Source of the DNA: a virus
Length of the DNA stretch: 56,294 bases
Strand: one strand, 5' to 3'
IMG/VR virus record: IMGVR_UViG_3300014903_000004
Coordinates: 1 to 56,294 of that record
Shown: positions 1 through 56,294 of the stretch, piece after piece
How positions within the stretch are numbered: position 1 is the first letter of the stretch
Layout: every line of letters starts with the position of its first letter
Position numbers and translations under genes: made by a program
Notes under the pieces: generated by a model
Databases searched by the model: none
What the model saw: only the letters and a program-made list of their open reading frames with translations
What the model was told of the DNA's origin: nothing

Positions 1-110
1 ACGATCTCGTAAAAGAGAACACGCTACAGCAGCTTAAAGTCGAACGACTCGAACGCAGGATAAAGGATCTTGAAAACAATCCAACCGAGAAAGTTATACT
101 GGGATTTTAG
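1..110 (+). CDS. 3' end of a CDS cut by the window edge
   Basis: An open frame enters at base 3 and ends at TAG 108-110. The 35 visible residues are charged and helix-forming (LQQLKVERLERRIKDL), then end in a strand-like KVILGF. A terminator follows 15 bases later, so this is the last gene of an operon. If the window is circular with a one-base overlap, this frame continues the RusA gene at the right edge. The frame is short enough that openness alone is weak evidence. Confidence 0.45.
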   Translation, partial: DLVKENTLQQLKVERLERRIKDLENNPTEKVILGF

Positions 111-124
111 CCCAAAGTAAGCAT

Positions 125-160
125 AAGGCCCGTTTAATATTTAATTATTCGGGCTTTTTG
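125..160 (+). terminator. Rho-independent terminator
   Basis: An 8-bp stem (125-132 with 150-157, core GCCCG/CGGGC) with a 17-base AT-rich loop runs into five T. It closes the operon ending at 110. Confidence 0.75.
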
Positions 161-183
161 TTTGCTTTTTCGATATATATAAT
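155..183 (+). promoter_or_regulatory. sigma70-like promoter for the replication operon
   Basis: A weak -35 TTTTTG (155-160), a 17-base spacer and a perfect -10 TATAAT (178-183) overlap the terminator tail. This would restart transcription about 30 bases before the first gene of the next operon. Confidence 0.5.
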
Positions 184-218
184 ATATGTTCTATACATCA
201 ATTAAAAAAGGAGCGATA

Positions 219-416
219 ATGACAAAGATATTTCCAATCATTTTAACACCAGAGCAAAGAAAAGAGCTAGAGAGTCAAGCAATGAGGCATGGTTATATGA
301 ATCTATCAGCTTACATGAGGGACAAAAGCATGTGTAAGCTAGACAGTGACGAAATCAAAACGCTCAAAGCTCAGAACGCAAAACTAATGAAGCTGATTGA
401 AGACAAAGAGGTGTAA
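219..416 (+). CDS. small ribbon-helix-helix-like protein
   Basis: 65 aa. I chose the ATG at 219 because GGAGCG lies just upstream; an in-frame ATG at 186 lacks a ribosome site. The N-terminus has a strand-like FPIILT, then PEQRKELESQAMRHG and a second helix LSAYMRDKSM. This layout is seen in MobC/CopG-type ribbon-helix-helix proteins. The C-terminus is a short coiled coil. It is the first gene after the promoter at 155-183, so an autoregulatory DNA-binding role is plausible but unproven. Confidence 0.6.
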   Translation: MTKIFPIILTPEQRKELESQAMRHGYMNLSAYMRDKSMCKLDSDEIKTLKAQNAKLMKLIEDKEV

Positions 417-418
417 CA

Positions 419-769
419 GTGGCTAGAACAAAAAATAAAGGGTTTTTCTATTTACTTAAAGCGATTGATGAAAATGGTTTATTTGTTTACAAGTATGGAG
501 CAACAACATCAAGCATCAAGAATAGAATATCATGGGCTAACACAAAAGGTAAATTAAAATTTGAATTATTTTATAAACAGAATTCAAAAGACGTTTTTGA
601 TTTAGAAAATTCTTTTAAATGGAAACTAACAGAATTAGCCATGCATTCATCTAAAATTATAAATTGGTCACACACTCATAAGTGTGGTGAATTTTTCGCT
701 TTCATTGAAGACCTATCCGAATTGTTAATTAAGATGGTTAATGAAAAAATTGATTACTTTGAGGTGTAA
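419..769 (+). CDS. GIY-YIG / T5orf172-like domain protein
   Basis: 116 aa, GTG start two bases after the previous stop, with GAGGTG as ribosome site. The N-terminal FFYLLKA, then VYKYGATTSS and NRISWANTKG follow the Y...YKYG.T......R pattern of the T5orf172/MUG113 branch of GIY-YIG nucleases. A glutamate near residue 62 (DLENSFKWKL) sits where the family has helical acidic residues. Nuclease activity is inferred only from this pattern. The stop overlaps the next ATG (TAATG), so the two genes are translationally coupled. Confidence 0.5.
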   Translation: MARTKNKGFFYLLKAIDENGLFVYKYGATTSSIKNRISWANTKGKLKFELFYKQNSKDVFDLENSFKWKLTELAMHSSKIINWSHTHKCGEFFAFIEDLSELLIKMVNEKIDYFEV

Positions 770-1431
770 TGATGGCTGGTGACTGGATAAAATTAGAGCA
801 CGCAACTATTGATAAGCCAGAAATTTACAAGATGGCTGACATTCTCGAGTTAGACCCGAATCATATTTTGGGCAGCGTTCTGTCTGTTTGGATCTGGGCT
901 GACCAACAACTTGAAAGCGGTAACGCTGCGAACGTTACCAAAACGTTACTAGATCGTAAAGCAAACGTTACTAACTTTACAGATGCAATGGTTTCTGTTG
1001 GTTGGCTTAATAAAACAGATGAAGGCTACGAGTTCCCGAACTTCGATAGACATTTGGGAAATTCAGCAAAGAAACGGGCGCAAACAGCAAGAAGAGTTGC
1101 TAAAAGCAAGATAAAAACTAACGCTTATAGCGTTACTAAAGAGTTACCAAGTGCGTTACCTAGAGAAGAGAAGAGAAGAGAAGAGGGTAAAGAAAATAAT
1201 AAAAAGAAATCATCAGCCATCACTAATTTTTATAAAGAATGGACTGACCCAGAATTCTGGGAATTACTATTGGAAGTTAACAAAGATAAAAAATATGAGC
1301 ATTCAATGATTGAAAAGTTTTATACATATTGGGCTGAAAAGAACGACAAAGGTAAGATGAGATTCCAAATGGAAAAAACGTGGTCAATTAACGGGAGGCT
1401 TGCAAATTGGCACAGCAGACAGAACAATTAG
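769..1431 (+). CDS. phage replication initiator / helicase-loader-like protein
   Basis: 220 aa; ATGATG start overlaps the previous stop. The N-terminal DWIKLEHATIDKPEIYKMAD followed by SVWIWADQQ is typical of phage O/DnaT-like replication proteins that bring DnaB to the origin. The middle is a basic, low-complexity linker encoded by GAAGA repeats near 1160-1190. The C-terminal third (WELLLEV...FYTYWAEK...NGRLANW) resembles the helicase-interacting end of such proteins. A DnaB-type helicase lies two genes downstream, which supports the role. Confidence 0.7.
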   Translation: MMAGDWIKLEHATIDKPEIYKMADILELDPNHILGSVLSVWIWADQQLESGNAANVTKTLLDRKANVTNFTDAMVSVGWLNKTDEGYEFPNFDRHLGNSAKKRAQTARRVAKSKIKTNAYSVTKELPSALPREEKRREEGKENNKKKSSAITNFYKEWTDPEFWELLLEVNKDKKYEHSMIEKFYTYWAEKNDKGKMRFQMEKTWSINGRLANWHSRQNN

Positions 1432-1655
1432 TAAACTTAATGTGCAAGTTCACAGAACTTGGGAAGCTAGACCAAGCTAGAAAGATAGCAAGAAAGCTAA
1501 TTGCAAACGACAAGGCTAGGCTTAATGCATTATCAAAGGTTGAAATCAATAGTGATAATTACAGAGCCGTGATGGATGAGTTAAACAAAATTGAGTTTTT
1601 ATATAAAAGAGGTAATTATGTTTGTAGAGCAGCCACCAAAAAATATAGAGCTTGA
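1407..1655 (+). CDS. small helical protein between initiator and helicase
   Basis: 82 aa from TTG 1407, preceded by GGGAGG at about ten bases. It overlaps the initiator by 25 bases and the helicase start by 38. It is basic and helical (LGKLDQARKIARKLI), with two Cys near the ends. I recognise no family. Its position suggests a replication accessory role. An ATG at residue 12 is an alternative start without a good ribosome site. Confidence 0.5.
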   Translation: MAQQTEQLVNLMCKFTELGKLDQARKIARKLIANDKARLNALSKVEINSDNYRAVMDELNKIEFLYKRGNYVCRAATKKYRA

Positions 1656-2961
1656 AAGAACTGTTCTTGGAAAACTCTTGAGCATTGAGAAATTCGAGAT
1701 TCAGTCAAAATTCATAGATGATATGGATTCAAGTTTTTTCTATCTTGCTGAAAATGTAGAGGTGTTCACTGCAATAAAATCCTGTATAGAGCAAAATACA
1801 TTAGCCAGCCCTATACATTTGATCGAGAGAAGTATGGTAGATGATAACTCTCTAACTGATATTCTTACATATCGTTTTGAGACAAATCAAAAAATGTCAT
1901 ATAAGATCAACGATCTAAAATTATTAGCATACCGACGCGAAGCAATACACAAGGCAAATGAGTTTATTTGTGATATGATGCGCGGAGAAGATGTAGTCAA
2001 TAAATCAGAGAAGTTTTTGCTAGAAACTGAAAGTGCGTTGACTTATGGGAAAAAGAGAAAACGTAAGACATCAAAACAAATGATGAAAAAAAGCCTTGAG
2101 GATGTAATGACAGGGGCTTGTTATAAGAATCTAGTGAGCTATGGGGTTCCGTTCCTTGATGCTCGTATTAACCATGAGAGAGGACAAACACATATCATAG
2201 GAGCTCAACCGGGTATAGGTAAAACTGCGATTGGTTTGACCATCGTAAGAAATGGAATACTTGCTAATAAACGTTGTGTTTTCTTTGTAAAAGAATCAAC
2301 AAAAGAGGAGCTTTTCGAGAGAATGATTGCTCAAAATACAAAAATAAGTTATTCTCAATTTAAGTTCAACTTTCAAGGTTTAGGCAAAAATGAGCAGAAC
2401 AGAATAATACAACACTACAAAATATTTAATGATGCGTGGAGCAATGTTCATTTTTTTGGTTGTGACGATTATGACCATTCACTTTCTCAGATGGACGAAA
2501 TCTTGTCAGGGATCATTGAGGAGCACGGCCCTGTTGATTTAGTCGTAGAAGATTATGTTCAAAATATGCCAGCTCCAAGATGGATGAAGAACCCGCCAAA
2601 GCATGAAGTAATAAGTTATAACATGGAAGGCTTAAGCGCAATGCACAAGAGGCATAAGGTTGCAGGTGTAACACTTGCTCAACTTAATCGTGACATTAAT
2701 GGCAAACCTCACATAACTAATTTAAAAGGATCAGGTAAGCTTGAAGAGGAGGGACATATAATAACGTTTTTGCATCGTGAAAGAAACACACAGCCAGTTG
2801 AAGGCAAAATTCCAACTGAGATATATTGCGAGAAACATCGATTAGGAGCTGAATTCAGTGACATTACAATTGGGTTAGAGCTACCTGGTGTTGATTTTGT
2901 AGAGATGCCACATTATCAAAAATCAGACCAGCCACCTAATCTTAATAAACCCAAAATATAG
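1618..2961 (+). CDS. dnaB: DnaB-type replicative DNA helicase
   Basis: 447 aa from ATG 1618 (AGAGG upstream); an upstream in-frame start has no ribosome site. The N-terminus PPKNIELERTVLGKLL matches the DnaB N-terminal helical domain. Walker A is GAQPGIGKTA near residue 195. Walker B is VDLVVEDYVQ near residue 306, and LAQLNRD follows as in the RecA-like core. It should form the hexameric helicase that unwinds phage DNA, loaded by the upstream initiator. The length is normal for DnaB (430-480 aa). Confidence 0.93.
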   Translation: MFVEQPPKNIELERTVLGKLLSIEKFEIQSKFIDDMDSSFFYLAENVEVFTAIKSCIEQNTLASPIHLIERSMVDDNSLTDILTYRFETNQKMSYKINDLKLLAYRREAIHKANEFICDMMRGEDVVNKSEKFLLETESALTYGKKRKRKTSKQMMKKSLEDVMTGACYKNLVSYGVPFLDARINHERGQTHIIGAQPGIGKTAIGLTIVRNGILANKRCVFFVKESTKEELFERMIAQNTKISYSQFKFNFQGLGKNEQNRIIQHYKIFNDAWSNVHFFGCDDYDHSLSQMDEILSGIIEEHGPVDLVVEDYVQNMPAPRWMKNPPKHEVISYNMEGLSAMHKRHKVAGVTLAQLNRDINGKPHITNLKGSGKLEEEGHIITFLHRERNTQPVEGKIPTEIYCEKHRLGAEFSDITIGLELPGVDFVEMPHYQKSDQPPNLNKPKI

Positions 2962-2971
2962 GAGCAATAAA

Positions 2972-3106
2972 ATGATTTGTAGCGACGCGAAAGAGTGCCC
3001 GATTTCTGATGAATGTCCGCACGGTGAAAGCCACGAGCACAACAAAGAGTGCGAAATAAAATGCAGCGGGGCCATTGAAGGCGAGGCTGAGTGTGAAGAG
3101 GAATAA
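2972..3106 (+). CDS. tiny Cys/His-rich zinc-binding-like protein
   Basis: 44 aa with a clear ribosome site (ATAGGAGCAATAA). The spacing C3-x5-C9-P-I...C15-P-H17-x3-H21-x5-C27-x3-C31 suggests a compact metal-binding fold. The same spacing, less two residues between the second and third Cys, occurs in the small gene at 45214-45366 on the other strand, so the two look like paralogues. Function unknown. Confidence 0.7.
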   Translation: MICSDAKECPISDECPHGESHEHNKECEIKCSGAIEGEAECEEE

Positions 3107-3272
3107 GCCGGAGTTCAGAGCCGAGATTGTGGAGACTAAAGGGATTGAATATTTTAAGGCGTATCATAACGCTGAGTCTGATCAAGCCCAGGTGATGACG
3201 ATTAACCCTGTGAAGGCTGAAATCATGATTAATACCTTACAAAACTATATAAATAACAAAAAGGAGGCTTGA
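3093..3272 (+). CDS. small hypothetical protein
   Basis: 59 aa from GTG 3093, overlapping the previous gene by 14 bases, with GGCGAGG upstream. It is mixed alpha/beta (RAEIVETKGIEYFKAYHN, AEIMINTLQNYI). Its end abuts the promoter at 3269. No family recognised; placement in a tightly packed operon supports it being real. Confidence 0.55.
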   Translation: MKRNKPEFRAEIVETKGIEYFKAYHNAESDQAQVMTINPVKAEIMINTLQNYINNKKEA

Positions 3273-3297
3273 TAAAAACATAGAATTGATATAAAAT
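3269..3297 (+). promoter_or_regulatory. promoter for the 3.3 kb structured RNA
   Basis: TTGATA (3269-3274), a 17-base spacer and TAAAAT (3292-3297) give a near-consensus sigma70 promoter. The start site would be about 3304, only 15 bases before the first arm of the RNA structure. Confidence 0.65.
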
Positions 3298-3303
3298 AAA
3301 CTC

Positions 3304-3396
3304 AGACAATAAAAGCGAGTACGAGCCGCTAAGAATAGATTTTTAAAGCCCCAAGGCGCTCACTGCTCGTACCAGTGAATTGCTAAGGGGTTTTTT
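3304..3396 (+). ncRNA. candidate pseudoknot small RNA / leader, copy 1
   Basis: A predicted transcript of about 92 bases. S1 GTACGAGC (3319-3326) pairs with GCTCGTAC (3365-3372). S2 AAAGCCCC (3345-3352) pairs with GGGGTTTT (3387-3394). The order S1-S2-S1'-S2' is an H-type pseudoknot. An alternative fold is a terminator: CCCC/GGGG plus an inner CACTG/CAGTG hairpin, ending in T6. The end GGGGTTTTTTATTGGA is identical to the locus at 36024. It could act as an autonomous sRNA or an attenuator for the gene at 3462. Pairings are seen directly; function is inferred. Confidence 0.6.
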
Positions 3397-3410
3397 ATTG
3401 GATAAATTTT

Positions 3411-3428
3411 AACCGTCCGTTAAATGGA
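3411..3428 (+). repeat. GTCC...GGA intergenic element 1
   Basis: AACCGTCC, seven bases, then GGA. It is the first of four related elements in front of or between genes at 3.4-5.5 kb. Flanking sequence is also shared with element 2 (AAATTTTAAcCGTCCG before, ACAAAATAAGGAA or similar after). Confidence 0.55.
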
Positions 3429-3461
3429 GAGGATAAAAACAACGCAAAATAAGGAAATGAG

Positions 3462-4088
3462 ATGAAAATATTAGTAGCTTGTGAAGAATCACAGACCATA
3501 ACAAAAGAATTACGCAAGTTAGGCCACGAGGCGTATTCAAACGATGTTGATGAGTGCAGCGGTGGGTTGCACTCAATACATTTGCAAATGGATTGCTTTG
3601 ATGCAATAAAGTTTTTTGATAAGTGGGATATGATTATAATGCATCCACCATGCACTGCGATGACTGTCTCAGGTAACAGCACTTATGGGTTAAATAAAGA
3701 TGGTACGCCAAAGCCAAAGCACAACGAGCGAGTAAAAGCTGTAAAATGGACTCAAGATTTATGGAACCTAGCAACTTCTGTTTGTGATAAAGTTGCAATG
3801 GAGAATCCTGTAGGAGTTCTTAACACCATGGGGGATTTTCCTAAAGCAAACTATATACAGCCTTACCAGTTCGGACACATGGAGCAAAAGAAAACAGGAT
3901 TATGGCTTCACGGATTGGAGCCACTGAAAGCAACTAATGACGTATATGAAGATATGATGAAGTTGCCTAAAAAAGAGAGAGAGCGACTTCACTATATGTC
4001 ACCTGGTCCAGAACGTACAAGAATGCGAAGTAAGACTTTCGCTGGAATTGCCGAGGCTATAGCGTGGCAGTGGGCTGGTCAAATTTAA
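3462..4088 (+). CDS. cytosine-C5 methyltransferase-like protein lacking a target-recognition domain
   Basis: 208 aa. ILVACEESQTITKELRKLGH plus the acidic SNDVDEC resembles the SAM-binding start of C5 methyltransferases. HPPCTAMTVSGN matches the catalytic PC motif region and MENPVGVL the ENV region. The target-recognition domain and the final QR...GN motifs are missing, so it is shorter than a standard enzyme (over 300 aa). This truncated type is common in phages. It may modify DNA, or a related substrate, alone or with the full-length enzyme directly downstream. Good ribosome site (AAGGAAATGAG). Confidence 0.75.
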   Translation: MKILVACEESQTITKELRKLGHEAYSNDVDECSGGLHSIHLQMDCFDAIKFFDKWDMIIMHPPCTAMTVSGNSTYGLNKDGTPKPKHNERVKAVKWTQDLWNLATSVCDKVAMENPVGVLNTMGDFPKANYIQPYQFGHMEQKKTGLWLHGLEPLKATNDVYEDMMKLPKKERERLHYMSPGPERTRMRSKTFAGIAEAIAWQWAGQI

Positions 4089-4106
4089 ACCGTCCGTATA
4101 ATGGAC
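4088..4106 (+). repeat. GTCC...GGAC intergenic element 2
   Basis: AACCGTCC GTATAAT GGAC: a 4-bp inverted repeat with a 7-base loop, beginning at the stop codon of the upstream gene. The surrounding leader resembles that of element 1 base for base over about 40 positions. Confidence 0.55.
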
Positions 4107-4137
4107 ACAATAAAAACTAAACAAAATAAGGAATGTT

Positions 4138-5061
4138 ATGAATGTACTTTCATTATTTGATGGCATGAGTTGCGGGCGCATAGCCTTAGAGCGTGCCGGT
4201 ATAAAAGTAAATAATTACTTTGCAGCTGAAATAGATAAATATGCTATCAAGGTATCAAAGGCAAACTGGCCGGACATCGAGCATCTTGGAGACGTTACAA
4301 ATAATTGTTTTTGGGACTTACCAAAAATTGATTTGCTGATTGGTGGTAGCCCTTGTCAAGGATTTAGTTTTTCAGGCAAGCAACTGAACTTTGATGATCC
4401 TCGTAGCAAGTTGTTTTTCTCTTTTATAGACTGCTTAAATGCGTTTAAACCAAAATATTTCTTTCTTGAAAATGTGAGAATGAAAAAAGAATCCGAAAGG
4501 GTCATAACAAAGCTGCTTGGTGTTGATCCAATTAAAATAAATTCAGCGCTGGTATCTGCTCAGAATAGAAAGCGGCTATATTGGACTAACATACCAGGTA
4601 TATGTCAGCCAAATGATAAAGGAATTATCCTTAGAGATATTTTAGAGAATGGAGAAAACTTTGTATATCAGAGAGCGAGAGGCAATAATCCTGGTGGTCT
4701 AAGATCTGATAAATCCCCGTGTATGGGTGCTAGTTCTTGGCAGCACAATGTTAAAGTACTATCCAAGGCAGCTCTTGTAAGAATTGAAAGAAAAAACTAT
4801 TCTAAACCTAAAATCATGCCGGAAAAAACAGGCACACTAAATACTGTGAATAATGCGCCAAAACTTTGTTTTGACTCAGGAAGTACTCTTATACCGGTAG
4901 GGGGTGGTGATTACAGAATGCTAGTTCCAGTTGAGTGTGAACGGCTTCAAACAGTTCCCGATAACTACACAAACCACGTGTCAAAAACACAGCGTTATAA
5001 GATGCTAGGTAACTGTTGGACTATCGATGTTATTGTTCACATATTCAAAGGGTTAAAATAA
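4138..5061 (+). CDS. dcm: DNA (cytosine-5-)-methyltransferase
   Basis: 307 aa with a full motif set: motif I LSLFDGMSCGRIALE, motif IV GGSPCQGFSFSG near residue 71 with the catalytic Cys, motif VI FLENV near 108, motif VIII QNRKRLYW near 142 and motif X LGNCWTIDVI near 290. The stretch between VIII and IX is the target-recognition domain. The look is closest to the DNMT3-like phage branch. It probably protects phage DNA from host restriction. AAGGAATGTT lies before the ATG. Confidence 0.92.
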   Translation: MNVLSLFDGMSCGRIALERAGIKVNNYFAAEIDKYAIKVSKANWPDIEHLGDVTNNCFWDLPKIDLLIGGSPCQGFSFSGKQLNFDDPRSKLFFSFIDCLNAFKPKYFFLENVRMKKESERVITKLLGVDPIKINSALVSAQNRKRLYWTNIPGICQPNDKGIILRDILENGENFVYQRARGNNPGGLRSDKSPCMGASSWQHNVKVLSKAALVRIERKNYSKPKIMPEKTGTLNTVNNAPKLCFDSGSTLIPVGGGDYRMLVPVECERLQTVPDNYTNHVSKTQRYKMLGNCWTIDVIVHIFKGLK

Positions 5062-5062
5062 C

Positions 5063-5081
5063 AACCGTCCGGTTTTCGGAC
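5063..5081 (+). repeat. GTCCG...CGGAC intergenic element 3
   Basis: AACCGTCCGGTTTTCGGAC forms a 5-bp hairpin (GTCCG/CGGAC, loop GTTTT) directly before the ribosome site of the zinc-ribbon gene. Confidence 0.6.
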
Positions 5082-5092
5082 AAGGAGAAAAT

Positions 5093-5497
5093 ATGAAAAA
5101 AGATAAAAAATGCTACGTGTGTGAAGGAAATACACCGACTTGGATAGACCATGATAGATGTGAAAAGCATGATGTGTGCCTAACTTGTGGTATTAATCGC
5201 AAAGATTTAAAAGAACCACCTTGGGGTGATGAGAAGGGGTTTGTCTGTAAATCGTGCGAAGAGCAGACAGTAAAGGATAAAGTTGATTCTTTTCAAGCAA
5301 CAGAGCCAGAAGAGATGGATTTATACAGTAATGATAAAATTATCTGTCCAAACTGTGGTGAAGAGCATGAATCTGATGGTGAGTCGACAGCCTTTTATTC
5401 TGAAGATAGTCATGATTTTGATTGCGGTGAATGCAACACCACATTCGTGGTAGAAACCCGTATGAGTTTTAGCTATCAAACAAGCATAAAGCAATAA
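5093..5497 (+). CDS. Cys-rich zinc-ribbon-like protein
   Basis: 134 aa with AAGGAG upstream. It carries repeated CxxC pairs: CYVC at the N-terminus, CLTC, CKSC, then CPNC and CGEC toward the C-terminus. These fit two or three zinc knuckles or ribbons. The middle is acidic. The family is not recognised. It follows the methyltransferase at 31 bases and shares its leader type, so it is probably co-transcribed. Confidence 0.7.
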   Translation: MKKDKKCYVCEGNTPTWIDHDRCEKHDVCLTCGINRKDLKEPPWGDEKGFVCKSCEEQTVKDKVDSFQATEPEEMDLYSNDKIICPNCGEEHESDGESTAFYSEDSHDFDCGECNTTFVVETRMSFSYQTSIKQ

Positions 5498-5513
5498 CGT
5501 CCGGATGATAGAC
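5496..5513 (+). repeat. GTCC...GAC intergenic element 4 (weak)
   Basis: AACGTCCGGATGATAGAC keeps the GTC/GAC arms and overlaps the stop of the zinc-ribbon gene. It is the most degenerate copy of the series. Confidence 0.4.
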
Positions 5514-5744
5514 ATAATTTACTCAGTCTAAGCAAATCGGTACAAGTTGAGTTCTCGGAATTTTGAAGGGCTGAAATATTGCCTTTCGGATTCTAAGCTA
5601 CAGTAAGAAAAATTACTGATCGGTAAGAAATAATATAAGAACCCGTCTATCTGGGTGAGTCTAAAAATAAATGGAAAAATATAATCTTCTGTTGTTGCAT
5701 TATTGTCCAAAGGACAATATACTAAATATTAACAAAGGGGGACT
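5514..5744 (+). other. 230-base intergenic region with hairpins
   Basis: No convincing gene. It contains a perfect 6-bp hairpin CAGTAA/TTACTG (5601-5618), a small ACCC/GGGT hairpin near 5642-5657, a GTCTAA direct repeat, and at its end the operator-bearing promoter of the Cro-like gene. A 60-codon minus-strand frame starting at TTG inside the operator is not believed. Confidence 0.5.
5695..5723 (+). promoter_or_regulatory. promoter with palindromic operator in the spacer
   Basis: -35 TTGCAT (5695-5700), 17-base spacer, -10 TATACT (5718-5723). The spacer holds a perfect palindrome ATTGTCC-AAA-GGACAAT (5702-5718). A protein bound there would block RNA polymerase. The next gene encodes a Cro-like HTH protein, the obvious candidate ligand. 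Confidence 0.8.
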
Positions 5745-5909
5745 ATGACACGAATACAGAAGTTGATACAGTCTACAGGCGGGACAAAGAAGTTTATAGC
5801 CAGTGTAGGCAGCATACCAAAGAGTACAGTTGATTCATGGTCATGTGGAAGAAAAGAACCGCCAGAGTGGGCCACAGATCTAATTGAGGATAAACTAAAA
5901 GAAACTTAA
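5745..5909 (+). CDS. Cro/YdaS-like HTH regulator
   Basis: 54 aa with AAGGGGG upstream. TGGTKKFIASVGSIPKSTVDSW looks like an HTH whose recognition helix is PKSTVDSW, followed by the GRKEPPEWA turn typical of YdaS/Cro-like proteins. A second protein of this type (SACDSWLTGRRKMPEWE) lies at 44924-45109. It probably binds the palindrome in its own promoter and represses the small-gene operon that follows. Confidence 0.75.
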   Translation: MTRIQKLIQSTGGTKKFIASVGSIPKSTVDSWSCGRKEPPEWATDLIEDKLKET

Positions 5910-5925
5910 CCAAACGAGGCCGACC

Positions 5926-6075
5926 ATGACACTTGATCTTGAAATTCAAATAGCACTATCTCCAGAATGTAGAGCTATTGCATTCAACAACTATTCTTAT
6001 AAAGGTGGTCAGAAAGTAATGTTAGCCGACACGAAAGTGGCTATTTCAACAGCACATAAGAGACTAACTAAATAA
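5926..6075 (+). CDS. small hypothetical protein
   Basis: 49 aa, 16 bases after the Cro-like gene, with an ACGAGGCC leader. Mostly hydrophilic (SPECRAIAFNNYSYKGGQKV). No family recognised. It may be regulatory given its neighbour. Confidence 0.5.
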   Translation: MTLDLEIQIALSPECRAIAFNNYSYKGGQKVMLADTKVAISTAHKRLTK

Positions 6076-6095
6076 CCAACATATGAGGAGATAAC

Positions 6096-6269
6096 ATGAC
6101 TTGGAAAGAAGAGATAGAGAATTTAAGTGAAGAGGCAGCGAAGAAGTTTTTGGATGCAACAGCAATAGCAAACTTTGCTATGATTGCAAAAGAAATGCTT
6201 TGTGATGATTTGAAAGCCGTAGCTGTTAAAGCAGTTCAAGATATGAATGAGATTACTAACAACTGGTAG
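6096..6269 (+). CDS. small helical hypothetical protein
   Basis: 57 aa with a strong ribosome site (ATGAGGAGATAAC). It is nearly all helix (EEIENLSEEAAKKFLDATAI) and rich in Ala and Met. No family recognised. Confidence 0.55.
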   Translation: MTWKEEIENLSEEAAKKFLDATAIANFAMIAKEMLCDDLKAVAVKAVQDMNEITNNW

Positions 6270-6298
6270 TCTATAAAACGAACGAATGAGGTGATGAT

Positions 6299-6535
6299 AT
6301 GTCTAAAGGTAGTATAATTAAAAACAGTGAGACTTTAAGGCTTGACGTAGTTATACCTGAGAGTGACTTAAAATTCATGCTTAGTGAGCTTCTTAGAAGA
6401 GAATATGACATGGTTGGTAAGTTTGTTAACATCAACTCTGACATGGTTTGTGAAGAAGAGGGAGGCAAAGAGCTTTATAAAGCAACAAGTATAGATAAAA
6501 TATTGATGTCTATAATCAAGCGTATTGAGATTTAA
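6299..6535 (+). CDS. small hypothetical protein
   Basis: 78 aa, ribosome site GAGGTGAT. It has a strand TLRLDVVIPESDL followed by helices and a central acidic patch (CEEEGGKE). No family recognised. Part of the small-gene chain. Confidence 0.55.
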   Translation: MSKGSIIKNSETLRLDVVIPESDLKFMLSELLRREYDMVGKFVNINSDMVCEEEGGKELYKATSIDKILMSIIKRIEI

Positions 6536-6565
6536 TTCTAAAAACCGAAGGGATGAGGTGAGGAT

Positions 6566-6886
6566 ATGAGGAAATTTAATAAAGATGAGCCTTACTTAAC
6601 TATGAGTGGAGTTGCTAAGAACTTTGACCCTAAATCAACAGCAACAAATATTCAGTGTAGCTTAACTGTAAATGGAAACGACTTCTTTATAGATGTGACA
6701 GGTAGAACCCAAAAAGAAGCAGAACAAAAATACAATGATGCATGGGAAAGAATTACTAATTCCAACAAACAGCCTTCAGAAGATGAAGATTACAAAAGAG
6801 AATTAGAAAAACTTTGTAAAGAATATAAACCACCACTCATTAATCGAATGGGCGGTAAGCGCAGAACTAAAAAAGAATGGGAGTGA
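6566..6886 (+). CDS. hypothetical protein
   Basis: 106 aa, ribosome site GAGGTGAGG. The N-terminal half looks like a small beta sheet (SLTVNGNDFFIDVTGRTQ), followed by helices and a strongly basic end (GGKRRTKKEWE). No family recognised. A basic tail could bind nucleic acid. Confidence 0.55.
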   Translation: MRKFNKDEPYLTMSGVAKNFDPKSTATNIQCSLTVNGNDFFIDVTGRTQKEAEQKYNDAWERITNSNKQPSEDEDYKRELEKLCKEYKPPLINRMGGKRRTKKEWE

Positions 6887-6911
6887 TTCCAACAACCCAA
6901 GGTCATAAATT

Positions 6912-7094
6912 ATGATGACACGCAGAAAGTTCGCACGTATAATGAGAGCAAAAAGAGTCGCCTTAGAGACTGCAGGCAGTCTTAGGGCTTGTGTTAATAA
7001 CACCATGATATCCAATGTTTTATCTTCTGAGGAAAATCAAAAAATAGAAGACGTTGAGGATATCTTAAGAAAAGCAAATGAGCTTATTAAATAA
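6912..7094 (+). CDS. small basic hypothetical protein
   Basis: 60 aa starting ATGATG. The N-terminus is very basic (MTRRKFARIMRAKRVALE) and the C-terminus acidic and helical. The leader carries CCAACAACCCAAGG, shared with the gene at 8662. No family recognised. Confidence 0.5.
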   Translation: MMTRRKFARIMRAKRVALETAGSLRACVNNTMISNVLSSEENQKIEDVEDILRKANELIK

Positions 7095-7124
7095 TCCAAT
7101 TAACGAAACTAAAACGGGGTGATT

Positions 7125-7322
7125 ATGAAATGTCCACACAAAGATTTTTTAGGATCAGAAATAAAGGAGGGTGATACTTTAATTCACCCAAGTGGCGAGA
7201 AATTTAAAGTAGAATACGTTGAAGGGTTTGGCCCGTGGCGAGCTGCCTATGAAGATGGTGATAGTTTGTGGCTTGCCAATCAAGTAAATGATAAAGGTCA
7301 AGCGGTATTATATTCCAACTAA
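7125..7322 (+). CDS. small beta-rich hypothetical protein
   Basis: 65 aa. The ATG at 7125 is favoured over GTG 7119 because ACGGGGT lies at proper spacing. GDTLIHPSGEKFKVEYVEGF reads like a KOW/SH3-like barrel of the kind in many phage small proteins. Function unknown. Confidence 0.55.
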   Translation: MKCPHKDFLGSEIKEGDTLIHPSGEKFKVEYVEGFGPWRAAYEDGDSLWLANQVNDKGQAVLYSN

Positions 7323-7339
7323 CCAACGGTAGGTGAGAT

Positions 7340-7876
7340 ATGAGAGAGTCAATAGAAGTTATTAAGTGTGATAAAATGAGAAAGACTAGAATAATAAGCG
7401 CATTTCCAGCATGTGGTAAAACATACTTATTTAATAACCCACAAAACTATTCGGTATTGGATAGTGATAGTAGCGAATACAGTTGGGTGAAAGATGATGA
7501 CGGAAACAACACGAAAGTTAGAAATCCAGAGTTTCCACAAAATTACATTGATCATATCAAAACTAATATTGGAGAGGTAGACTTTATCCTTGTAAGCAGT
7601 CACAGCGATGTAAGACAAGCTCTTGATAACAATGAGTTAAATTGGTGTGCAGTTACACCTGATGCAAATTTATTGAATGAGTGGATTGGAAGGTGTTATG
7701 TTCGTGGCAGTAGTGAAGGGTTTCTTAAAATGCTAATTAAAAACTGGAAAGAATGGACGAATTGGCAAGCGATAAATATGGACTTTGATAATTGCGGTCA
7801 TGCTATTTTGTCAACTGGTGAATATCTAACAGATAAATTATACTGGCTTGAAACTCTGCAATACAACGAATCTTAA
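7340..7876 (+). CDS. P-loop NTPase / kinase-like protein
   Basis: 178 aa. A Walker A motif SAFPACGKTYL lies near residues 20-30. LDSDSSEYSW follows, then an aspartate-containing strand VDFILVSSHSDVRQAL acting like Walker B. This matches a P-loop protein seen in many phages (ISAFPGxGKS...DSDSSxFSW), distantly like nucleotide kinases. The substrate is unknown. It could phosphorylate a nucleotide or another small molecule. Leader CCAACGGTAGGTGAGAT. Confidence 0.75.
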   Translation: MRESIEVIKCDKMRKTRIISAFPACGKTYLFNNPQNYSVLDSDSSEYSWVKDDDGNNTKVRNPEFPQNYIDHIKTNIGEVDFILVSSHSDVRQALDNNELNWCAVTPDANLLNEWIGRCYVRGSSEGFLKMLIKNWKEWTNWQAINMDFDNCGHAILSTGEYLTDKLYWLETLQYNES

Positions 7877-7901
7877 TTCCAACAACGGAAGGATTTGAGC
7901 A

Positions 7902-8234
7902 ATGAATATAGAAATGTTTATAGGCAGAATTAGAAATTCATTTACCGGGTCTGAGTACGTTTTTACAAGTGGCAGTTGCTATCAGCTTTTTGTAATCGTT
8001 CTTGCTTTATTCCCAACTTGTTCAGCCTACACAAATGGCGATCATGTATTAATTGAGAATGACGGTGTGTTTTATGATATCAATGGAATTGTTGAAGACA
8101 TACAAGGCTATAAGCACTATAATTATACTAAAGACGAACTTCATAAAACTACATTCTCAATGTGGTCGTGTGGCTTAGAGTGTCCGAATTGTGACGATAT
8201 AATTGAGTATAGTCATTTAATAAACCAGTCTTAA
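7902..8234 (+). CDS. hypothetical protein
   Basis: 110 aa. It begins MFIGRIRNSFTGSEYVFTSG and has a hydrophobic stretch (YQLFVIVLALFPTCSAY), then a beta-rich middle and a C-terminal CPNC pair. It resembles phage small proteins of the YTNGDHVLIENDG type without a named function. The hydrophobic stretch is probably core rather than a membrane span. Confidence 0.6.
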   Translation: MNIEMFIGRIRNSFTGSEYVFTSGSCYQLFVIVLALFPTCSAYTNGDHVLIENDGVFYDINGIVEDIQGYKHYNYTKDELHKTTFSMWSCGLECPNCDDIIEYSHLINQS

Positions 8235-8256
8235 AACCCAACCAAAAGGTGATGAA

Positions 8257-8313
8257 ATGAATGAGAAAGAACGAATTACTAAAAGAGACATTGAGACGAT
8301 TAGAAGAGTCTAA
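8257..8313 (+). CDS. possible 18-residue peptide gene
   Basis: ATG 8257 follows AAAGGTGAT. It encodes MNEKERITKRDIETIRRV. An overlapping frame from ATG 8261 also gives 18 residues (MRKNELLKETLRRLEESK). Only one, if either, is used. The usual small-gene leader (CCCAACC) supports some translation here. Confidence 0.3.
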   Translation: MNEKERITKRDIETIRRV

Positions 8314-8434
8314 ATAACAAAGAGTAGCGAGTATAAACGCGGTCAAGCCTGTAAGCTCTTAAAAAAAATCAGGTGGGTTTGGTTAGCCCTCGGAGAAGTA
8401 ACCATTAATCTATTAACCCAAGGGTAGGTAAATC

Positions 8435-8635
8435 ATGAGTGCAGCAGCAATAAATATGCTTTCAAAGGAAGTAACGAATTTAAATAGACAGGTTGATACT
8501 CTTATCAACGGATTCGCTCGGATTGAGAATGAAACATTTCAACCAAAGAATAAAACAGAATGTATTAGCAATGTAAGGCTAATTATTAAAGAGACTCGGC
8601 ATAAACTAAATAAAAAACAACTGGGCTTAGCTTAG
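8435..8635 (+). CDS. small helical hypothetical protein
   Basis: 66 aa, leader AACCCAAGGGTAGGTAAATC. Two long amphipathic helices (INMLSKEVTNLNRQVDTLIN and NVRLIIKETRHKLNKKQ) suggest a coiled-coil hairpin. No family recognised. The 121 bases before it hold only weak hairpins. Confidence 0.55.
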   Translation: MSAAAINMLSKEVTNLNRQVDTLINGFARIENETFQPKNKTECISNVRLIIKETRHKLNKKQLGLA

Positions 8636-8661
8636 CCCAACAACCCAACGGTAGGTTAGAT

Positions 8662-8853
8662 ATGGCATACTGTGAAATCTGCAATGAAGGTATATGTGAG
8701 TGCGACAAGGTAATTATTGATTGTGTCGGTGTTGATGATAGACGGCATAGATGTGAACCGCACAAAGACACCGCAAAATGTGGAATGAAGGTGAAGAGAA
8801 AAAAGAATATAGATAAGATAAATTTGGCTGGGTGCTGGGAATGCACTTATTAA
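8662..8853 (+). CDS. Cys-rich small protein
   Basis: 63 aa, leader CCCAACGGTAGGTTAGAT. CEICNEGICEC at the N-terminus, CEPH in the middle and CWECTY at the end suggest a treble-clef or similar zinc site. It is the last plus-strand gene, converging with the late operon only 16 bases away, with no visible terminator between. Confidence 0.6.
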   Translation: MAYCEICNEGICECDKVIIDCVGVDDRRHRCEPHKDTAKCGMKVKRKKNIDKINLAGCWECTY

Positions 8854-8869
8854 TTACAACTAACCAACA

Positions 8870-9055
8870 TTAATTAACAGTAATATTCACACCAGAAACA
8901 TTATTCAGCCGCAATGGGCTATCAATCTCAATGCGGTTTTCTTTTATTTTGCCTGACTCGTAATAAGTGCGACTCCAACAGCACCCGCCGAGAAGCCAAC
9001 ATGTTAAAATGCAAAATAAGAGCCATAGAGCCGTTTTAATCTTCCTGTGTGTCAT
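8870..9055 (-). CDS. small lipoprotein, possible outer-membrane spanin
   Basis: 61 aa, ribosome site AGGAAA. A basic start (MTHRKIK) and a hydrophobic segment ALWLLFCILTCWLLGGC form a lipoprotein signal peptide with lipobox LLGGC. The mature part is short and polar. Small lipoproteins at the end of late operons often act as Rz1-type spanins that disrupt the outer membrane. The membrane coiled-coil protein at 13393-13839 could be its partner. This role is inferred. Confidence 0.65.
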   Translation of the reverse strand: MTHRKIKTALWLLFCILTCWLLGGCCWSRTYYESGKIKENRIEIDSPLRLNNVSGVNITVN

Positions 9056-9185
9056 TGGGCGGGTTTCCTATCTTATTAGTCTTATCGTCTTTCTCTGTGC
9101 TTTATTCAAGCGAATTTATCTTGTATATTATATCCGTTTGAATGTGCTATATACTGAATTGTTCTTTTAGAGTTAGTTTCAATTC

Positions 9186-9614
9186 TTAATTTGAGCCTTC
9201 TTCTTTTTTAAAGAACGCTGATTTTCCGTACCTTCTGCACATTCTGTATAAAAAACGAGCCCTTAGTTTAGTTCTAGCAACTGAATCTTTATGCCAGAAT
9301 CTCCAATAACAAAGATTCCCTTTTGTGGCCTCTGATTTTATCTTAAGTTTCATGTTTGAGTAAAGCCTTTTATTCCATGCTTTAAACTCTGACTCAGTTT
9401 TTGGTCTTAGATTATTTTCAACATCATGAATCAAGCAAGCTTCTTCCTGGAACTCAAAGTATTCTGTTACCTTGTCCCGATATTTTTCAGGCATCCACTC
9501 CGGGCCTATACCATTATATTCCTCTTCAAGTTTTACCTCATTCATTGTCCAAAACATAGGCAAAGCGTTCATACAGTATGCTTTAGCGGCAATTCTCAAG
9601 TCTATAACATGCAT
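9186..9614 (-). CDS. hypothetical late protein with EACLIHD motif
   Basis: 142 aa. The ATG at 9614 is favoured (GAGAGG upstream). GIGPEWMPEKYRDKV and EEACLIHDVENN resemble phage proteins of the GPxWMP...ACLIHD type, distantly like DUF1353 or bacterial phospholipase-A2-like folds that keep an HD pair. The C-terminal half is basic. It overlaps no neighbour and ends the fibre operon before the lipoprotein. Enzymatic activity is unproven. Confidence 0.55.
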   Translation of the reverse strand: MHVIDLRIAAKAYCMNALPMFWTMNEVKLEEEYNGIGPEWMPEKYRDKVTEYFEFQEEACLIHDVENNLRPKTESEFKAWNKRLYSNMKLKIKSEATKGNLCYWRFWHKDSVARTKLRARFLYRMCRRYGKSAFFKKEEGSN

Positions 9615-9616
9615 AT

Positions 9617-11605
9617 TCAAAACCTCTCAATATTAGGCAACGCAAAAAGATTAATTTCTTCTGTCTGCTTTGGTACTTGAGCTTTGCGTCGAACTCCGCC
9701 GCCGGAATCAAATACATAATACTGATCACCAACCATACTGTCAGTGTCCGGGATGGAAAAGCTTATTTTCCCGCTTGTATCTGGCGCGAAAGATAAATTT
9801 TCGGACTGCATATCAGAATCTTTGTACTGAACCGATTCGTTGACAAGGCGAATTTTAAGAACTACGTTTTCGGTTGGCGCGTTCAAATCGTTAGCGTAGA
9901 CAAAGATTGGAGTTCTGTCTATCTGTGTTGCGGCGGTGAACTCTTTTGTGTTCGGTGTTTCCGCGCTCTCTGGATTAATACCATCGGCAGCTACACGGAA
10001 CCTTATGTCGCCCGGATCGTAAGACGTATATGTATCGTAGGTTACTAAGTACGGCGATACGGCATCTGTCCACGTTGTCTCAGCTTTTAACTGAACTTGC
10101 AGCCCTGTTGCTGGTGTCAGTGTGATTGTGTTCGTGTCGTTGTCCTCTCCACCTTCTGGAATTACTGGCGCGTCTGGTGTAGCGGGTGTGTTGATTAAAT
10201 TGTAGGGATCAATTTCATTGAACAATCCATCAATCTCGGCAACCGTTAAAGCGTGGTTATGTATTCTTGATTTTGCAAGTTCAACTCCTTTGTTTGGCGC
10301 AAGCTCAACGCCTCCGTTGTAAGTATTACCAACTCCCCATCTGAAAGGGTCGTGTGATTTTCTGACAGAGAAACTAGGTGTTTCGGAAATCAGCAAAACA
10401 TTATCAACGTATAGCTTTATTTCTGTATCGTTTGAGGTTTCAACAACGTGAATCCATCGACCCTTATATGCCGTAGTTGACACCGCTGAGTAATACTGGT
10501 AGCTATCAGCACCATTCAATCCATTCAATCCAAAATTAAAGCCAAGACGCATCGAGTGACCACTTGAAGTTGTAACGGAAGCCATTAACGCTTCATCTCC
10601 CCAAATAGCACACGTTCCACCATTCCAATCAGAAGGAATCCAAACCCAAGAAGATACACTCCAACAAGGGTGCTTTATAGGGTTGTCTACAGACTCAACG
10701 TATGCCGTCTCTGCTGTAACTAATTGGTCTTGTCTGTCAACAAGTGTCCCTGCTTCAAATGTCGGTGAGCCTATAAGGTTGTATAAAGTCTCTTTTTCTA
10801 CTTCGTTTACCGCATCACCGTTCCAACGCTGATATGTAGTTGCGTTGTCAATGTCAATAACTTCCGTGTAGATTGTATCACGGTAAATATTGATACTTTC
10901 GCCACTTATATATTCAGCAAGATTAAAACCAATATCATTTTGGCCTAATTGATTATAATGAACATTATCAAGCATCCATCCAAGTTCTGTAAAGTCTTTT
11001 GCTCTGTCATAATAAACTTGAATCTTAGGACGTAAAACAGAGGCATCTGTTTGGGCTTGTCGTATATCAGCCCATCCACCAGACTGGGAACCGTCTTTAG
11101 CTTCTCCAAGTTCTGTTATGTACATATTATCCAGATTAAATTCAGCAACAAAGTAATCATGTAGAACAACCAAAGCGTCTCTATAGTCTGAGGTTGGTTG
11201 ACCCACGTCCTGCTCACCCTGCATCCAAAGCATATCAATCCCAACGACATTATACAATGAGTTCAGCGAGAACATAGAAAGCGTGTCGTTTACTAAATCA
11301 ACCAACTCACCTCTCAGATTACCCGCAGGACTCCATTCTTTTGTTGGTTGTGTCGGTATTTGAGGGAGTAAAAACGAGCCACCTTCTGTCTTCTTAACTC
11401 GGCAATATTTATCTGTGCTAAGTTCTGCTAATCCATTAGCAAATGAATTGTACATCGACTTATCTGTAATAAGTGAATAGTCTTGAAGTAATACACCATT
11501 ATAGTCAAGTGATACCCCAACATCAACAGCGGGACATCCTACAACACCTTGCCCGTCTGCATTGCTTTGGCCTGCTAGTATGAATAGTCGTATATCTGTT
11601 GCCAT
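9617..11605 (-). CDS. tail fibre/spike with SGNH (SASA-type) esterase domain
   Basis: 662 aa. Residues 1-235 form a sialate-O-acetylesterase-like SGNH domain: AGQSNADG with nucleophile Ser14, WMQGEQD at 127-133, and Asp213/His216 in DNVHYNQLG. Residues about 265-455 look like a LamG/concanavalin-like carbohydrate-binding domain (WSVSSWVWIP). The C-terminal part is beta-rich and fibre-like. It probably deacetylates or binds host surface polysaccharide during adsorption. Unlike most fibres, the enzyme domain sits at the N-terminus. Confidence 0.85.
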   Translation of the reverse strand: MATDIRLFILAGQSNADGQGVVGCPAVDVGVSLDYNGVLLQDYSLITDKSMYNSFANGLAELSTDKYCRVKKTEGGSFLLPQIPTQPTKEWSPAGNLRGELVDLVNDTLSMFSLNSLYNVVGIDMLWMQGEQDVGQPTSDYRDALVVLHDYFVAEFNLDNMYITELGEAKDGSQSGGWADIRQAQTDASVLRPKIQVYYDRAKDFTELGWMLDNVHYNQLGQNDIGFNLAEYISGESINIYRDTIYTEVIDIDNATTYQRWNGDAVNEVEKETLYNLIGSPTFEAGTLVDRQDQLVTAETAYVESVDNPIKHPCWSVSSWVWIPSDWNGGTCAIWGDEALMASVTTSSGHSMRLGFNFGLNGLNGADSYQYYSAVSTTAYKGRWIHVVETSNDTEIKLYVDNVLLISETPSFSVRKSHDPFRWGVGNTYNGGVELAPNKGVELAKSRIHNHALTVAEIDGLFNEIDPYNLINTPATPDAPVIPEGGEDNDTNTITLTPATGLQVQLKAETTWTDAVSPYLVTYDTYTSYDPGDIRFRVAADGINPESAETPNTKEFTAATQIDRTPIFVYANDLNAPTENVVLKIRLVNESVQYKDSDMQSENLSFAPDTSGKISFSIPDTDSMVGDQYYVFDSGGGVRRKAQVPKQTEEINLFALPNIERF

Positions 11606-11668
11606 TTTATACCTCGTGTGTTTTTAAATATTTGATAGAACGCACCGTGTAGATGCGCTCGACAAGTA

Positions 11669-12940
11669 TTACTGAACTCTAATAGTCACAAACTTTCCGG
11701 TAAAATTAGAATCGTTCGATATGTTTTGAACCTGTATTCGCACAAGATCATTTGTCACCAATGGGATGTCAGACAATAAGGCCGTAGAAGACATTGTGCC
11801 GGAGATCTCATTTGCACTCAGTATAGATATTGGGGCGAGAGGAACACCATTTTTAACAGCTCTGAATTGGTACTCAGAAGCACCTCCAGAACCAAATCCG
11901 GATATGGTACAGAACAAGGCCCCCTCAAAATCTTCCAATCCATCATACCGCAATTCACCAGTGGTGGTATTTGTTAGGGTGAATCGTTCATTGCTACTCG
12001 TCACAACAGCTAAGGCGTCGAAATTGAAATCCGTCCACTCGGTTGGGTCTGCTATTGATGTTGCCTGTGTGTTATTCTGAACAGTTATGGAGCCTATAGC
12101 TTTACTATTTGGCACTCCGCCAATGTTAAGCACCCCCACACCTGGCACTGTTTGATCCTTCCCGCCTGCTGCAAAAAACGATCCGCCTTGATCCGTAAAA
12201 GCCCCCGAGGTCATAGATACAAGCCCCGTATATCCAGAGTCAATATCCCATATGGATTCCGTTGGTTGAGCTTCGCATTCAATGCCGTCACTAACGATCC
12301 TCTGTCCTGTACCGCTGATTCTGAAAGCCACACCATTTGAGTTAGTTCCCCCGCTCCATTGTGGTCGTTGGTATGTCTGTACATTAACATTAGTTATTGT
12401 CGCGCCGTCGTCACAACCGGAAAATCCAAACGTATTCATTGTTAAAAATGCCGAATCTGTTATTGTGAGCGGTTTTGTAACAGCTAAAAACAACACAAAA
12501 TCCATAGCCAACGTATTGCCATTTGCAAAATTAATTATATTTGTAACTGTAGAAGACGCAAAGAATAAGTTCTCAATCTGGAGCCAAGTTCCAGCGTTCC
12601 CTAGATTGTCTATAAAATTACCTGTACCGGTAGCGGTCAGCGTTGTGTTTGCCTGAACACCTCTGAATAAATAACTACCGCCGACATCTATTAACTTTAT
12701 GTTGTTTGGAAACGTTTGATTTCCAACATATTCATATGTTCCGCTTGACAACTCATAAAATCCACCAACTAGATCTCCAAGATCAGATGGTTCTTTTACT
12801 ATAGTTGTGACCGAGAAATAATCATCTAATTCACCCAGAGTAAAATTATTAGTTTTACCATCAGCTGAATTTGTACCGATTAACTTATCTGCCACACTAA
12901 ATGGTGGAACTTTTGATGCATATGTTGCTATTTTAGACAT
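11669..12940 (-). CDS. tail fibre / appendage protein, beta-helix-like
   Basis: 423 aa, ribosome site GGAG. The N-terminal SKIATYASKVPPFSVADKLI is a short attachment-type segment. Next come many short beta repeats (DVGGSYLFRGVQAN, IENLFFASSTV) as in right-handed beta helices. A C-terminal beta sandwich (about 290-423) resembles the trimeric heads of fibres. It is a structural receptor-binding candidate next to the esterase. Confidence 0.7.
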   Translation of the reverse strand: MSKIATYASKVPPFSVADKLIGTNSADGKTNNFTLGELDDYFSVTTIVKEPSDLGDLVGGFYELSSGTYEYVGNQTFPNNIKLIDVGGSYLFRGVQANTTLTATGTGNFIDNLGNAGTWLQIENLFFASSTVTNIINFANGNTLAMDFVLFLAVTKPLTITDSAFLTMNTFGFSGCDDGATITNVNVQTYQRPQWSGGTNSNGVAFRISGTGQRIVSDGIECEAQPTESIWDIDSGYTGLVSMTSGAFTDQGGSFFAAGGKDQTVPGVGVLNIGGVPNSKAIGSITVQNNTQATSIADPTEWTDFNFDALAVVTSSNERFTLTNTTTGELRYDGLEDFEGALFCTISGFGSGGASEYQFRAVKNGVPLAPISILSANEISGTMSSTALLSDIPLVTNDLVRIQVQNISNDSNFTGKFVTIRVQ

Positions 12941-12953
12941 TTTAAAATCTCCG

Positions 12954-13097
12954 CTATGGTGTTGTGTCGTCTGTTATGTCACTTCCTAAATCATCCTGTA
13001 AAACATCACCTAAATTATCTTGTAAATCAAAAGATTTAGGTAGTGAATTCACATATACATCATCGTTATCAAAAATATCTATTCCTGAATTTTGCAT
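12954..13097 (-). CDS. small acidic protein in fibre cluster
   Basis: 47 aa with ribosome site AAGGTG. Very acidic, with repeated LQDNLGDVLQDDLGSD. No family recognised. Its place between fibre genes suggests a tail accessory or chaperone role. Confidence 0.5.
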   Translation of the reverse strand: MQNSGIDIFDNDDVYVNSLPKSFDLQDNLGDVLQDDLGSDITDDTTP

Positions 13098-13106
13098 AAT
13101 GTCACC

Positions 13107-13382
13107 TTACCACAAGCAAAGCAAATCTGCCGATGTTGTATCTAAAATCGTTGATAGCCTTATTGGGTATTTTATATTAGCCAAAACAGAAGTAGTCAAC
13201 GAACTCCCGTTTGGACTAGTATAATTTACCGTCCCGTCACTTTGAGCTATAAAGAATCGGCAAGGATTATCGGCAAAATCATATAGCGTTGATGATGTTG
13301 TATTTAATCCGTCTTCAGCTGGCGAACTCTTACCAATTCCGTAAGAATTAAAATCTGGTGCGTTTGTTGGCGTATCGCTCAT
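13107..13382 (-). CDS. small tail-associated hypothetical protein
   Basis: 91 aa, ribosome site GGGAG. The N-terminus GKSSPAEDGLNTTSSTLYDF and a beta-rich end (SDGTVNYTSPNGS) resemble small phage structural proteins found with tail fibres. No assigned function. Confidence 0.5.
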   Translation of the reverse strand: MSDTPTNAPDFNSYGIGKSSPAEDGLNTTSSTLYDFADNPCRFFIAQSDGTVNYTSPNGSSLTTSVLANIKYPIRLSTILDTTSADLLCLW

Positions 13383-13392
13383 AATATTCTCC

Positions 13393-13839
13393 CTATTTTT
13401 TAGCTATTTCAACTTTTATTTCGTTCATACCGTCTGTTAATAGATCTAATTTCTCAAAAATCTTTGTTGTATTTTTCTCGTGGTGATCTTTAAACTCTTT
13501 CAACACAAAGATATCTCCTTTGTTTTTGGATACATCCTTTGCTAAATCCCTCAGTCTACCGTTATCAAGTTGGTAGTCAATTCTGATATTTTCCATTGCT
13601 CCAGCTAACTTCTCTCTCTCTAAGCCCTCGATTTTTATTTTTAGCTCTGTTTTTTCATCTGACTCTTTGTTTGCTTCTTTAATTTTTTTCTCAATGTGCT
13701 CTTCGTTTTTCTTTGCCGACTCTTCATTTTGCTTTCGGTTGTTTTTGAATGTGAGTATAACCCCAAGAACTGCAACAACAGCAGTTATAATCATTACAAT
13801 GAAGCCTATATCAACGGTCGTTTTGTCTGTCATTCTCAT
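13393..13839 (-). CDS. membrane-anchored coiled-coil protein, possible inner-membrane spanin
   Basis: 148 aa. One N-terminal membrane span (IGFIVMIITAVVAVLGVIL, residues 11-29) precedes a long charged coiled coil rich in Glu and Lys. This is the layout of i-spanins and of some holin-associated proteins. An alternative start is ATG at residue 3. It overlaps the preceding gene by 29 bases. Lysis role inferred from topology and late position only. Confidence 0.5.
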   Translation of the reverse strand: MRMTDKTTVDIGFIVMIITAVVAVLGVILTFKNNRKQNEESAKKNEEHIEKKIKEANKESDEKTELKIKIEGLEREKLAGAMENIRIDYQLDNGRLRDLAKDVSKNKGDIFVLKEFKDHHEKNTTKIFEKLDLLTDGMNEIKVEIAKK

Positions 13840-14590
13840 ATCTCATTAATTGTTTAGCAAGTATACACGGAAGAAAGCTTAATATACATGTCACTTTATT
13901 AGGATACAATCTCAAAACAGCATGGCAGCAGTTGCCAAACAATCCCCATTTGGTTCCTTTTTCTGTATCTTCAGGATTAGGAACGTAATACAAAGTTGAT
14001 AGTTTTTCTCTAACGTGTGAATCGCAGAAATCAACCTTCAAGTAATAATGGTGATCTTCTGGTGTATAATCAACTAAGTGAAAGTTTTTCTTTTTCTTGA
14101 AACAATACTGAATTCCATTTGAAACAACCGAAATGCTTGAGAACGTTGCACAGAACCAAGTCCATAAGAACGGCCCAAAGTTCTCGGGTTTTGAAAATAC
14201 GATATAGCATTCATTGTCTGAATATTCATCTTGAGGCATTTCAATTGTTTTAAATGTCCGGTAAAGAATACATGTGCCAAATGTAAGAACTTGGAAGACG
14301 ATAAGAGGAACATACCAAAACCATCTTGGTTCAACTCCGGCAGTCACAAAGCAATTGAATACAGCCCAACAGAAATGCAGAAATGTTATTGTTTTCAACT
14401 TCATGTCTTTGTATGATACAAGCAAGAATACTTGCAGTATGACAATAGTCGTAACAAGAACGCGCATCCATCCATATACTAAATCCAACTGATGATTATG
14501 ATTCACGCCACAGTTTATGTATTCAGGATCAGGCAAGCATTCAGCGCCAATGCTTAAAGCGAAGCTAATTATTACCAAGAAGTAAATCAC
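13811..14590 (-). CDS. multi-span membrane protein
   Basis: 259 aa from GTG 14590, overlapping the upstream stop (GTGA). Hydrophobic segments lie near residues 1-16, 45-62, 68-85 and 93-110. The rest is soluble and contains GNCCHAVLRLY, which recalls the Cys of permuted NlpC/P60-like proteins, but a His partner is not clear. It could be a holin-linked or superinfection protein. Function not assigned. Confidence 0.5.
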   Translation of the reverse strand: MIYFLVIISFALSIGAECLPDPEYINCGVNHNHQLDLVYGWMRVLVTTIVILQVFLLVSYKDMKLKTITFLHFCWAVFNCFVTAGVEPRWFWYVPLIVFQVLTFGTCILYRTFKTIEMPQDEYSDNECYIVFSKPENFGPFLWTWFCATFSSISVVSNGIQYCFKKKKNFHLVDYTPEDHHYYLKVDFCDSHVREKLSTLYYVPNPEDTEKGTKWGLFGNCCHAVLRLYPNKVTCILSFLPCILAKQLMRYENDRQNDR

Positions 14591-14709
14591 TTTTTAGGTT
14601 TTGCTCTCCTTGCAGCGCGAGCGCGTCCAATTCTAACGGCATTCCCCGATACTTTAGTGCTAGGCTTTCCGCACCCTTTCATCGGCGTTGGTTTTTTTGC
14701 GATTGGCAT
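14587..14709 (-). CDS. tiny basic protein
   Basis: 40 aa, strong ribosome site AGGAGGTG. Lys/Arg-rich throughout (RIGRARAARRAKPKK). It is coupled to the membrane-protein gene by overlapping TGA/GTG. Similar short basic proteins occur in phage tail-fibre regions without known role. Confidence 0.55.
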   Translation of the reverse strand: MPIAKKPTPMKGCGKPSTKVSGNAVRIGRARAARRAKPKK

Positions 14710-14711
14710 GA

Positions 14712-15437
14712 TTACACCTCCTGTGATGGATTTGTTATCGGTTGAGCGAATACGGCATCGTCGGCAATTGCAGTATCAACTGTATCGTTGTACGCTCCTG
14801 TATCAGTCACATAGTTCTTTTCCTCAAATTGCGCCACAGTAATATTCTCAGTATCACTGTAATCTGCAAGAATTTGATCAACAAGAATTTTAGTGTACTT
14901 GTCAAAAAGCATTTGAGTGGTAAGCGATGTCATTTGCTCGATATCTTCAACGCAGTTAACTGGTATTGTCATGAAGTCATCATCACCGTCACCTGTAACA
15001 ACAACAAGACCATCAGGAAATTTTTGACTGATCACATTTCCATAACGCTGAACCTTATCCGCACCATCTTCGATAACAACGCGGTTTTTATCATTGCACA
15101 GAATGTCAATATCTCCATTCGTACATTTAGCAAGCATCCAGCCGTATTGAATTTCTTTGCGGCGATCTTTGATAGCCGCCTTGTGTGCTTCTTTTGCTAC
15201 TAATCTGCACGCGGCTTCATTTATAACTATAGCGTCTGCTACTCTATGGTATAAGTTTGCGTTCTGGTTGAATACCTCTGCCATATCCTGCTCGATACAA
15301 GTATTATCGACACTCTTATCCTGCCACGACTGTTTTTTATAAGCGTAGTTGTCGTTCGGGAGAGCCCCCACATAATCTGTGCGCATGCAATTGTGAATTA
15401 CATCGTCTGTACTTTTACAAAAGAAACCTATTAACAT
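14712..15437 (-). CDS. hypothetical late protein
   Basis: 241 aa, ribosome site AAAGGAG. Mixed alpha/beta, acidic, with helices such as EAHKAAIKDRRKE and a beta region GNVISQKFPDGLVVVTGDGD. No signal peptide. Located between fibre genes, so a virion or assembly role is likely. I do not recognise a family. Confidence 0.6.
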   Translation of the reverse strand: MLIGFFCKSTDDVIHNCMRTDYVGALPNDNYAYKKQSWQDKSVDNTCIEQDMAEVFNQNANLYHRVADAIVINEAACRLVAKEAHKAAIKDRRKEIQYGWMLAKCTNGDIDILCNDKNRVVIEDGADKVQRYGNVISQKFPDGLVVVTGDGDDDFMTIPVNCVEDIEQMTSLTTQMLFDKYTKILVDQILADYSDTENITVAQFEEKNYVTDTGAYNDTVDTAIADDAVFAQPITNPSQEV

Positions 15438-15450
15438 TATACTATCTCCT

Positions 15451-16938
15451 TTAATTAACCGTTAGTGTCCACGGTTGTGATTGTTGTGTTTGTTTTGGCA
15501 CTGATACAATTATCTCACCCTCTATACTATCGTTATTTGACGCGAATAGTGTTATACTGTCAATTAAAGATATAGTGTCACCAAATGACTGGGCTCTCAA
15601 TTCTATCCTGTTTTCTTCCGAAATACTTTTGTTTATTGTTGGCCTATTTTGTCCACTCTTAGGGTATATGTATATTACACCGTGGTTAACTGTAGCCCCA
15701 TCTTGACATATGAATAACTGGCTAACGGTTGATGAGTTAGCGGAAACGCTCCCGCTAATGGCCCTTATAAAAGCACTAGGGTATATGCTTGACCCATCAC
15801 CTATAAGTCTACATAATAAACCAGCCACTCCACTCAGAACACCATTCCATTCTATTTTTATGGCTCCAGGTATCTTATCGCCTTCTATATCGTCAATTGT
15901 TATTCCATTTGCGAACCCGCTGTTAACAGAGTAAGACAAAACGCGCCGCATAGGGACAGGATCAATGGAATAACCCTTACGTCTCTTAAACAATGCAACA
16001 AGCCCTTGGCCTTGAGTGGTTGAAACCTCTATTGATGTTACGTTTGTTATCGTGTCTGGGTTCCAGATACCGAACTCGTCTTGCTGTGTTGCAAATTGGC
16101 TACTGCTTGATTGTACGGATAATCGTTTTTTACCGCTTTTTGCGTATATACGCACAGAACCGTCCTTTAAACTAGCATCATATTGTACTGTTGAATTAGC
16201 TGGAAGAAGGCTCCCACCGTTATTAGATAATCTTTGCTTTATTCTGTTAGATACAGAGTCACCTTGTAGTCTGACGATGTATTCAGTATCGCCAGCTGAG
16301 AACTCACTAAAACACCGCAATACATATTCTTCGTCAACGTCTCCATTTAACCCGGTAAAAATATGTGTCTGGTTGCTTCCATCAAAATAATAAAGTCCAC
16401 CGTCAACCAACTCTACCCCGTTAAGAGAAGACAGTTTCGGTATTTTGTATATTCTAATTATTGTGCCCTCGGTATTTGAAGTTTCAGCCCCAAATAGAAG
16501 CGACTGGAGCTTTGAAACAACATCCTTCCAGTAAAAAGTAGCTTTCCTAACGCGTTCATTCGTGGATATACCATCATTAGAAAATACATCAAAACTTCTC
16601 TCGCTAGCACTTCCTGAACCCGTTATGTGTATTCTAGCAACGCCCTTTCCATTTTGGCGGTGGTAACCTGCCAAAACAAAAGAATAGGTATCATCTATTA
16701 GCGCTGATGCGCTGGTTCCCTCTCCGTCCATCTCATAACGACGCATCGGATTACTAGTCGCATCACTATTCGGCAGCATGCTAATAAAATTAGAGGATAA
16801 GGTACTTTCATCTGCTTCAATCTCAACAAAGTAGTCATTAATGTCATCATCGAGAATAACCCCTGTATTAAGCGGGCTAGTATTGAAATCGGCTGAAGCA
16901 TCAAACTCATAGATTAAAGCGTTTTTTAGGTTATTCAT
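15451..16938 (-). CDS. large beta-rich tail protein, probable fibre or spike
   Basis: 495 aa, ribosome site AGGTGG. Nearly all short strands with Ser, Asn and Gly turns. Two halves share a pattern (NSTVQYDASLKDGSVRIYAK and SSTVSQLFICQDGATVNHGV, each followed by YPKSG or AKSG), suggesting an internal repeat of carbohydrate-binding-like modules. No catalytic motif. Sits directly after the baseplate genes as expected for a fibre. Confidence 0.6.
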   Translation of the reverse strand: MNNLKNALIYEFDASADFNTSPLNTGVILDDDINDYFVEIEADESTLSSNFISMLPNSDATSNPMRRYEMDGEGTSASALIDDTYSFVLAGYHRQNGKGVARIHITGSGSASERSFDVFSNDGISTNERVRKATFYWKDVVSKLQSLLFGAETSNTEGTIIRIYKIPKLSSLNGVELVDGGLYYFDGSNQTHIFTGLNGDVDEEYVLRCFSEFSAGDTEYIVRLQGDSVSNRIKQRLSNNGGSLLPANSTVQYDASLKDGSVRIYAKSGKKRLSVQSSSSQFATQQDEFGIWNPDTITNVTSIEVSTTQGQGLVALFKRRKGYSIDPVPMRRVLSYSVNSGFANGITIDDIEGDKIPGAIKIEWNGVLSGVAGLLCRLIGDGSSIYPSAFIRAISGSVSANSSTVSQLFICQDGATVNHGVIYIYPKSGQNRPTINKSISEENRIELRAQSFGDTISLIDSITLFASNNDSIEGEIIVSVPKQTQQSQPWTLTVN

Positions 16939-16946
16939 AATACCAC

Positions 16947-17732
16947 CTATCCGTTACCAAATATAATACGTCCTGTTAAAGCGGATTTAGTAACCCTAAC
17001 GATACCCATAGCTTCTGTAAAAGGCTGCGAAATCGTTCCATCTGATACATTTAGATTCATCACCTCACCGTCACCGCCACCACCTACAAATAAAGACGAT
17101 TTGCAGTAGATCCAGAACACTCCTTTATCAGGAAAACCAGCGTCTACAGTGAATGTTTTAATAGCATCAACTGTGTCAGCCAAGTTAAAAAGCTTGTCTT
17201 CGTCTCCTGATTCTACTAGATAATTGTCTGTTTTTTCAATTTCTTCGCTCCATATAGAAGCACCACCATTTCCAAGAACAGCTTTCTTTGCAACGAGCTC
17301 TGCCTTATCTAAGGCGCTGTTTATAACAAATCCATAAAGCGCAGGTACAGAAATATCGCCAGAGTCAAGCGGGTCGACATAGCCGTTTTTTGTTACATCA
17401 AGAAGACCAAGACCGTTGATATTTACTTCTACCGCACCTGTATTCTCTTGTGTAATCAATGCAGAATAAGTCGCTCCAGCTTGGTAAACCGCTGGCTTTC
17501 CTGCGTCAAACGGTGAGCGCGTGGTCAAAATAATTGAATTTGCGGAACCAGATGCAACACAGTCGCGGCCTGCTGTAGCGCCTCTCATGATCGCCTCTCT
17601 AAGTTGAGTCACGTTCGATGCATTCAACGTCTGTCCAGACATTTCTATTGCGTTTTTTTCTTCGTCATTATTCTGATTAAACTCACTTGCAGTCAACTGA
17701 CTTCCTGTGATTTTATTTGGTACATCTGACAT
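16947..17732 (-). CDS. tail fibre protein
   Basis: 261 aa, ribosome site AGGAGG. The N-terminus SDVPNKITGSQLTASEFNQN fits phage tail-fibre or tail-collar starts. The middle TYSALITQENTGAVEVNING is common in fibre attachment domains. The end is beta-rich (SALTGRIIFGNG). It follows the baseplate wedge gene and probably attaches fibres. Confidence 0.65.
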   Translation of the reverse strand: MSDVPNKITGSQLTASEFNQNNDEEKNAIEMSGQTLNASNVTQLREAIMRGATAGRDCVASGSANSIILTTRSPFDAGKPAVYQAGATYSALITQENTGAVEVNINGLGLLDVTKNGYVDPLDSGDISVPALYGFVINSALDKAELVAKKAVLGNGGASIWSEEIEKTDNYLVESGDEDKLFNLADTVDAIKTFTVDAGFPDKGVFWIYCKSSLFVGGGGDGEVMNLNVSDGTISQPFTEAMGIVRVTKSALTGRIIFGNG

Positions 17733-17744
17733 TTTGCAATCCTC

Positions 17745-18365
17745 CTATGATTCGTTTATATAAATTATTCTTACATTCGCAGGCTTTAGTTTGCTAAATA
17801 AACATTTCATTACTGCTGTAGCACTCTCAGCAAAAGTAAACGGAAATGTATACGGAAATCCACCAACTAAAATGCCATCCATATCTACAACCATTGTGAA
17901 TCTAGCCCACTTTAAGTTTTCAAAAAAGTAATAAGGGAAGGTAAAAGGAAACGTCGCCTTGTCCCATCCTGCTATAATTGTTATATCTAATCCAAGTATT
18001 GCCGCTATTGCTACGAATTGCTCATTTGTTGTTGTTCCATTCAGACTAATTTTTAACTTTATAGCTTCAATTCTTTCCTCTATTGTCGTTCCGAATCCAT
18101 CAAGGCAACCGCCTTTTATCCCAAACTCTTGCTCGAACTCATCGATAAGCTTATCCGTTGTTTCAAGCTGAGTCTCACAATAAAGCTCATTTTCTGCCTG
18201 CTCTGTTCTGCTTAATTCAAGTCCAACTGCAATAAGCACATTTCTAAAATTCGTGTCCTCAATATACTTGGCTGTCCACACGTCACCATTCGGCAACTTT
18301 TGCGCCAGTAGATCGGCTTGCTCTTCTCTTGAGTGAACCGTGAATTTATTTACACAAGTGCTCAT
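17745..18365 (-). CDS. baseplate protein, YmfQ/DUF2313 (Mu gp48-like)
   Basis: 206 aa; ATG overlaps the baseplate J stop (ATGA). EEQADLLAQKLPNGDVWTAK and DGFGTTIEERIEAIKLKI are typical of the YmfQ-type tail protein found after gp47 in Mu-like phages. It is thought to link the baseplate wedge to fibres. Confidence 0.8.
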   Translation of the reverse strand: MSTCVNKFTVHSREEQADLLAQKLPNGDVWTAKYIEDTNFRNVLIAVGLELSRTEQAENELYCETQLETTDKLIDEFEQEFGIKGGCLDGFGTTIEERIEAIKLKISLNGTTTNEQFVAIAAILGLDITIIAGWDKATFPFTFPYYFFENLKWARFTMVVDMDGILVGGFPYTFPFTFAESATAVMKCLFSKLKPANVRIIYINES

Positions 18366-19906
18366 AGTGAATAAGTGATATCCCCAAGTGCTATTATTTC
18401 GTTATATAAGCTCTCAATACTTCCTGTTGGCGTTGATAAAACAAACTGATTTACGCCTTGTTTCGTTTCTATGTCAAAACTATTTTGTATAGCTGTTCTG
18501 TAAGCGTCCTGTGTGATTGTTGCACCAGGCTCAGTTGTAAAGAATAGATCCTCAAGATTTTGAGCTATTGAAGTTCTTAGCCCGCTGGTATCAGGAACCA
18601 ATGTTGTAAAAACAAAATCAACGCTCTTCAATGTTGGCCCGTCAACTATAACGTCTGCATCAGATGTATGCGCTGGCTTAATTGTAAGTATCTGATCTTT
18701 CACGTCTTGTATTTCCTGAGCACTTGGAATTATTGTTGCGTCATTATCACGAACAAAGAATACTCGGACTTGTCCAGGCTGAATGTTACTGTAATCAACC
18801 GTTATGCTTCCTGTTGCAGTTCCATTTGATCCGGGGTTATAATAAGCAACGTTATCACTATCTACGACAAGACACTCAAAATCTCCGTTATACTCGGCTT
18901 CATTTGCTCCCGACGGCTGTATCAGCATACCGCTAAAAAGATCGTGATCCTCAGGAAACGTTATATTCTTAAATCCGTTTATGGATGTTATTGTAGTTGC
19001 AACTTGACTTGTGTTTACTTCGTTAGCACCGATCACCCAAACACGTGTAACACCGGATACTTTGCGCGCCTCAAGTTCGATGCTTGTTTTATCAAAATTC
19101 GTCTGAGGGTTTTGTTGAAATAATTCTATTCTTTCTCTGAACGAATCTTCACTTTCAACATCGGCCCCGCCATCCATACCGGAAAACTGAGTATAAACAT
19201 TGCTTTCAACACCGGCGATAGATTGTGATAGAGACAATATAGAGCCGCCTGCTAAGTTTGCTGAGGCTGTAGCGGTTTCAGATATAGCAGAAACGACTAC
19301 TCCTGTATATGTTGCCGTTGGTAATCCTGTCGCGGGGCTGGTAGTAGAGCTTAACAAAGTATATTGCAACTGAGTTTCAGAGATAACAGTTATAACAAAA
19401 TCGCCGTTGTATTCAATCTCAACAGTGTCAGCAAAAGTTATAGTCATCCCGGAGCCTAAACCATGAGCAGTATTAAAAACAGCGGTAGCAGTAACACCTG
19501 AACTTGTCAAAGTCGGTATTGCAATTGTATTTTCAGAAATGGTTTTAGTTAGCTCAGAATTATATGTCTCTCCATTTTGCCCTTGAATAGGTGTGTTAAT
19601 TGGAACATCGGTTCCGGCAATACCGACAAAGATAACATTTCCTTGTGCCTGAATTGGACTGTTAGGTGTCAATCCGTATTCAAGACCTTTATTTAGTAAA
19701 GCCTGCTCCTCTGCCGTAGCTGTGAATGTATCACGCACAACTATTTCAAGCGAGTCGTAAAGTTCTCTAACTCGGTTTGAGTCTGAGACTATTAAAGCAT
19801 TTGGCAACCCTGCCGGATCATATGGATTTGACAAAGGGTTTACAGTTTTAAAATCAGCCCGGCCTCTGTCACTTAATTCTTCAATTGTTGGTGTGTCTAA
19901 TGGCAT
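18362..19906 (-). CDS. baseplate J-like protein (Mu gp47-like)
   Basis: 514 aa from ATG 19906, with AGAGGATAAA before it. DTPTIEELSDRGRADFKTV, then FVGIAGTDVPINTPI and SEDSFRERIELFQQNPQ, mark the baseplate J family, the main wedge protein. Two copies of a HGL..G...EYNG.F insert domain lie near residues 145-225 and 300-370. The gene order gp46-gp47-gp48 is kept. Confidence 0.88.
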   Translation of the reverse strand: MPLDTPTIEELSDRGRADFKTVNPLSNPYDPAGLPNALIVSDSNRVRELYDSLEIVVRDTFTATAEEQALLNKGLEYGLTPNSPIQAQGNVIFVGIAGTDVPINTPIQGQNGETYNSELTKTISENTIAIPTLTSSGVTATAVFNTAHGLGSGMTITFADTVEIEYNGDFVITVISETQLQYTLLSSTTSPATGLPTATYTGVVVSAISETATASANLAGGSILSLSQSIAGVESNVYTQFSGMDGGADVESEDSFRERIELFQQNPQTNFDKTSIELEARKVSGVTRVWVIGANEVNTSQVATTITSINGFKNITFPEDHDLFSGMLIQPSGANEAEYNGDFECLVVDSDNVAYYNPGSNGTATGSITVDYSNIQPGQVRVFFVRDNDATIIPSAQEIQDVKDQILTIKPAHTSDADVIVDGPTLKSVDFVFTTLVPDTSGLRTSIAQNLEDLFFTTEPGATITQDAYRTAIQNSFDIETKQGVNQFVLSTPTGSIESLYNEIIALGDITYSL

Positions 19907-19907
19907 T

Positions 19908-20381
19908 TTATCCTCTAAAATAAATTGAACCTTTCCAAATTTGAGTGGTATACTTTGCAACTATATCAGAATCCACTTTAAATATAACATTGATTTCTAT
20001 TGTTTCCATTTCCAAAAGTCTGCCAGATACGTCTATTTGTGTTGCAAGACCTCTATCAATAAAGTGTTGCAGAGCGTCCTCAGTATCTGATATGTAATCG
20101 TTGAGCGTATCTTGTCTCAATCTTGTTTGCTTATTTAGCCACCATTTTGAGCCTATAAAATAAGCTTTTAATGGAGAAACAACATCGCCCTCCCAACCTC
20201 GTCGTAATTCAGGTTGCCGTATTTCCGATGGTTCGGCACGTCGGTCTGATTTTAGACTGATGTTTATTTCAGTATCATAACTGTCGTCATTACGAAAGTC
20301 ACCGGCAGAATCAAACTCGATGTCGTAAATACCAGTTTCTTTTTGCTGAAATAATCCAATTGTTTTTTTATTTATAGTCAT
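19908..20381 (-). CDS. baseplate wedge protein, Mu gp46 / GPW-like
   Basis: 157 aa from ATG 20381 (AGGATTCTT upstream); longer in-frame starts lack a ribosome site. KETGIYDIEFDSAGDFRNDD and LRRGWEGDV match the phage GP46 family, the gp25-like wedge initiator. It ends two bases before the baseplate J ATG. Confidence 0.8.
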   Translation of the reverse strand: MTINKKTIGLFQQKETGIYDIEFDSAGDFRNDDSYDTEINISLKSDRRAEPSEIRQPELRRGWEGDVVSPLKAYFIGSKWWLNKQTRLRQDTLNDYISDTEDALQHFIDRGLATQIDVSGRLLEMETIEINVIFKVDSDIVAKYTTQIWKGSIYFRG

Positions 20382-20388
20382 AAGAATC

Positions 20389-20961
20389 CTATTGATTGTC
20401 CGGAGGGCCAACTGTGCCGCTATTATGTGTGTGTGCATCAACCGATTGATCAATGTCCCAGAATAAAGCTCCAAGCGATTGTATAATATTACCTATTATG
20501 GTTCCAATTACCGTTAAGCTTCCATTTATAACAGTATTTGCGTTTATAACTAAATTTGGCGCAGTCATTGTAATCATTTCGGTTGCTATTATGTTTGCAT
20601 TTTTAGCCCTTATTGTTAAATTTTCGGGGACGGTTATAAATCCATCTTTTGTACCAATTAGCTCAAAGTCACCAGTAGCTCTTAATACAAGTTTAGCTTT
20701 TGAAACCGTGCTAAATAAACAGACATCACCTTCTTTTAAATCTGTTGGCCTGTTTTTATAATCATTACCAAATCCAACCATATCATTATCATTACCGCGA
20801 AGAGGAATAACAACCCAAGCAGAACCGACCGGAGGCATAGAAAAGAAACCATATGGCGTAACATGTGGAACTTCCTTTATCTGCCCCAAGTATGAAACCT
20901 GAGCAACAGTAAAAGAACCATTATCATAAGGCTTTCCTTTTTGTATTGCGCCGTAATTCAT
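20389..20961 (-). CDS. baseplate spike protein (Mu gp45 / gpV-like)
   Basis: 190 aa; start overlaps the upstream stop. An OB-fold N-terminus (AQVSYLGQIKEVPHVTPYGF) is followed by a beta-helical shaft (LTIRAKNANIIATEMITMTA). The C-terminus has the AHTHNSGTVGPP apex, where the HxH pair binds an iron ion at the tip. It pierces the host outer membrane. Confidence 0.88.
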   Translation of the reverse strand: MNYGAIQKGKPYDNGSFTVAQVSYLGQIKEVPHVTPYGFFSMPPVGSAWVVIPLRGNDNDMVGFGNDYKNRPTDLKEGDVCLFSTVSKAKLVLRATGDFELIGTKDGFITVPENLTIRAKNANIIATEMITMTAPNLVINANTVINGSLTVIGTIIGNIIQSLGALFWDIDQSVDAHTHNSGTVGPPDNQ

Positions 20962-22055
20962 TAAAAAAGTCCCTCGCCTATTTTATTGGTGTGCTTTGTC
21001 GGATCTTCAGCTTGTAGTTTATATGCATCATTTGCAATAAAAGACAGAGTGCTAGTCGTTCCGCCGCCTTTGGCTTCATTATATACAACTGAATTCAAAA
21101 GCATTATTGATTTCACATCAGCATAAGTATCATGAACAGCTATCTTCATTCCAGCTCTCCATGTTTTGCCATTTGGAGCTTTGTGACCCTTTACCACTAC
21201 ATTATATTTTATTGAATCAGCGCGACGTTTGTTTACTTCCCACACAGCTTGCTTTGTGCATCCTTCAGCGTCGGTAGCTGTTTTTGAAATGATAACCTTA
21301 GTTCTATTTCTTTTTACGTCAGAATCAAGAGCCTCGCCTTGAATATCCTCAACATTTAATCCGCCTCTTGCTATGCCTGCAAACCCATCCGAGCCGCCTT
21401 GAGATTTCACGATAATCTTTGAAAATCTCTTGCTCATGTTGTATTCTGCTTTTCCTGATTTAATAAATTCGTTGTCGGTTTCAGCGTATCTATTATTCAT
21501 AGTTATGTCTGTTGAGATTCCTGTATTATTGTACAAAACAAGACCCCCGAGGCCGTCTGAGCTTAATACTAAGCCTTTAAGCTCTGCATATTTCTTCAAG
21601 AATTCAAAAATACTGTCGCCTGTTTTTGCGCTCATCTCCTCTTCTTTTGTGAAATCAGAATCACCATCGCTTTCATCAATTACTTTGATTCCGCTAAATC
21701 CGTTGTCAAGCATAACTTTTACACAGAACACACTAAATGTCATTGGCCCCTGGTACTGAGTATTAGCGAAAACAGAACTATCAACCAAGTCAATTAAATT
21801 GCCATGCCCGCCGGTAGTAAGATCGTGTGAGCTCTTGCTGTATGATACCGTGTTTGGATTTATATATCCTCTAAGAATATGCTCACCGTCGATCTTAACT
21901 ATAACGTCGTCATATTCCTTGATGCCAGCGTCTTCTAGTTGTTGAATAGACGTTGAGAACTCAAAGCTACCAGCAATAGAATTAAGGGCATCGGTAACCT
22001 TTATTTCCTTGAGGCTTCCAAATATTTCACCATTTATTAATATTTCTATTGTCAT
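20961..22055 (-). CDS. baseplate hub protein (Mu gp44 / gpD-like)
   Basis: 364 aa. LINGEIFGSLKEIKVTDALN, IKIDGEHILRGYINP-type beta segments and KYAELKGLVLSSDGLGGLVL fit the phage late control D/gp44 hub. It is placed between the DNA-circularisation-type protein and the spike as in Mu. TAATG overlap with both neighbours shows tight coupling. Confidence 0.83.
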   Translation of the reverse strand: MTIEILINGEIFGSLKEIKVTDALNSIAGSFEFSTSIQQLEDAGIKEYDDVIVKIDGEHILRGYINPNTVSYSKSSHDLTTGGHGNLIDLVDSSVFANTQYQGPMTFSVFCVKVMLDNGFSGIKVIDESDGDSDFTKEEEMSAKTGDSIFEFLKKYAELKGLVLSSDGLGGLVLYNNTGISTDITMNNRYAETDNEFIKSGKAEYNMSKRFSKIIVKSQGGSDGFAGIARGGLNVEDIQGEALDSDVKRNRTKVIISKTATDAEGCTKQAVWEVNKRRADSIKYNVVVKGHKAPNGKTWRAGMKIAVHDTYADVKSIMLLNSVVYNEAKGGGTTSTLSFIANDAYKLQAEDPTKHTNKIGEGLF

Positions 22056-23260
22056 TACAATGCACCTTGCTGAGTTATAATTTTCAGAGTCCCTGTTATG
22101 CCGCCCGTTTCTTCAAGTCCATTGAGACTTATAATCAAGCTGTATATCAGCTCAAACTCTTCCGTTCCCTCTGTCATGCCGTAGTACTGGTAAATAAGAG
22201 TAGACAATCCGGTATTGAAAACTTCTATCTCTATGATTCGTGAAACATCAAGAGCCAAGCTTTTTGTGATCTCAGTGAAATTAACCCTTATTGATTGAAG
22301 CTCAGTATATTGCTCTGATGTTGTAATATCATCGTTAAGTATCTTTTGAAATTGTGCCTGAATAACTATGTTGGTATTATTCAACTCATCTTCTGTTTGG
22401 TATTCAATTTCAACCGATGCAGCCGTTGCGTAAACCAAAGCATTTGACTGAGTTATCATTGCTTGTAACACTTGATTGTTCGCCTGCTCAACGCGAGTTC
22501 TTGTAGTCTGCGGTATTGTCGGAGCATCGTCACCAAACCCAAATAGTCCGGCAAAAAAATCGAATCTACTCTTTGCGGTCGTTATGAATCCATAAGTTGC
22601 TCCATACAAATCAAAGATATCACGCGCAAGGTCAACGCCACTTGTAAAATTGCCTTTCTCGAATCCAAGAAGTTGAGATGTGAATTCACCTAATTTTGTA
22701 GGATCGTTTATTAAGCCCTCTGCTTTTTTAAAGCCAGCCGCCAAATCTTTCACGAACTTCTGAGCTTGCTGCATTGCAGAAAGAGTTGATATTCCGTATT
22801 CGGGCCCAAATTTAGCACTATTTAAAGTAGCAATAAATTCAGCCTGGTTAAATACTTTTTGAGGTGTTACTTTTGACCGGACAAATCCAACTCTATCTAT
22901 GACGGTAAATTTGACAGATATGGGCGCTATGCCTATCTCTGCTATACTTTCATTCAATGTATAAGGGCCGTCAACAACAACATAAAGCTTGCCTTGTGTT
23001 GGGTGAACTAAATCTTTACCAGCCCCGCGGCTAAGGATAGCCTCCATAGAATCACGGTTTCGGTAATACTCGCGCCCGACCCCGTGAACATATATATTCA
23101 TATTAAAACTGCGAGGCGGCTTACCAACTTCCTCTTGATCAACATTGTCAGAGTTGACATAAGAATGTACTATTGTACTTCCGCCATCAGTAACAGCGCT
23201 CTCAGTAAAGTTAAATGGGATCCCGTCAATAGATCCTTTCAATAAATCTTCTTGACTCAT
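22055..23260 (-). CDS. DNA circulation / tail protein (Mu gpN-like)
   Basis: 401 aa. The N-terminus has GKPPRSFNMNIYVHGVGREY and RGAGKDLVHPTQGKLYV, typical of the DNA_circ_N family (Mu gp43/gpN). The rest is helical. It probably joins the tape measure to the hub. TAATG overlaps tie it to both neighbours. Confidence 0.83.
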   Translation of the reverse strand: MSQEDLLKGSIDGIPFNFTESAVTDGGSTIVHSYVNSDNVDQEEVGKPPRSFNMNIYVHGVGREYYRNRDSMEAILSRGAGKDLVHPTQGKLYVVVDGPYTLNESIAEIGIAPISVKFTVIDRVGFVRSKVTPQKVFNQAEFIATLNSAKFGPEYGISTLSAMQQAQKFVKDLAAGFKKAEGLINDPTKLGEFTSQLLGFEKGNFTSGVDLARDIFDLYGATYGFITTAKSRFDFFAGLFGFGDDAPTIPQTTRTRVEQANNQVLQAMITQSNALVYATAASVEIEYQTEDELNNTNIVIQAQFQKILNDDITTSEQYTELQSIRVNFTEITKSLALDVSRIIEIEVFNTGLSTLIYQYYGMTEGTEEFELIYSLIISLNGLEETGGITGTLKIITQQGAL

Positions 23261-25218
23261 TATACACCTCCAGCGAAAGAAACACCGGCATTATCAAGCC
23301 CGAATAATTTTGTTTTAACTGATTCAATTTGATTATCACGATCTCTCATGTTTATATTTAAATCAGCCCTTATTCTTTGGTCTGGCGCTTGCTGCGGTGA
23401 AAAACCATCTACAGTAAGTTTTTTCTGTTCTTCAAGTTTTAATGTAGTGTCTCTTCCTGATTGTAGCTTTTCAGCCATCTTTTCCATCTTGCTGCTTTCA
23501 ATTCCGATTGCATTAGAAACCCATGCAATTTTTTCCATTATCCAACCAATCTTACTTTTAAAATCACCTATTATACCGTCCCAAAGAGCAGTGAAGAAAA
23601 CACCAACCGCTTCCCAATTTTTAATGAGGAACTTAGCCGCGGCAATCAACCAGAATATAGGGCCACCAACTATCCATTTTATTATAGTCCCTAACATCCC
23701 AAAGCTGTCGAACCAAGCATTTATAGCATCCCAATTATTCCACATCAAGGTTGTTATGGTTATAATTACCGCTATTAATGCAGCAATTAATGCTATTGTA
23801 CCAGCTGCAGCAACTCCAATCGTTCCTATAATAGTTGCAACGCTTCCGGCAATAGCCAAGACTGGTGATAACACAGCAAGGAAAACAATAAATGCTATGG
23901 TTAAAAATTTGGTTGACTTTCCAGAATCAGTAAACTTCTTTGCTAACCATGTGATTGCCTTAACTAGTTGAAGTGTTATAGGCCGGAGCTTGTCACCCAT
24001 CTCTATAAGGGCCAGTGTCAATTCACCTTTCATGTTGGCGGCATTATCTGCAACTGTTTTCTGAACGTTTGCATATGCAGCTAAAACTACACTGTTATCT
24101 TTTGTCTGGTTCTTTGATTCTTCTAATGTATCTGTCAAAAGTTTCATTTTCTCATCAGTCAAACCAAGAGCACCGATCATTGCTCTAATATTAGGCAATG
24201 CCATTTTTATTGCATTTGGATGCTCTTTCTGAGCTTTTAACAATCGTCTGAATGTTTCTGTTAATCCAGCCGCTCTTACATCAGTTACCTTGAATGGTAT
24301 GTTTAAAGCCTTAAGTGTCTTTGCTGCTCTACCTTGAACGACAGACAATTGAGAGAATACTCCACGCAAAGAAACAACGGCCTCTTCTGTTGAGAGTCCA
24401 CCCTTTGTGAATATTGCAGTAGCGGTCGCAGCTTCACCGAAACTAAGCCCCATAGCTTTTGCAATAGGCAAAAACCTGCTTATTGATCCGGAAAGAGTCT
24501 CAATGTCAGTTCGTCCAATTCTCTGAGCAAGAAATAAATCACGGGCAACTTTCGCCGCCCCGCCTGCTTTTATTTCCCACACCTCCATTGCTGAAGTCAT
24601 AGCTCTAAGGGCTGGAGTCAATGCCGAGTTACCGGCTTTAGCTAGAATCAATCCCTCTTTATATGTAGATAAGGCGCGTTCAGTAGCCCCCATGCCTGAG
24701 ACTGTATCAAACATAGCACTGTTTGAGCCCTGAATACCAAAGCCCATGCTGATTGCTTTTTTGGTAACACCTTCTATGGATTTACCTATTTCAGAATAGC
24801 GTTTCGTTGCATTAAGGTTGAAGGTAGCGGTTAAGCCCGCCTCAAACTTTGCATGAGCTGCAACGGATCCCATTATGGTAGCTGTTGCAATAAGGCTTGC
24901 TGTTCGGGTAGATGAAGCCATTGACTTCATTCTGCCGCCTGCAGCCCTAAGTGTTGCGCCCATATTGGCTTTTGCTTCTTTAGCCTTTTTCTTTAAGACC
25001 TCGAACATAGAGCCGACTTTCTTGCCTTCATTTTTTATAGATTGAAGAGCTCTTGAGCCAGCCTTACCCATCTGTACAAAACGAGATGACATAACATTGG
25101 CTTGAGCTTGGTTAGCCTTGAGTTGTTTTTGAAGGTCTTGATTGTCTTTTTTGAATTTCTTCATTGCCGGGCTCATCCGGTCAATTACTTTATATAAGAA
25201 TGCTGCTGAAAAGGCCAT
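23260..25218 (-). CDS. tail tape measure protein, TP901 type
   Basis: 652 aa. A coiled-coil N-terminus (FKKDNQDLQKQLKANQAQAN) is followed by the conserved TP901 core (GSNSAMFDTVSGMGATERAL; ATAIFTKGGLSTEEAVVSLRG). Several hydrophobic segments lie around residues 430-540 (FLTIAFIVFLAVLSPVLAIA). Length is moderate, so the tail should be fairly short (roughly 90-100 nm by the usual 0.15 nm per residue rule). Confidence 0.9.
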   Translation of the reverse strand: MAFSAAFLYKVIDRMSPAMKKFKKDNQDLQKQLKANQAQANVMSSRFVQMGKAGSRALQSIKNEGKKVGSMFEVLKKKAKEAKANMGATLRAAGGRMKSMASSTRTASLIATATIMGSVAAHAKFEAGLTATFNLNATKRYSEIGKSIEGVTKKAISMGFGIQGSNSAMFDTVSGMGATERALSTYKEGLILAKAGNSALTPALRAMTSAMEVWEIKAGGAAKVARDLFLAQRIGRTDIETLSGSISRFLPIAKAMGLSFGEAATATAIFTKGGLSTEEAVVSLRGVFSQLSVVQGRAAKTLKALNIPFKVTDVRAAGLTETFRRLLKAQKEHPNAIKMALPNIRAMIGALGLTDEKMKLLTDTLEESKNQTKDNSVVLAAYANVQKTVADNAANMKGELTLALIEMGDKLRPITLQLVKAITWLAKKFTDSGKSTKFLTIAFIVFLAVLSPVLAIAGSVATIIGTIGVAAAGTIALIAALIAVIITITTLMWNNWDAINAWFDSFGMLGTIIKWIVGGPIFWLIAAAKFLIKNWEAVGVFFTALWDGIIGDFKSKIGWIMEKIAWVSNAIGIESSKMEKMAEKLQSGRDTTLKLEEQKKLTVDGFSPQQAPDQRIRADLNINMRDRDNQIESVKTKLFGLDNAGVSFAGGV

Positions 25219-25279
25219 TTGTATAATTCCTTAATTTACTTTATGGAGTAGCTAATCTCTTAGCCACTCTAAAAACAAA

Positions 25280-25944
25280 TTACATATTTCTATTATTTTG
25301 ATCATTCTTACGTTGAGCCGATTTATTGAACTCTTCAATAATTATAGCCATCTCGTCGAATGAAGTCTCATTTCTCAGCTTATGATAATCAAAGCTTCCT
25401 TGACTCTCGATTGCTAATTGAGCTGACTGGCGAACGACTTGCTCGTTGTTTAGTCCAAAATATTTGTAAAATTTACAATGTAGTAACCTAGCAGCCTCCG
25501 CAGTTCTTTATGCGGGATTAACTCAACAACATCTTTGGTAACTGTCAGATTACCGTTTATTTGAGCTTTGTTCGCCCCATAAGAAAGAATCTTTTTCAAG
25601 ACTTTGTAGCATTTTTTAATATCAGCCTTACCCATCGTAAGCTGAGTAAAAATGATCATTGCCTCCTTGTCTTCTTCTTCTCTTATTTCAGCTTCAGATT
25701 TCGCTTTTTCTTTTGTATCATCTTCTTTCTTTGCGTCTGTAGCTTCTTTGATTTGCTCATCCGAGATACCCTCTGATAACTTCATCGAGTTAGCGTAAGC
25801 AAACCCCTGTTGTTCCTCAAGTTCACCAAGATAATCAGACATCGACCCGTTTGGCTCCTGAATTTCAATGTATTCCGCTGTTTGTTCAGCGTCAAACGTT
25901 GCAATTCCTGTCTTGAATGGTTTTTTAAAATCCACCTTTAACAT
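25280..25944 (-). CDS. tail assembly chaperone, frameshifted long form (gpGT-like)
   Basis: Fusion of 159 residues of the upstream frame and 62 residues of the -1 frame (YKYFGLNNEQVVRQSAQLAI and on, stop TAA 25282-25280), about 221 aa. The junction is the slippery site at 25474-25468, close to the zero-frame stop. Most long-tailed phages make G and GT proteins this way, always just upstream of the tape measure. The extension has no start of its own and fills an otherwise empty 170-base gap. Confidence 0.82.
25450..25944 (-). CDS. tail assembly chaperone, short form (gpG-like)
   Basis: 164 aa, ribosome site GGAGGTG. Position between tail tube and tape measure, an acidic/basic charged middle (KEDDTKEKAKSEAEIREEED) and the frameshift at the end identify it as a G-type chaperone of the tape measure. 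The C-terminal part (KADIKKCYKVLKKILSYG) is helical. Confidence 0.82.
   Translation of the reverse strand: MLKVDFKKPFKTGIATFDAEQTAEYIEIQEPNGSMSDYLGELEEQQGFAYANSMKLSEGISDEQIKEATDAKKEDDTKEKAKSEAEIREEEDKEAMIIFTQLTMGKADIKKCYKVLKKILSYGANKAQINGNLTVTKDVVELIPHKELRRLLGYYIVNFTNILD
25468..25474 (-). promoter_or_regulatory. -1 ribosomal frameshift site A AAT TTT
   Basis: Reading leftward, codons GTA-AAT-TTT-ACA contain the heptamer A AAT TTT in the correct phase (X XXY YYZ). Slipping back one base gives AAA-TTT-TAC and opens a 62-codon extension. The zero-frame stop lies five codons later. Confidence 0.8.
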
Positions 25945-26002
25945 TCTACACCTCCATTTAATTTATTAATCGCGCCTATGCTGGGACGCGATTTATTACT
26001 CA

Positions 26003-26377
26003 TTAAGTTAGCTTAGAACCTTTGAATTCCAAGGTCTTTTTACCATCGCTTCCGGTAGAAAATTCACCGTTAGCGTTAGTAGATTTTCCTCTCATTGTTG
26101 TTTGAAAGTCTGAATCATCAGACCATACAACAATTGAAACAACAGGGCGACGCTCAAGAGCGTTGATATCTTTTACGTTTTGCTCTGTTGAGTACATGTC
26201 AATTTTAATATGACCAAGAGCCTCTTCAAGGTTGTCAGAAGTGACGAAACCGCCGCTCTCTGTTCCCTTAAAGTCGCTTGGTGCGTTACCGTAGTTGAGC
26301 ATGATTGAGTTCGCGACGATATCAGTTAGTTCGATTTCGTCTACTCTTACTCGTAGTTTTCCAATTACTTGAGACAT
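26003..26377 (-). CDS. tail tube protein (Mu gpM-like)
   Basis: 124 aa, ribosome site AGGGGAT. It starts QVIGKLRVRVDEIELTD and ends with strands (GKKTLEFKGSKL). Size, beta content and place directly after the sheath match the tube protein of Mu-like contractile tails. It forms the inner tube through which DNA passes. Confidence 0.83.
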   Translation of the reverse strand: MSQVIGKLRVRVDEIELTDIVANSIMLNYGNAPSDFKGTESGGFVTSDNLEEALGHIKIDMYSTEQNVKDINALERRPVVSIVVWSDDSDFQTTMRGKSTNANGEFSTGSDGKKTLEFKGSKLT

Positions 26378-26391
26378 TTTATATCCCCTTA

Positions 26392-27966
26392 TTAGTTAAG
26401 ATTAAATGTTATTGCAAGAGGCGCGTTAATAATGCGCGTCTGTGTGTAAATCGGAAGAATAGCTTGGATGTCAATTGTACCAGTGAGCAAGTCAATGTTA
26501 ACAACAAGAGCATCATTATACTTCTCTGCAACAGTTGAGCCAGTGCTACCAAGAACACCAGAGCGAAGCAATACAAACTCTTCACTTGATAGCGATTGGT
26601 AATACTTCATCATGTCAGCCTTAACACCGTTCTCGGATGCCGAAGGATGCTCAGACAATGATTGACCATCAGTAAGGCGAGCCTGCCCGTAGTCAATTTT
26701 CAATCCAAGGAATATGAACTCACGAGAAGCTGTTGAAGTATCAACATAGTTCAAGAACTTGTATGTCAAGTCAGTCAAGCCTTGAATATTCGTCTTATAC
26801 ATTGTCAGCAGCTCACCAAGAATAATAGCGTTTCTTGATTCGTTGTTACCCATCAGCGAGAAACCGGCATCCATAAGATCTTTCACTTCGCCAGATTGAG
26901 AATCGCCTTTGAATCCTTCACCAAGCGGAATTGGATCAAGTGTAACAACGAGCGTATTTGCATAAGGCAGTGTCGCAGTGTGAACTCCACCGATATTGTC
27001 AGCAGGGGTGCGAGTTGTCATAATGCTGGCAAGGCTTGAGTTGTCATTCAAACGAAGTGCGCGCGTTCCAGCAATCATTGCAACGCGGTTTTGAATCTGA
27101 GCTCCAAGAGCGTTACCGGTTTTGAATGTCTTGGCAACTGGCTTGTCTCCCTGAATCAATAGAGACTGTGAATTCTCTGCATCACCAACCACAACAAGAT
27201 TTGACTTTGTGTCAACGATTCCTGTGAATAAAACACCGTCAAGAATGTTATTCGCGAAATTGAAGCGACTGTCAAGGAAGTCCACCATGTCGCCAATGCC
27301 ATATTCATGAGGCATTACAACATCTGTGCGGTATTCGTCCATAAGGTCTTCAATGTTTGTGATAACCGGGTCAGTTGCGCCGCCAGTGAAAGCCGTAAGA
27401 GCAACAGATATTCCAGCAACAGAACCTTCAACAATTAAGTTGATTCCATCCCCGACAGTTCCTTTATTCTTTGCTGTCAATGTTACAACACCAACCGCAT
27501 TAACTGCAGTTACAGGCGTTCTAGTCAATGCTGTTATTGCAGCTTCAAGAGCGTCACCGACCAGTGTCGGAGTATCATCGATAACAACAGGAACAATTGC
27601 TTTATGCTCGCTGTCTTTATCACCGGCGTAAACTGTAAACGTTCCATTCTCTGTGGCATTTGTTCCGGTAAAGGTAACAATACCTTCTGACGATGTACCC
27701 GCTCCATCTTCAAGAGCAATCGCGTTGACCTGGGAAACATTGTTTGTTTTGCGATAGTTACGAATCATCTCAGCGAGCATTGAGCCTGCACCGAAAAGCG
27801 CGTCCTCTGCATTTGCGTCGATGTCTTCGATTACCTCAAGAGCTGTTGCAGAACCACCCGCCAGCTTTTGACCGATAAATGTTGTTACTTTTGGTTTCAC
27901 CGCCCGTACTGGCTCCGCTGGTATTAGCGGTGCGTTGATGAACGGAAACTGTACTTTGTCAGCCAT
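26392..27966 (-). CDS. contractile tail sheath protein (Mu gpL-like)
   Basis: 524 aa, ribosome site AAGGAG. FPFINAPLIPAEPVRAVKPK starts a sheath N-terminus, the middle (about residues 75-190) is a beta-sandwich insert with GTFTVYAG, and the C-terminal part (TDLTYKFLNYVDTSTASREF; GTIDIQAILPIYTQTRII) matches Mu-like sheaths. It shows that the virion is a myovirus. Confidence 0.87.
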   Translation of the reverse strand: MADKVQFPFINAPLIPAEPVRAVKPKVTTFIGQKLAGGSATALEVIEDIDANAEDALFGAGSMLAEMIRNYRKTNNVSQVNAIALEDGAGTSSEGIVTFTGTNATENGTFTVYAGDKDSEHKAIVPVVIDDTPTLVGDALEAAITALTRTPVTAVNAVGVVTLTAKNKGTVGDGINLIVEGSVAGISVALTAFTGGATDPVITNIEDLMDEYRTDVVMPHEYGIGDMVDFLDSRFNFANNILDGVLFTGIVDTKSNLVVVGDAENSQSLLIQGDKPVAKTFKTGNALGAQIQNRVAMIAGTRALRLNDNSSLASIMTTRTPADNIGGVHTATLPYANTLVVTLDPIPLGEGFKGDSQSGEVKDLMDAGFSLMGNNESRNAIILGELLTMYKTNIQGLTDLTYKFLNYVDTSTASREFIFLGLKIDYGQARLTDGQSLSEHPSASENGVKADMMKYYQSLSSEEFVLLRSGVLGSTGSTVAEKYNDALVVNIDLLTGTIDIQAILPIYTQTRIINAPLAITFNLN

Positions 27967-27968
27967 CT

Positions 27969-29039
27969 TTAAATCTCCTTAAATTCGATTGTGTCTGTTG
28001 CGATTGTTAGTTTATTGTTGGTGTTATTATCTTTGTAATCAACTATTATTTTTCTAACTTTTACCGTTGGCGATATAAACCCGTCAAGATTCTTTAGTGT
28101 TATCGCAGCTCCGAATTCGTATAAGTGACCGTATATTGCATTGTCATAATGCTCAGGGTTATCACCATCAAAAGAAACAGAGCTTGTCGTTTGTGATGTT
28201 GATTGAACAGGCTTGTAATTTATAAGTGACTTCCTGAGCGCATTTGCAATATCAACGCTCAATTCATCCACTGTATCAACACCTGAATCTTCGTTGTTTA
28301 TTTTTGCTAAAACAAAAACCGAAAAACTTTTAAATAGTTCCTGTGTATATTCGCCGTCTTTATTGATGTAGTTGAAATCGTGATTGCCTTCGCGCTGCTT
28401 TGAAACATTGGTTGCCATTGGAATTACAAAAGCCCAATAATCAGACGCTTTTTTATTGGTGTAATACTCAAGGGCCAACGCTGTATTGAACGCAAAAGCG
28501 ATCCTTGATATATCATTTGCACTTCTACAGTCTGATGTAAAATCAGCCTCCCCGACTATTTCAACAGTGTATGTCGTAGGTGTTGGAGTGCTAACTACCT
28601 CAAACAAGCCATTGTATCGAAGCAGATTCTTTTCAAGCAGCACCGGAGCACCGGTTGCAGTCCCATCAAAAAATGGTTCCACTGAATACGTAAATTGATT
28701 TTCATTGAACACTTTAGAATCTGTGAATATTCCGTTGAACTCGCTTTCTGTGGCTCCAACAATTTCTATCTCAGGTTGAAAACCATTCGTTAAATCATTC
28801 TGAATCGTGGTTTTAGCTGTTGCCGTTCCTTTAACAGATGCAAGGCTAATTAACGGATTAGAAAAAACAACGTCGGTTAGATTAACAAAGCCGCCGACAG
28901 CCAGGCCGTGCGCACTTGCGGTTGTTATTGTGGCAGTATTACCGACAAGAGAAAACGTTGCATCAATCCAATCGTTAAACCGATCAGTGTGCAATGGTAA
29001 GTATTGCCTAAGTTGATTTATTATTTCTGAATATTTCAT
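27969..29039 (-). CDS. probable tail terminator protein with inserted domain
   Basis: 356 aa. The ends (YSEIINQLRQYLPLHTDRFN; LYEFGAAITLKN and KVRKIIVDY) look like Gp37/DUF1834-type tail terminators upstream of the sheath. Residues about 35-135 are an insert of the HGL..G...EFNG.F type also present twice in the baseplate J protein. Without the insert the length would be normal for a terminator. Start overlaps the upstream stop (TAATG). Confidence 0.65.
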   Translation of the reverse strand: MKYSEIINQLRQYLPLHTDRFNDWIDATFSLVGNTATITTASAHGLAVGGFVNLTDVVFSNPLISLASVKGTATAKTTIQNDLTNGFQPEIEIVGATESEFNGIFTDSKVFNENQFTYSVEPFFDGTATGAPVLLEKNLLRYNGLFEVVSTPTPTTYTVEIVGEADFTSDCRSANDISRIAFAFNTALALEYYTNKKASDYWAFVIPMATNVSKQREGNHDFNYINKDGEYTQELFKSFSVFVLAKINNEDSGVDTVDELSVDIANALRKSLINYKPVQSTSQTTSSVSFDGDNPEHYDNAIYGHLYEFGAAITLKNLDGFISPTVKVRKIIVDYKDNNTNNKLTIATDTIEFKEI

Positions 29040-29509
29040 TATACTTCGCTCTCAACCTCGTTTCTCATTAGTTTGATAAAGTTCTTTTTAACGCTATCAT
29101 GCGCCAATGTTAATAAGGGACGCTCGGCTATTTTTCCTGTCCCGGCTCTCTTTGATCCGTCTGGAGTTGCAGACTGTTGGAGGTATTTAGCATAATCAGC
29201 CTCAGCTCCAAACTTAAACATCGAAAGACCATGTACACGGAATTTCACCGAGTTCCGTAATTTACCGCTCTGATTAGCCGGATATGCTCCGGCCCGTGAC
29301 GCTCTTGTTTTCCCAACACCTTTATAGTAGTAAACTTTCCCTGTTTTAGGCGATTGTGATATCCCCACCATACAGGCAATTACTAATTGCTTCCCTATCG
29401 ACTTACTACCGTTTAAAATTCCAGTTCTTTCATTTATACCGGATAGTTCACGCCACATACTGTGTGGTATATTCCCGTTTATAATCTTGAATGAACGTCT
29501 TACAGTCAT
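29039..29509 (-). CDS. neck / tail completion protein, HK97 gp10-like
   Basis: 156 aa, TAATG coupled. AYPANQSGKLRNSVKFRVHG, FGAEADYAKYLQQS and RPLLTLAHD match the gp10-like family (G.L..S....YA..L..G.....RP.L). It probably seals the head-tail neck. Confidence 0.8.
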   Translation of the reverse strand: MTVRRSFKIINGNIPHSMWRELSGINERTGILNGSKSIGKQLVIACMVGISQSPKTGKVYYYKGVGKTRASRAGAYPANQSGKLRNSVKFRVHGLSMFKFGAEADYAKYLQQSATPDGSKRAGTGKIAERPLLTLAHDSVKKNFIKLMRNEVESEV

Positions 29510-29913
29510 TACTTCCTCAAAGAGGTTAAATTATCATCTCCTGTTGAATCAGTCTCATCTCCCAACTCAATGCAAGTGACTTCAATAAACCGGTTATCTT
29601 CGTTTAGGTTTTCAAATCGGTCTATCTCAAAAAACTTATTATTTAACTTTGCGATCATCTTCTTTTCGAATGAATACCCGTCATGCGTTCTCATTACCGT
29701 TGTATCTGGCCCACGGTTTGTATTTGTGCCGTCAAACTTCTGAACACCTCGCCTTGTTTCAACTGAGCAAAACGCCTTAAACTTTGGCTTCAATTCTGTG
29801 CTGAATGATTTAATGCTTGGCACTGTCTCGCGGTCAAAGAACTCCACGTATTTATCCATAGACCCGGCGCAAACACGACCAGCTTTCTTTTTTATGAAGC
29901 CACAGTTTGCCAT
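29509..29913 (-). CDS. head closure / head-tail adaptor protein
   Basis: 134 aa, TAATG coupled with both neighbours. DKYVEFFDRETVPS near the N-terminus and a beta-rich fold (KAFCSVETRRGVQKFDG) fit the SPP1 gp16-like stopper family that closes the connector. Its place after the gp6-like adaptor supports this. Confidence 0.72.
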   Translation of the reverse strand: MANCGFIKKKAGRVCAGSMDKYVEFFDRETVPSIKSFSTELKPKFKAFCSVETRRGVQKFDGTNTNRGPDTTVMRTHDGYSFEKKMIAKLNNKFFEIDRFENLNEDNRFIEVTCIELGDETDSTGDDNLTSLRK

Positions 29914-29993
29914 TAAATCCCCTTCTCTTTTGCGTCACTGAGATCACGAACCTTGCACCCTTTTTCCTGTTCTTCTTTTCTTGGAATATGCAT
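29913..29993 (-). CDS. 26-residue protein gene between head-tail genes
   Basis: MHIPRKEEQEKGCKVRDLSD and six more residues. Both ends overlap neighbours by TAATG, which is the coupling used throughout this operon, so translation is likely. The sequence is charged with one Cys. Function unknown. Confidence 0.55.
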   Translation of the reverse strand: MHIPRKEEQEKGCKVRDLSDAKEKGI

Positions 29994-30178
29994 TATTTAG
30001 AATCCTTTTTCTTGCTGACTTTTTCAGCTTTAACTTCAACTGTATCAACAGTGACATATTCTTTCTCAACCTGAATGAAACCATACGCAACCATAATTTT
30101 CACCTGATCTTCAGTGAACTTGTCCGCCGGTATCGGCTGGCCTTTCTTGAATCCTTTAAAATTTCTCTTGGCTTTCAT
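29993..30178 (-). CDS. small basic protein in connector cluster
   Basis: 61 aa, ribosome site GAGGAG. FKKGQPIPADKFTEDQVKIM followed by a Lys-rich tail (KAEKVSKKKDSK). Its overall plan (short folded start, charged tail) repeats that of the gene at 30813. No assigned role. Confidence 0.55.
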   Translation of the reverse strand: MKAKRNFKGFKKGQPIPADKFTEDQVKIMVAYGFIQVEKEYVTVDTVEVKAEKVSKKKDSK

Positions 30179-30813
30179 AGTGCAATCTCCTCAATTTTAT
30201 AACTCACAAAGGCATCGTAAGCCCCGCTTTGTCTTGCAATGTCAATCGTTCCGGAACATCCGCAGTCGCCCCGGTTCGCGTCCATAAAGCAAACCATCAT
30301 TAGTATTGCCTGCTGTATATCTGCCGGAACTTCTGTTCTGTCCTGTGCGTACCCTGCGATAAAGTCAATAACAATCTGCTGCGGCCTGTTATTCTTTAGT
30401 TCCGGATAATCAAAGTCTTCATCAAAACGAACCAGGCTATAAGCCGGATCCCTTTGGATATAATAATCTCCGGTATCAACCGTTTGCTCTACTGAGTCCG
30501 CGTCAAAATATTTAACACTCTCAATAGAAACAAGCGGCGACTTGCGAAGTTCAAAACAATTCTGCCAGCAATCACGAAATGTTTTAAACGCCGTCTTCAT
30601 AAGAGTTCGGCGAGAAACATCTTCAAACGCCTTCGTTGCTGTTTTAATAGCCTGTGACATCCACGCGTCTTGCTCTGTGTTAGTGCCACCCACAAGAAAA
30701 TCCTTGTGACAATTAATCCACGCTTCATCAAGTGAAATTGCGAGATTAAGATTCGGCGTTACAACCTCGTAAATATTCTGAGTCGTGCAGCAATTGTTTT
30801 GATGTCTTCGCAT
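30175..30813 (-). CDS. head-tail connector, gp6-like
   Basis: 212 aa. LAISLDEAWINCHKDF, then helices TATKAFEDVSRRTLMK and the late IVIDFIAGYAQD...VPADIQQAILMM are hallmarks of the phage gp6-like/adaptor family that binds the portal ring. Coupled to both neighbours (TAATG, ATGA). Confidence 0.8.
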   Translation of the reverse strand: MRRHQNNCCTTQNIYEVVTPNLNLAISLDEAWINCHKDFLVGGTNTEQDAWMSQAIKTATKAFEDVSRRTLMKTAFKTFRDCWQNCFELRKSPLVSIESVKYFDADSVEQTVDTGDYYIQRDPAYSLVRFDEDFDYPELKNNRPQQIVIDFIAGYAQDRTEVPADIQQAILMMVCFMDANRGDCGCSGTIDIARQSGAYDAFVSYKIEEIAL

Positions 30814-31094
30814 TATTTCTTCTTGTCAGCCTTTTTCTTTTCAGTCTTTGGAGCTTCTTCTTTTTTTACTTCCGGCTCAACAATCTTTGTCTCTTCCGGC
30901 TTGATTTCAGCGTCTTTGATTGGCTCAGTCTTCGCCGCAGCTTCTGACTTGACTTCTACCTTTACAGCTTTTTCGCCGTGTATGATACTTTTACCAACAG
31001 CGTCAGAAACATCATACTCTTTACCCGCTTCAAATGTTTCAACTTTGTCAATCTCAGTGCGGTAATCAAGATTTTTTGTAATTTTGATTCTCAT
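30813..31094 (-). CDS. small protein with charged repetitive tail
   Basis: 93 aa, ribosome site GGAGG. Residues 1-45 may fold (RIKITKNLDYRTEIDKVETF); the rest is a low-complexity run of Lys, Glu, Ala and Pro. Similar proteins lie between capsid and connector in many phages. Role unknown. Confidence 0.55.
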   Translation of the reverse strand: MRIKITKNLDYRTEIDKVETFEAGKEYDVSDAVGKSIIHGEKAVKVEVKSEAAAKTEPIKDAEIKPEETKIVEPEVKKEEAPKTEKKKADKKK

Positions 31095-31141
31095 CTTTCA
31101 TTCCTCCAAATAAAAGCGGGGCTTTTACACCCCGCTAAGAA

Positions 31142-31540
31142 TTATACTTCTATTGTCTCAACAGCGTTACCAAGAACAACTGTTGCTTGTAGAGTTGCCC
31201 CTACAGAAGCTCCAACTGTTTGGAATACAGGTCGAACATATCGAAGTGTTCTTACAAACCCAATGTCTTGGATCCCAACAGCTCCAAGAGCGGTTTGGTC
31301 TGCTCCAATCAAGCGAGCGGCTGGAATTGCAACGGCTCCAGACATCCCTGAATCATCAGACTCAAGAATTTCTTTTACGTTGATATCTCCAACTGTCCAA
31401 GCTGTAACGTCAGTAGAAACCATACCAGACTCAAAGTCTTTGGTATCAATGATTTTACCGTTGATATCTTCTGCTCCTGTTGAAGCAACAGATGTCAGGC
31501 CGCTGAATGTTTTTGCGTGATGAATTAAATCGTGATGCAT
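31142..31540 (-). CDS. capsid-associated / decoration-like protein
   Basis: 132 aa, ribosome site AAGGAG. It begins MHHDLIHHAKTFSGL and contains DTKDFESGMVSTDVTAW and ILESDDSGMSGA, a pattern of small head proteins found right after HK97-type capsid genes. It is all beta, as expected for a capsid decoration or head fibre. Assigned by position and pattern. Confidence 0.6.
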   Translation of the reverse strand: MHHDLIHHAKTFSGLTSVASTGAEDINGKIIDTKDFESGMVSTDVTAWTVGDINVKEILESDDSGMSGAVAIPAARLIGADQTALGAVGIQDIGFVRTLRYVRPVFQTVGASVGATLQATVVLGNAVETIEV

Positions 31541-31592
31541 TTTACAATCTCCTTAAATTAAAGAGGGGCTAACCAAAGCCCCTCATGATTTG

Positions 31593-32882
31593 TTACGACT
31601 TGATCTTAAGAATCTTAAGAGCGTCACCCATGCGAAGCTTACCATCATTACGACGACGTAGGCGATAAGTGATATTCTGACCACTTGTCTTGTCATCCAT
31701 GATAAGCGAGAATCCTACACGCTGAACGTAGCGGTAAGCCTGTTGGAAGTCACCAAACACAACAGCTTTGTTTCCGCCTGTTGATGTGTTCTGTAGACCA
31801 GAATCAAACACAACCTCTTTACCCATGATGAACATGCCTGCGCCGTCACCTGAGAAGAAATTGATCTGGTTCATGATACTAAACTGTCCAGCTCCGTCTT
31901 TATCAGAAAGAAGGTCGAAGAAAGTACCACGGTTCATAGCAAGTTTTGCATTGTTATGATAAGGCCCGATAAGTGCCTTTGGAAGCAATGTGATTACATC
32001 TTCCCATCCGATTGCAGTTGAGTTTGTAGACTCGATCTGCTCAATCTTGTTCCAGTCTTTACCGTCTTCATAAGTCAACATACCTTTTGGACGGTTTACG
32101 CCGTCACCAAGAAGGATCTGCGCTGCAGTCTGGCGGTTAGCACCTTCACGGGCTTTACCGATGATATCAGTCTCAACATTGATAAGCGCGTCTTCAAGCT
32201 CTGAACGAGAAACGATAAACTTATAGATTTGCTCAGTAGCATTCCAGTTTACCTGCTTGTAGTTCGGCTCATGCTCTTCAGGGTCAGTGTTTGCAAGCTC
32301 ATTCAGGTATTCCCATGAATCGTAGTCTGCGTAGTCAATTGACTGGTGAAGCGTTCCAGTTGCAGTGTTCTTCACGTCAACAAGACCAAGAATTCCTTGG
32401 ATTTCAAACTTCTTGTTGATTAGCTCCTGGTCATACTCTGGAGCAACAAGATATCCACCCTGTGGGTCGATGATTGTGTTAACAACAGATTTTTGCTCAT
32501 CTGTAAGCATTGTGAACCCAACTTCACGACCCTTAGTGATAAGAACGTCGAAAGCTTGCTTTGCAAGTTCAACATCATTTCCAGTAACCTCACGGCGACC
32601 TTCTTGTTTAGCAATTGCATTGAATCGCTTGACGTTGTCAGGTGAAAGACCTTTCTCATCTGAAACAGTCGGCTTACGAAGCATGAACTTCTCACACTCT
32701 GCAAGTTTGCTTTTCAGATCAGTAATTGCCGTTTCATGCTCTTGGCGTTTTTCAGCACCAACCTTGTTTTCGTCCTTCATGCTTTTTACATCATCAGCTG
32801 TAGTATTACCAATCTCAACAACACTCGCAAGAGTTTGCTGGAATCCGTCAACTGCTTTCTTGAACTCTACCATGTTTTCCAT
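31593..32882 (-). CDS. major capsid protein, HK97 fold
   Basis: 429 aa, ribosome site AAAGGAG. A helical N-terminal delta domain (about residues 1-85) precedes the mature shell region starting near STVNTIIDPQGGYLVAPEYD-like sequence. ATEQIYKFIVSRSELEDAL, GDGVNRPKGMLTYED and MGKEVVFDS are typical HK97 capsid motifs. The neighbouring protease should remove the delta domain. Confidence 0.93.
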   Translation of the reverse strand: MENMVEFKKAVDGFQQTLASVVEIGNTTADDVKSMKDENKVGAEKRQEHETAITDLKSKLAECEKFMLRKPTVSDEKGLSPDNVKRFNAIAKQEGRREVTGNDVELAKQAFDVLITKGREVGFTMLTDEQKSVVNTIIDPQGGYLVAPEYDQELINKKFEIQGILGLVDVKNTATGTLHQSIDYADYDSWEYLNELANTDPEEHEPNYKQVNWNATEQIYKFIVSRSELEDALINVETDIIGKAREGANRQTAAQILLGDGVNRPKGMLTYEDGKDWNKIEQIESTNSTAIGWEDVITLLPKALIGPYHNNAKLAMNRGTFFDLLSDKDGAGQFSIMNQINFFSGDGAGMFIMGKEVVFDSGLQNTSTGGNKAVVFGDFQQAYRYVQRVGFSLIMDDKTSGQNITYRLRRRNDGKLRMGDALKILKIKS

Positions 32883-32884
32883 GA

Positions 32885-33682
32885 TTAGCTCTCCTTTTGG
32901 TTAGTTAAATCTTTACAGATTGTAGTTAAATCATTAAAACCTTTTGTCAGATCAGCAAGTCCGGCATCGCGCTCGGCTTGTTCCGCTTCTTCAGCTGCTT
33001 TCTGCTCGGCATCACGCGCGGCGGTCTTCAGCTCGGAAATTTTACTTACAATAGATTTTGATTCATTAGCACTGAATCCGCCCCTTTCTTTAAGGAGGGT
33101 TTCAACACCGGATAAATCTTTGATTTCTTCGATCATTTTCTTTACCTCATCTTTATTATGTTTTACTTCTGTGATATCTGCTTCTGTGTTGCATGGAAAG
33201 GTAACTAGTGATATTTCCATTAGGTCAGCCTCTTTAATAAAGCGGATCCACATATTTGTTTCAGAGTCCTTTTCGTCGGTGGCCTCAACAATATTAAAAC
33301 CGATTGACATCTTGCGGACAGATCCGACTTTCATTTGTGGCTTCACGCGGCCCGAAACAAATGTATCTTCGAGAGGTAGAATTCCATGAACAAATAAACC
33401 TTTACTGTCTTCGAACATGTCAACAACAGGAAGCACTCCGATAGGTGTGTGTGTGTCGTGCTGCCAAAGTGCGGGAAAGTCTTCGTTTCGTGATTTGTGA
33501 ATATTAATTGAATTAACAAATGCGCCTTTTACTACAACGTCGTTTGCCTTGTCGATATTACCGAATGTGGAAGCGTAGCCTTTAAAGTGAAAAAATTCGT
33601 CGCCTGTCTCATCGTTTTTAATCACTTCTGATTTGGTTATCTCGAATGGCACAACGATTGAACAAAAGTTCTTCTTTTCCAT
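32885..33682 (-). CDS. prohead protease, HK97 family (S78-like)
   Basis: 265 aa. FKGYASTFGNIDKANDVV, His75 in ALWQHDTHTP, Ser126 in VRKMSIGF and EISLVTFP around residue 156 mark the HK97 prohead protease. The C-terminal third is a charged coiled coil (DAEQKAAEEAEQAERDAG), a possible scaffold-like extension. It cleaves the capsid delta domain during maturation. Confidence 0.9.
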   Translation of the reverse strand: MEKKNFCSIVVPFEITKSEVIKNDETGDEFFHFKGYASTFGNIDKANDVVVKGAFVNSINIHKSRNEDFPALWQHDTHTPIGVLPVVDMFEDSKGLFVHGILPLEDTFVSGRVKPQMKVGSVRKMSIGFNIVEATDEKDSETNMWIRFIKEADLMEISLVTFPCNTEADITEVKHNKDEVKKMIEEIKDLSGVETLLKERGGFSANESKSIVSKISELKTAARDAEQKAAEEAEQAERDAGLADLTKGFNDLTTICKDLTNQKES

Positions 33683-33755
33683 ATTAAAGCTCCATGAATT
33701 TATTAATCATTACAAAATTTACCATTTTTATTCAGATAAAAAATTGCAAACAAGC

Positions 33756-33784
33756 TTGAAGTGTATAGCTGATACATCTAAAGT
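33756..33784 (+). promoter_or_regulatory. promoter with palindromic operator in the spacer
   Basis: -35 TTGAAG (33756-33761), 17-base spacer, -10 TAAAGT (33779-33784). The spacer contains TGTAT-AGCTG-ATACA (33762-33776). It drives the plus-strand island. The layout copies that at 5695, but the operator sequence differs. A leftward promoter for the head genes may lie in the same gap, but I see only weak boxes. Confidence 0.65.
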
Positions 33785-33816
33785 ATTTCTCATACTAATT
33801 TAAAACCGAGGATATT

Positions 33817-34056
33817 ATGATTGTATGCAATTCGATTAAAGAGGTAATGACAAAGCACAAAATGAGGCCAAAGGAGTTTTCTGAGGCCACAGGAATGAAG
33901 TATGGAACCTGTCAACAAATCCACAAAGGGCAGAAATCACCACAGTTTGACGTGTTTTCAGTCTGGCTTGACCTTGGGTTGTCGCACGGCAAGACTATTG
34001 ATGAGTTGAAGAAAGAGCTTAAGGAGGTGAAGAGTGAAAGAAACAAATCTTTTTGA
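33817..34056 (+). CDS. HTH regulator of the accessory island
   Basis: 79 aa, ribosome site GAGGATATT. MRPKEFSEATGMKYGTCQQI looks like an HTH (helix-turn-helix with recognition helix KYGTCQQIHKG), then a coiled-coil end (IDELKKELKEVKSE) suited to dimerisation. It is the first gene after the operator promoter, so autorepression is likely. Confidence 0.65.
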   Translation: MIVCNSIKEVMTKHKMRPKEFSEATGMKYGTCQQIHKGQKSPQFDVFSVWLDLGLSHGKTIDELKKELKEVKSERNKSF

Positions 34057-34141
34057 TAGCGTTAATGTATTCATAGTGGCTCTTGCTTGCGTTGGAATTG
34101 TGAAAACAGTTACGAACCTAGTCATGGAGATAGCCAAATGA
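34034..34141 (+). CDS. 35-residue single-span membrane protein
   Basis: GTG start with perfect AAGGAGG six bases upstream, inside the end of the HTH gene. VNVFIVALACVGIVKTVTNL is a membrane span. Stop TGA overlaps the next ATG. Similar mini-membrane proteins occur at 51326 and 35323. Function unknown. Confidence 0.6.
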   Translation: MKETNLFDSVNVFIVALACVGIVKTVTNLVMEIAK

Positions 34142-34593
34142 ACAACATCCTAGAAAGAATGCTTGAAGAGCAAATGGAAGCGCATATGCACAAAGGCATT
34201 CAGGAAATGGACAGGGCACAAACTGAAGCGCGTAGGCCGACGAGTGAGCCACCGGAGCCACGAGATAGACCAACACCTAAATCACTTAAGCAAACACGAA
34301 AGGAATTAGAAGATAAATACGGACCCAAAAGTGCAGGGTACACACATCTCCCACAAATCAACGTCGACACGCCAATGCCGGAGTGTAAGGAGCCGCTTAC
34401 TGATTACGAGAAGGCAAAACAAAAACGCCAAATCAAAATCGAGATATCAATTAAGTCAGGTATAATCAACCATGAAGTAAACTGGACTTTAGAAAAGAAC
34501 GAAAACATTGAATTGCTTAAGTCGATTTCTTCTGGTGAGGCTGAATTTTTCATAAATCAGTATAGAGCTTTGGGAGGGGATAATAATGAATGA
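34138..34593 (+). CDS. hypothetical protein, disordered N-terminus
   Basis: 151 aa from ATG 34138, coupled by ATGA to the membrane peptide. The first third is charged and helical (LERMLEEQMEAHMHKGIQEM), then a Pro/Arg-rich linker (SEPPEPRDRPTPKS), then a small folded end (EISIKSGIINHEVNWTLEK). No family recognised. Confidence 0.55.
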   Translation: MNNILERMLEEQMEAHMHKGIQEMDRAQTEARRPTSEPPEPRDRPTPKSLKQTRKELEDKYGPKSAGYTHLPQINVDTPMPECKEPLTDYEKAKQKRQIKIEISIKSGIINHEVNWTLEKNENIELLKSISSGEAEFFINQYRALGGDNNE

Positions 34594-34882
34594 AGTGGGC
34601 TATTGCGATGATTGTCATATGGAATATGACTTAGATGAATACAACGAATGCCCCGGTTGTGAAGATAGGGTTGTTGGTGATCTGGAACAAGAAAACGATT
34701 TTCTGTATCATATGGTTTTAGATATGTGGTCATTGATGTATCACACAAAGAGGCAAGGATTAGGAAAAGAATACAAAGAAAAGTGTATGGAATCAAGAAA
34801 TAAACATAACGAAAACTGGATTAAGTTTACAGAAATAAAGGTAAGAAGAGATAAGGAGGCAAACGATAATGACAACACGTAA
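34586..34882 (+). CDS. zinc-ribbon-like small protein
   Basis: 98 aa, GGGAGGGGA upstream. CDDCHMEYDLDEYNECPGCE is a CxxC-x12-CxxC knuckle. The rest is helical and charged. Overlaps both neighbours by about ten bases. Function unknown. Confidence 0.6.
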   Translation: MNEVGYCDDCHMEYDLDEYNECPGCEDRVVGDLEQENDFLYHMVLDMWSLMYHTKRQGLGKEYKEKCMESRNKHNENWIKFTEIKVRRDKEANDNDNT

Positions 34883-35336
34883 AGATAAATGCAGATGCTG
34901 CGGGCATGTGAGAGAAATAGAGGTTATCAACGCGCACCTTGAGCCTAGAGGTGTTCTTGTTTATGTTGATGAAGATAACATACAAATAAGTGGCAATTCT
35001 ACACCTGACAACTTGGAGATAAAAGTCCAAGCAGTAAGCGAGCTAACAGAAGAGGAAAAGGCAGCTCGGGTTGCGCCGACGATAACTGTATGTGATGCAT
35101 TTCTCGAAGAAGGTGAGGTGATTGGCAAGACATTACATGAGTATGTGAATGAAGGTGCAAGCAGCGCCCTCGAAAAGCTCTATAGGCCGGACTGGCTCAC
35201 ACCAAACTTCATGGGGTTAAAGCTCGACGAACAACTCAGCTCACGCGCTTTGATGGCCGTGATTCAGCAGTTGTCAATGATGGCGGAGTATGAAAAGATG
35301 TTTCAAACATGTGGTGGTGATAATGAAAATGCATAA
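34869..35336 (+). CDS. zinc-knuckle hypothetical protein
   Basis: 155 aa, AAGGAGG upstream. It opens with CRCCGHVREIEV, then strands and helices (NSTPDNLEIKVQAVSELTEE; LDEQLSSRALMAVIQQLSMM). It follows another zinc-ribbon gene and may act with it. No family recognised. Confidence 0.55.
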   Translation: MTTRKDKCRCCGHVREIEVINAHLEPRGVLVYVDEDNIQISGNSTPDNLEIKVQAVSELTEEEKAARVAPTITVCDAFLEEGEVIGKTLHEYVNEGASSALEKLYRPDWLTPNFMGLKLDEQLSSRALMAVIQQLSMMAEYEKMFQTCGGDNENA

Positions 35337-35577
35337 ACAATTATTTTACTTCAGCCTGATAGCGCTAGTAGCATCAGTTATCACCGGTATAACCGACTTA
35401 AATATCATGTCTGTCATTCTTGTAACCGGATCAATGGTCATCAAGGGGGTTAGGGAAGAGTTGAAAAATCAAAACAACCCCGATAAAAGAGATAGTAGTT
35501 TGAACTGCGAATTTGTGATTAAAGAGAAACCACATACTGGTGGAATAACGAGTGACAAAACAGGAGCACCGAAATGA
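35323..35577 (+). CDS. small two-span membrane protein
   Basis: 84 aa from ATG 35323. Two hydrophobic segments (FYFSLIALVASVITGI and IMSVILVTGSMVIKGV) are followed by a polar tail. It overlaps the upstream gene by 14 bases and the next by 4. Could be a superinfection-exclusion or holin-like protein, but nothing specific shows this. Confidence 0.55.
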   Translation: MKMHKQLFYFSLIALVASVITGITDLNIMSVILVTGSMVIKGVREELKNQNNPDKRDSSLNCEFVIKEKPHTGGITSDKTGAPK

Positions 35578-35939
35578 GTCTAACACCACCACTCCCGAGA
35601 CTTGTAGAAAGAGGCCATGTACATTGTAACCAATACGACGGATGTCTTATAGTCGGAGCTAAAAAATGTATCTATGATCGTCACCCAGTGCCGCCGCCGA
35701 TAAAAACTATTAACGAGGATAAAAACATAAGCCGTAAATTTCAATCAGAACATCACCGTAAGAGGTGGGAGAAGGAACTCGGAATTGAAAGCAAGACATA
35801 CCACAGCGCAAATACTATAAGCGACTATCAATTGCAGTTTGAGAGACGATTGACATGGGGAGAGTTTTTATTTAAGTGGCTATTCTTGGCTGCAATAATT
35901 CTCTTTGCTATTTACGCTGTTGAATGGCTAGGGATTTAG
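35574..35939 (+). CDS. C-terminally anchored membrane protein
   Basis: 121 aa, ATGA overlap with the previous gene, AGGAG upstream. A soluble, basic N-terminal part with three Cys is followed by one membrane span at the C-terminus (FLFKWLFLAAIILFAIYAV). Its end overlaps the -35 region of the promoter for the RNA at 35954. Function unknown. Confidence 0.55.
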   Translation: MSLTPPLPRLVERGHVHCNQYDGCLIVGAKKCIYDRHPVPPPIKTINEDKNISRKFQSEHHRKRWEKELGIESKTYHSANTISDYQLQFERRLTWGEFLFKWLFLAAIILFAIYAVEWLGI

Positions 35940-35947
35940 TATATATT
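35920..35947 (+). promoter_or_regulatory. promoter for the 35.95 kb structured RNA
   Basis: TTGAAT (35920-35925), 16-base spacer, TATATT (35942-35947). Start site expected near 35954, right before the first stem arm. Confidence 0.6.
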
Positions 35948-35953
35948 AAACAA

Positions 35954-36033
35954 GTCGCCACTACCGACAAATATAAAAAACTATTTTGAAAACCCCTTAT
36001 CGGATGCGTAGTGGCTCTGGTTTGGGGTTTTTT
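35954..36033 (+). ncRNA. candidate pseudoknot small RNA / leader, copy 2
   Basis: About 80 bases. S1 GCCACTAC (35957-35964) pairs with GTAGTGGC (36008-36015), extended by CGA/TCG. S2 AAAACCCC (35989-35996) pairs with GGGGTTTT (36024-36031). The order S1-S2-S1'-S2' and the end GGGGTTTTTTATTGGA equal those at 3304-3402, while the S1 sequence is entirely different. The antirepressor ATG lies 16 bases after the T run, so it may attenuate that gene or act in trans like the C4 RNA of P1-type phages. Pairing is visible; function is inferred. Confidence 0.6.
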
Positions 36034-36048
36034 ATTGGAGAAGAAAGT

Positions 36049-36663
36049 ATGCAAGAGTTATCAACAATCAATTTTCACGGTGACGAGATCCAGGCAGTAC
36101 AAAAAGATGGTCAACTATTTATTGCGATGAAGGAACTTTGTGAGTCAATAGGTGTTAATTGGAAAGGACAATTAAAAAGAATAAAACGCGATGAAGTGCT
36201 TAATTCAGTTGGTGCCATTATGACGGCAACTGGTTCCGATGGCAAAAACTATGAAATGATGTTTTTACCACATGATATGATAAGTGGCTGGCTTTTTGGT
36301 TTATCTTTAAATTCATATACTGGAGAGAAACGCGATAAGATAAAGAAATACAAACTGGAATGTTACCAAGTCTTAAACGATTACTTCAATAAAGGTGGTG
36401 CAATCAACCCAAATGCAAACGACGAACAGCTTGCAGAACTAAAAGGAATGGTAAACAATCTCGAAACAGCCTGCATCCAGCGAGACGGCGTTATTGCATT
36501 CATGTCGAACACAATGGCCCCTGTTGCGCCAAAAGGTACAGTCTCGGAAGTCAACGGCAAAGAGCGCGAGTATTTAGTGCACTCGTATTTCAGGAGCGAC
36601 AAAGGCCACCTTGTTGACGATAGGCAGATTGATATGTTTTCTAAAACAGGAGCGCCGGAATAA
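36049..36663 (+). CDS. phage antirepressor, P22_AR_N domain
   Basis: 204 aa from ATG 36049 (TTGGAGAAG upstream). The N-terminal NFHGDEIQAVQKDGQLFIAM, LCESIGVNWKGQLKRI and DMISGWLFGL fit the P22 antirepressor N-terminal domain. The C-terminal half is a short coiled coil and a variable end. Antirepressors bind and disable repressors; the target here could be the HTH proteins of this phage or of co-resident prophages. It sits directly behind the structured RNA. Confidence 0.85.
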   Translation: MQELSTINFHGDEIQAVQKDGQLFIAMKELCESIGVNWKGQLKRIKRDEVLNSVGAIMTATGSDGKNYEMMFLPHDMISGWLFGLSLNSYTGEKRDKIKKYKLECYQVLNDYFNKGGAINPNANDEQLAELKGMVNNLETACIQRDGVIAFMSNTMAPVAPKGTVSEVNGKEREYLVHSYFRSDKGHLVDDRQIDMFSKTGAPE

Positions 36664-37091
36664 TGCCACACAACAAACTAGTCCAGACCGCGGCGAAGTG
36701 GCTCAGGAAACACTCACAAAACGCTGTGATACCGAATTGCAACATTATATCCGATGATATCAAATCAGCAACGAAGACCGGGGAAATCCCGGATGTTATC
36801 GGTTGGTGTAGCTGGTGCTCGATCCTCATTGAGGTAAAGGTAAGCCGGGCCGATTACTTCGCTGATCGCAAAAAAGAGTTCCGCACCGTCGTAGAAAAAG
36901 GCATGGGTGAGTTCAGATATTATATCTGCCCTAAAGGAATGATTGAAGAGACTGAAGTTCCGGTGCAGTGGGGATTGCTCTACTGTAACGATGACGGGAA
37001 TATTGAGATTGTTCGTGAGGCCATTAAACAGGAATCAAACTTAGATGCAGAGAGAACGTTGTTGTTGTCGCTTATGAGGAGGGGTAAATAA
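36663..37091 (+). CDS. PD-(D/E)XK-like nuclease domain protein
   Basis: 142 aa, TAATG coupled to the antirepressor. GEIPDVIGWCSWCSILIEVK and SRADYFADRKKEFR give the E-PD...EVK...D..K pattern of PD-(D/E)XK nucleases of the VRR/MmcB-like kind. Catalytic residues would be Asp in PDV, then Glu and Lys in IEVK. Role may be in phage DNA processing or attack on foreign DNA. Confidence 0.7.
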   Translation: MPHNKLVQTAAKWLRKHSQNAVIPNCNIISDDIKSATKTGEIPDVIGWCSWCSILIEVKVSRADYFADRKKEFRTVVEKGMGEFRYYICPKGMIEETEVPVQWGLLYCNDDGNIEIVREAIKQESNLDAERTLLLSLMRRGK

Positions 37092-37408
37092 TGCCAGATA
37101 AACCAAGCGATAAATTCATAAGGCACCTATTAAGTGAGTTCTGCAACTTCTTACCAGAGCTAATGAAAGAGGTGAGAGAAGCAAAATGCAAGACTAAGTA
37201 TTATTCAACGCAACTTGATATGGGTGATTACATAGTAGAAATTGTTTATAATGTTAAAAAAATACAATGCGAATGCATAAAGTTTTCTATTTCAGACGGA
37301 GATAATATTGATTACTGGTTGATAAATCCATATACAAAAGAATTGAGATTATTGAATAGACAAGAAACACCGACACCCTGCCACATTCGCCGCAGTAGCC
37401 CCGAGTGA
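37091..37408 (+). CDS. hypothetical protein converging on the MuF-like gene
   Basis: 105 aa, TAATG coupled to the nuclease gene. Helical start (FIRHLLSEFCNFLPELMKEV) then strands (GDYIVEIVYNVKKIQC). Its last 60 bases overlap the end of the minus-strand head gene, so the two genes are antisense there. No family recognised. Confidence 0.55.
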   Translation: MPDKPSDKFIRHLLSEFCNFLPELMKEVREAKCKTKYYSTQLDMGDYIVEIVYNVKKIQCECIKFSISDGDNIDYWLINPYTKELRLLNRQETPTPCHIRRSSPE

Positions 37409-38203
37409 ATAATCTCTCGGTTTCATTAACAACTGTCCCATAACCATGAAAGGCTGTTTTAATCTACGCCGTTGACCTGCTGCTATTACATGAGCGGGAC
37501 GAACCTTACCGTCACCGACATTGTGCCAGATCTTCTCAAGGAACAAGACAGCGGCTAAGGGTGTCGCGCTCAACTCGTTCTCAAAAGCCCCCCCTTCAGA
37601 TAACTGTGCATCTCCCGCCGCCGTTCCAACTTCATGCTCGCCTATCTGCGCCGACCGATTCCTATTCTCATCAATCAGCGGCTTTCGAGTGCGCTTTGCA
37701 ATATCCTGATTACTCAATAATCCTTCTTCGGCTTCGAGCCCGGCAATGATCGTCGCATTTACGCGCTTATTAATAATGTCGCTCGTTGTATTCAGAATAA
37801 AAGTGGCCTGTTTCGGCGGCATATCTTTTAAATAACGGCTGATCCATAAAATAAGCGCTGGCTCAATCTTGGCCCTGAGTTCAAGCATTAATTCGTAATG
37901 TGTGCGGTCTTCTTCCGTCTCTGCGTCATCAAGTGATTGCTCCAAGGATCTTTTGAAGTCGTTCCGGAACCACTGAATAGTCTTGCGGTAAGTCTCGCGC
38001 AATATGCCTTCGAGTTCAGCCCTGTAGTTCTCAACGTCTACCGAGTCCCCGGTTGCCGCGAACACCGCCGCCCAGTCATTGCCGAGCTGAGTCCAGAACC
38101 GGTTCAGCCTGGTAACCATCTGATTTTCTATGGTTGATTTCTTTTTATCGTTGATTGACCCCTTAGAATCGATCTCTTCTTTGCTCAAATTCAAGACTGC
38201 CAT
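37349..38203 (-). CDS. MuF-like head morphogenesis protein
   Basis: 284 aa, start overlapping the upstream stop (TAATG). Helical N-terminus, then EKIWHNVGDGKVRPAHVIAA, PFMVMGQLLMKPRD and NVAGCRCF, the signature of the Mu F/SPP1 gp7 family. Such proteins ride on the portal and enter the head. Follows the portal gene as usual. Confidence 0.85.
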   Translation of the reverse strand: MAVLNLSKEEIDSKGSINDKKKSTIENQMVTRLNRFWTQLGNDWAAVFAATGDSVDVENYRAELEGILRETYRKTIQWFRNDFKRSLEQSLDDAETEEDRTHYELMLELRAKIEPALILWISRYLKDMPPKQATFILNTTSDIINKRVNATIIAGLEAEEGLLSNQDIAKRTRKPLIDENRNRSAQIGEHEVGTAAGDAQLSEGGAFENELSATPLAAVLFLEKIWHNVGDGKVRPAHVIAAGQRRRLKQPFMVMGQLLMKPRDYSLGATAANVAGCRCFLSIQ

Positions 38204-38361
38204 TAGTATACAAAGCTCATTTTAGTTGCGGTTTGCTTGACTTCTTTGTGAGCTGAGAATAGCATCGAAGGATTGATTGACTCGTTGTGTCTCACTCTAT
38301 CAAGAGTCTCTGAGCGTGCTTTAAGGTCAGCCGCTTTGCGCTCTTTATGTCCTTTACCCAT
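38203..38361 (-). CDS. small protein between portal and MuF
   Basis: 52 aa, ATG 38361, TAATG coupling to the MuF-like gene. Basic and helical (GHKERKAADLKARSETLDRV). No clear Shine-Dalgarno besides CTTAC, so translation may be coupled to the portal. Function unknown. Confidence 0.5.
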   Translation of the reverse strand: MGKGHKERKAADLKARSETLDRVRHNESINPSMLFSAHKEVKQTATKMSFVY

Positions 38362-38366
38362 TTTGA

Positions 38367-39869
38367 TTAAGTAAGAAACGTCATTTCATTTGACATTTTA
38401 ACAATCTCAACATCTGAATGCTTCCGTACCCCGCCGTTGGTCTGCTTTTTCATGAGCTCAACAAAGTATTCGCGTGTCATGCTTTTCTCTTGAACTGGAG
38501 TTGGCTCTGGCAGCTGAGTACCGCTTATAATGTTATCAAGAGTTGTTTTGCGTGAGTCAATCAATACGTCGTCACCATTATCAAGAGGCTCACGGCCCAA
38601 CGTCTCGCGCACTTCATTTGTATTTACTGCGTTTGTCTCAGATTCAAGTTTTGCCTTCTCAATCATTGCATATTCCATTGCAGGAACGTCACGAGGATCA
38701 AATGCAAGAACGTAGCGCCCTGAATTCTTTTTATCATAACGCGGCATGATGAATCGTGTCATCTCTTCAAAATAGCGCTTTGCAAAAGGGAAAATGGCCA
38801 TATCAAATAGCTGGGCCTTTGACTCCTGAAGATTTGAATATTTGGCATTCCCTGATAAGAACTCAAGCGGAATGTTTTTATTTTTGTAGATCTGTTCTTT
38901 GTCAAGCTTTATGCCTTCGAGAAATTCCATATCCTTGTTGGACATTGAAAGCATTTTTATATCTTTACCACCTTCAAGAAACATTATATTCCCGGCGTTC
39001 TCTGCCCCTTGAATCTTATCTCGCACTTGCTTTTGTAGGCGTTCGATCTGTTCATCTGTAAGCTTTGCATCTTTGTCGATGGTTACCGCTGCGGACGGTG
39101 ACGCGCCCTGGTCCAGTGTTGCAAAATTATGTGTACTGGCCGCTAAAAATTGTTCAATCTCAAAGAACACGGCATTGTATGGGGACATTCCGACGGTTGA
39201 CTTTGTACTACCAGATGAACTACGGGGATTAAATCGCTTCATATGGTTAAGCTCTTGCGTCATATCCTTAGTGAAGTACTGCGTTTTATCGTTTGATTCT
39301 AATCTGTAGTAAGTCGTCACGGATCCGCCATCTGTAACCATATAAGAAGAAACGCCGCCCATGCCATCCTCAACCGCCGTGACCGCAGATGGATTCACAT
39401 ATTTAATATAACGAGGCTCAGAGTCTTCTGTAATTGCGCTGATTACAGTATACATATTTCCGGTAACATCAAAGCACTTGCCCTGCCCTTCCATCAGCTC
39501 AGTCATTGTCTGATCGGTATTAGGATTCTTGAATAGCTCAAGTATTTGAGTTTCAGGTATTCTTGAATTGACTTCTTTTATGAGTTCTCCGGTCTGAGTG
39601 TCTTTGATAACTGGTTTCACAGAGCTGGCAAAGTTCTCCATGATCAAATCGGTAGCATTACCGACGGCAGACACCGACATATAATAAGTCCACGCGGCAT
39701 AAGCCGAAAGCCATGACCACCCGTACTTATTCCCGCAGCCGTAACCTAAAAGTGCGTCGCCCCAAATTGCATTGTTATTAATTACATTCTGACCACAAGA
39801 GCTTTTTATTTCAGCTGGGGAAATATCACTCTTCCTCTCTCGCTTTCTGGGGGTATATGGTTTCCGCAT
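38367..39869 (-). CDS. portal protein, HK97 type
   Basis: 500 aa from ATG 39869; a TTG 12 codons upstream is less likely. WSWLSAYAAWTYYMSVSAVG, TELMEGQGKCFDVTGNMYTV, RFNPRSSSGSTKSTVGMSPY and PLEFLSGNAKYSNLQESKAQ are standard portal segments. It forms the 12-subunit DNA channel at one capsid vertex. The adjacent genes are MuF-like, but the terminase lies 8 kb upstream beyond the tRNA array, an unusual split. Confidence 0.9.
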   Translation of the reverse strand: MRKPYTPRKRERKSDISPAEIKSSCGQNVINNNAIWGDALLGYGCGNKYGWSWLSAYAAWTYYMSVSAVGNATDLIMENFASSVKPVIKDTQTGELIKEVNSRIPETQILELFKNPNTDQTMTELMEGQGKCFDVTGNMYTVISAITEDSEPRYIKYVNPSAVTAVEDGMGGVSSYMVTDGGSVTTYYRLESNDKTQYFTKDMTQELNHMKRFNPRSSSGSTKSTVGMSPYNAVFFEIEQFLAASTHNFATLDQGASPSAAVTIDKDAKLTDEQIERLQKQVRDKIQGAENAGNIMFLEGGKDIKMLSMSNKDMEFLEGIKLDKEQIYKNKNIPLEFLSGNAKYSNLQESKAQLFDMAIFPFAKRYFEEMTRFIMPRYDKKNSGRYVLAFDPRDVPAMEYAMIEKAKLESETNAVNTNEVRETLGREPLDNGDDVLIDSRKTTLDNIISGTQLPEPTPVQEKSMTREYFVELMKKQTNGGVRKHSDVEIVKMSNEMTFLT

Positions 39870-39911
39870 ATTATAAAAATCCGTGAATTGAGTTTGAAAT
39901 TTCAATTAAAT

Positions 39912-39939
39912 AATATATAAGCGTAACTTTCAAATGCAA
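39912..39939 (-). promoter_or_regulatory. promoter for portal transcript
   Basis: Leftward TTGCAT (39939-39934), 16-base spacer, TATATT (39917-39912). It lies between the last tRNA and the portal gene. Confidence 0.5.
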
Positions 39940-39951
39940 ATACAAGAAAAA

Positions 39952-40025
39952 TGGAAGAGCGATCTGGAATCGAACCAGAGGCTTCAGAGTCAAAGTCTGA
40001 GGTGTTGCCATTACACCACCGCTCT
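39952..40025 (-). tRNA. tRNA-Gln (anticodon TTG), CCA encoded
   Basis: Complete cloverleaf of 74 bases. Acceptor AGAGCGG pairs with TCGCTCT; anticodon loop CTTTGAC within TCAGA/TCTGA; TTCGATT T loop; CCA present. Reads CAA. Confidence 0.92.
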
Positions 40026-40028
40026 ATA

Positions 40029-40104
40029 TGGTGGATCCTCGGAGAATCGAACTCCGTGCCAAGCAATTATGAGTTGCCTGCTCTGACCGATGAGCTAAGG
40101 ATCC
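40029..40104 (-). tRNA. tRNA-Met or Ile2 (anticodon CAT), CCA encoded
   Basis: 76 bases; acceptor GGATCCT/AGGATCC; anticodon arm GGCAA-CTCATAA-TTGCT. CAT anticodon may be elongator Met or, if lysidine-modified by the host, Ile for ATA codons. The first acceptor pair is normal, so it is not an initiator. Confidence 0.9.
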
Positions 40105-40108
40105 AAAA

Positions 40109-40184
40109 TGGTGGCGCTATGTGGATTTGAACCACAGCCTTCCGGGCTTCAACCGGACGCTCTACCAAGCTGAGCTATAACGCC
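40109..40184 (-). tRNA. tRNA-Phe (anticodon GAA), CCA encoded
   Basis: 76 bases; acceptor GGCGTTA/TAGCGCC with one T-G pair; anticodon arm TCCGG-TTGAAGC-CCGGA; CCA present. Confidence 0.92.
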
Positions 40185-40190
40185 TAATGT

Positions 40191-40264
40191 TGGCATACCG
40201 GCAAGGATTTGAACCTCAATGACCTGTTTTGGAGACAAGCATCTTACCATTAGATGACCGATAT
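40191..40264 (-). tRNA. tRNA-Trp (anticodon CCA), CCA encoded
   Basis: 74 bases; acceptor ATATCGG/CCGGTAT; anticodon loop CTCCAAA in CTTGT/ACAGG with one wobble pair; discriminator G as in bacterial tRNA-Trp. Confidence 0.9.
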
Positions 40265-40274
40265 ACATAAAACT

Positions 40275-40350
40275 TGGCTTGCCTGGCATGACTCGAACAT
40301 GCGACATTCTGGTTAACAGCCAGATGTTCTACCAACTGAACTACAGACAA
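40275..40350 (-). tRNA. tRNA-Asn (anticodon GTT), CCA encoded
   Basis: 76 bases; acceptor TTGTCTG/CAGGCAA; anticodon arm TCTGG-CTGTTAA-CCAGA; discriminator G as usual for Asn. Confidence 0.92.
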
Positions 40351-40361
40351 ACACTTAAAAA

Positions 40362-40436
40362 TGGAGCCGGATATCCGATTCGAACGGATGACCTAATCCT
40401 TACAAGGGACTTGCTCTACCACTGAGCTAATCCGGC
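40362..40436 (-). tRNA. tRNA-Thr (anticodon TGT), CCA encoded
   Basis: 75 bases; acceptor GCCGGAT/ATCCGGC; anticodon arm AGTCC-CTTGTAA-GGATT; CCA present. Confidence 0.92.
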
Positions 40437-40439
40437 AAA

Positions 40440-40514
40440 TGGTAACCCGTAGGAGATTCGAACTCCTGTTAACCGAGGGAAAGTCGGCTGTCTTAACCAC
40501 TAGACTAACGGGCC
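40440..40514 (-). tRNA. tRNA-Glu (anticodon TTC), CCA encoded
   Basis: 75 bases; acceptor GGCCCGT/ACGGGTT with two G-T pairs; anticodon arm GCCGA-CTTTCCC-TCGGT. It is the first tRNA after the internal terminator and gap. Confidence 0.9.
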
Positions 40515-40699
40515 ACACAATAAAAAAGGGCCGCATTTCAATTAAGAATGCGACCCTTGGAAAAACTGTTATGCTAAAATATCAAAACAGCAAGGATCGC
40601 GAATACATCTCAAACGTATTCGTAAAATTCTGCCATTGTATAAATATTTTCTTCATGATTTACTATTACCTCATAAAAATTATTTGTCAAATAAAAATG
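40515..40699 (-). other. 185-base gap in the tRNA array with possible small transcript
   Basis: Besides the terminator it has a leftward TTGACA (40692-40687) 18 bases from TAATAG (40668-40663), a 7-bp hairpin GAATACG/CGTATTC type (40600-40622), and a CTGTT/AACAG stem followed by TTTTT. A 24-codon frame at 40582-40656 (MKKIFIQWQNFTNTFEMYSR and four more) is possible but weak. A short RNA of about 130 bases could be made here. Confidence 0.4.
40522..40558 (-). terminator. Rho-independent terminator inside the tRNA array
   Basis: Leftward: a 12-bp stem AAGGGTCGCATT/AATGCGGCCCTT (one T-G pair), 9-base loop, then TTTTTT. It would end transcription coming from the first seven tRNAs. Confidence 0.8.
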
Positions 40700-40786
40700 G
40701 TGGGAGTTGATAGAATCGAACTATCTGGCACCACCGCACATAATAAGCCAAGTGATTTACAGTCACCCGTGCGGAACAACTCCCAT
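40700..40786 (-). tRNA. tRNA-Tyr (anticodon GTA) with atypical D and variable arms
   Basis: 87 bases; acceptor GGGAGTT/AACTCCC, T arm ATAG-TTCGATT-CTAT, CCA, and anticodon arm GGTGA-CTGTAAA-TCACT are all good. Only ten bases lie between acceptor and anticodon arm, so no normal D arm fits. The variable region is about 27 bases. CCGCAC in the D region is complementary to GTGCGG in the variable region. Could be functional with a new fold, or degenerate. Confidence 0.7.
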
Positions 40787-40787
40787 G

Positions 40788-40862
40788 GAGAACAGGGTGG
40801 GACTTGAACCCACTTATAAAAGATTTGCAATCAATTGCCTAACCTATCAGCCACCTGTTCAA
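40788..40862 (-). tRNA. tRNA-Cys (anticodon GCA), CCA encoded
   Basis: 75 bases; acceptor GAACAGG/CCTGTTC; T arm GTGGG/CCCAC; loop TTGCAAA. The anticodon stem ATTGA/TCTTT has two T-T mismatches, so it is weak. Identity rests on the anticodon and the discriminator T, which is U in tRNA-Cys. Confidence 0.78.
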
Positions 40863-40865
40863 ATG

Positions 40866-40950
40866 GCGGAAGATGCAGGAATCGAACCTGCGCGTCCTTT
40901 CGAACCCAGTTTAGCAAACTGGTGGAATACCATTCTCCATTCAATCTTCC
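40866..40950 (-). tRNA. tRNA-Ser (anticodon GCT), class II
   Basis: 85 bases; acceptor GGAAGAT/ATCTTCC; anticodon arm CCAGT-TTGCTAA-ACTGG; long variable arm; discriminator G; CCA present. Confidence 0.9.
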
Positions 40951-40959
40951 TAATAAAAA

Positions 40960-41046
40960 TGGCGGAGAGGGTGAGAGTCGAACTCACATGCCCTAAGACA
41001 ACGGTTTTCAAGACCGTGGCGTTACCAATTTCGCTGTAACCTCTCC
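40960..41046 (-). tRNA. tRNA-Ser (anticodon TGA), class II
   Basis: 87 bases; acceptor GGAGAGG/CCTCTCC; anticodon arm ACGGT-CTTGAAA-ACCGT; long variable arm; discriminator G; CCA present. Confidence 0.92.
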
Positions 41047-41056
41047 GCATAAAACT

Positions 41057-41133
41057 TGGTACTCCCAGAAGGACTCGAACCTTCAAACTCTCGGGTCTAA
41101 ACCGAGCGACTTTGCCAATTTGCCCATGGGAGC
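41057..41133 (-). tRNA. tRNA-Leu (anticodon TAG) with short class I variable loop
   Basis: 77 bases; acceptor GCTCCCA/TGGGAGT starting with a G-T pair; anticodon arm CTCGG-TTTAGAC-CCGAG; variable loop AGTTT only five bases; discriminator A; CCA. Bacterial tRNA-Leu normally has a long variable arm, so charging may be unusual. Decodes CTA. Confidence 0.82.
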
Positions 41134-41144
41134 ACATAAAACAC

Positions 41145-41220
41145 TGGTACTTCGAGCGGGATTCGAACCCGCAACTCACGGATTTTAAGTCCGTTGACTC
41201 TTCCGTTGGCCTATCGAAGC
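41145..41220 (-). tRNA. tRNA-Leu (anticodon TAA) with short class I variable loop
   Basis: 76 bases; acceptor GCTTCGA/TCGAAGT, again with a leading G-T pair; anticodon arm ACGGA-CTTAAAA-TCCGT; variable loop GAGTT; discriminator A; CCA. Shares the class I oddity with its neighbour. Decodes TTA. Confidence 0.82.
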
Positions 41221-41229
41221 ACATTAAAA

Positions 41230-41306
41230 TGGTCTGCGCGGTTGGATTTGAACCAACGGCTACCCGCGTCCAAGGCGGGGTGTCTACCAGACTGACTTAC
41301 ACGCAG
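41230..41306 (-). tRNA. tRNA-Pro (anticodon TGG), CCA encoded
   Basis: 77 bases; acceptor CTGCGTG/CGCGCAG; anticodon arm CCCGC-CTTGGAC-GCGGG; CCA. First tRNA of the array, directly after a terminator. Confidence 0.92.
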
Positions 41307-41316
41307 AAATTAAAAT

Positions 41317-41351
41317 AAAAAAAGCCCTCTATCAACTAAGATGGAGGGCTT
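41317..41351 (-). terminator. Rho-independent terminator before the tRNA array
   Basis: Leftward: stem AAGCCCTC/GAGGGCTT extended by CATC/GATA-type pairs to about 12 bp, 6-base loop, then TTTTTTT. It lies just upstream of tRNA-Pro, so it closes the short unit at 41.35-41.6 kb. Confidence 0.8.
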
Positions 41352-41612
41352 CGTAAAACTATTAATTATGTCAAAGAATCAAATCAACAGCCAGCACCTC
41401 CGCAGTCCAGTGGACTCGGCAGTAACGATAGCGATTGTAGATAACACTTTTTCATTTGATCATTCCTTTATTGTTTGCAAGTCCGCGACCACTGTTCAGG
41501 CGCACCGCTTAAAAAAGATATGTTTCCATTCTTTTAGGACAAGGTATTGGAGAGCGAACTCAACCAACCACAATCTTACATATACATCGACTTAAAATAG
41601 TTTCAAGCAAAT
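41352..41612 (-). other. possible ~250-base orphan transcript
   Basis: Bounded by a promoter-like TTGAAA-N16-TATATG (41606-41579, leftward) and the terminator at 41351-41317. It holds a small hairpin AGTCC/GGACT and a 23-codon frame at 41455-41384 with AAGGAATGATCAA upstream, encoding MKKCYLQSLSLLPSPLDCGG and then AGC. It could be an ncRNA or a peptide gene. No larger gene is supported. Confidence 0.4.
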
Positions 41613-41645
41613 AAAAAGCCCCACCAAATAAATGATGAGGCTTTT
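41613..41645 (-). terminator. Rho-independent terminator of the accessory operon
   Basis: Leftward: imperfect stem AAAAGCC...GGCTTTT with a 7-10 base loop and T5. It follows the membrane-protein gene ending at 41717 and separates it from the orphan unit. Confidence 0.65.
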
Positions 41646-41716
41646 GAGTAAAACGCGAAAGCTTTTCTCTTAAAAAGAAAAACAGACACCTAATACAGCT
41701 TTAGTAGATTATTACT

Positions 41717-42211
41717 TTACTTCTCTTCTTTCGGCTTTTCAATGTCGACGAGCTCTTTTTTGTGGAGGATGTAGTTCTCGCGCTCGATGCAGAAGACAAC
41801 AGCGCCCTCTCCTTTAAGCTCTGAGTAAAATAAAACTACGCCGATCGGATCGTCAAACTTAACAGATTTAGCCCTAAACTCTTCCTCTACATATTTCCCG
41901 TCATCATCCTTAAATGAAAGCGTAACCCACCATTCTTTGCCGGACATCTTTTCTTCTTCGATGGCTTTCAGTTTGTCGTTGGCGGCTTCAAGTTGACCCG
42001 AAATACACTTAACCTCAATCTCTTTACCAAGAAGGTCATATTCAAGATTCACCGCGTCAGTATTTCTTTTTAAGTAATCCGCGCGGTTTTCTTTTGATTT
42101 AAGCATAAACTTTACCGCCTTTTTATAATAAAAACCCGTAAAGCAAATCACGACCAAAAGCGTTATGCTTACCACCATTAATACTACTGCTACTATTATT
42201 ACATTATCCAT
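41717..42211 (-). CDS. membrane-anchored coiled-coil protein
   Basis: 164 aa. One N-terminal span (VIIVAVVLMVVSITLLVVIC) then a coiled coil (KEIEVKCISGQLEAANDKLK) and a small beta-rich end (WWVTLSFKDDDGKYVEEEFR). Start overlaps the upstream stop (TAATG). Function unknown; a spanin-like role is possible but the gene is far from the late tail cluster. Confidence 0.55.
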   Translation of the reverse strand: MDNVIIVAVVLMVVSITLLVVICFTGFYYKKAVKFMLKSKENRADYLKRNTDAVNLEYDLLGKEIEVKCISGQLEAANDKLKAIEEEKMSGKEWWVTLSFKDDDGKYVEEEFRAKSVKFDDPIGVVLFYSELKGEGAVVFCIERENYILHKKELVDIEKPKEEK

Positions 42212-42384
42212 TACTCGCCACCTCCCTGCACTTCATTCAACGCGTCGACCAGCTCACCAGCCTGACGCTCGGCATACTCAAGATCCCCGCTCTTCTCGTC
42301 GTCAAAGTTAAATTTGTTCTCCAAAAATCTCTTGTTCCATTTCTGAAACGCCAGCGCCAATTCTGTTTTTGTTGCATTAATCAT
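42211..42384 (-). CDS. small hypothetical protein
   Basis: 57 aa from ATG 42384, with AAAGGAGAACTGTA upstream. Helical (LALAFQKWNKRFLENK; ERQAGELVDALNEV). Coupled by TAATG on both sides. No family recognised. Confidence 0.55.
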   Translation of the reverse strand: MINATKTELALAFQKWNKRFLENKFNFDDEKSGDLEYAERQAGELVDALNEVQGGGE

Positions 42385-42455
42385 TACAGTTCTCCTTTTT
42401 TGTATTTTGCCGTGAACTCGCTCCACGTCATAACGACGCCGTTAATTTCGATCAT
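42384..42455 (-). CDS. 23-residue peptide gene
   Basis: Strong GAAAGGAG before ATG 42455; encodes MIEINGVVMTWSEFTAKYKK and three more. ATGA overlap with the upstream gene and TAATG with the downstream one make it a link in a coupled chain. It may itself serve mainly to couple translation. Confidence 0.5.
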   Translation of the reverse strand: MIEINGVVMTWSEFTAKYKKGEL

Positions 42456-43270
42456 TCTTTTTCTCCTTTCTTGGTTGTTTTATAGCAGAATTCTTCTACT
42501 TGTTTTTCGAGTGATTGAATAAAGTCAGACAGCTGTTCGAGTCGCTGTTCCGCATCTTCAGCGCGGTCTTTCACTTCATCGTGCATGTTGTCAAGTTCGT
42601 CGTTTTGTTTCGCCAACTGCTCAATCTCAGCTCTATCTTCAGCCCTGGCCAGCAAGTCACCGTCAATAATCCTTTTTTGCTCTGCGTTCTCTTCCTGAAG
42701 TTTAACGATGCATTTTCTGCTATCTGCGTTTAGGAGTGTTAATTCATCTACTTTCGTCTGTTCTTCAGTTAGTCGTTGACTCATCTCATAGCAGTGACAG
42801 CAGCTTTCAATCTTCTTTTCTGGTTCACACGGAATAACCTCGCCTGTTTTTAGGTTGAGTTCGGGGAGCTGCTTTTTATCACTTGCATCTAATTGCATAA
42901 ATTCGTGTTCTTTGAACTCAGCCAAATGAATTAAGCCATTCTTTTTAGCGCGCGACATGCTAAAATTCTCATTAATCACACCTAGGAATAATTCAAGCAT
43001 GATCTCATCCGAGTCAGGGAAACATATGTATTCAGTTTTACATAAATGAAATTCCTTAATCTTCTCCCGCGCCTCCTCGCAAATAAGCTGGGCGGGGCGG
43101 ATCATTGATTCACATATAGGGCTTAGTTTCTCACCTTTCCCAACCCACACGACATGAAGCTCATGCTCTGTATCATAGGCTACATATTCAGCATTAATAA
43201 AAGCATCAACTTTGCCACCTTCGTACACTTCCACTTCCTGCCCGTTATCAAATTCCTGTCTCTTACTCAC
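42452..43270 (-). CDS. hypothetical coiled-coil protein
   Basis: 272 aa. The N-terminal part (about 1-145) has short beta segments (GQEVEVYEGGKVDAFINAEY). A CCHC cluster (ESCCHCYEM) lies near residue 157. The rest is a long coiled coil (QRLTEEQTKVDELTLLNADS and on). The DNGQEVEVYEGG start is found in several phage proteins with no known role, and the gene at 43717 begins in similar style. Confidence 0.55.
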   Translation of the reverse strand: MSKRQEFDNGQEVEVYEGGKVDAFINAEYVAYDTEHELHVVWVGKGEKLSPICESMIRPAQLICEEAREKIKEFHLCKTEYICFPDSDEIMLELFLGVINENFSMSRAKKNGLIHLAEFKEHEFMQLDASDKKQLPELNLKTGEVIPCEPEKKIESCCHCYEMSQRLTEEQTKVDELTLLNADSRKCIVKLQEENAEQKRIIDGDLLARAEDRAEIEQLAKQNDELDNMHDEVKDRAEDAEQRLEQLSDFIQSLEKQVEEFCYKTTKKGEKE

Positions 43271-43715
43271 CTTTAACCTCCTCGTACATATTGCCGATTA
43301 TTTCTAACTCACAATTATAAACAGTAAATTGAGTTAACTTGATATTAAATCTTCTATTTTCACCATACAAACGCCACCCTGTATATGTTGTGAAATTAAC
43401 CCACTCTACAGTCCATGTTTTATTTATCTTCTTTGTGTCAAAACAAAATGGATCATCTTTATTAATCTCGGCAATTTTATCAGTTAAAGATACTTGAACT
43501 TTATCCCCCTCAAAGATCAACTTCCCGTTCTTGTCTTTGAGTCCTGTGCATTGGCTGACTGTTTTAGGCTCGACAGCATGATATGTGTTTGTTGTGCATT
43601 CTGGGAATGGTTGCCAGTGTATTCGATGTACGCCGTTCGGAAGGATAACAAGACTTCCAATAATCCATTCGCCATTATCAATCCGCTTGCCCCTGAACTT
43701 AAATCTATCATCCAT
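43263..43715 (-). CDS. YopX family protein
   Basis: 150 aa from ATG 43715 (AAGGTGG upstream). FKFRGKRIDNGEWIIGSLVI, QCTGLKDKNGKLIFEGDKVQ and LEIIGNMYE are the three hallmark parts of the YopX fold, common in phages and prophages with unknown function. A second, more divergent YopX-like gene lies at 46126. Confidence 0.85.
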   Translation of the reverse strand: MDDRFKFRGKRIDNGEWIIGSLVILPNGVHRIHWQPFPECTTNTYHAVEPKTVSQCTGLKDKNGKLIFEGDKVQVSLTDKIAEINKDDPFCFDTKKINKTWTVEWVNFTTYTGWRLYGENRRFNIKLTQFTVYNCELEIIGNMYEEVKGE

Positions 43716-43716
43716 C

Positions 43717-44541
43717 TCACACCACCTTAACAAAGCGAGCTGATACCGCCTTGGCCCTTATCGTCGGAGTCGAGTTTTTCAAATCGCCGTCGAACAATAC
43801 CGGCTTATCCTGAACTTTGTTTTGGCCTGCGCCGTCGAATAGGTAGCCTTGGAGATTGCCAAACGAGAAACATGCTCCAACATTATACATGTTTATTTTG
43901 ATAAGGTCTGTATCAGAATTTTCAATACAAGCATAACCACCTTCCCAATCGATCTCTACATCCACAAACCCAGGTTCAGGCTTGAGGCGGTAATAATAAG
44001 GATTAAGTTCAGCGCACGTATCCTCGTCTAACCAGTGTTTTTTTGGCATATCTGATTTAATCCACCCTAAAACAGTGTCGTTGTATTCAATTTTATCCAA
44101 ATCATTTAAGATCAATTCATTAAGCGTCAACCCATCCGCAGTAAGCCAGTCGTCATAATCTTCACCATTCCACTTTTTTCCAGCTTTCATTTCTTCTAGT
44201 TCGAAATGTTTGATTTGATCTTGATTGGCTTTTGCAAAAGAAGAGAAATGTATTCCGGTTGAGTCTATAACAATACATTCTTTGTCTTCACCAAGCATAG
44301 AGAAATAAGAAGCCATATCTTCATCTATGCTTTCTACTCGCATTACACCATTACCATTTGGATGTTTGTAAGTAACCACATCCCCGCTCTTAAACCCAGA
44401 CTTAACGATCTCAAATTCATCTTCAAATAAGAACCTCATGCCTAAATCCTTGATGAATATTACAGCCTTGTCGGTATCTCTATCATAACAGACAAATTCT
44501 CCTGTTAATCCACCCCACTCTACTTTTTGTCCTTTCTCCAT
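43717..44541 (-). CDS. hypothetical protein downstream of the third RNA element
   Basis: 274 aa; ATG 44541 is favoured (GGGAGATGTAGAA). Two or three short beta-barrel repeats (KVEWGGLTGEFVCYDRDTDK; GFKSGDVVTYKHPNGNGVMR) are followed by an acidic linker and a beta-rich C-terminus. Similar barrel starts occur in several phage accessory proteins. The structured terminator/pseudoknot ends 16 bases before the ATG. Confidence 0.55.
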   Translation of the reverse strand: MEKGQKVEWGGLTGEFVCYDRDTDKAVIFIKDLGMRFLFEDEFEIVKSGFKSGDVVTYKHPNGNGVMRVESIDEDMASYFSMLGEDKECIVIDSTGIHFSSFAKANQDQIKHFELEEMKAGKKWNGEDYDDWLTADGLTLNELILNDLDKIEYNDTVLGWIKSDMPKKHWLDEDTCAELNPYYYRLKPEPGFVDVEIDWEGGYACIENSDTDLIKINMYNVGACFSFGNLQGYLFDGAGQNKVQDKPVLFDGDLKNSTPTIRAKAVSARFVKVV

Positions 44542-44556
44542 TTCTACATCTCCCAC

Positions 44557-44629
44557 AAAAAAGCGCCAACAATCTCAGGGCAGCGAGATTGTTGACGCTC
44601 ATAATTTTATTAACTCTTGTCGCCTGCCC
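44557..44629 (-). ncRNA. terminator hairpin whose loop pairs upstream (third pseudoknot-like locus)
   Basis: Leftward: GGGCAG (44629-44624), then a 15-bp stem AGCGTCAACAATCTC/GAGATTGTTGGCGCT (44599-44585 with 44576-44562), whose 8-base loop contains CTGCCC (44583-44578) complementary to the upstream GGGCAG, then TTTTTT. Order S1-S2-S1'-S2' is as at 3.3 and 35.95 kb, but S2 is longer and sequences differ. It ends the MazG-like transcript or controls the next gene. Confidence 0.55.
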
Positions 44630-44648
44630 GCGATAAGACTAAGGTATA

Positions 44649-44927
44649 TCAGTTTGTCTGTGTTTCAAGTATTCGGCCTTTCAATCTGACTATTTTATCG
44701 GCTTTTATTTCTGTTACTACGCTCCTAAAAGCAAAGACTTCTTTCAGTTGCTCAAGCATTATTTCAACGTCGGCAATCTCTTCAGCAACTTCAAAGGAAC
44801 CGCAGCGACCGCGACCGTAATGCATCAATGCAACTATAAGCTCTGAGCATTCTTCAACAGCTAAGTCGATCTGGTGCTTTGGACCCCACTTCTCGATCGC
44901 GGCGGTTAGTATTTGTTGTTCGGTCAT
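44649..44927 (-). CDS. MazG-like nucleotide pyrophosphohydrolase
   Basis: 92 aa. AVEECSELIVALMH and FEVAEEIADVEIMLEQLKEV give the EExxE...ExxD pattern that binds magnesium in MazG/all-alpha NTP pyrophosphohydrolases. Phage versions are thought to alter host nucleotide or ppGpp pools. Start overlaps the HTH gene by four bases. Confidence 0.85.
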   Translation of the reverse strand: MTEQQILTAAIEKWGPKHQIDLAVEECSELIVALMHYGRGRCGSFEVAEEIADVEIMLEQLKEVFAFRSVVTEIKADKIVRLKGRILETQTN

Positions 44928-45109
44928 TTCCTCACCTCATACCCATTCTGAATAGCCCAATCCAACGCCAGGCATTCCCACTCCGGCATCTTGCGCCGTC
45001 CGGTGAGCCACGAATCACACGCGCTCTTTGACGCGCCTATCAACTCACTGAAAGCTTGAGCGCCGCCGTTCTTTTTGACAAGTTCCTGCGACGATTTAGT
45101 TAACTGCAT
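44924..45109 (-). CDS. Cro/YdaS-like HTH protein
   Basis: 61 aa, excellent ribosome site AGGAGGGATT. NGGAQAFSELIGASKSACDS then WLTGRRKMPEWECLALDWAI is a YdaS-type HTH. It resembles the regulator at 5745 in the DSW..GR..PEW stretch. In related phages YdaS pairs with a CI-like repressor, but no CI gene is seen here. Confidence 0.75.
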   Translation of the reverse strand: MQLTKSSQELVKKNGGAQAFSELIGASKSACDSWLTGRRKMPEWECLALDWAIQNGYEVRK

Positions 45110-45239
45110 AATCCCTCCTGCTTTTAGGCGTTCTGCACCATTCGCATTTGCCTTGCTTTAAGTCTTGTTTTTTCGTCCGCAATCCGCAAACTGTGCATAC
45201 TCCGGAATTGTGTTTAATGCTTTTTACTACTTTCTTCAT
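45096..45239 (-). CDS. small zinc-ribbon protein
   Basis: 47 aa from ATG 45239 (GAGG upstream). CTVCGLRTKKQDLKQGKCEW and a following C form a CxxC-x14-CxxC knuckle; the ends are basic. Overlaps both neighbours in other frames. A longer in-frame start is disfavoured because that stretch encodes the gene at 45214. Confidence 0.6.
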   Translation of the reverse strand: MKKVVKSIKHNSGVCTVCGLRTKKQDLKQGKCEWCRTPKSRRDYAVN

Positions 45240-45366
45240 CTCTGACAACCTCACATTTTTGATCTTTGAATTCGTCGCATATTGCCGGACAGTCGTCGCG
45301 CTTCTCATGTAAGCTTTTGTGACCGCACGCAATCGGGCATTCCTTCCAGTGGTTGCATCTACGCAT
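45214..45366 (-). CDS. tiny Cys/His-rich protein, paralogue of the 2972 gene
   Basis: 50 aa; ATG overlaps the ASCH stop (TAATG). C4-x5-C10-P-I-A-C14-G-H16-x3-H20-x5-C26-x3-C30 has the same spacing as the protein at 2972-3106 except for two residues. Likely a small metal-binding fold. Function unknown. Confidence 0.65.
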   Translation of the reverse strand: MRRCNHWKECPIACGHKSLHEKRDDCPAICDEFKDQKCEVVRDEESSKKH

Positions 45367-45866
45367 TATAGAGCCTCCGCTTTACATTCATCGCAAACAT
45401 AATCCATGTCCTGGTCATGCTGTGTAACATCATTGCACAAATGACATCCGCAATTTGTTGACTCTTCCTCAAAATACTCTGAGCAGTCCCAAAACAATAG
45501 CCGCCCTTTTGCTGGTATCGGTTCAATCACTATCACGTCGGCTAATATCCAATGGTAAAAGCCATCCATTCCCCATTTTCCGCCGTTGTGCTCATCATGC
45601 CATAGGACATCACACAGCATAACGCGCCCAATTATTGCACCTGTAATATAGCCCTCAGTTATAGGCTCACACTTGAATTCATCGCGGAACCATTGGAATG
45701 CATCCTTAGAGATCTGCTTTGAAGCGTGAATGTAAAAATATGAATCGTCGAATGTTTTAGGTGGTAACCAAGATCTATTTTCAATATCTTTGGGTTCAAT
45801 GCCGTCCGGAAGATTCTTTCCAAGTATCCAGTCGGCCCACGGTTGCTTTATTGATAGTGCTTTCAT
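45366..45866 (-). CDS. ASCH domain protein
   Basis: 166 aa from ATG 45866 (AGGTGAAATA). MKALSIKQPWADWILGKNLP, DIENRSWLPP, YFYIHASK and GAIIGRVMLCDVL are standard ASCH features (RNA-binding PUA-like fold; some members are nucleases or amidohydrolases). The C-terminal CGCHLCND...CDEC forms an extra zinc knuckle. Confidence 0.85.
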   Translation of the reverse strand: MKALSIKQPWADWILGKNLPDGIEPKDIENRSWLPPKTFDDSYFYIHASKQISKDAFQWFRDEFKCEPITEGYITGAIIGRVMLCDVLWHDEHNGGKWGMDGFYHWILADVIVIEPIPAKGRLLFWDCSEYFEEESTNCGCHLCNDVTQHDQDMDYVCDECKAEAL

Positions 45867-46051
45867 TATTTCACCTTCTCCTTTAGCGGCGTTATCTCGC
45901 CTGAGCCTTTGCACCTTTGACAAGGCTCTTTGATTATACTTAACTGCCGCGCCTTATTGATCACCGTCTTCTTGGTATCACCTTTTCCTCGGCATGGCGC
46001 GCAGCTAACAACTTTCAGCTTGCGCCATCCCACTGTCGGCTTATTTGTCAT
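45866..46051 (-). CDS. DnaJ-type zinc-finger small protein
   Basis: 61 aa. CAPCRGKG and CQRCKGSG are two CxxCxGxG motifs separated by 22 residues, as in the DnaJ central domain and in small phage proteins of this type. TAATG overlap with ASCH and an 11-base overlap upstream show tight packing. Confidence 0.75.
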   Translation of the reverse strand: MTNKPTVGWRKLKVVSCAPCRGKGDTKKTVINKARQLSIIKEPCQRCKGSGEITPLKEKVK

Positions 46052-46124
46052 TGGTCAGATCCTCAATCTTTTGGTCTGTCTTACGAATCATTTCCTCAAT
46101 TTCTTCAAGCGTTGGAATTATCAT
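46041..46124 (-). CDS. 27-residue peptide gene
   Basis: Strong AAGGAGG before ATG 46124. MIIPTLEEIEEMIRKTDQKI plus a short polar end forms a single amphipathic helix. Overlaps the next gene by 11 bases. Function unknown. Confidence 0.5.
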   Translation of the reverse strand: MIIPTLEEIEEMIRKTDQKIEDLTNDK

Positions 46125-46125
46125 T

Positions 46126-46482
46126 TCAAGCCTCCTTATCGTGGATTGTGCCGATGACTTTAAACCAGTGAGTAGAGTTTTGGTTCTCGAAGGTTCCAAA
46201 AAGAGGAATATCAAAGGTTCTCTTCTCTTCGTCAAATTTAACCTCAAACGGGCCCCACTCCCAATCTTCCCCATTGATAGAACCATTAACGCCAGCAAGA
46301 ATATCACCCTTGAAAACCTCACGATTATCTTTGTCACTGAACTGAGCAAACGCCTCCACCACAAGCGAATCCTTGTAAGCGTCCGGAACGCAAAGCTCGC
46401 CGCTCTCACTCACAAATAGGCCACATGACGGGTCGATATACTTCTTCGATGCCTTATGGTATACTCTGAATTTGTTAATCAT
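46126..46482 (-). CDS. YopX-like protein (divergent)
   Basis: 118 aa from ATG 46482 (GGGGGTAGTA). KFRVYHKASKKYIDP, QFSDKDNREVFKGDIL and WFKVIGTIHD follow the YopX plan with divergent central sequence. Overlaps the preceding gene by eight bases. Confidence 0.7.
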   Translation of the reverse strand: MINKFRVYHKASKKYIDPSCGLFVSESGELCVPDAYKDSLVVEAFAQFSDKDNREVFKGDILAGVNGSINGEDWEWGPFEVKFDEEKRTFDIPLFGTFENQNSTHWFKVIGTIHDKEA

Positions 46483-46675
46483 TACTACCCCCAAATTTAA
46501 GACTCTTAAGCATTTGTTTCTTGAGTTGAATATCAGCGGCCTTGAGTCGCATGTACTCGTCTTGTGTTTTCATTCGGGCTTTCCAACCATCTTGAAGCAG
46601 GGAAAATTTATATTCGCAATCTGCGTATTCTTTCTCCTCTCGTTCAATGTCGACTTGTAGCTGTTCAATACTCAT
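46475..46675 (-). CDS. small coiled-coil protein
   Basis: 66 aa, AGGTGAATA upstream, TAATG coupling to the Rrf2-like gene. Helical throughout (EQLQVDIEREEKEYADCEYK). No family recognised. Confidence 0.55.
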   Translation of the reverse strand: MSIEQLQVDIEREEKEYADCEYKFSLLQDGWKARMKTQDEYMRLKAADIQLKKQMLKSLKFGGSND

Positions 46676-47013
46676 TATTCACCTGCCTTACGCTCAAAGC
46701 GAATGCCGCCCATCGCGTCAGCCATGCCGTCGTAAACAACATCCCACGGGCTCTCAAGATCAGGCGTTTTATTGAATGCGGCGTAAAGCTCAAACAATCT
46801 TATCGGCCCGTCACTCATATCAAGTGTATATCCGCCCCTGCATCCGCGCTTTGACTGAACCATCTTGTGCTTGATCAGAACTGCTACAATCTGCTCGAAG
46901 TAAGGTCCCGAAATCTCAAGCTCCTTTGATATCTGAGCGCCCTTGATTACATCTCTTTCGATTAAAAGCTTTACGATCTTAACCGCGAATTTTGTCTTGC
47001 TGCTGATGTTCAT
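46675..47013 (-). CDS. Rrf2-type winged-helix regulator
   Basis: 112 aa from ATG 47013 (ACAGGAG). MNISSKTKFAVKIVKLLIER, then GAQISKELEISGPYFEQIVA and KHKMVQSKRGCRGGYTL match the Rrf2/IscR wHTH. The three Fe-S Cys of IscR are not present as a cluster; only one Cys sits in RGCRGG. Probable transcription factor of phage or host genes. Confidence 0.82.
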   Translation of the reverse strand: MNISSKTKFAVKIVKLLIERDVIKGAQISKELEISGPYFEQIVAVLIKHKMVQSKRGCRGGYTLDMSDGPIRLFELYAAFNKTPDLESPWDVVYDGMADAMGGIRFERKAGE

Positions 47014-47014
47014 T

Positions 47015-47632
<618 letters not shown>

Positions 47633-47655
47633 TTTACTTATCTCCAATTGGTTTA

Positions 47656-47741
47656 TGTTGGTGTACGTCTTTATTGTACACCGTACAAACACCAAAGCAA
47701 TACTACTTTGTACAAAGTTGTGAATTTCTTTTGTTGGTGTA
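47656..47741 (-). promoter_or_regulatory. promoter with two palindromes and flanking direct repeats
   Basis: Leftward TTGCTT (47700-47695), 16-base spacer, TACAAT (47678-47673). Palindrome TTGTAC-ACC-GTACAA (47674-47688, plus strand) covers the -10. A second perfect palindrome CTTTGTACAAAG lies at 47706-47717 just upstream. TGTTGGTGTA repeats at 47656 and 47732. Strong sign of repressor control of the immunity-like gene. Confidence 0.65.
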
Positions 47742-47749
47742 TGGAATTG

Positions 47750-49240
47750 CTAGTAGATTCGAACTTCTTTCGGGTAATATCCTGCCAACTCTCGCACTGC
47801 ATGAACTGCAGCGTCGTAGTTGTTAGGAGATTTTCCGGCCCCGTTGTAGGTACACATCTGGTCTTCAAGCTCTGGGAGATAACCAACTATATGGCATCTT
47901 AATTGCTCAAAGAGCGCGGCAACTGGCTCCGCTCTGGCTATCTTACTCCCTGTCGCGGTAATGCCTTTGTAATTTACATTTGATCCGTTCTTAGCGTTAA
48001 GTATGATTGTCTCAACCATTCCACCACCGTAGTTCTTTTCACCAAGTAGAACATGAGCGTCGTATTTCCAATATAAATCAACGGATTCGTCGGCCCATTG
48101 CGAAGGTGAACCAAAGCGTGACTTATCAGAAAACAGATAGTAATGTTCAATGCCGTCTTCTTCTGTTCTTTTCCCGGCGGCAACAATACCGATCTGATCC
48201 GGCTTTTTACCTTCTTTTTTAATCTTACCGTCATCTCCGGATGGGTCAACAGACACCGCTATTCTCTCAAGCGTTGTGAAATCAAGGCTTTTAACGCGGG
48301 TTTGATCTATAAGCGCCTCAGTCCATAACGCCCCCTCTACATTTGCCTTCTCTGGCTTTTGCCGGTACTGCGACCAATAAACAGATTTAGGAGTCAAGAT
48401 GCTTTCTTTGTTATTGTCGTTGTGTTTCTTTTCCCAAAGCCAGCCCTCCGGTAAACCGTGATTGATCGGAATACCATGTGTATAATCTTTGTTATACTCT
48501 TCAGAGTTATCTATTATTACAGGTAAATTCAAGTGATGCCACATTTGACCATTGCCGCCTTTGAGGAGAAAGCCGCTCAGATCGTTTTTATGAACGCGCT
48601 GCATTATCACAATGATTGGCACTTCCTCAACTGCCAGTCGACTTTTCACGGTATCACCAAAGCGCCTATTTGAATTCTCCATCTCTTCGCCGCCAGCGTC
48701 GCCCGGCTTGGAAGGGTCATCAATTACAAGAGCACCCGTAAAATTATCTTTGTCGTGATTCATATGACCGGCACGGAACCCGGTAACCTGTCCGCCTGTA
48801 GCCGTCGCATAAACACCACCGCCCTGCTCTGTCCACCATTTAGCTTTAGAGTCGGAATCATCGCGCGTTTTAACTTCTCGCATTTCTTGGAATTTCTCTG
48901 ACTTGATACAAGTTCTGGCTGTTGATGAGTTCTCTAGTGCGAGTGCCGCTGAATATGACAGGTGAAGAAATCGCGCCATAGGATTATCAAGAAGCCCCTG
49001 AACAATAAAATTGATCACCGCAAGCTCTGTCTTAGTGTAACCAGGTGGAACATTTATAATCAGCCTTACTATCTCGCCGCGCCTTACCGCATCAAGCGCA
49101 TCTTGAATAGCCCGGTGGTGCAGGCTTATAATCATTTTCATGTCAAAGCGTTGTTTGAAGAAGTACCGGGCGCAATAAAGGCCGTCGTTTATGCAAAGAT
49201 TATAGCGTATCTGGTTCTGTTCTGATTCACTAGCAATCAT
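47750..49240 (-). CDS. terL: terminase large subunit
   Basis: 496 aa. Helical start, then an ATPase with Walker A NVPPGYTKTEL (about residues 63-73) and Walker B ALVIDDPS (170-177). The C-terminal nuclease has acidic residues in AVSVDPSGDDG near 330 and further Asp/Glu. It cuts and pumps DNA into proheads. Stop TAG at 47752-47750 is followed by the operator region. Confidence 0.92.
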   Translation of the reverse strand: MIASESEQNQIRYNLCINDGLYCARYFFKQRFDMKMIISLHHRAIQDALDAVRRGEIVRLIINVPPGYTKTELAVINFIVQGLLDNPMARFLHLSYSAALALENSSTARTCIKSEKFQEMREVKTRDDSDSKAKWWTEQGGGVYATATGGQVTGFRAGHMNHDKDNFTGALVIDDPSKPGDAGGEEMENSNRRFGDTVKSRLAVEEVPIIVIMQRVHKNDLSGFLLKGGNGQMWHHLNLPVIIDNSEEYNKDYTHGIPINHGLPEGWLWEKKHNDNNKESILTPKSVYWSQYRQKPEKANVEGALWTEALIDQTRVKSLDFTTLERIAVSVDPSGDDGKIKKEGKKPDQIGIVAAGKRTEEDGIEHYYLFSDKSRFGSPSQWADESVDLYWKYDAHVLLGEKNYGGGMVETIILNAKNGSNVNYKGITATGSKIARAEPVAALFEQLRCHIVGYLPELEDQMCTYNGAGKSPNNYDAAVHAVRELAGYYPKEVRIY

Positions 49241-49850
49241 CGTCCTCCAAGACTTCTTTGATCGCGTCTTTTAACTGTGAAGCATCCAGTTTACTATCAA
49301 TATCTCCTGAATGCTCAAGTTTATCTGGTTCATAAAAACCTTGTAACTTGCTTATTTCTGCGGCTACCTTGACGGGATCGTGGAGCTTTATCTTTTCAAT
49401 GATGACATCTTCCTCATCATCGTGTCCGGCAATTCGCCTTGTGGTCAATTCTGCAAGAGCTACAATCGAACCATCTTTTATAGATTGATTCACATCAATA
49501 CAGCCATTCTGAAGGAAGTTTGACTGATCAGCGGTAAAGATACGTGATAGCTTTTGAAGTATGTCACGTTTGCTACAAATGCTTATATCGAGTGAATTGG
49601 TGATTACATAATTAGTCATCCAATCAACAACTGGCTTTATGTTAGGTTTTATTAGGTTCTCGAAAGCTTGAACATGCGCGCTGTCTTTTGCATACCCAGC
49701 TTTAATTGCAGACTGTGTCCCGTTCCCATTTTGCACATAAAAAACAATAAATTTTTTCTGCTTATCAGTGAGCCCTTTCCACATCTCTTTCATCTCATCC
49801 GGCATAACATCCATATAATGCGGATATTCTATTTCACTTTCCTCACTCAT
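49230..49850 (-). CDS. terS: terminase small subunit
   Basis: 206 aa from ATG 49850; the upstream TTG is part of the ribosome site GGAGG. LTDKQKKFIVFYVQNGNGTQ, SAIKAGYAKDSAHVQ and ADQSNFL match the Terminase_2 small subunit with an HTH that binds pac/cos DNA. Overlaps terL by 11 bases. Confidence 0.85.
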   Translation of the reverse strand: MSEESEIEYPHYMDVMPDEMKEMWKGLTDKQKKFIVFYVQNGNGTQSAIKAGYAKDSAHVQAFENLIKPNIKPVVDWMTNYVITNSLDISICSKRDILQKLSRIFTADQSNFLQNGCIDVNQSIKDGSIVALAELTTRRIAGHDDEEDVIIEKIKLHDPVKVAAEISKLQGFYEPDKLEHSGDIDSKLDASQLKDAIKEVLEDDDC

Positions 49851-49880
49851 ATCAAGATCCTCCAACCTTCATGCGCTCTC

Positions 49881-50039
49881 TTACCACTCGTCGTCAAATT
49901 CCAGTATACACCTATTAAGGCGGTGTTTTCTATACGACTTCTTTTCTAGCCTATACTTAACATATACGATCGCAACTATAACTAATGCCACTGCTACAAT
50001 AAATATTATCGCTTCAATTTCAATTTCAAATTCTGATAA
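49881..50039 (-). CDS. small single-span membrane protein
   Basis: 52 aa from TTG 50039 (AAAGGGG upstream). A GTG at 50102 would add 21 residues but lies almost at the predicted start of the mRNA. IIFIVAVALVIVAIVYVKY is a membrane span and the tail is basic. First gene of the terminase transcript. Role unknown. Confidence 0.5.
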   Translation of the reverse strand, partial: LSEFEIEIEAIIFIVAVALVIVAIVYVKYRLEKKSYRKHRLNRCILEFDDEW

Positions 50040-50113
50040 CAATTTAAAACCCCTTTTCTTTAACAAATCATTTCCCTGTTGTGGTATTCGCCATCCCCAC
50101 ACCAGCCGTACAT

Positions 50114-50142
50114 AATATAGATTGTTATTCCTTAAAAATCAA
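50114..50142 (-). promoter_or_regulatory. leftward promoter for the terminase operon
   Basis: TTGATT (50142-50137), 17-base spacer, TATATT (50119-50114). It is divergent from the promoter at 50171. Confidence 0.6.
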
Positions 50143-50170
50143 ATTTATAGACATTTTACATATAAACCGC

Positions 50171-50199
50171 TTGCAACATGTTTACATATTGTATATATT
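50171..50199 (+). promoter_or_regulatory. rightward promoter for the recombination operon
   Basis: TTGCAA (50171-50176), 17-base spacer, TATATT (50194-50199). TTTACATAT occurs twice (near 50155 and 50180), one copy in the spacer, a possible operator pair between the divergent promoters. Confidence 0.65.
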
Positions 50200-50243
50200 G
50201 AATTGTAGACAGAACATTAACAAATAACAAAGAGGGCAGACAA

Positions 50244-50903
50244 ATGGATGTTAAAACAGTAGACGGAGTGATTCTAAAAGAGGGAAAGTGGTATTATACA
50301 GATAATGGGCAAGCTGTTATTCTTGATAAAATACTTTGTGATACCGATTTGAATAACATGTTTTTAGTCACCCCTATATATGAAGGTGAAGCAATGGGTT
50401 GTTCTGGTGATGGTGGTTGTCATAGTGAATACACTGTTGATTATGAATGCGAGGGAATGCCTAGAATTGTTAACTGTCTGTTCAAAAAAGAGCCACTTGC
50501 AAAATTAGGCGAAGAGTTCAAAGCAAAGCAAAAAGAATTAACTGATATAGCCATTGCGATAGGGTCAATGAAAAGCGGTTTAAAAGACACAGAAAGAGCA
50601 AAAAAAGAAGTTCTAGACTCAATAGAGAAAGTGAAGAGAGATAATGCTCAGTTATTTAATCAAAATGAGATGCATAAAAGCACCCTCGAAATCACCATTA
50701 ATGAAACAAGAGATGCCCGTCAAAAACTCAGTGAACTTGAAGATGGTTGTGAGGTCTATGATCAAGCTAACGAATTAAAGGAAATTGCAAGACTCAGAAA
50801 GATCGAGTTTAAAATGCAATGTCTTGAAGCCTGTGGTGTTGATAACTGGAATTTTTACGATGTGTCTTTAAGTGAGTATAGTAAAAGATATCCAAACGGA
50901 TAA
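50244..50903 (+). CDS. hypothetical coiled-coil protein
   Basis: 219 aa, AGAGGGCAG upstream. The N-terminal 85 residues are beta-rich with Cys pairs (CSGDGGCHSEY). Residues 85-185 form a coiled coil (KQKELTDIAIAIGSMKSGLK). First gene of the early operon. No family recognised. Confidence 0.6.
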   Translation: MDVKTVDGVILKEGKWYYTDNGQAVILDKILCDTDLNNMFLVTPIYEGEAMGCSGDGGCHSEYTVDYECEGMPRIVNCLFKKEPLAKLGEEFKAKQKELTDIAIAIGSMKSGLKDTERAKKEVLDSIEKVKRDNAQLFNQNEMHKSTLEITINETRDARQKLSELEDGCEVYDQANELKEIARLRKIEFKMQCLEACGVDNWNFYDVSLSEYSKRYPNG

Positions 50904-50926
50904 TAACAGTAACAACAGGGCAGAAA

Positions 50927-51142
50927 ATGAAAAGCACTATAATATTTGAAACGCAAATCGGGATCGAAACGGAAGTTGCTTATGATAGGTTTATGGACAA
51001 AGACTATGTTGATGGTATATGCGTTCGCTGTGATGACATAATCGAAATTTCAAGTTTAATAGTAGATGGAAAGAAAACAGAATTTGAAGACTTACGAGAA
51101 TCAAACAAAGAAATAATTCTTGATGAAATAAGAGAACGATAA
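50927..51142 (+). CDS. small acidic hypothetical protein
   Basis: 71 aa, leader ACAACAGGGCAGAAA similar to the previous gene's. Beta start (STIIFETQIGIETEVAY), helical end. A small GGGG/CCCC hairpin follows at 51151-51164. No family recognised. Confidence 0.55.
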   Translation: MKSTIIFETQIGIETEVAYDRFMDKDYVDGICVRCDDIIEISSLIVDGKKTEFEDLRESNKEIILDEIRER

Positions 51143-51186
51143 CCAAAACAGGGGCTCTGTCCCCAATAACAAGGAGGTATTACCAA

Positions 51187-51339
51187 GTGGCAAAAACAAC
51201 GACAATCAGAATTTCAAAGGAGTTGAACGACCGACTCAAAGCGGTTGCGGAAAAAGAAAGACGCAGCACGAACTCTATGGGAATCATCGCAATTGAGGAT
51301 CTTGTAGAGAAACACGAGGCCGCCAATGACAAAGGATAA
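51187..51339 (+). CDS. ribbon-helix-helix DNA-binding protein
   Basis: 50 aa, GTG start with AAGGAGG. TTTIRISKELNDRLKAVAEK then RRSTNSMGIIAIEDLV is an Arc/CopG-type ribbon-helix-helix. Probable repressor of early promoters, perhaps its own. Overlaps the next gene by 14 bases. Confidence 0.75.
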   Translation: MAKTTTIRISKELNDRLKAVAEKERRSTNSMGIIAIEDLVEKHEAANDKG

Positions 51340-51475
51340 AATAATACATGGTCGATTCGGTCAAATCAAACATGTCGACAACCCAAATAAGAACAGCAAA
51401 CTTACTGCAGTTAATATCGCAGCCACCACACTGTTTTTAATAGTAATGGCAATCTACGCAATAAAAAGTATTTAA
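51326..51475 (+). CDS. small single-span membrane protein
   Basis: 49 aa, start inside the RHH gene, where GAGGCC serves as ribosome site. A polar, basic start and one C-terminal span (IAATTLFLIVMAIYAIKSI). Function unknown. Confidence 0.55.
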   Translation: MTKDKIIHGRFGQIKHVDNPNKNSKLTAVNIAATTLFLIVMAIYAIKSI

Positions 51476-51500
51476 TCGCATATTCATGGAGGTGAATAAA

Positions 51501-52511
51501 ATGCAATTCGAACTAACAAAAGTAAATGATGTATTCGCAGATTTCAGAAAGCAACTTGAAGAAGCAAAAGAAATCAACAAAAATACTGTCTTTGATTACG
51601 AGGACAAAAAGAGCCACGCCCAAGCAGTTTCGCACATATACAAGCTACGTCAAACCGCATCTGCAATTGATAAATTGCGTAAATCAGAAAAAGCAGAATC
51701 GCTTGCATACGGAAAAGAAATTGATTTGGTTGCAAAATTACTGGAAGCAGAAATCCGCGAAATGATCGCTGTACACGATGCACCAATACAAGCAAAGAAG
51801 GAACGTGAGGCGGCGGTAAAAAAAGAAATCAGTGACCGTATTGAAAGAGTGATCGTTGCCGGTAATACTGAATACGAAACTTCTGAGGCCGCAAAAGTTT
51901 GTCTTTTAAAACTAAAAGAAATAAAACTCGATGACTCTTTCGGAGCATTCAAAGGTGAGGCCGCCATTGCTAAAGATGAGGCAATTGGAAAAGTTGAGCT
52001 GAGATTCGACGCTCTTGTAAAATCAGAAGCAACAGCCATTGAGTTGGCCCGGGTCAACAAGGAAAATGAAGAGAAGGCGCGTATTGAAGCTGAGGCCAAA
52101 GCTAAGAAGGATCAGGAAGAGCGAGAGGCCAACATTGCTAAAGAGTCGCGTGAGACTGCTGAACGCGAAGCAAAAGAACGCGAAGAGAAAACAAAAGCCG
52201 AACAAGCTGCAGCACTCGCCAAAGTAGAGCAAGACAAAAAAGATGCTGTTGCAAAGGCCGAACGTGAAGCACAAGAGAAAATTGCCGCAGAGAAAAAGCG
52301 CATTGCTGATGAGAAAGCTGAAGCTGATAAAATCCAGATGATTGCAGACCAAAAAGAAAAAAGGCGTATTGCTAACCGAGCTCACCAGGGACGTATAAAT
52401 TCAGGAATTGTTTCTCAACTTGTAGAGCTTGGGTGTGAGCAAGACTTAGCGGTTGCAATTGTCAAAAACGCAGCAAAACAAGAAATTCAGAATCTAACAA
52501 TAAACTACTAG
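51501..52511 (+). CDS. coiled-coil protein of the recombination operon (DUF1351-like)
   Basis: 336 aa from ATG 51501 (GGAGGTGAATAAA); an ATG at 51486 overlaps the ribosome site. N-terminal 150 residues are helical with YEDKKSHAQAVSHIYKLRQT, like DUF1351 phage proteins. Residues 180-300 are a long Lys/Glu/Ala coiled coil. The end folds again (QGRINSGIVSQLVELGCEQD). Such proteins travel with phage annealing proteins. Confidence 0.65.
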   Translation: MQFELTKVNDVFADFRKQLEEAKEINKNTVFDYEDKKSHAQAVSHIYKLRQTASAIDKLRKSEKAESLAYGKEIDLVAKLLEAEIREMIAVHDAPIQAKKEREAAVKKEISDRIERVIVAGNTEYETSEAAKVCLLKLKEIKLDDSFGAFKGEAAIAKDEAIGKVELRFDALVKSEATAIELARVNKENEEKARIEAEAKAKKDQEEREANIAKESRETAEREAKEREEKTKAEQAAALAKVEQDKKDAVAKAEREAQEKIAAEKKRIADEKAEADKIQMIADQKEKRRIANRAHQGRINSGIVSQLVELGCEQDLAVAIVKNAAKQEIQNLTINY

Positions 52512-52521
52512 GAGGTAGAAA

Positions 52522-53292
52522 ATGAGTGATAAAAATGAAGTACAAGTAATGGAGCCGTCAGCGCTGGCAGTGATACAGAAAGTTGAGATTGATTCTGCAA
52601 TAGCAACCGCAAAGCAATATCCACGCGATTTAACAATGTTTAAGGATATGTCAACAGCAATGGCAACGTTTGACGATGAGACAGCCGCGGAATGTATTTA
52701 CAAACGTCCTGTTGGTGGTGGAAAGTTCGCTGAAGGAATGAGTGTGAGAACAGCTGAGATCGTAGCTGCCTGTTACGGTAATTTAAAAGTACAAGCTCGT
52801 ATTATTGAGCAAACACCAAAACAAGTAGTAGTTCAAGGTGTTGCACACGATCTTCAAATGAACAATATGATAAGTGTTGAAGTAGTTGAATCAACAACTA
52901 AAAAAGATGGCAAACCATATGATGAAAGAATGCGTGTAGTTGTTGCAAAAGCAGCACTGGCTAAAGCTCGACGCGACGCGATATTTTGCGTAGTTCCTAA
53001 AGCGATGTGCAAACACATTGAAACGGCTGTAAAAAAGCAATTGTTCGGTGACAGTAAGTCTTTATCAGAAAGGCAAGCAAGTATGGCTGAATGGGTTAAA
53101 AAACTACCTATTGACGAAAAGCGAGTATGGTCTACTCTTGGTATCGGCGGTATTGATGATGTTACACCAAAAATCATTGAAACAATGCTGGGTCTTCATA
53201 CTGCTTTAACAAACAACGACATAACACTTGATGAAGCCTTTCCGGAGAATAAACAAACAGCAAAAGAAGCTCTCGATAAAGTTGGTAAATAA
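52522..53292 (+). CDS. probable phage recombination (annealing-like) protein
   Basis: 256 aa, GGAGG upstream. ATAKQYPRDLTMFKDMSTAM, ETAAECIYKRPVGGG, EGMSVRTAEIVAACYGNLKV and ALAKARRDAIFCVVP define a family widespread in phages next to RecE-like exonucleases. By analogy with RecT/Redbeta it may anneal single strands, but sequence similarity to those is not evident to me. Confidence 0.6.
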   Translation: MSDKNEVQVMEPSALAVIQKVEIDSAIATAKQYPRDLTMFKDMSTAMATFDDETAAECIYKRPVGGGKFAEGMSVRTAEIVAACYGNLKVQARIIEQTPKQVVVQGVAHDLQMNNMISVEVVESTTKKDGKPYDERMRVVVAKAALAKARRDAIFCVVPKAMCKHIETAVKKQLFGDSKSLSERQASMAEWVKKLPIDEKRVWSTLGIGGIDDVTPKIIETMLGLHTALTNNDITLDEAFPENKQTAKEALDKVGK

Positions 53293-53299
53293 ATAAAAT

Positions 53300-53321
53300 A
53301 GCGGTCTTTAATTAGGCCGCT
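53300..53321 (+). promoter_or_regulatory. hairpin upstream of the exonuclease ribosome site
   Basis: AGCGGTCT-TTAATT-AGGCCGCT, an 8-bp stem with one T-G pair, three bases before GAGGTGAT. It could damp translation of the exonuclease or stop exonucleases degrading upstream mRNA. There is no T run, so it is not a terminator. Confidence 0.5.
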
Positions 53322-53333
53322 AGAGGTGATTTT

Positions 53334-54164
53334 ATGAATAAACACAGCCTAACAGATGATAATTATTACCAAGACACAAAATACTTGAGTAATTCAACGG
53401 TAAGCGAATATATGGAGTGTTCAGCACGGGCAGAGGCAAAGCGTAAAGGTGAATGGAAAGACGAAGGTTTTAAACTTCCTTTCGCTATGGGACATTTCTT
53501 CGAGAGTCTTTTAAATGGCGACTCTAAGCGCGTTATTGAGTCGGCAGAATTCAAAGATCAACTGTGTAATGCAAATAATGTTACAGAAAACGCAAACGCC
53601 ATTAAATGCCGCGCAATGTATGCACGATGCAGCGAAAATGATTTATTCATGCGATTTAACACAGGACTAAATGAGCAAATATTCACTGGTGAGATTCACG
53701 GTGTTTTATTCAGAATCAAAGTTGATATTGTCAATATCGCAAACGGATTTTTTACCGATACGAAGAGTTCAAAAGCAACGCTTAAAACGTGCATAAATGA
53801 AGACGGTGAAATAGCTCTTGACTATGAAGACTTCGACTGGAAAGATGGAAAGAAGCGCCCGTTCTACGAGCATTTTGATTACATCATGCAGCTGGCAATT
53901 TATCAGGAGATATTGCGCCAAAACTTCGACGTATTGCTTCAGCCGATTCTTAATGTTGCATCAAAAGTTAAACCGTTCCGTTATCAAACTTTATTCATTG
54001 ACAAGCATGACGAGAGGCTTTCAGATAAAATTGAGCTACTTGGTGAATATATCGAGTATATTGAATCAATGAGAGCCGGAACGATTGAGCCGACACGCTG
54101 CGAAGAGTCAACGTGTGAATATTGCAATCAGACATTTAACCCAGAACTACCAATCGTTATTTAA
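53334..54164 (+). CDS. PD-(D/E)XK exonuclease, RecE/ExoVIII-like
   Basis: 276 aa. YLSNSTVSEYMECSARAEAK, FAMGHFFESLLNG and GVLFRIKVDIVNIANGFFTD-TKSSK carry the His...Asp...D-x-K pattern of RecE-type 5'-3' exonucleases (PDDEXK DUF3799-like). It should resect ends for the annealing protein upstream. A C-terminal CEESTCEYC adds a possible metal site. Confidence 0.8.
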   Translation: MNKHSLTDDNYYQDTKYLSNSTVSEYMECSARAEAKRKGEWKDEGFKLPFAMGHFFESLLNGDSKRVIESAEFKDQLCNANNVTENANAIKCRAMYARCSENDLFMRFNTGLNEQIFTGEIHGVLFRIKVDIVNIANGFFTDTKSSKATLKTCINEDGEIALDYEDFDWKDGKKRPFYEHFDYIMQLAIYQEILRQNFDVLLQPILNVASKVKPFRYQTLFIDKHDERLSDKIELLGEYIEYIESMRAGTIEPTRCEESTCEYCNQTFNPELPIVI

Positions 54165-54176
54165 AAAGGTGAGACT

Positions 54177-54614
54177 ATGAAATTTGACGTAACAGCAGTA
54201 ATAAAAGAGGTCGGAGCGATTGAAACGGTCGGAGCTAAAGGATTTCAAAAACGAAATCTAGTTCTATCCGAAGAAAGTGGTGAATATGAAAATATTGTAT
54301 GTGTTGAGTTCTCTGGTGATAAACTTGAGCTTCCAGAAAAATACACGGCAGGGCAGACGGTAAAAGTAGGCGGTTTTATAAACTGTCGTGAATGGAATGG
54401 TAAGTATTTCACAAGTCTTCGAGGTAATTTTATTCAAACTGATAGAAGTGAAGGCGTTCAACAGCCGCCACCGCAGCAGTTCGGACAGGCTCCGCAGGTT
54501 CAAACACCACAACAACCAGCTACATCAGTGTATCAATCACCAAATAATACGCAACCTGCTTTTTCTGCATCAGATCAAGCACAACCGCAAGCAGAGGACG
54601 ATATTCCGTTCTAG
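54177..54614 (+). CDS. ssb: single-stranded DNA-binding-like protein
   Basis: 145 aa. An OB-like N-terminus (KFDVTAVIKEVGAIETVGAK; ENIVCVEFSGDKLELPEKYT; VGGFINCREWNGKYFTSLRG) resembles DUF3127-type SSBs. A Gln/Pro-rich linker leads to the acidic AEDDIPF tail used by SSBs to recruit partners. Confidence 0.8.
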   Translation: MKFDVTAVIKEVGAIETVGAKGFQKRNLVLSEESGEYENIVCVEFSGDKLELPEKYTAGQTVKVGGFINCREWNGKYFTSLRGNFIQTDRSEGVQQPPPQQFGQAPQVQTPQQPATSVYQSPNNTQPAFSASDQAQPQAEDDIPF

Positions 54615-54666
54615 TCAGCAGCAATAATTCTTACCAAACAGCAAATAAAATTACCAAAGGAAATAA

Positions 54667-54867
54667 ATGAGTATAACTAATTGTGTGGGGTGCAAGAAAC
54701 ACATCTCGTTTCACAAAGGATTTGAATATTGTGAAGGCGAGTTATGGCAGAGATGTGATGAGGAATCAAAAGAGTGGCTAGAGTCTGACGATGACTACAC
54801 AAAATATATTAACAAGAGTATTTTTTGTAGTGAATATGAACCCAAAAAAGTAACCAAGGAAAATTAA
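54667..54867 (+). CDS. Cys-rich small protein
   Basis: 66 aa, AAAGGAAATAA upstream. CVGCKKHISFHKGFEYCEGE and a late CSEYEP suggest a metal-binding site. No family recognised; sits between SSB and RdgC. Confidence 0.55.
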   Translation: MSITNCVGCKKHISFHKGFEYCEGELWQRCDEESKEWLESDDDYTKYINKSIFCSEYEPKKVTKEN

Positions 54868-54868
54868 T

Positions 54869-55972
54869 ATGAGCTTCGAAAAACAAAACATCACCATGAC
54901 AATGTTCCGTCTTGCCGAAAAACTACCTGAAGATGTGCTTGAACTATTTAATGAGAAGACAGCAGGTAAACTCGACAATGTTGGCAATGAGGAGCAAGTA
55001 GGATGGACAAGCGGACGAGGCCTTCTTGAAACAGAGATCAATGAAGAAACGTGTATTGTCGGCGGCCACATCCTTTTGAACCTTCGCTTTGCAGAAAAGA
55101 AAATTCCAGCGTCATTTATGAAGGAACTTTGCAAAAAAGAAGAGCTTAATAAAATGGAGCACTGGGGAGTCGACCGAATCTCAAATAAAGACAAAAAAGA
55201 GATCCGTGAGGGCATAAAAGAGAAGTACCTCAACAGGTTTCCTCCTTGTGTTTCTGGATTTGAAATTGCTATTGATCGCGCATCAAGCATGCTTTATTTG
55301 GGAACTTGCTCAAATGCAAAGGTTAACTATTTTATTCAGCTATTTGAGTCTGTAACAGGTGTTGAGCCGATAAAAGTTAATAATGAAGAGTTGGCGTTTC
55401 AGTACTACCAGGATGCAAACAAAAGTAATGCTCTTGATTTCGCTTTCAGCTTTCCTAATGTCAATTTTGCCGGAGTTACAAATGATGATCCAAAATCAAT
55501 GGGCCGGGACTTTCTCACATGGCTCTGGTGGTTGTCTGAGAACAGAGAAGAAAACAAAACAGACTTTGAGCTGTGTCTTGATGGATCAATGAAACTTGCG
55601 TTCATGTTTGGCGGCCAAGGAGCAACAGAGACTACTGTGAATATGGGTCTACCTCAGAAGTCATCAGAAGTAAAATCTGCACTAATGGGCGGCAAAAAGC
55701 TTTGTAAAACAAAGTTAATCTTTGCAAAAGATCTCAAGCAATGGGGCTTTACCTTTAACGCTGATACATTCGGATTTTACAGCTTGTCTCTTCCTGATGG
55801 TGAAGAGATGGAGCGCCACAGCAAGTTTGAAGAGCGCATAAACAATATCAATGAGTTCAATAAGATAATCAAACTGTTTTATTTTGAGTTCTGCAAGTTC
55901 GTTTTATCCGATGATTACGCTGATAAAGAGAAGATGCTGCAGACTTGGACGGCAGAACGTGAATCGTACTAA
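54869..55972 (+). CDS. rdgC: RdgC-like recombination-associated protein
   Basis: 367 aa, AAGGAAAATTAAT upstream. MTMFRLAEKLPEDVLELFNE, ILLNLRFAEKKIPASFMKEL, KKEIREGIKEKYLNRFPPCV and SMLYLGTCSNAKVNYFIQLF follow the RdgC family (FRL...; R...K.IPA; ...P; L...S..K). RdgC forms a ring around duplex DNA and modulates RecA. Length is slightly above the 300-residue norm. Confidence 0.8.
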   Translation: MSFEKQNITMTMFRLAEKLPEDVLELFNEKTAGKLDNVGNEEQVGWTSGRGLLETEINEETCIVGGHILLNLRFAEKKIPASFMKELCKKEELNKMEHWGVDRISNKDKKEIREGIKEKYLNRFPPCVSGFEIAIDRASSMLYLGTCSNAKVNYFIQLFESVTGVEPIKVNNEELAFQYYQDANKSNALDFAFSFPNVNFAGVTNDDPKSMGRDFLTWLWWLSENREENKTDFELCLDGSMKLAFMFGGQGATETTVNMGLPQKSSEVKSALMGGKKLCKTKLIFAKDLKQWGFTFNADTFGFYSLSLPDGEEMERHSKFEERINNINEFNKIIKLFYFEFCKFVLSDDYADKEKMLQTWTAERESY

Positions 55973-56294
55973 TGCGAGTCAAAATAGTTTCAATGCCGCT
56001 TTTTCTTACCATGCCAAAAAAAGGTAAGCTCAAAGACTATCACATCAATCTCAACTATTACCGCAACTGGCATTTTCAAGAGAGCAGCAAGCTTAAGAAA
56101 AAGTACACCAGAATCGTTATTGCTTCTCTCGCTGGAGTAGATCCGTTCAAGAAAGTAAAGCTTGAATTCACAATGCACCGCGGCGACCTAAAGAAAGTTG
56201 ACCGGGCTAACGCACTGAGCATTCATGAGAAATTTTTCTGCGATGCTCTCACTAAATGCGGGATTATTGAAGATGATAACGATTGCTTTGTCGA
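55972..56294 (+). CDS. rusA: RusA-like Holliday junction resolvase, cut by window end
   Basis: 107 visible codons, TAATG coupled to rdgC. RGDLKKVDRANALSIHEKFF, then CDALTKCGIIEDDNDCFV, match RusA: Asp70-equivalent region, Asn/Lys helix and the DD pair in IEDD that bind metal. Resolves recombination or replication junctions. No stop before the edge. If the window is circular the reading frame would continue into position 1 onward. Confidence 0.85.
   Translation, partial: MRVKIVSMPLFLTMPKKGKLKDYHINLNYYRNWHFQESSKLKKKYTRIVIASLAGVDPFKKVKLEFTMHRGDLKKVDRANALSIHEKFFCDALTKCGIIEDDNDCFV

Follow-up and report, generated by a model that had tools for sequence, protein, structure and literature searches.

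The window, a 56,294-base IMG/VR record analysed over its whole length, carries tail-sheath, tape-measure, portal, major capsid and terminase genes, and was therefore assigned to a contractile-tailed phage. A plus-strand operon (33817-37408), which comprises a weak HTH_3-like protein (33817-34056), small genes, an antirepressor gene and a nuclease-like gene, sits within a minus-strand head-gene block. The same slot in a relative (L008, 1756-2556) contains no such genes and is tRNA-rich as judged by eye. The identification of the antirepressor gene in the initial annotation was borne out by matches of its product to Pfam P22_AR_N (E 8e-34) and to the PHROG anti-repressor (E 1e-40). The leader of this gene contains an RNA element, referred to here as copy 2, which is one of three such units in the window; these precede three genes and each has its own loop pair (Table 1).

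Table 1 Positions of the kissing-loop units, their likely promoters and the genes that follow them in the window
Feature	Position	Strand	Basis
Copy 2, likely sigma70 promoter TTGAAT-N16-TATATT (TATATT at 35942-35947)	35920..35947	+	consensus match only
Copy 2, hairpin H1: stem GTCG/CGAC (35954-35957 / 35965-35968), 7-nt loop CCACTAC (35958-35964)	35954..35968	+	MFE and centroid fold
Copy 2, hairpin H2 (intrinsic terminator): stem GAAAACCCC/GGGGTTTTT plus ATCGGA/TCTGGT, T6	35988..36033	+	MFE fold
Copy 2, putative kissing helix CCACTAC (35958-35964) / GTAGTGG (36008-36014), 7 bp	35958..36014	+	exact complements; covariation in relatives
Copy 2, whole unit, before the antirepressor gene	35954-36033	+	
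Ribosome-binding GGAG (36037-36040) and antirepressor gene (36049-36663, 204 aa, P22_AR_N)	36037..36663	+	
Copy 1, likely promoter TTGATA-N17-TAAAAT	3269..3297	+	
Copy 1, whole unit (H1 and terminator H2, T6)	3314..3396	+	descriptor scan and match to covariance model R1
Gene after copy 1, DNA methyltransferase-like	3462..4088	+	phrog_757, E 9e-53
Copy 3, whole unit, before a 274-aa gene	44557..44633	-	looser scan
Gene after copy 3, 274 aa	43717..44541	-	no Pfam or PHROG match

All parts that had been listed for the antirepressor leader, namely the promoter TTGAAT-N16-TATATT, the pairings S1 and S2, a T6 run and the antirepressor ATG, are present in the sequence at 35920-36049. The transcription start expected from the position of the promoter (~35954) coincides with the first base of hairpin H1, and the open reading frame (ORF) upstream of H1 stops 14 nt short of it. 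The MFE fold consists of a small 5' hairpin (35954-35968) and a terminator hairpin (35988-36032), with the T6 run at 36028-36033; GTAGTGG (36008-36014) lies within the apical loop of H2, and the ATG (36049) is located 15 nt past the T-run. In its 8-bp form S1 pairs GCCACTAC (35957-35964) with GTAGTGGC (36008-36015), and S2 pairs AAAACCCC (35989-35996) with GGGGTTTT (36024-36031). This interleaved design is real, as its strict form (8 + 8 bp interleaved, at least 4 GC in each, T5) has one occurrence in the window, and 200 trinucleotide-Markov shuffles contained none; a looser design that dispenses with the T-run has an expected frequency of 0.25 per window. The S1 and S2 pairings of the proposed pseudoknot RNA hold, but the GTCG/CGAC hairpin, which makes S1 a kissing interaction, had been missed. 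Because the H1 stem is present both in the window copies and in relatives, the H-type reading was dropped, and S1 is more aptly regarded as a kissing helix that joins the loops of two hairpins than as a classic H-type pseudoknot.

The antirepressor leader had been described as the second copy of its design, and the first copy is indeed found at 3319-3394. Its H1 has the form AGCG-AGTACGAGC-CGCT (3314-3330), and its terminator H2 has the form AAAGCCCC...TCACTG-(CTCGTAC)-CAGTGA...GGGGTTTT (3345-3394), followed by T6. A third copy, outside the initial annotation, is encoded on the minus strand (44633-44561; located at 44629-44563 by the looser scan), with H1 of the form TCGC-(GGGCAG)-GCGA (44633-44620), a terminator H2 (44600-44561) with the loop CTGCCC, and T6 at 44562-44557. 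In each of the three copies the 5' hairpin loop is exactly complementary to the terminator apical loop (over 7 nt in copies 1 and 2 and 6 nt in copy 3, where the loop pairing covers 6 bp) and a gene starts just after the T-run. The loop pairs themselves are wholly different; GGGGTTTTTTATTGGA is common to copies 1 and 2. A -10 hexamer lies just upstream of H1 in copies 1 and 2, and copy 3 has none by the same rule (given below). Since the 6-nt descriptor gives 0.35 matches per window in shuffled sequence, copy 3 by itself is not as secure as copies 1 and 2. A 58-nt direct repeat (3399-3456 and 4076-4133, 81% identical) occurs directly before each of two DNA methyltransferase genes, its first copy lying directly 3' of kissing-loop copy 1. 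The D3 repeats near copy 1 were rejected as lying outside the kissing-loop design.

Relatives of the element were sought in IMG/VR with the pattern CCCC-N20-50-GGGGTTTTTTATTGGA, which is blind to the S1 loop pairing. It returned 80 stretches, in about 24 of which a 5' hairpin has a loop exactly reverse-complementary to that of the terminator. The loops in this set include GTACGAG, GGACTAG, GGTCGAG, GTACCAG, GGACAAG, GTAGAAG, GTACAAG, CTGGTAG and others, and the H2 plan of copy 2 recurs in relatives. Twelve well-alignable members, 11 from the S1-blind search and MW202710.1 (found by sequence similarity), were combined in an alignment (A3) from which the window copies were excluded. Across these 12 members the 7-bp loop-loop helix is 100% paired, with two-sided changes at 4/7 positions. 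Their whole-structure covariation is 0.434, compared with 0.168 +/- 0.016 in shuffles (0/500), and is lost when the helix partners are slid against each other. The maintenance of the loop pairing by covariation in relatives marks the element as a genuine structured RNA whose family is missing from Rfam, and both structure and family are well supported. As no nucleotide match of the antirepressor leader was found in named phages, and a peptide-pattern search of IMG/VR found no close relatives of the antirepressor, the kissing helix of copy 2 is assigned by analogy with these relatives rather than from covariation of its own.

With a covariance model (R1) that was built from the relatives and ignores the loop pairing, a second copy was detected in record G003, and its loops are again complementary (GTACCAG/CTGGTAC). 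R1 matches copy 1 of the window at 32.8 bits (E 5.6e-4) and copy 2 at just 16.6 bits (E 1.3); copy 3 is not among its listed matches. Copies 1 and 2 have no counterpart of the long basal stem that H1 has in the best-covered relatives, and members with a short H1 align poorly. Later scans, in which three patterns demanded CTNNNNC in the terminator loop and a kissing descriptor (4 matches in 3.26 Mb of shuffled sequence) demanded complementarity, added the loops GGTCAAG, GTAGGAG, GGTTGAG, GGTCCAG, GTGAGAG, GTTACAG and GTGGAAG. Because these later members were selected for CTNNNNC and complementarity, they are not independent evidence for the pairing; those free of selection for complementarity are the aligned S1-blind set, the R1 matches and MW202710. 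Most loops fit G-K-N-N-N-A-G, from which the copy 2 loop CCACTAC departs. MW202710.1 is the only named record with a kissing element, and none was found at the named-phage homologues of the replication gene that follows the element in relatives. A scan of a genome collection with the strict pattern gave two matches, both non-members on inspection, and relatives identified by portal and capsid were set aside as too short or as having different slot content. In record L268, two kissing-loop units (4339-4419 and 4705-4806, with the loops GTAGGAG and TTGGAAC) lie ~370 nt apart.

Promoter-like sequences accompany the element across the family. A -10, taken as a TATAAT-like hexamer (at least 5 of 6 positions) or TAnnTTTG, was seen no further than 48 nt from the H1 loop in 26 of 35 members, whereas the twelve control offsets gave 1-7 of 35. 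Bacteroidota promoters are of the TAnnTTTG type, which suggests that phages from different phyla use the element, each with the promoter type to match. Nearly every member has a same-strand reading frame that begins no more than ~70 nt beyond its T-run. The genes found there include Rha regulators (L049 and L073), a gene with an AntA-like start (L093, judged by eye), primosomal or replication-initiation proteins of the MAGDWIK... type, whose homologues are annotated as such, other replication-type genes (MARIRT..., DUF1376-like and HTH_36-like, partly by eye), HNH genes and DNA methylases. As the gene downstream of most relatives is a replication, HNH, methyltransferase or other gene, the element is not antirepressor-specific and looks like a general early-gene leader RNA. 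L042 and L090 carry an identical RNA, followed in L042 by a replication-type gene and in L090 by an HNH gene, which indicates that the RNA travels apart from the gene. The same anatomy, with loops that covary among relatives, an adjacent promoter, a terminator and a gene directly downstream, recurs in many phages.

Comparison of ten close members revealed that the parts of the element diverge at different rates: the loops differ at 0.27 per site, the basal stem of H1 at 0.13, and the linker and the T-run/ribosome-binding region at ~0.04. The loops outpace the basal stem and linker although each loop change needs a change in the partner. The apical stems are at least as variable as the loops (0.45 and 0.27 in the same ten members), which may reflect exchange of the apical parts as whole blocks. 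Where the frames of two elements are at least 90% identical, their loops usually differ from one element to the other but remain complementary within each, and genomes with two or more copies (the window, L073, G003 and G009) carry different loops. Specificity types would look like this, and distinct loops are also likely by chance.

An Rfam scan of the window element gave no family at gathering score, C4 (RF01695) included, and at E up to 10 returned chance-level matches with no C4 among them. The relatives had no Rfam match either, and the isrK model gave no gathering-score match in the window or in the relatives. These results and the covarying loop pairing of the relatives agree with the earlier suggestion that the RNA is different from C4. 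Several known systems nevertheless share individual traits with the element. Kissing hairpins of the ColE1 RNAI/RNAII type have 7-nt fully complementary loops whose sequence sets specificity; there, two RNAs are made from opposite strands, whereas here both loops lie in one transcript and one of them belongs to a terminator. The IsrK locus of prophage Gifsy-1 consists of a promoter, a short RNA ending at an intrinsic terminator and partial read-through to the operon of the antirepressor gene anrP (PMC4825925). The order promoter-terminator-antirepressor is the same in the window, and part of the 5' end of IsrK RNA likewise pairs downstream. However, IsrK pairs over ~30 nt with orf45 beyond the terminator and acts on translation (PMC4825925), whereas here two 7-nt hairpin loops pair, one of which is the terminator loop. 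C4 of P1/P7 controls an antirepressor gene, and its complementary stretches are thought to lie in loops (PMC12197685). The present element is likewise upstream of an antirepressor gene, but its complementary pair includes the terminator loop and both partners belong to one short leader. P4 CI RNA with seqA and seqC, as summarised in PMC4825925, is a leader in which internal complementary stretches make transcription end early, ahead of the replication genes. CI arises by processing of the transcript and has two separate pairing sites, whereas the partner here is the terminator loop. The sar RNA of P22 exemplifies small-RNA control of ant (PMC12197685), a homologue of the antirepressor gene in the window. 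It is an antisense RNA on ant mRNA, in contrast to the pairing within one leader seen here.

A further RNA, sRNA-Xcc1 (RF02221), had no match in the window or in the searched kissing-loop loci, but precedes homologous ant genes of Mannheimia and Pasteurella phages (L322 845-931 and L323 873-956), which indicates that different RNAs occupy the same regulatory slot. These distant ant homologues were rejected as leader relatives on account of their different leader RNA. A full-text search of the open-access literature found no description of the present design, which is best called a new architecture of a phage leader attenuator or small RNA.

We favour, with a probability of roughly 0.6, a promoter-proximal attenuator, in which a short terminated RNA would be made, read-through would express the antirepressor, kissing would set termination and the loops would probably confer specific recognition in trans. 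The promoter would start the RNA at H1, giving a small self-contained transcription unit in the antirepressor leader. The intrinsic terminator H2, ~75-80 nt on, would end most transcripts to yield the short RNA, and the fraction reading through would carry the antirepressor, with its ribosome-binding site directly after H2. The loop of H1 and its exact complement in the apical loop of H2 are predicted to form a 7-bp kissing helix that would set the efficiency of termination at H2 (cis attenuation). We infer both the accumulation of the short RNA and the effect of kissing on termination, including its direction. The family anatomy would likewise be that of an attenuated leader, with a short RNA of ~75-110 nt plus a read-through mRNA. 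Judging from lengths, the ~17-22 nt linker of short-H1 members could span the kissing distance in cis, as could the 3-nt bulge, basal helix and 9-nt linker of long-H1 members. The terminated RNA would probably also recognise leaders with the same loop in trans, resulting in loop-specific feedback or immunity. Such recognition is considered probable because the loops change between near-identical elements and the copies in one genome differ, and loop identity probably sets specificity. The kinds of downstream genes, antirepressor/Rha and replication proteins, match those controlled by RNA elsewhere. No integrase was found in the window, which leaves lysogeny, and hence immunity, putative for this phage, and the immunity role is proposed by analogy. 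Only tentatively would we extend this to an undescribed, widespread class of phage RNAs in which a complementary hairpin loop would read the terminator loop of an early-gene leader and the 7-nt loop would be an exchangeable code defining many mutually orthogonal immunity or copy-control types across phyla, with antirepressor control included.

The main role might instead be that of a loop-specific, trans-acting immunity or copy-control RNA, where the terminated RNA of a resident phage genome would bind the same loops in the leader being transcribed from an incoming or additional copy and shut off the early gene. Its models would be C4 acting on ant in P1/P7 and CI RNA acting on replication in P4, and we regard it as possible, though rather unlikely. 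Near-identical frames with different yet complementary loops and the different loops among copies of one genome are in keeping with this role, and so are the kinds of target (early, antirepressor and replication genes); antirepressor and replication genes are known to be controlled by the C4, CI and sar RNAs (PMC12197685; PMC4825925). Yet the loop space is so large that distinct loops in one genome are expected by chance, the window has no detectable integrase, and H1 and H2, being parts of one RNA, could satisfy each other in cis. Kissing could also serve RNA stability, with a compact H1-H2 structure shielding either the read-through mRNA at its 5' end or the short RNA at its 3' end, and termination being unregulated. 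The location of H1 at the likely 5' end and of H2 directly before the ribosome-binding site would suit such a role, which is nevertheless improbable, as by itself it leaves the faster change of the loops than of the basal stem unexplained.

That the element is an ordinary terminator of the upstream operon, with S1 a coincidence, is very unlikely. Hairpins resembling terminators are common, and H1 lies close behind the upstream ORF, but the absence of the strict design from all 200 shuffles and the presence of three copies speak against a coincidence, and the covarying loop helix of the relatives contradicts it at the family level. It is scarcely credible that the element belongs to a known type (a C4-type antisense RNA, a type III toxin-antitoxin pseudoknot RNA or a known riboswitch). 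Its site before an antirepressor gene recalls C4, and a pseudoknot-like RNA plus terminator before a gene recalls type III toxin-antitoxin loci; however, Rfam gave no match at gathering score, a ToxN/CptN/TenpN toxin was not found downstream of the element, where the gene encodes P22_AR_N, and the antirepressor leader holds a single unit with no tandem pseudoknot repeats.

RNA control of phage early genes is known from a handful of model phages. A family absent from Rfam, whose covarying loop-loop helix involves an intrinsic terminator and whose phages have promoters resembling those of different bacterial phyla, would bring a new mechanism for the timing of early genes, replication and antirepressors. 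The family is also a natural source of orthogonal loop pairs and makes two testable predictions, namely that loop swaps would change specificity and that compensatory double mutants would restore function.

Elsewhere in the window, a 28-nt direct repeat (7315-7342 and 8637-8664, 89% identical) has its first copy at the start of the ORF 7340-7876, and short-period (9-15 nt) repeats (47036-47365) are located inside an ORF beside the large terminase gene. An array of 13 tRNA genes (39955-41306, minus strand) lies between the portal gene and the terminase-side genes. The protein encoded at 50244-50903 has a C-terminal match to the T7 gp5.9 RecBCD inhibitor.
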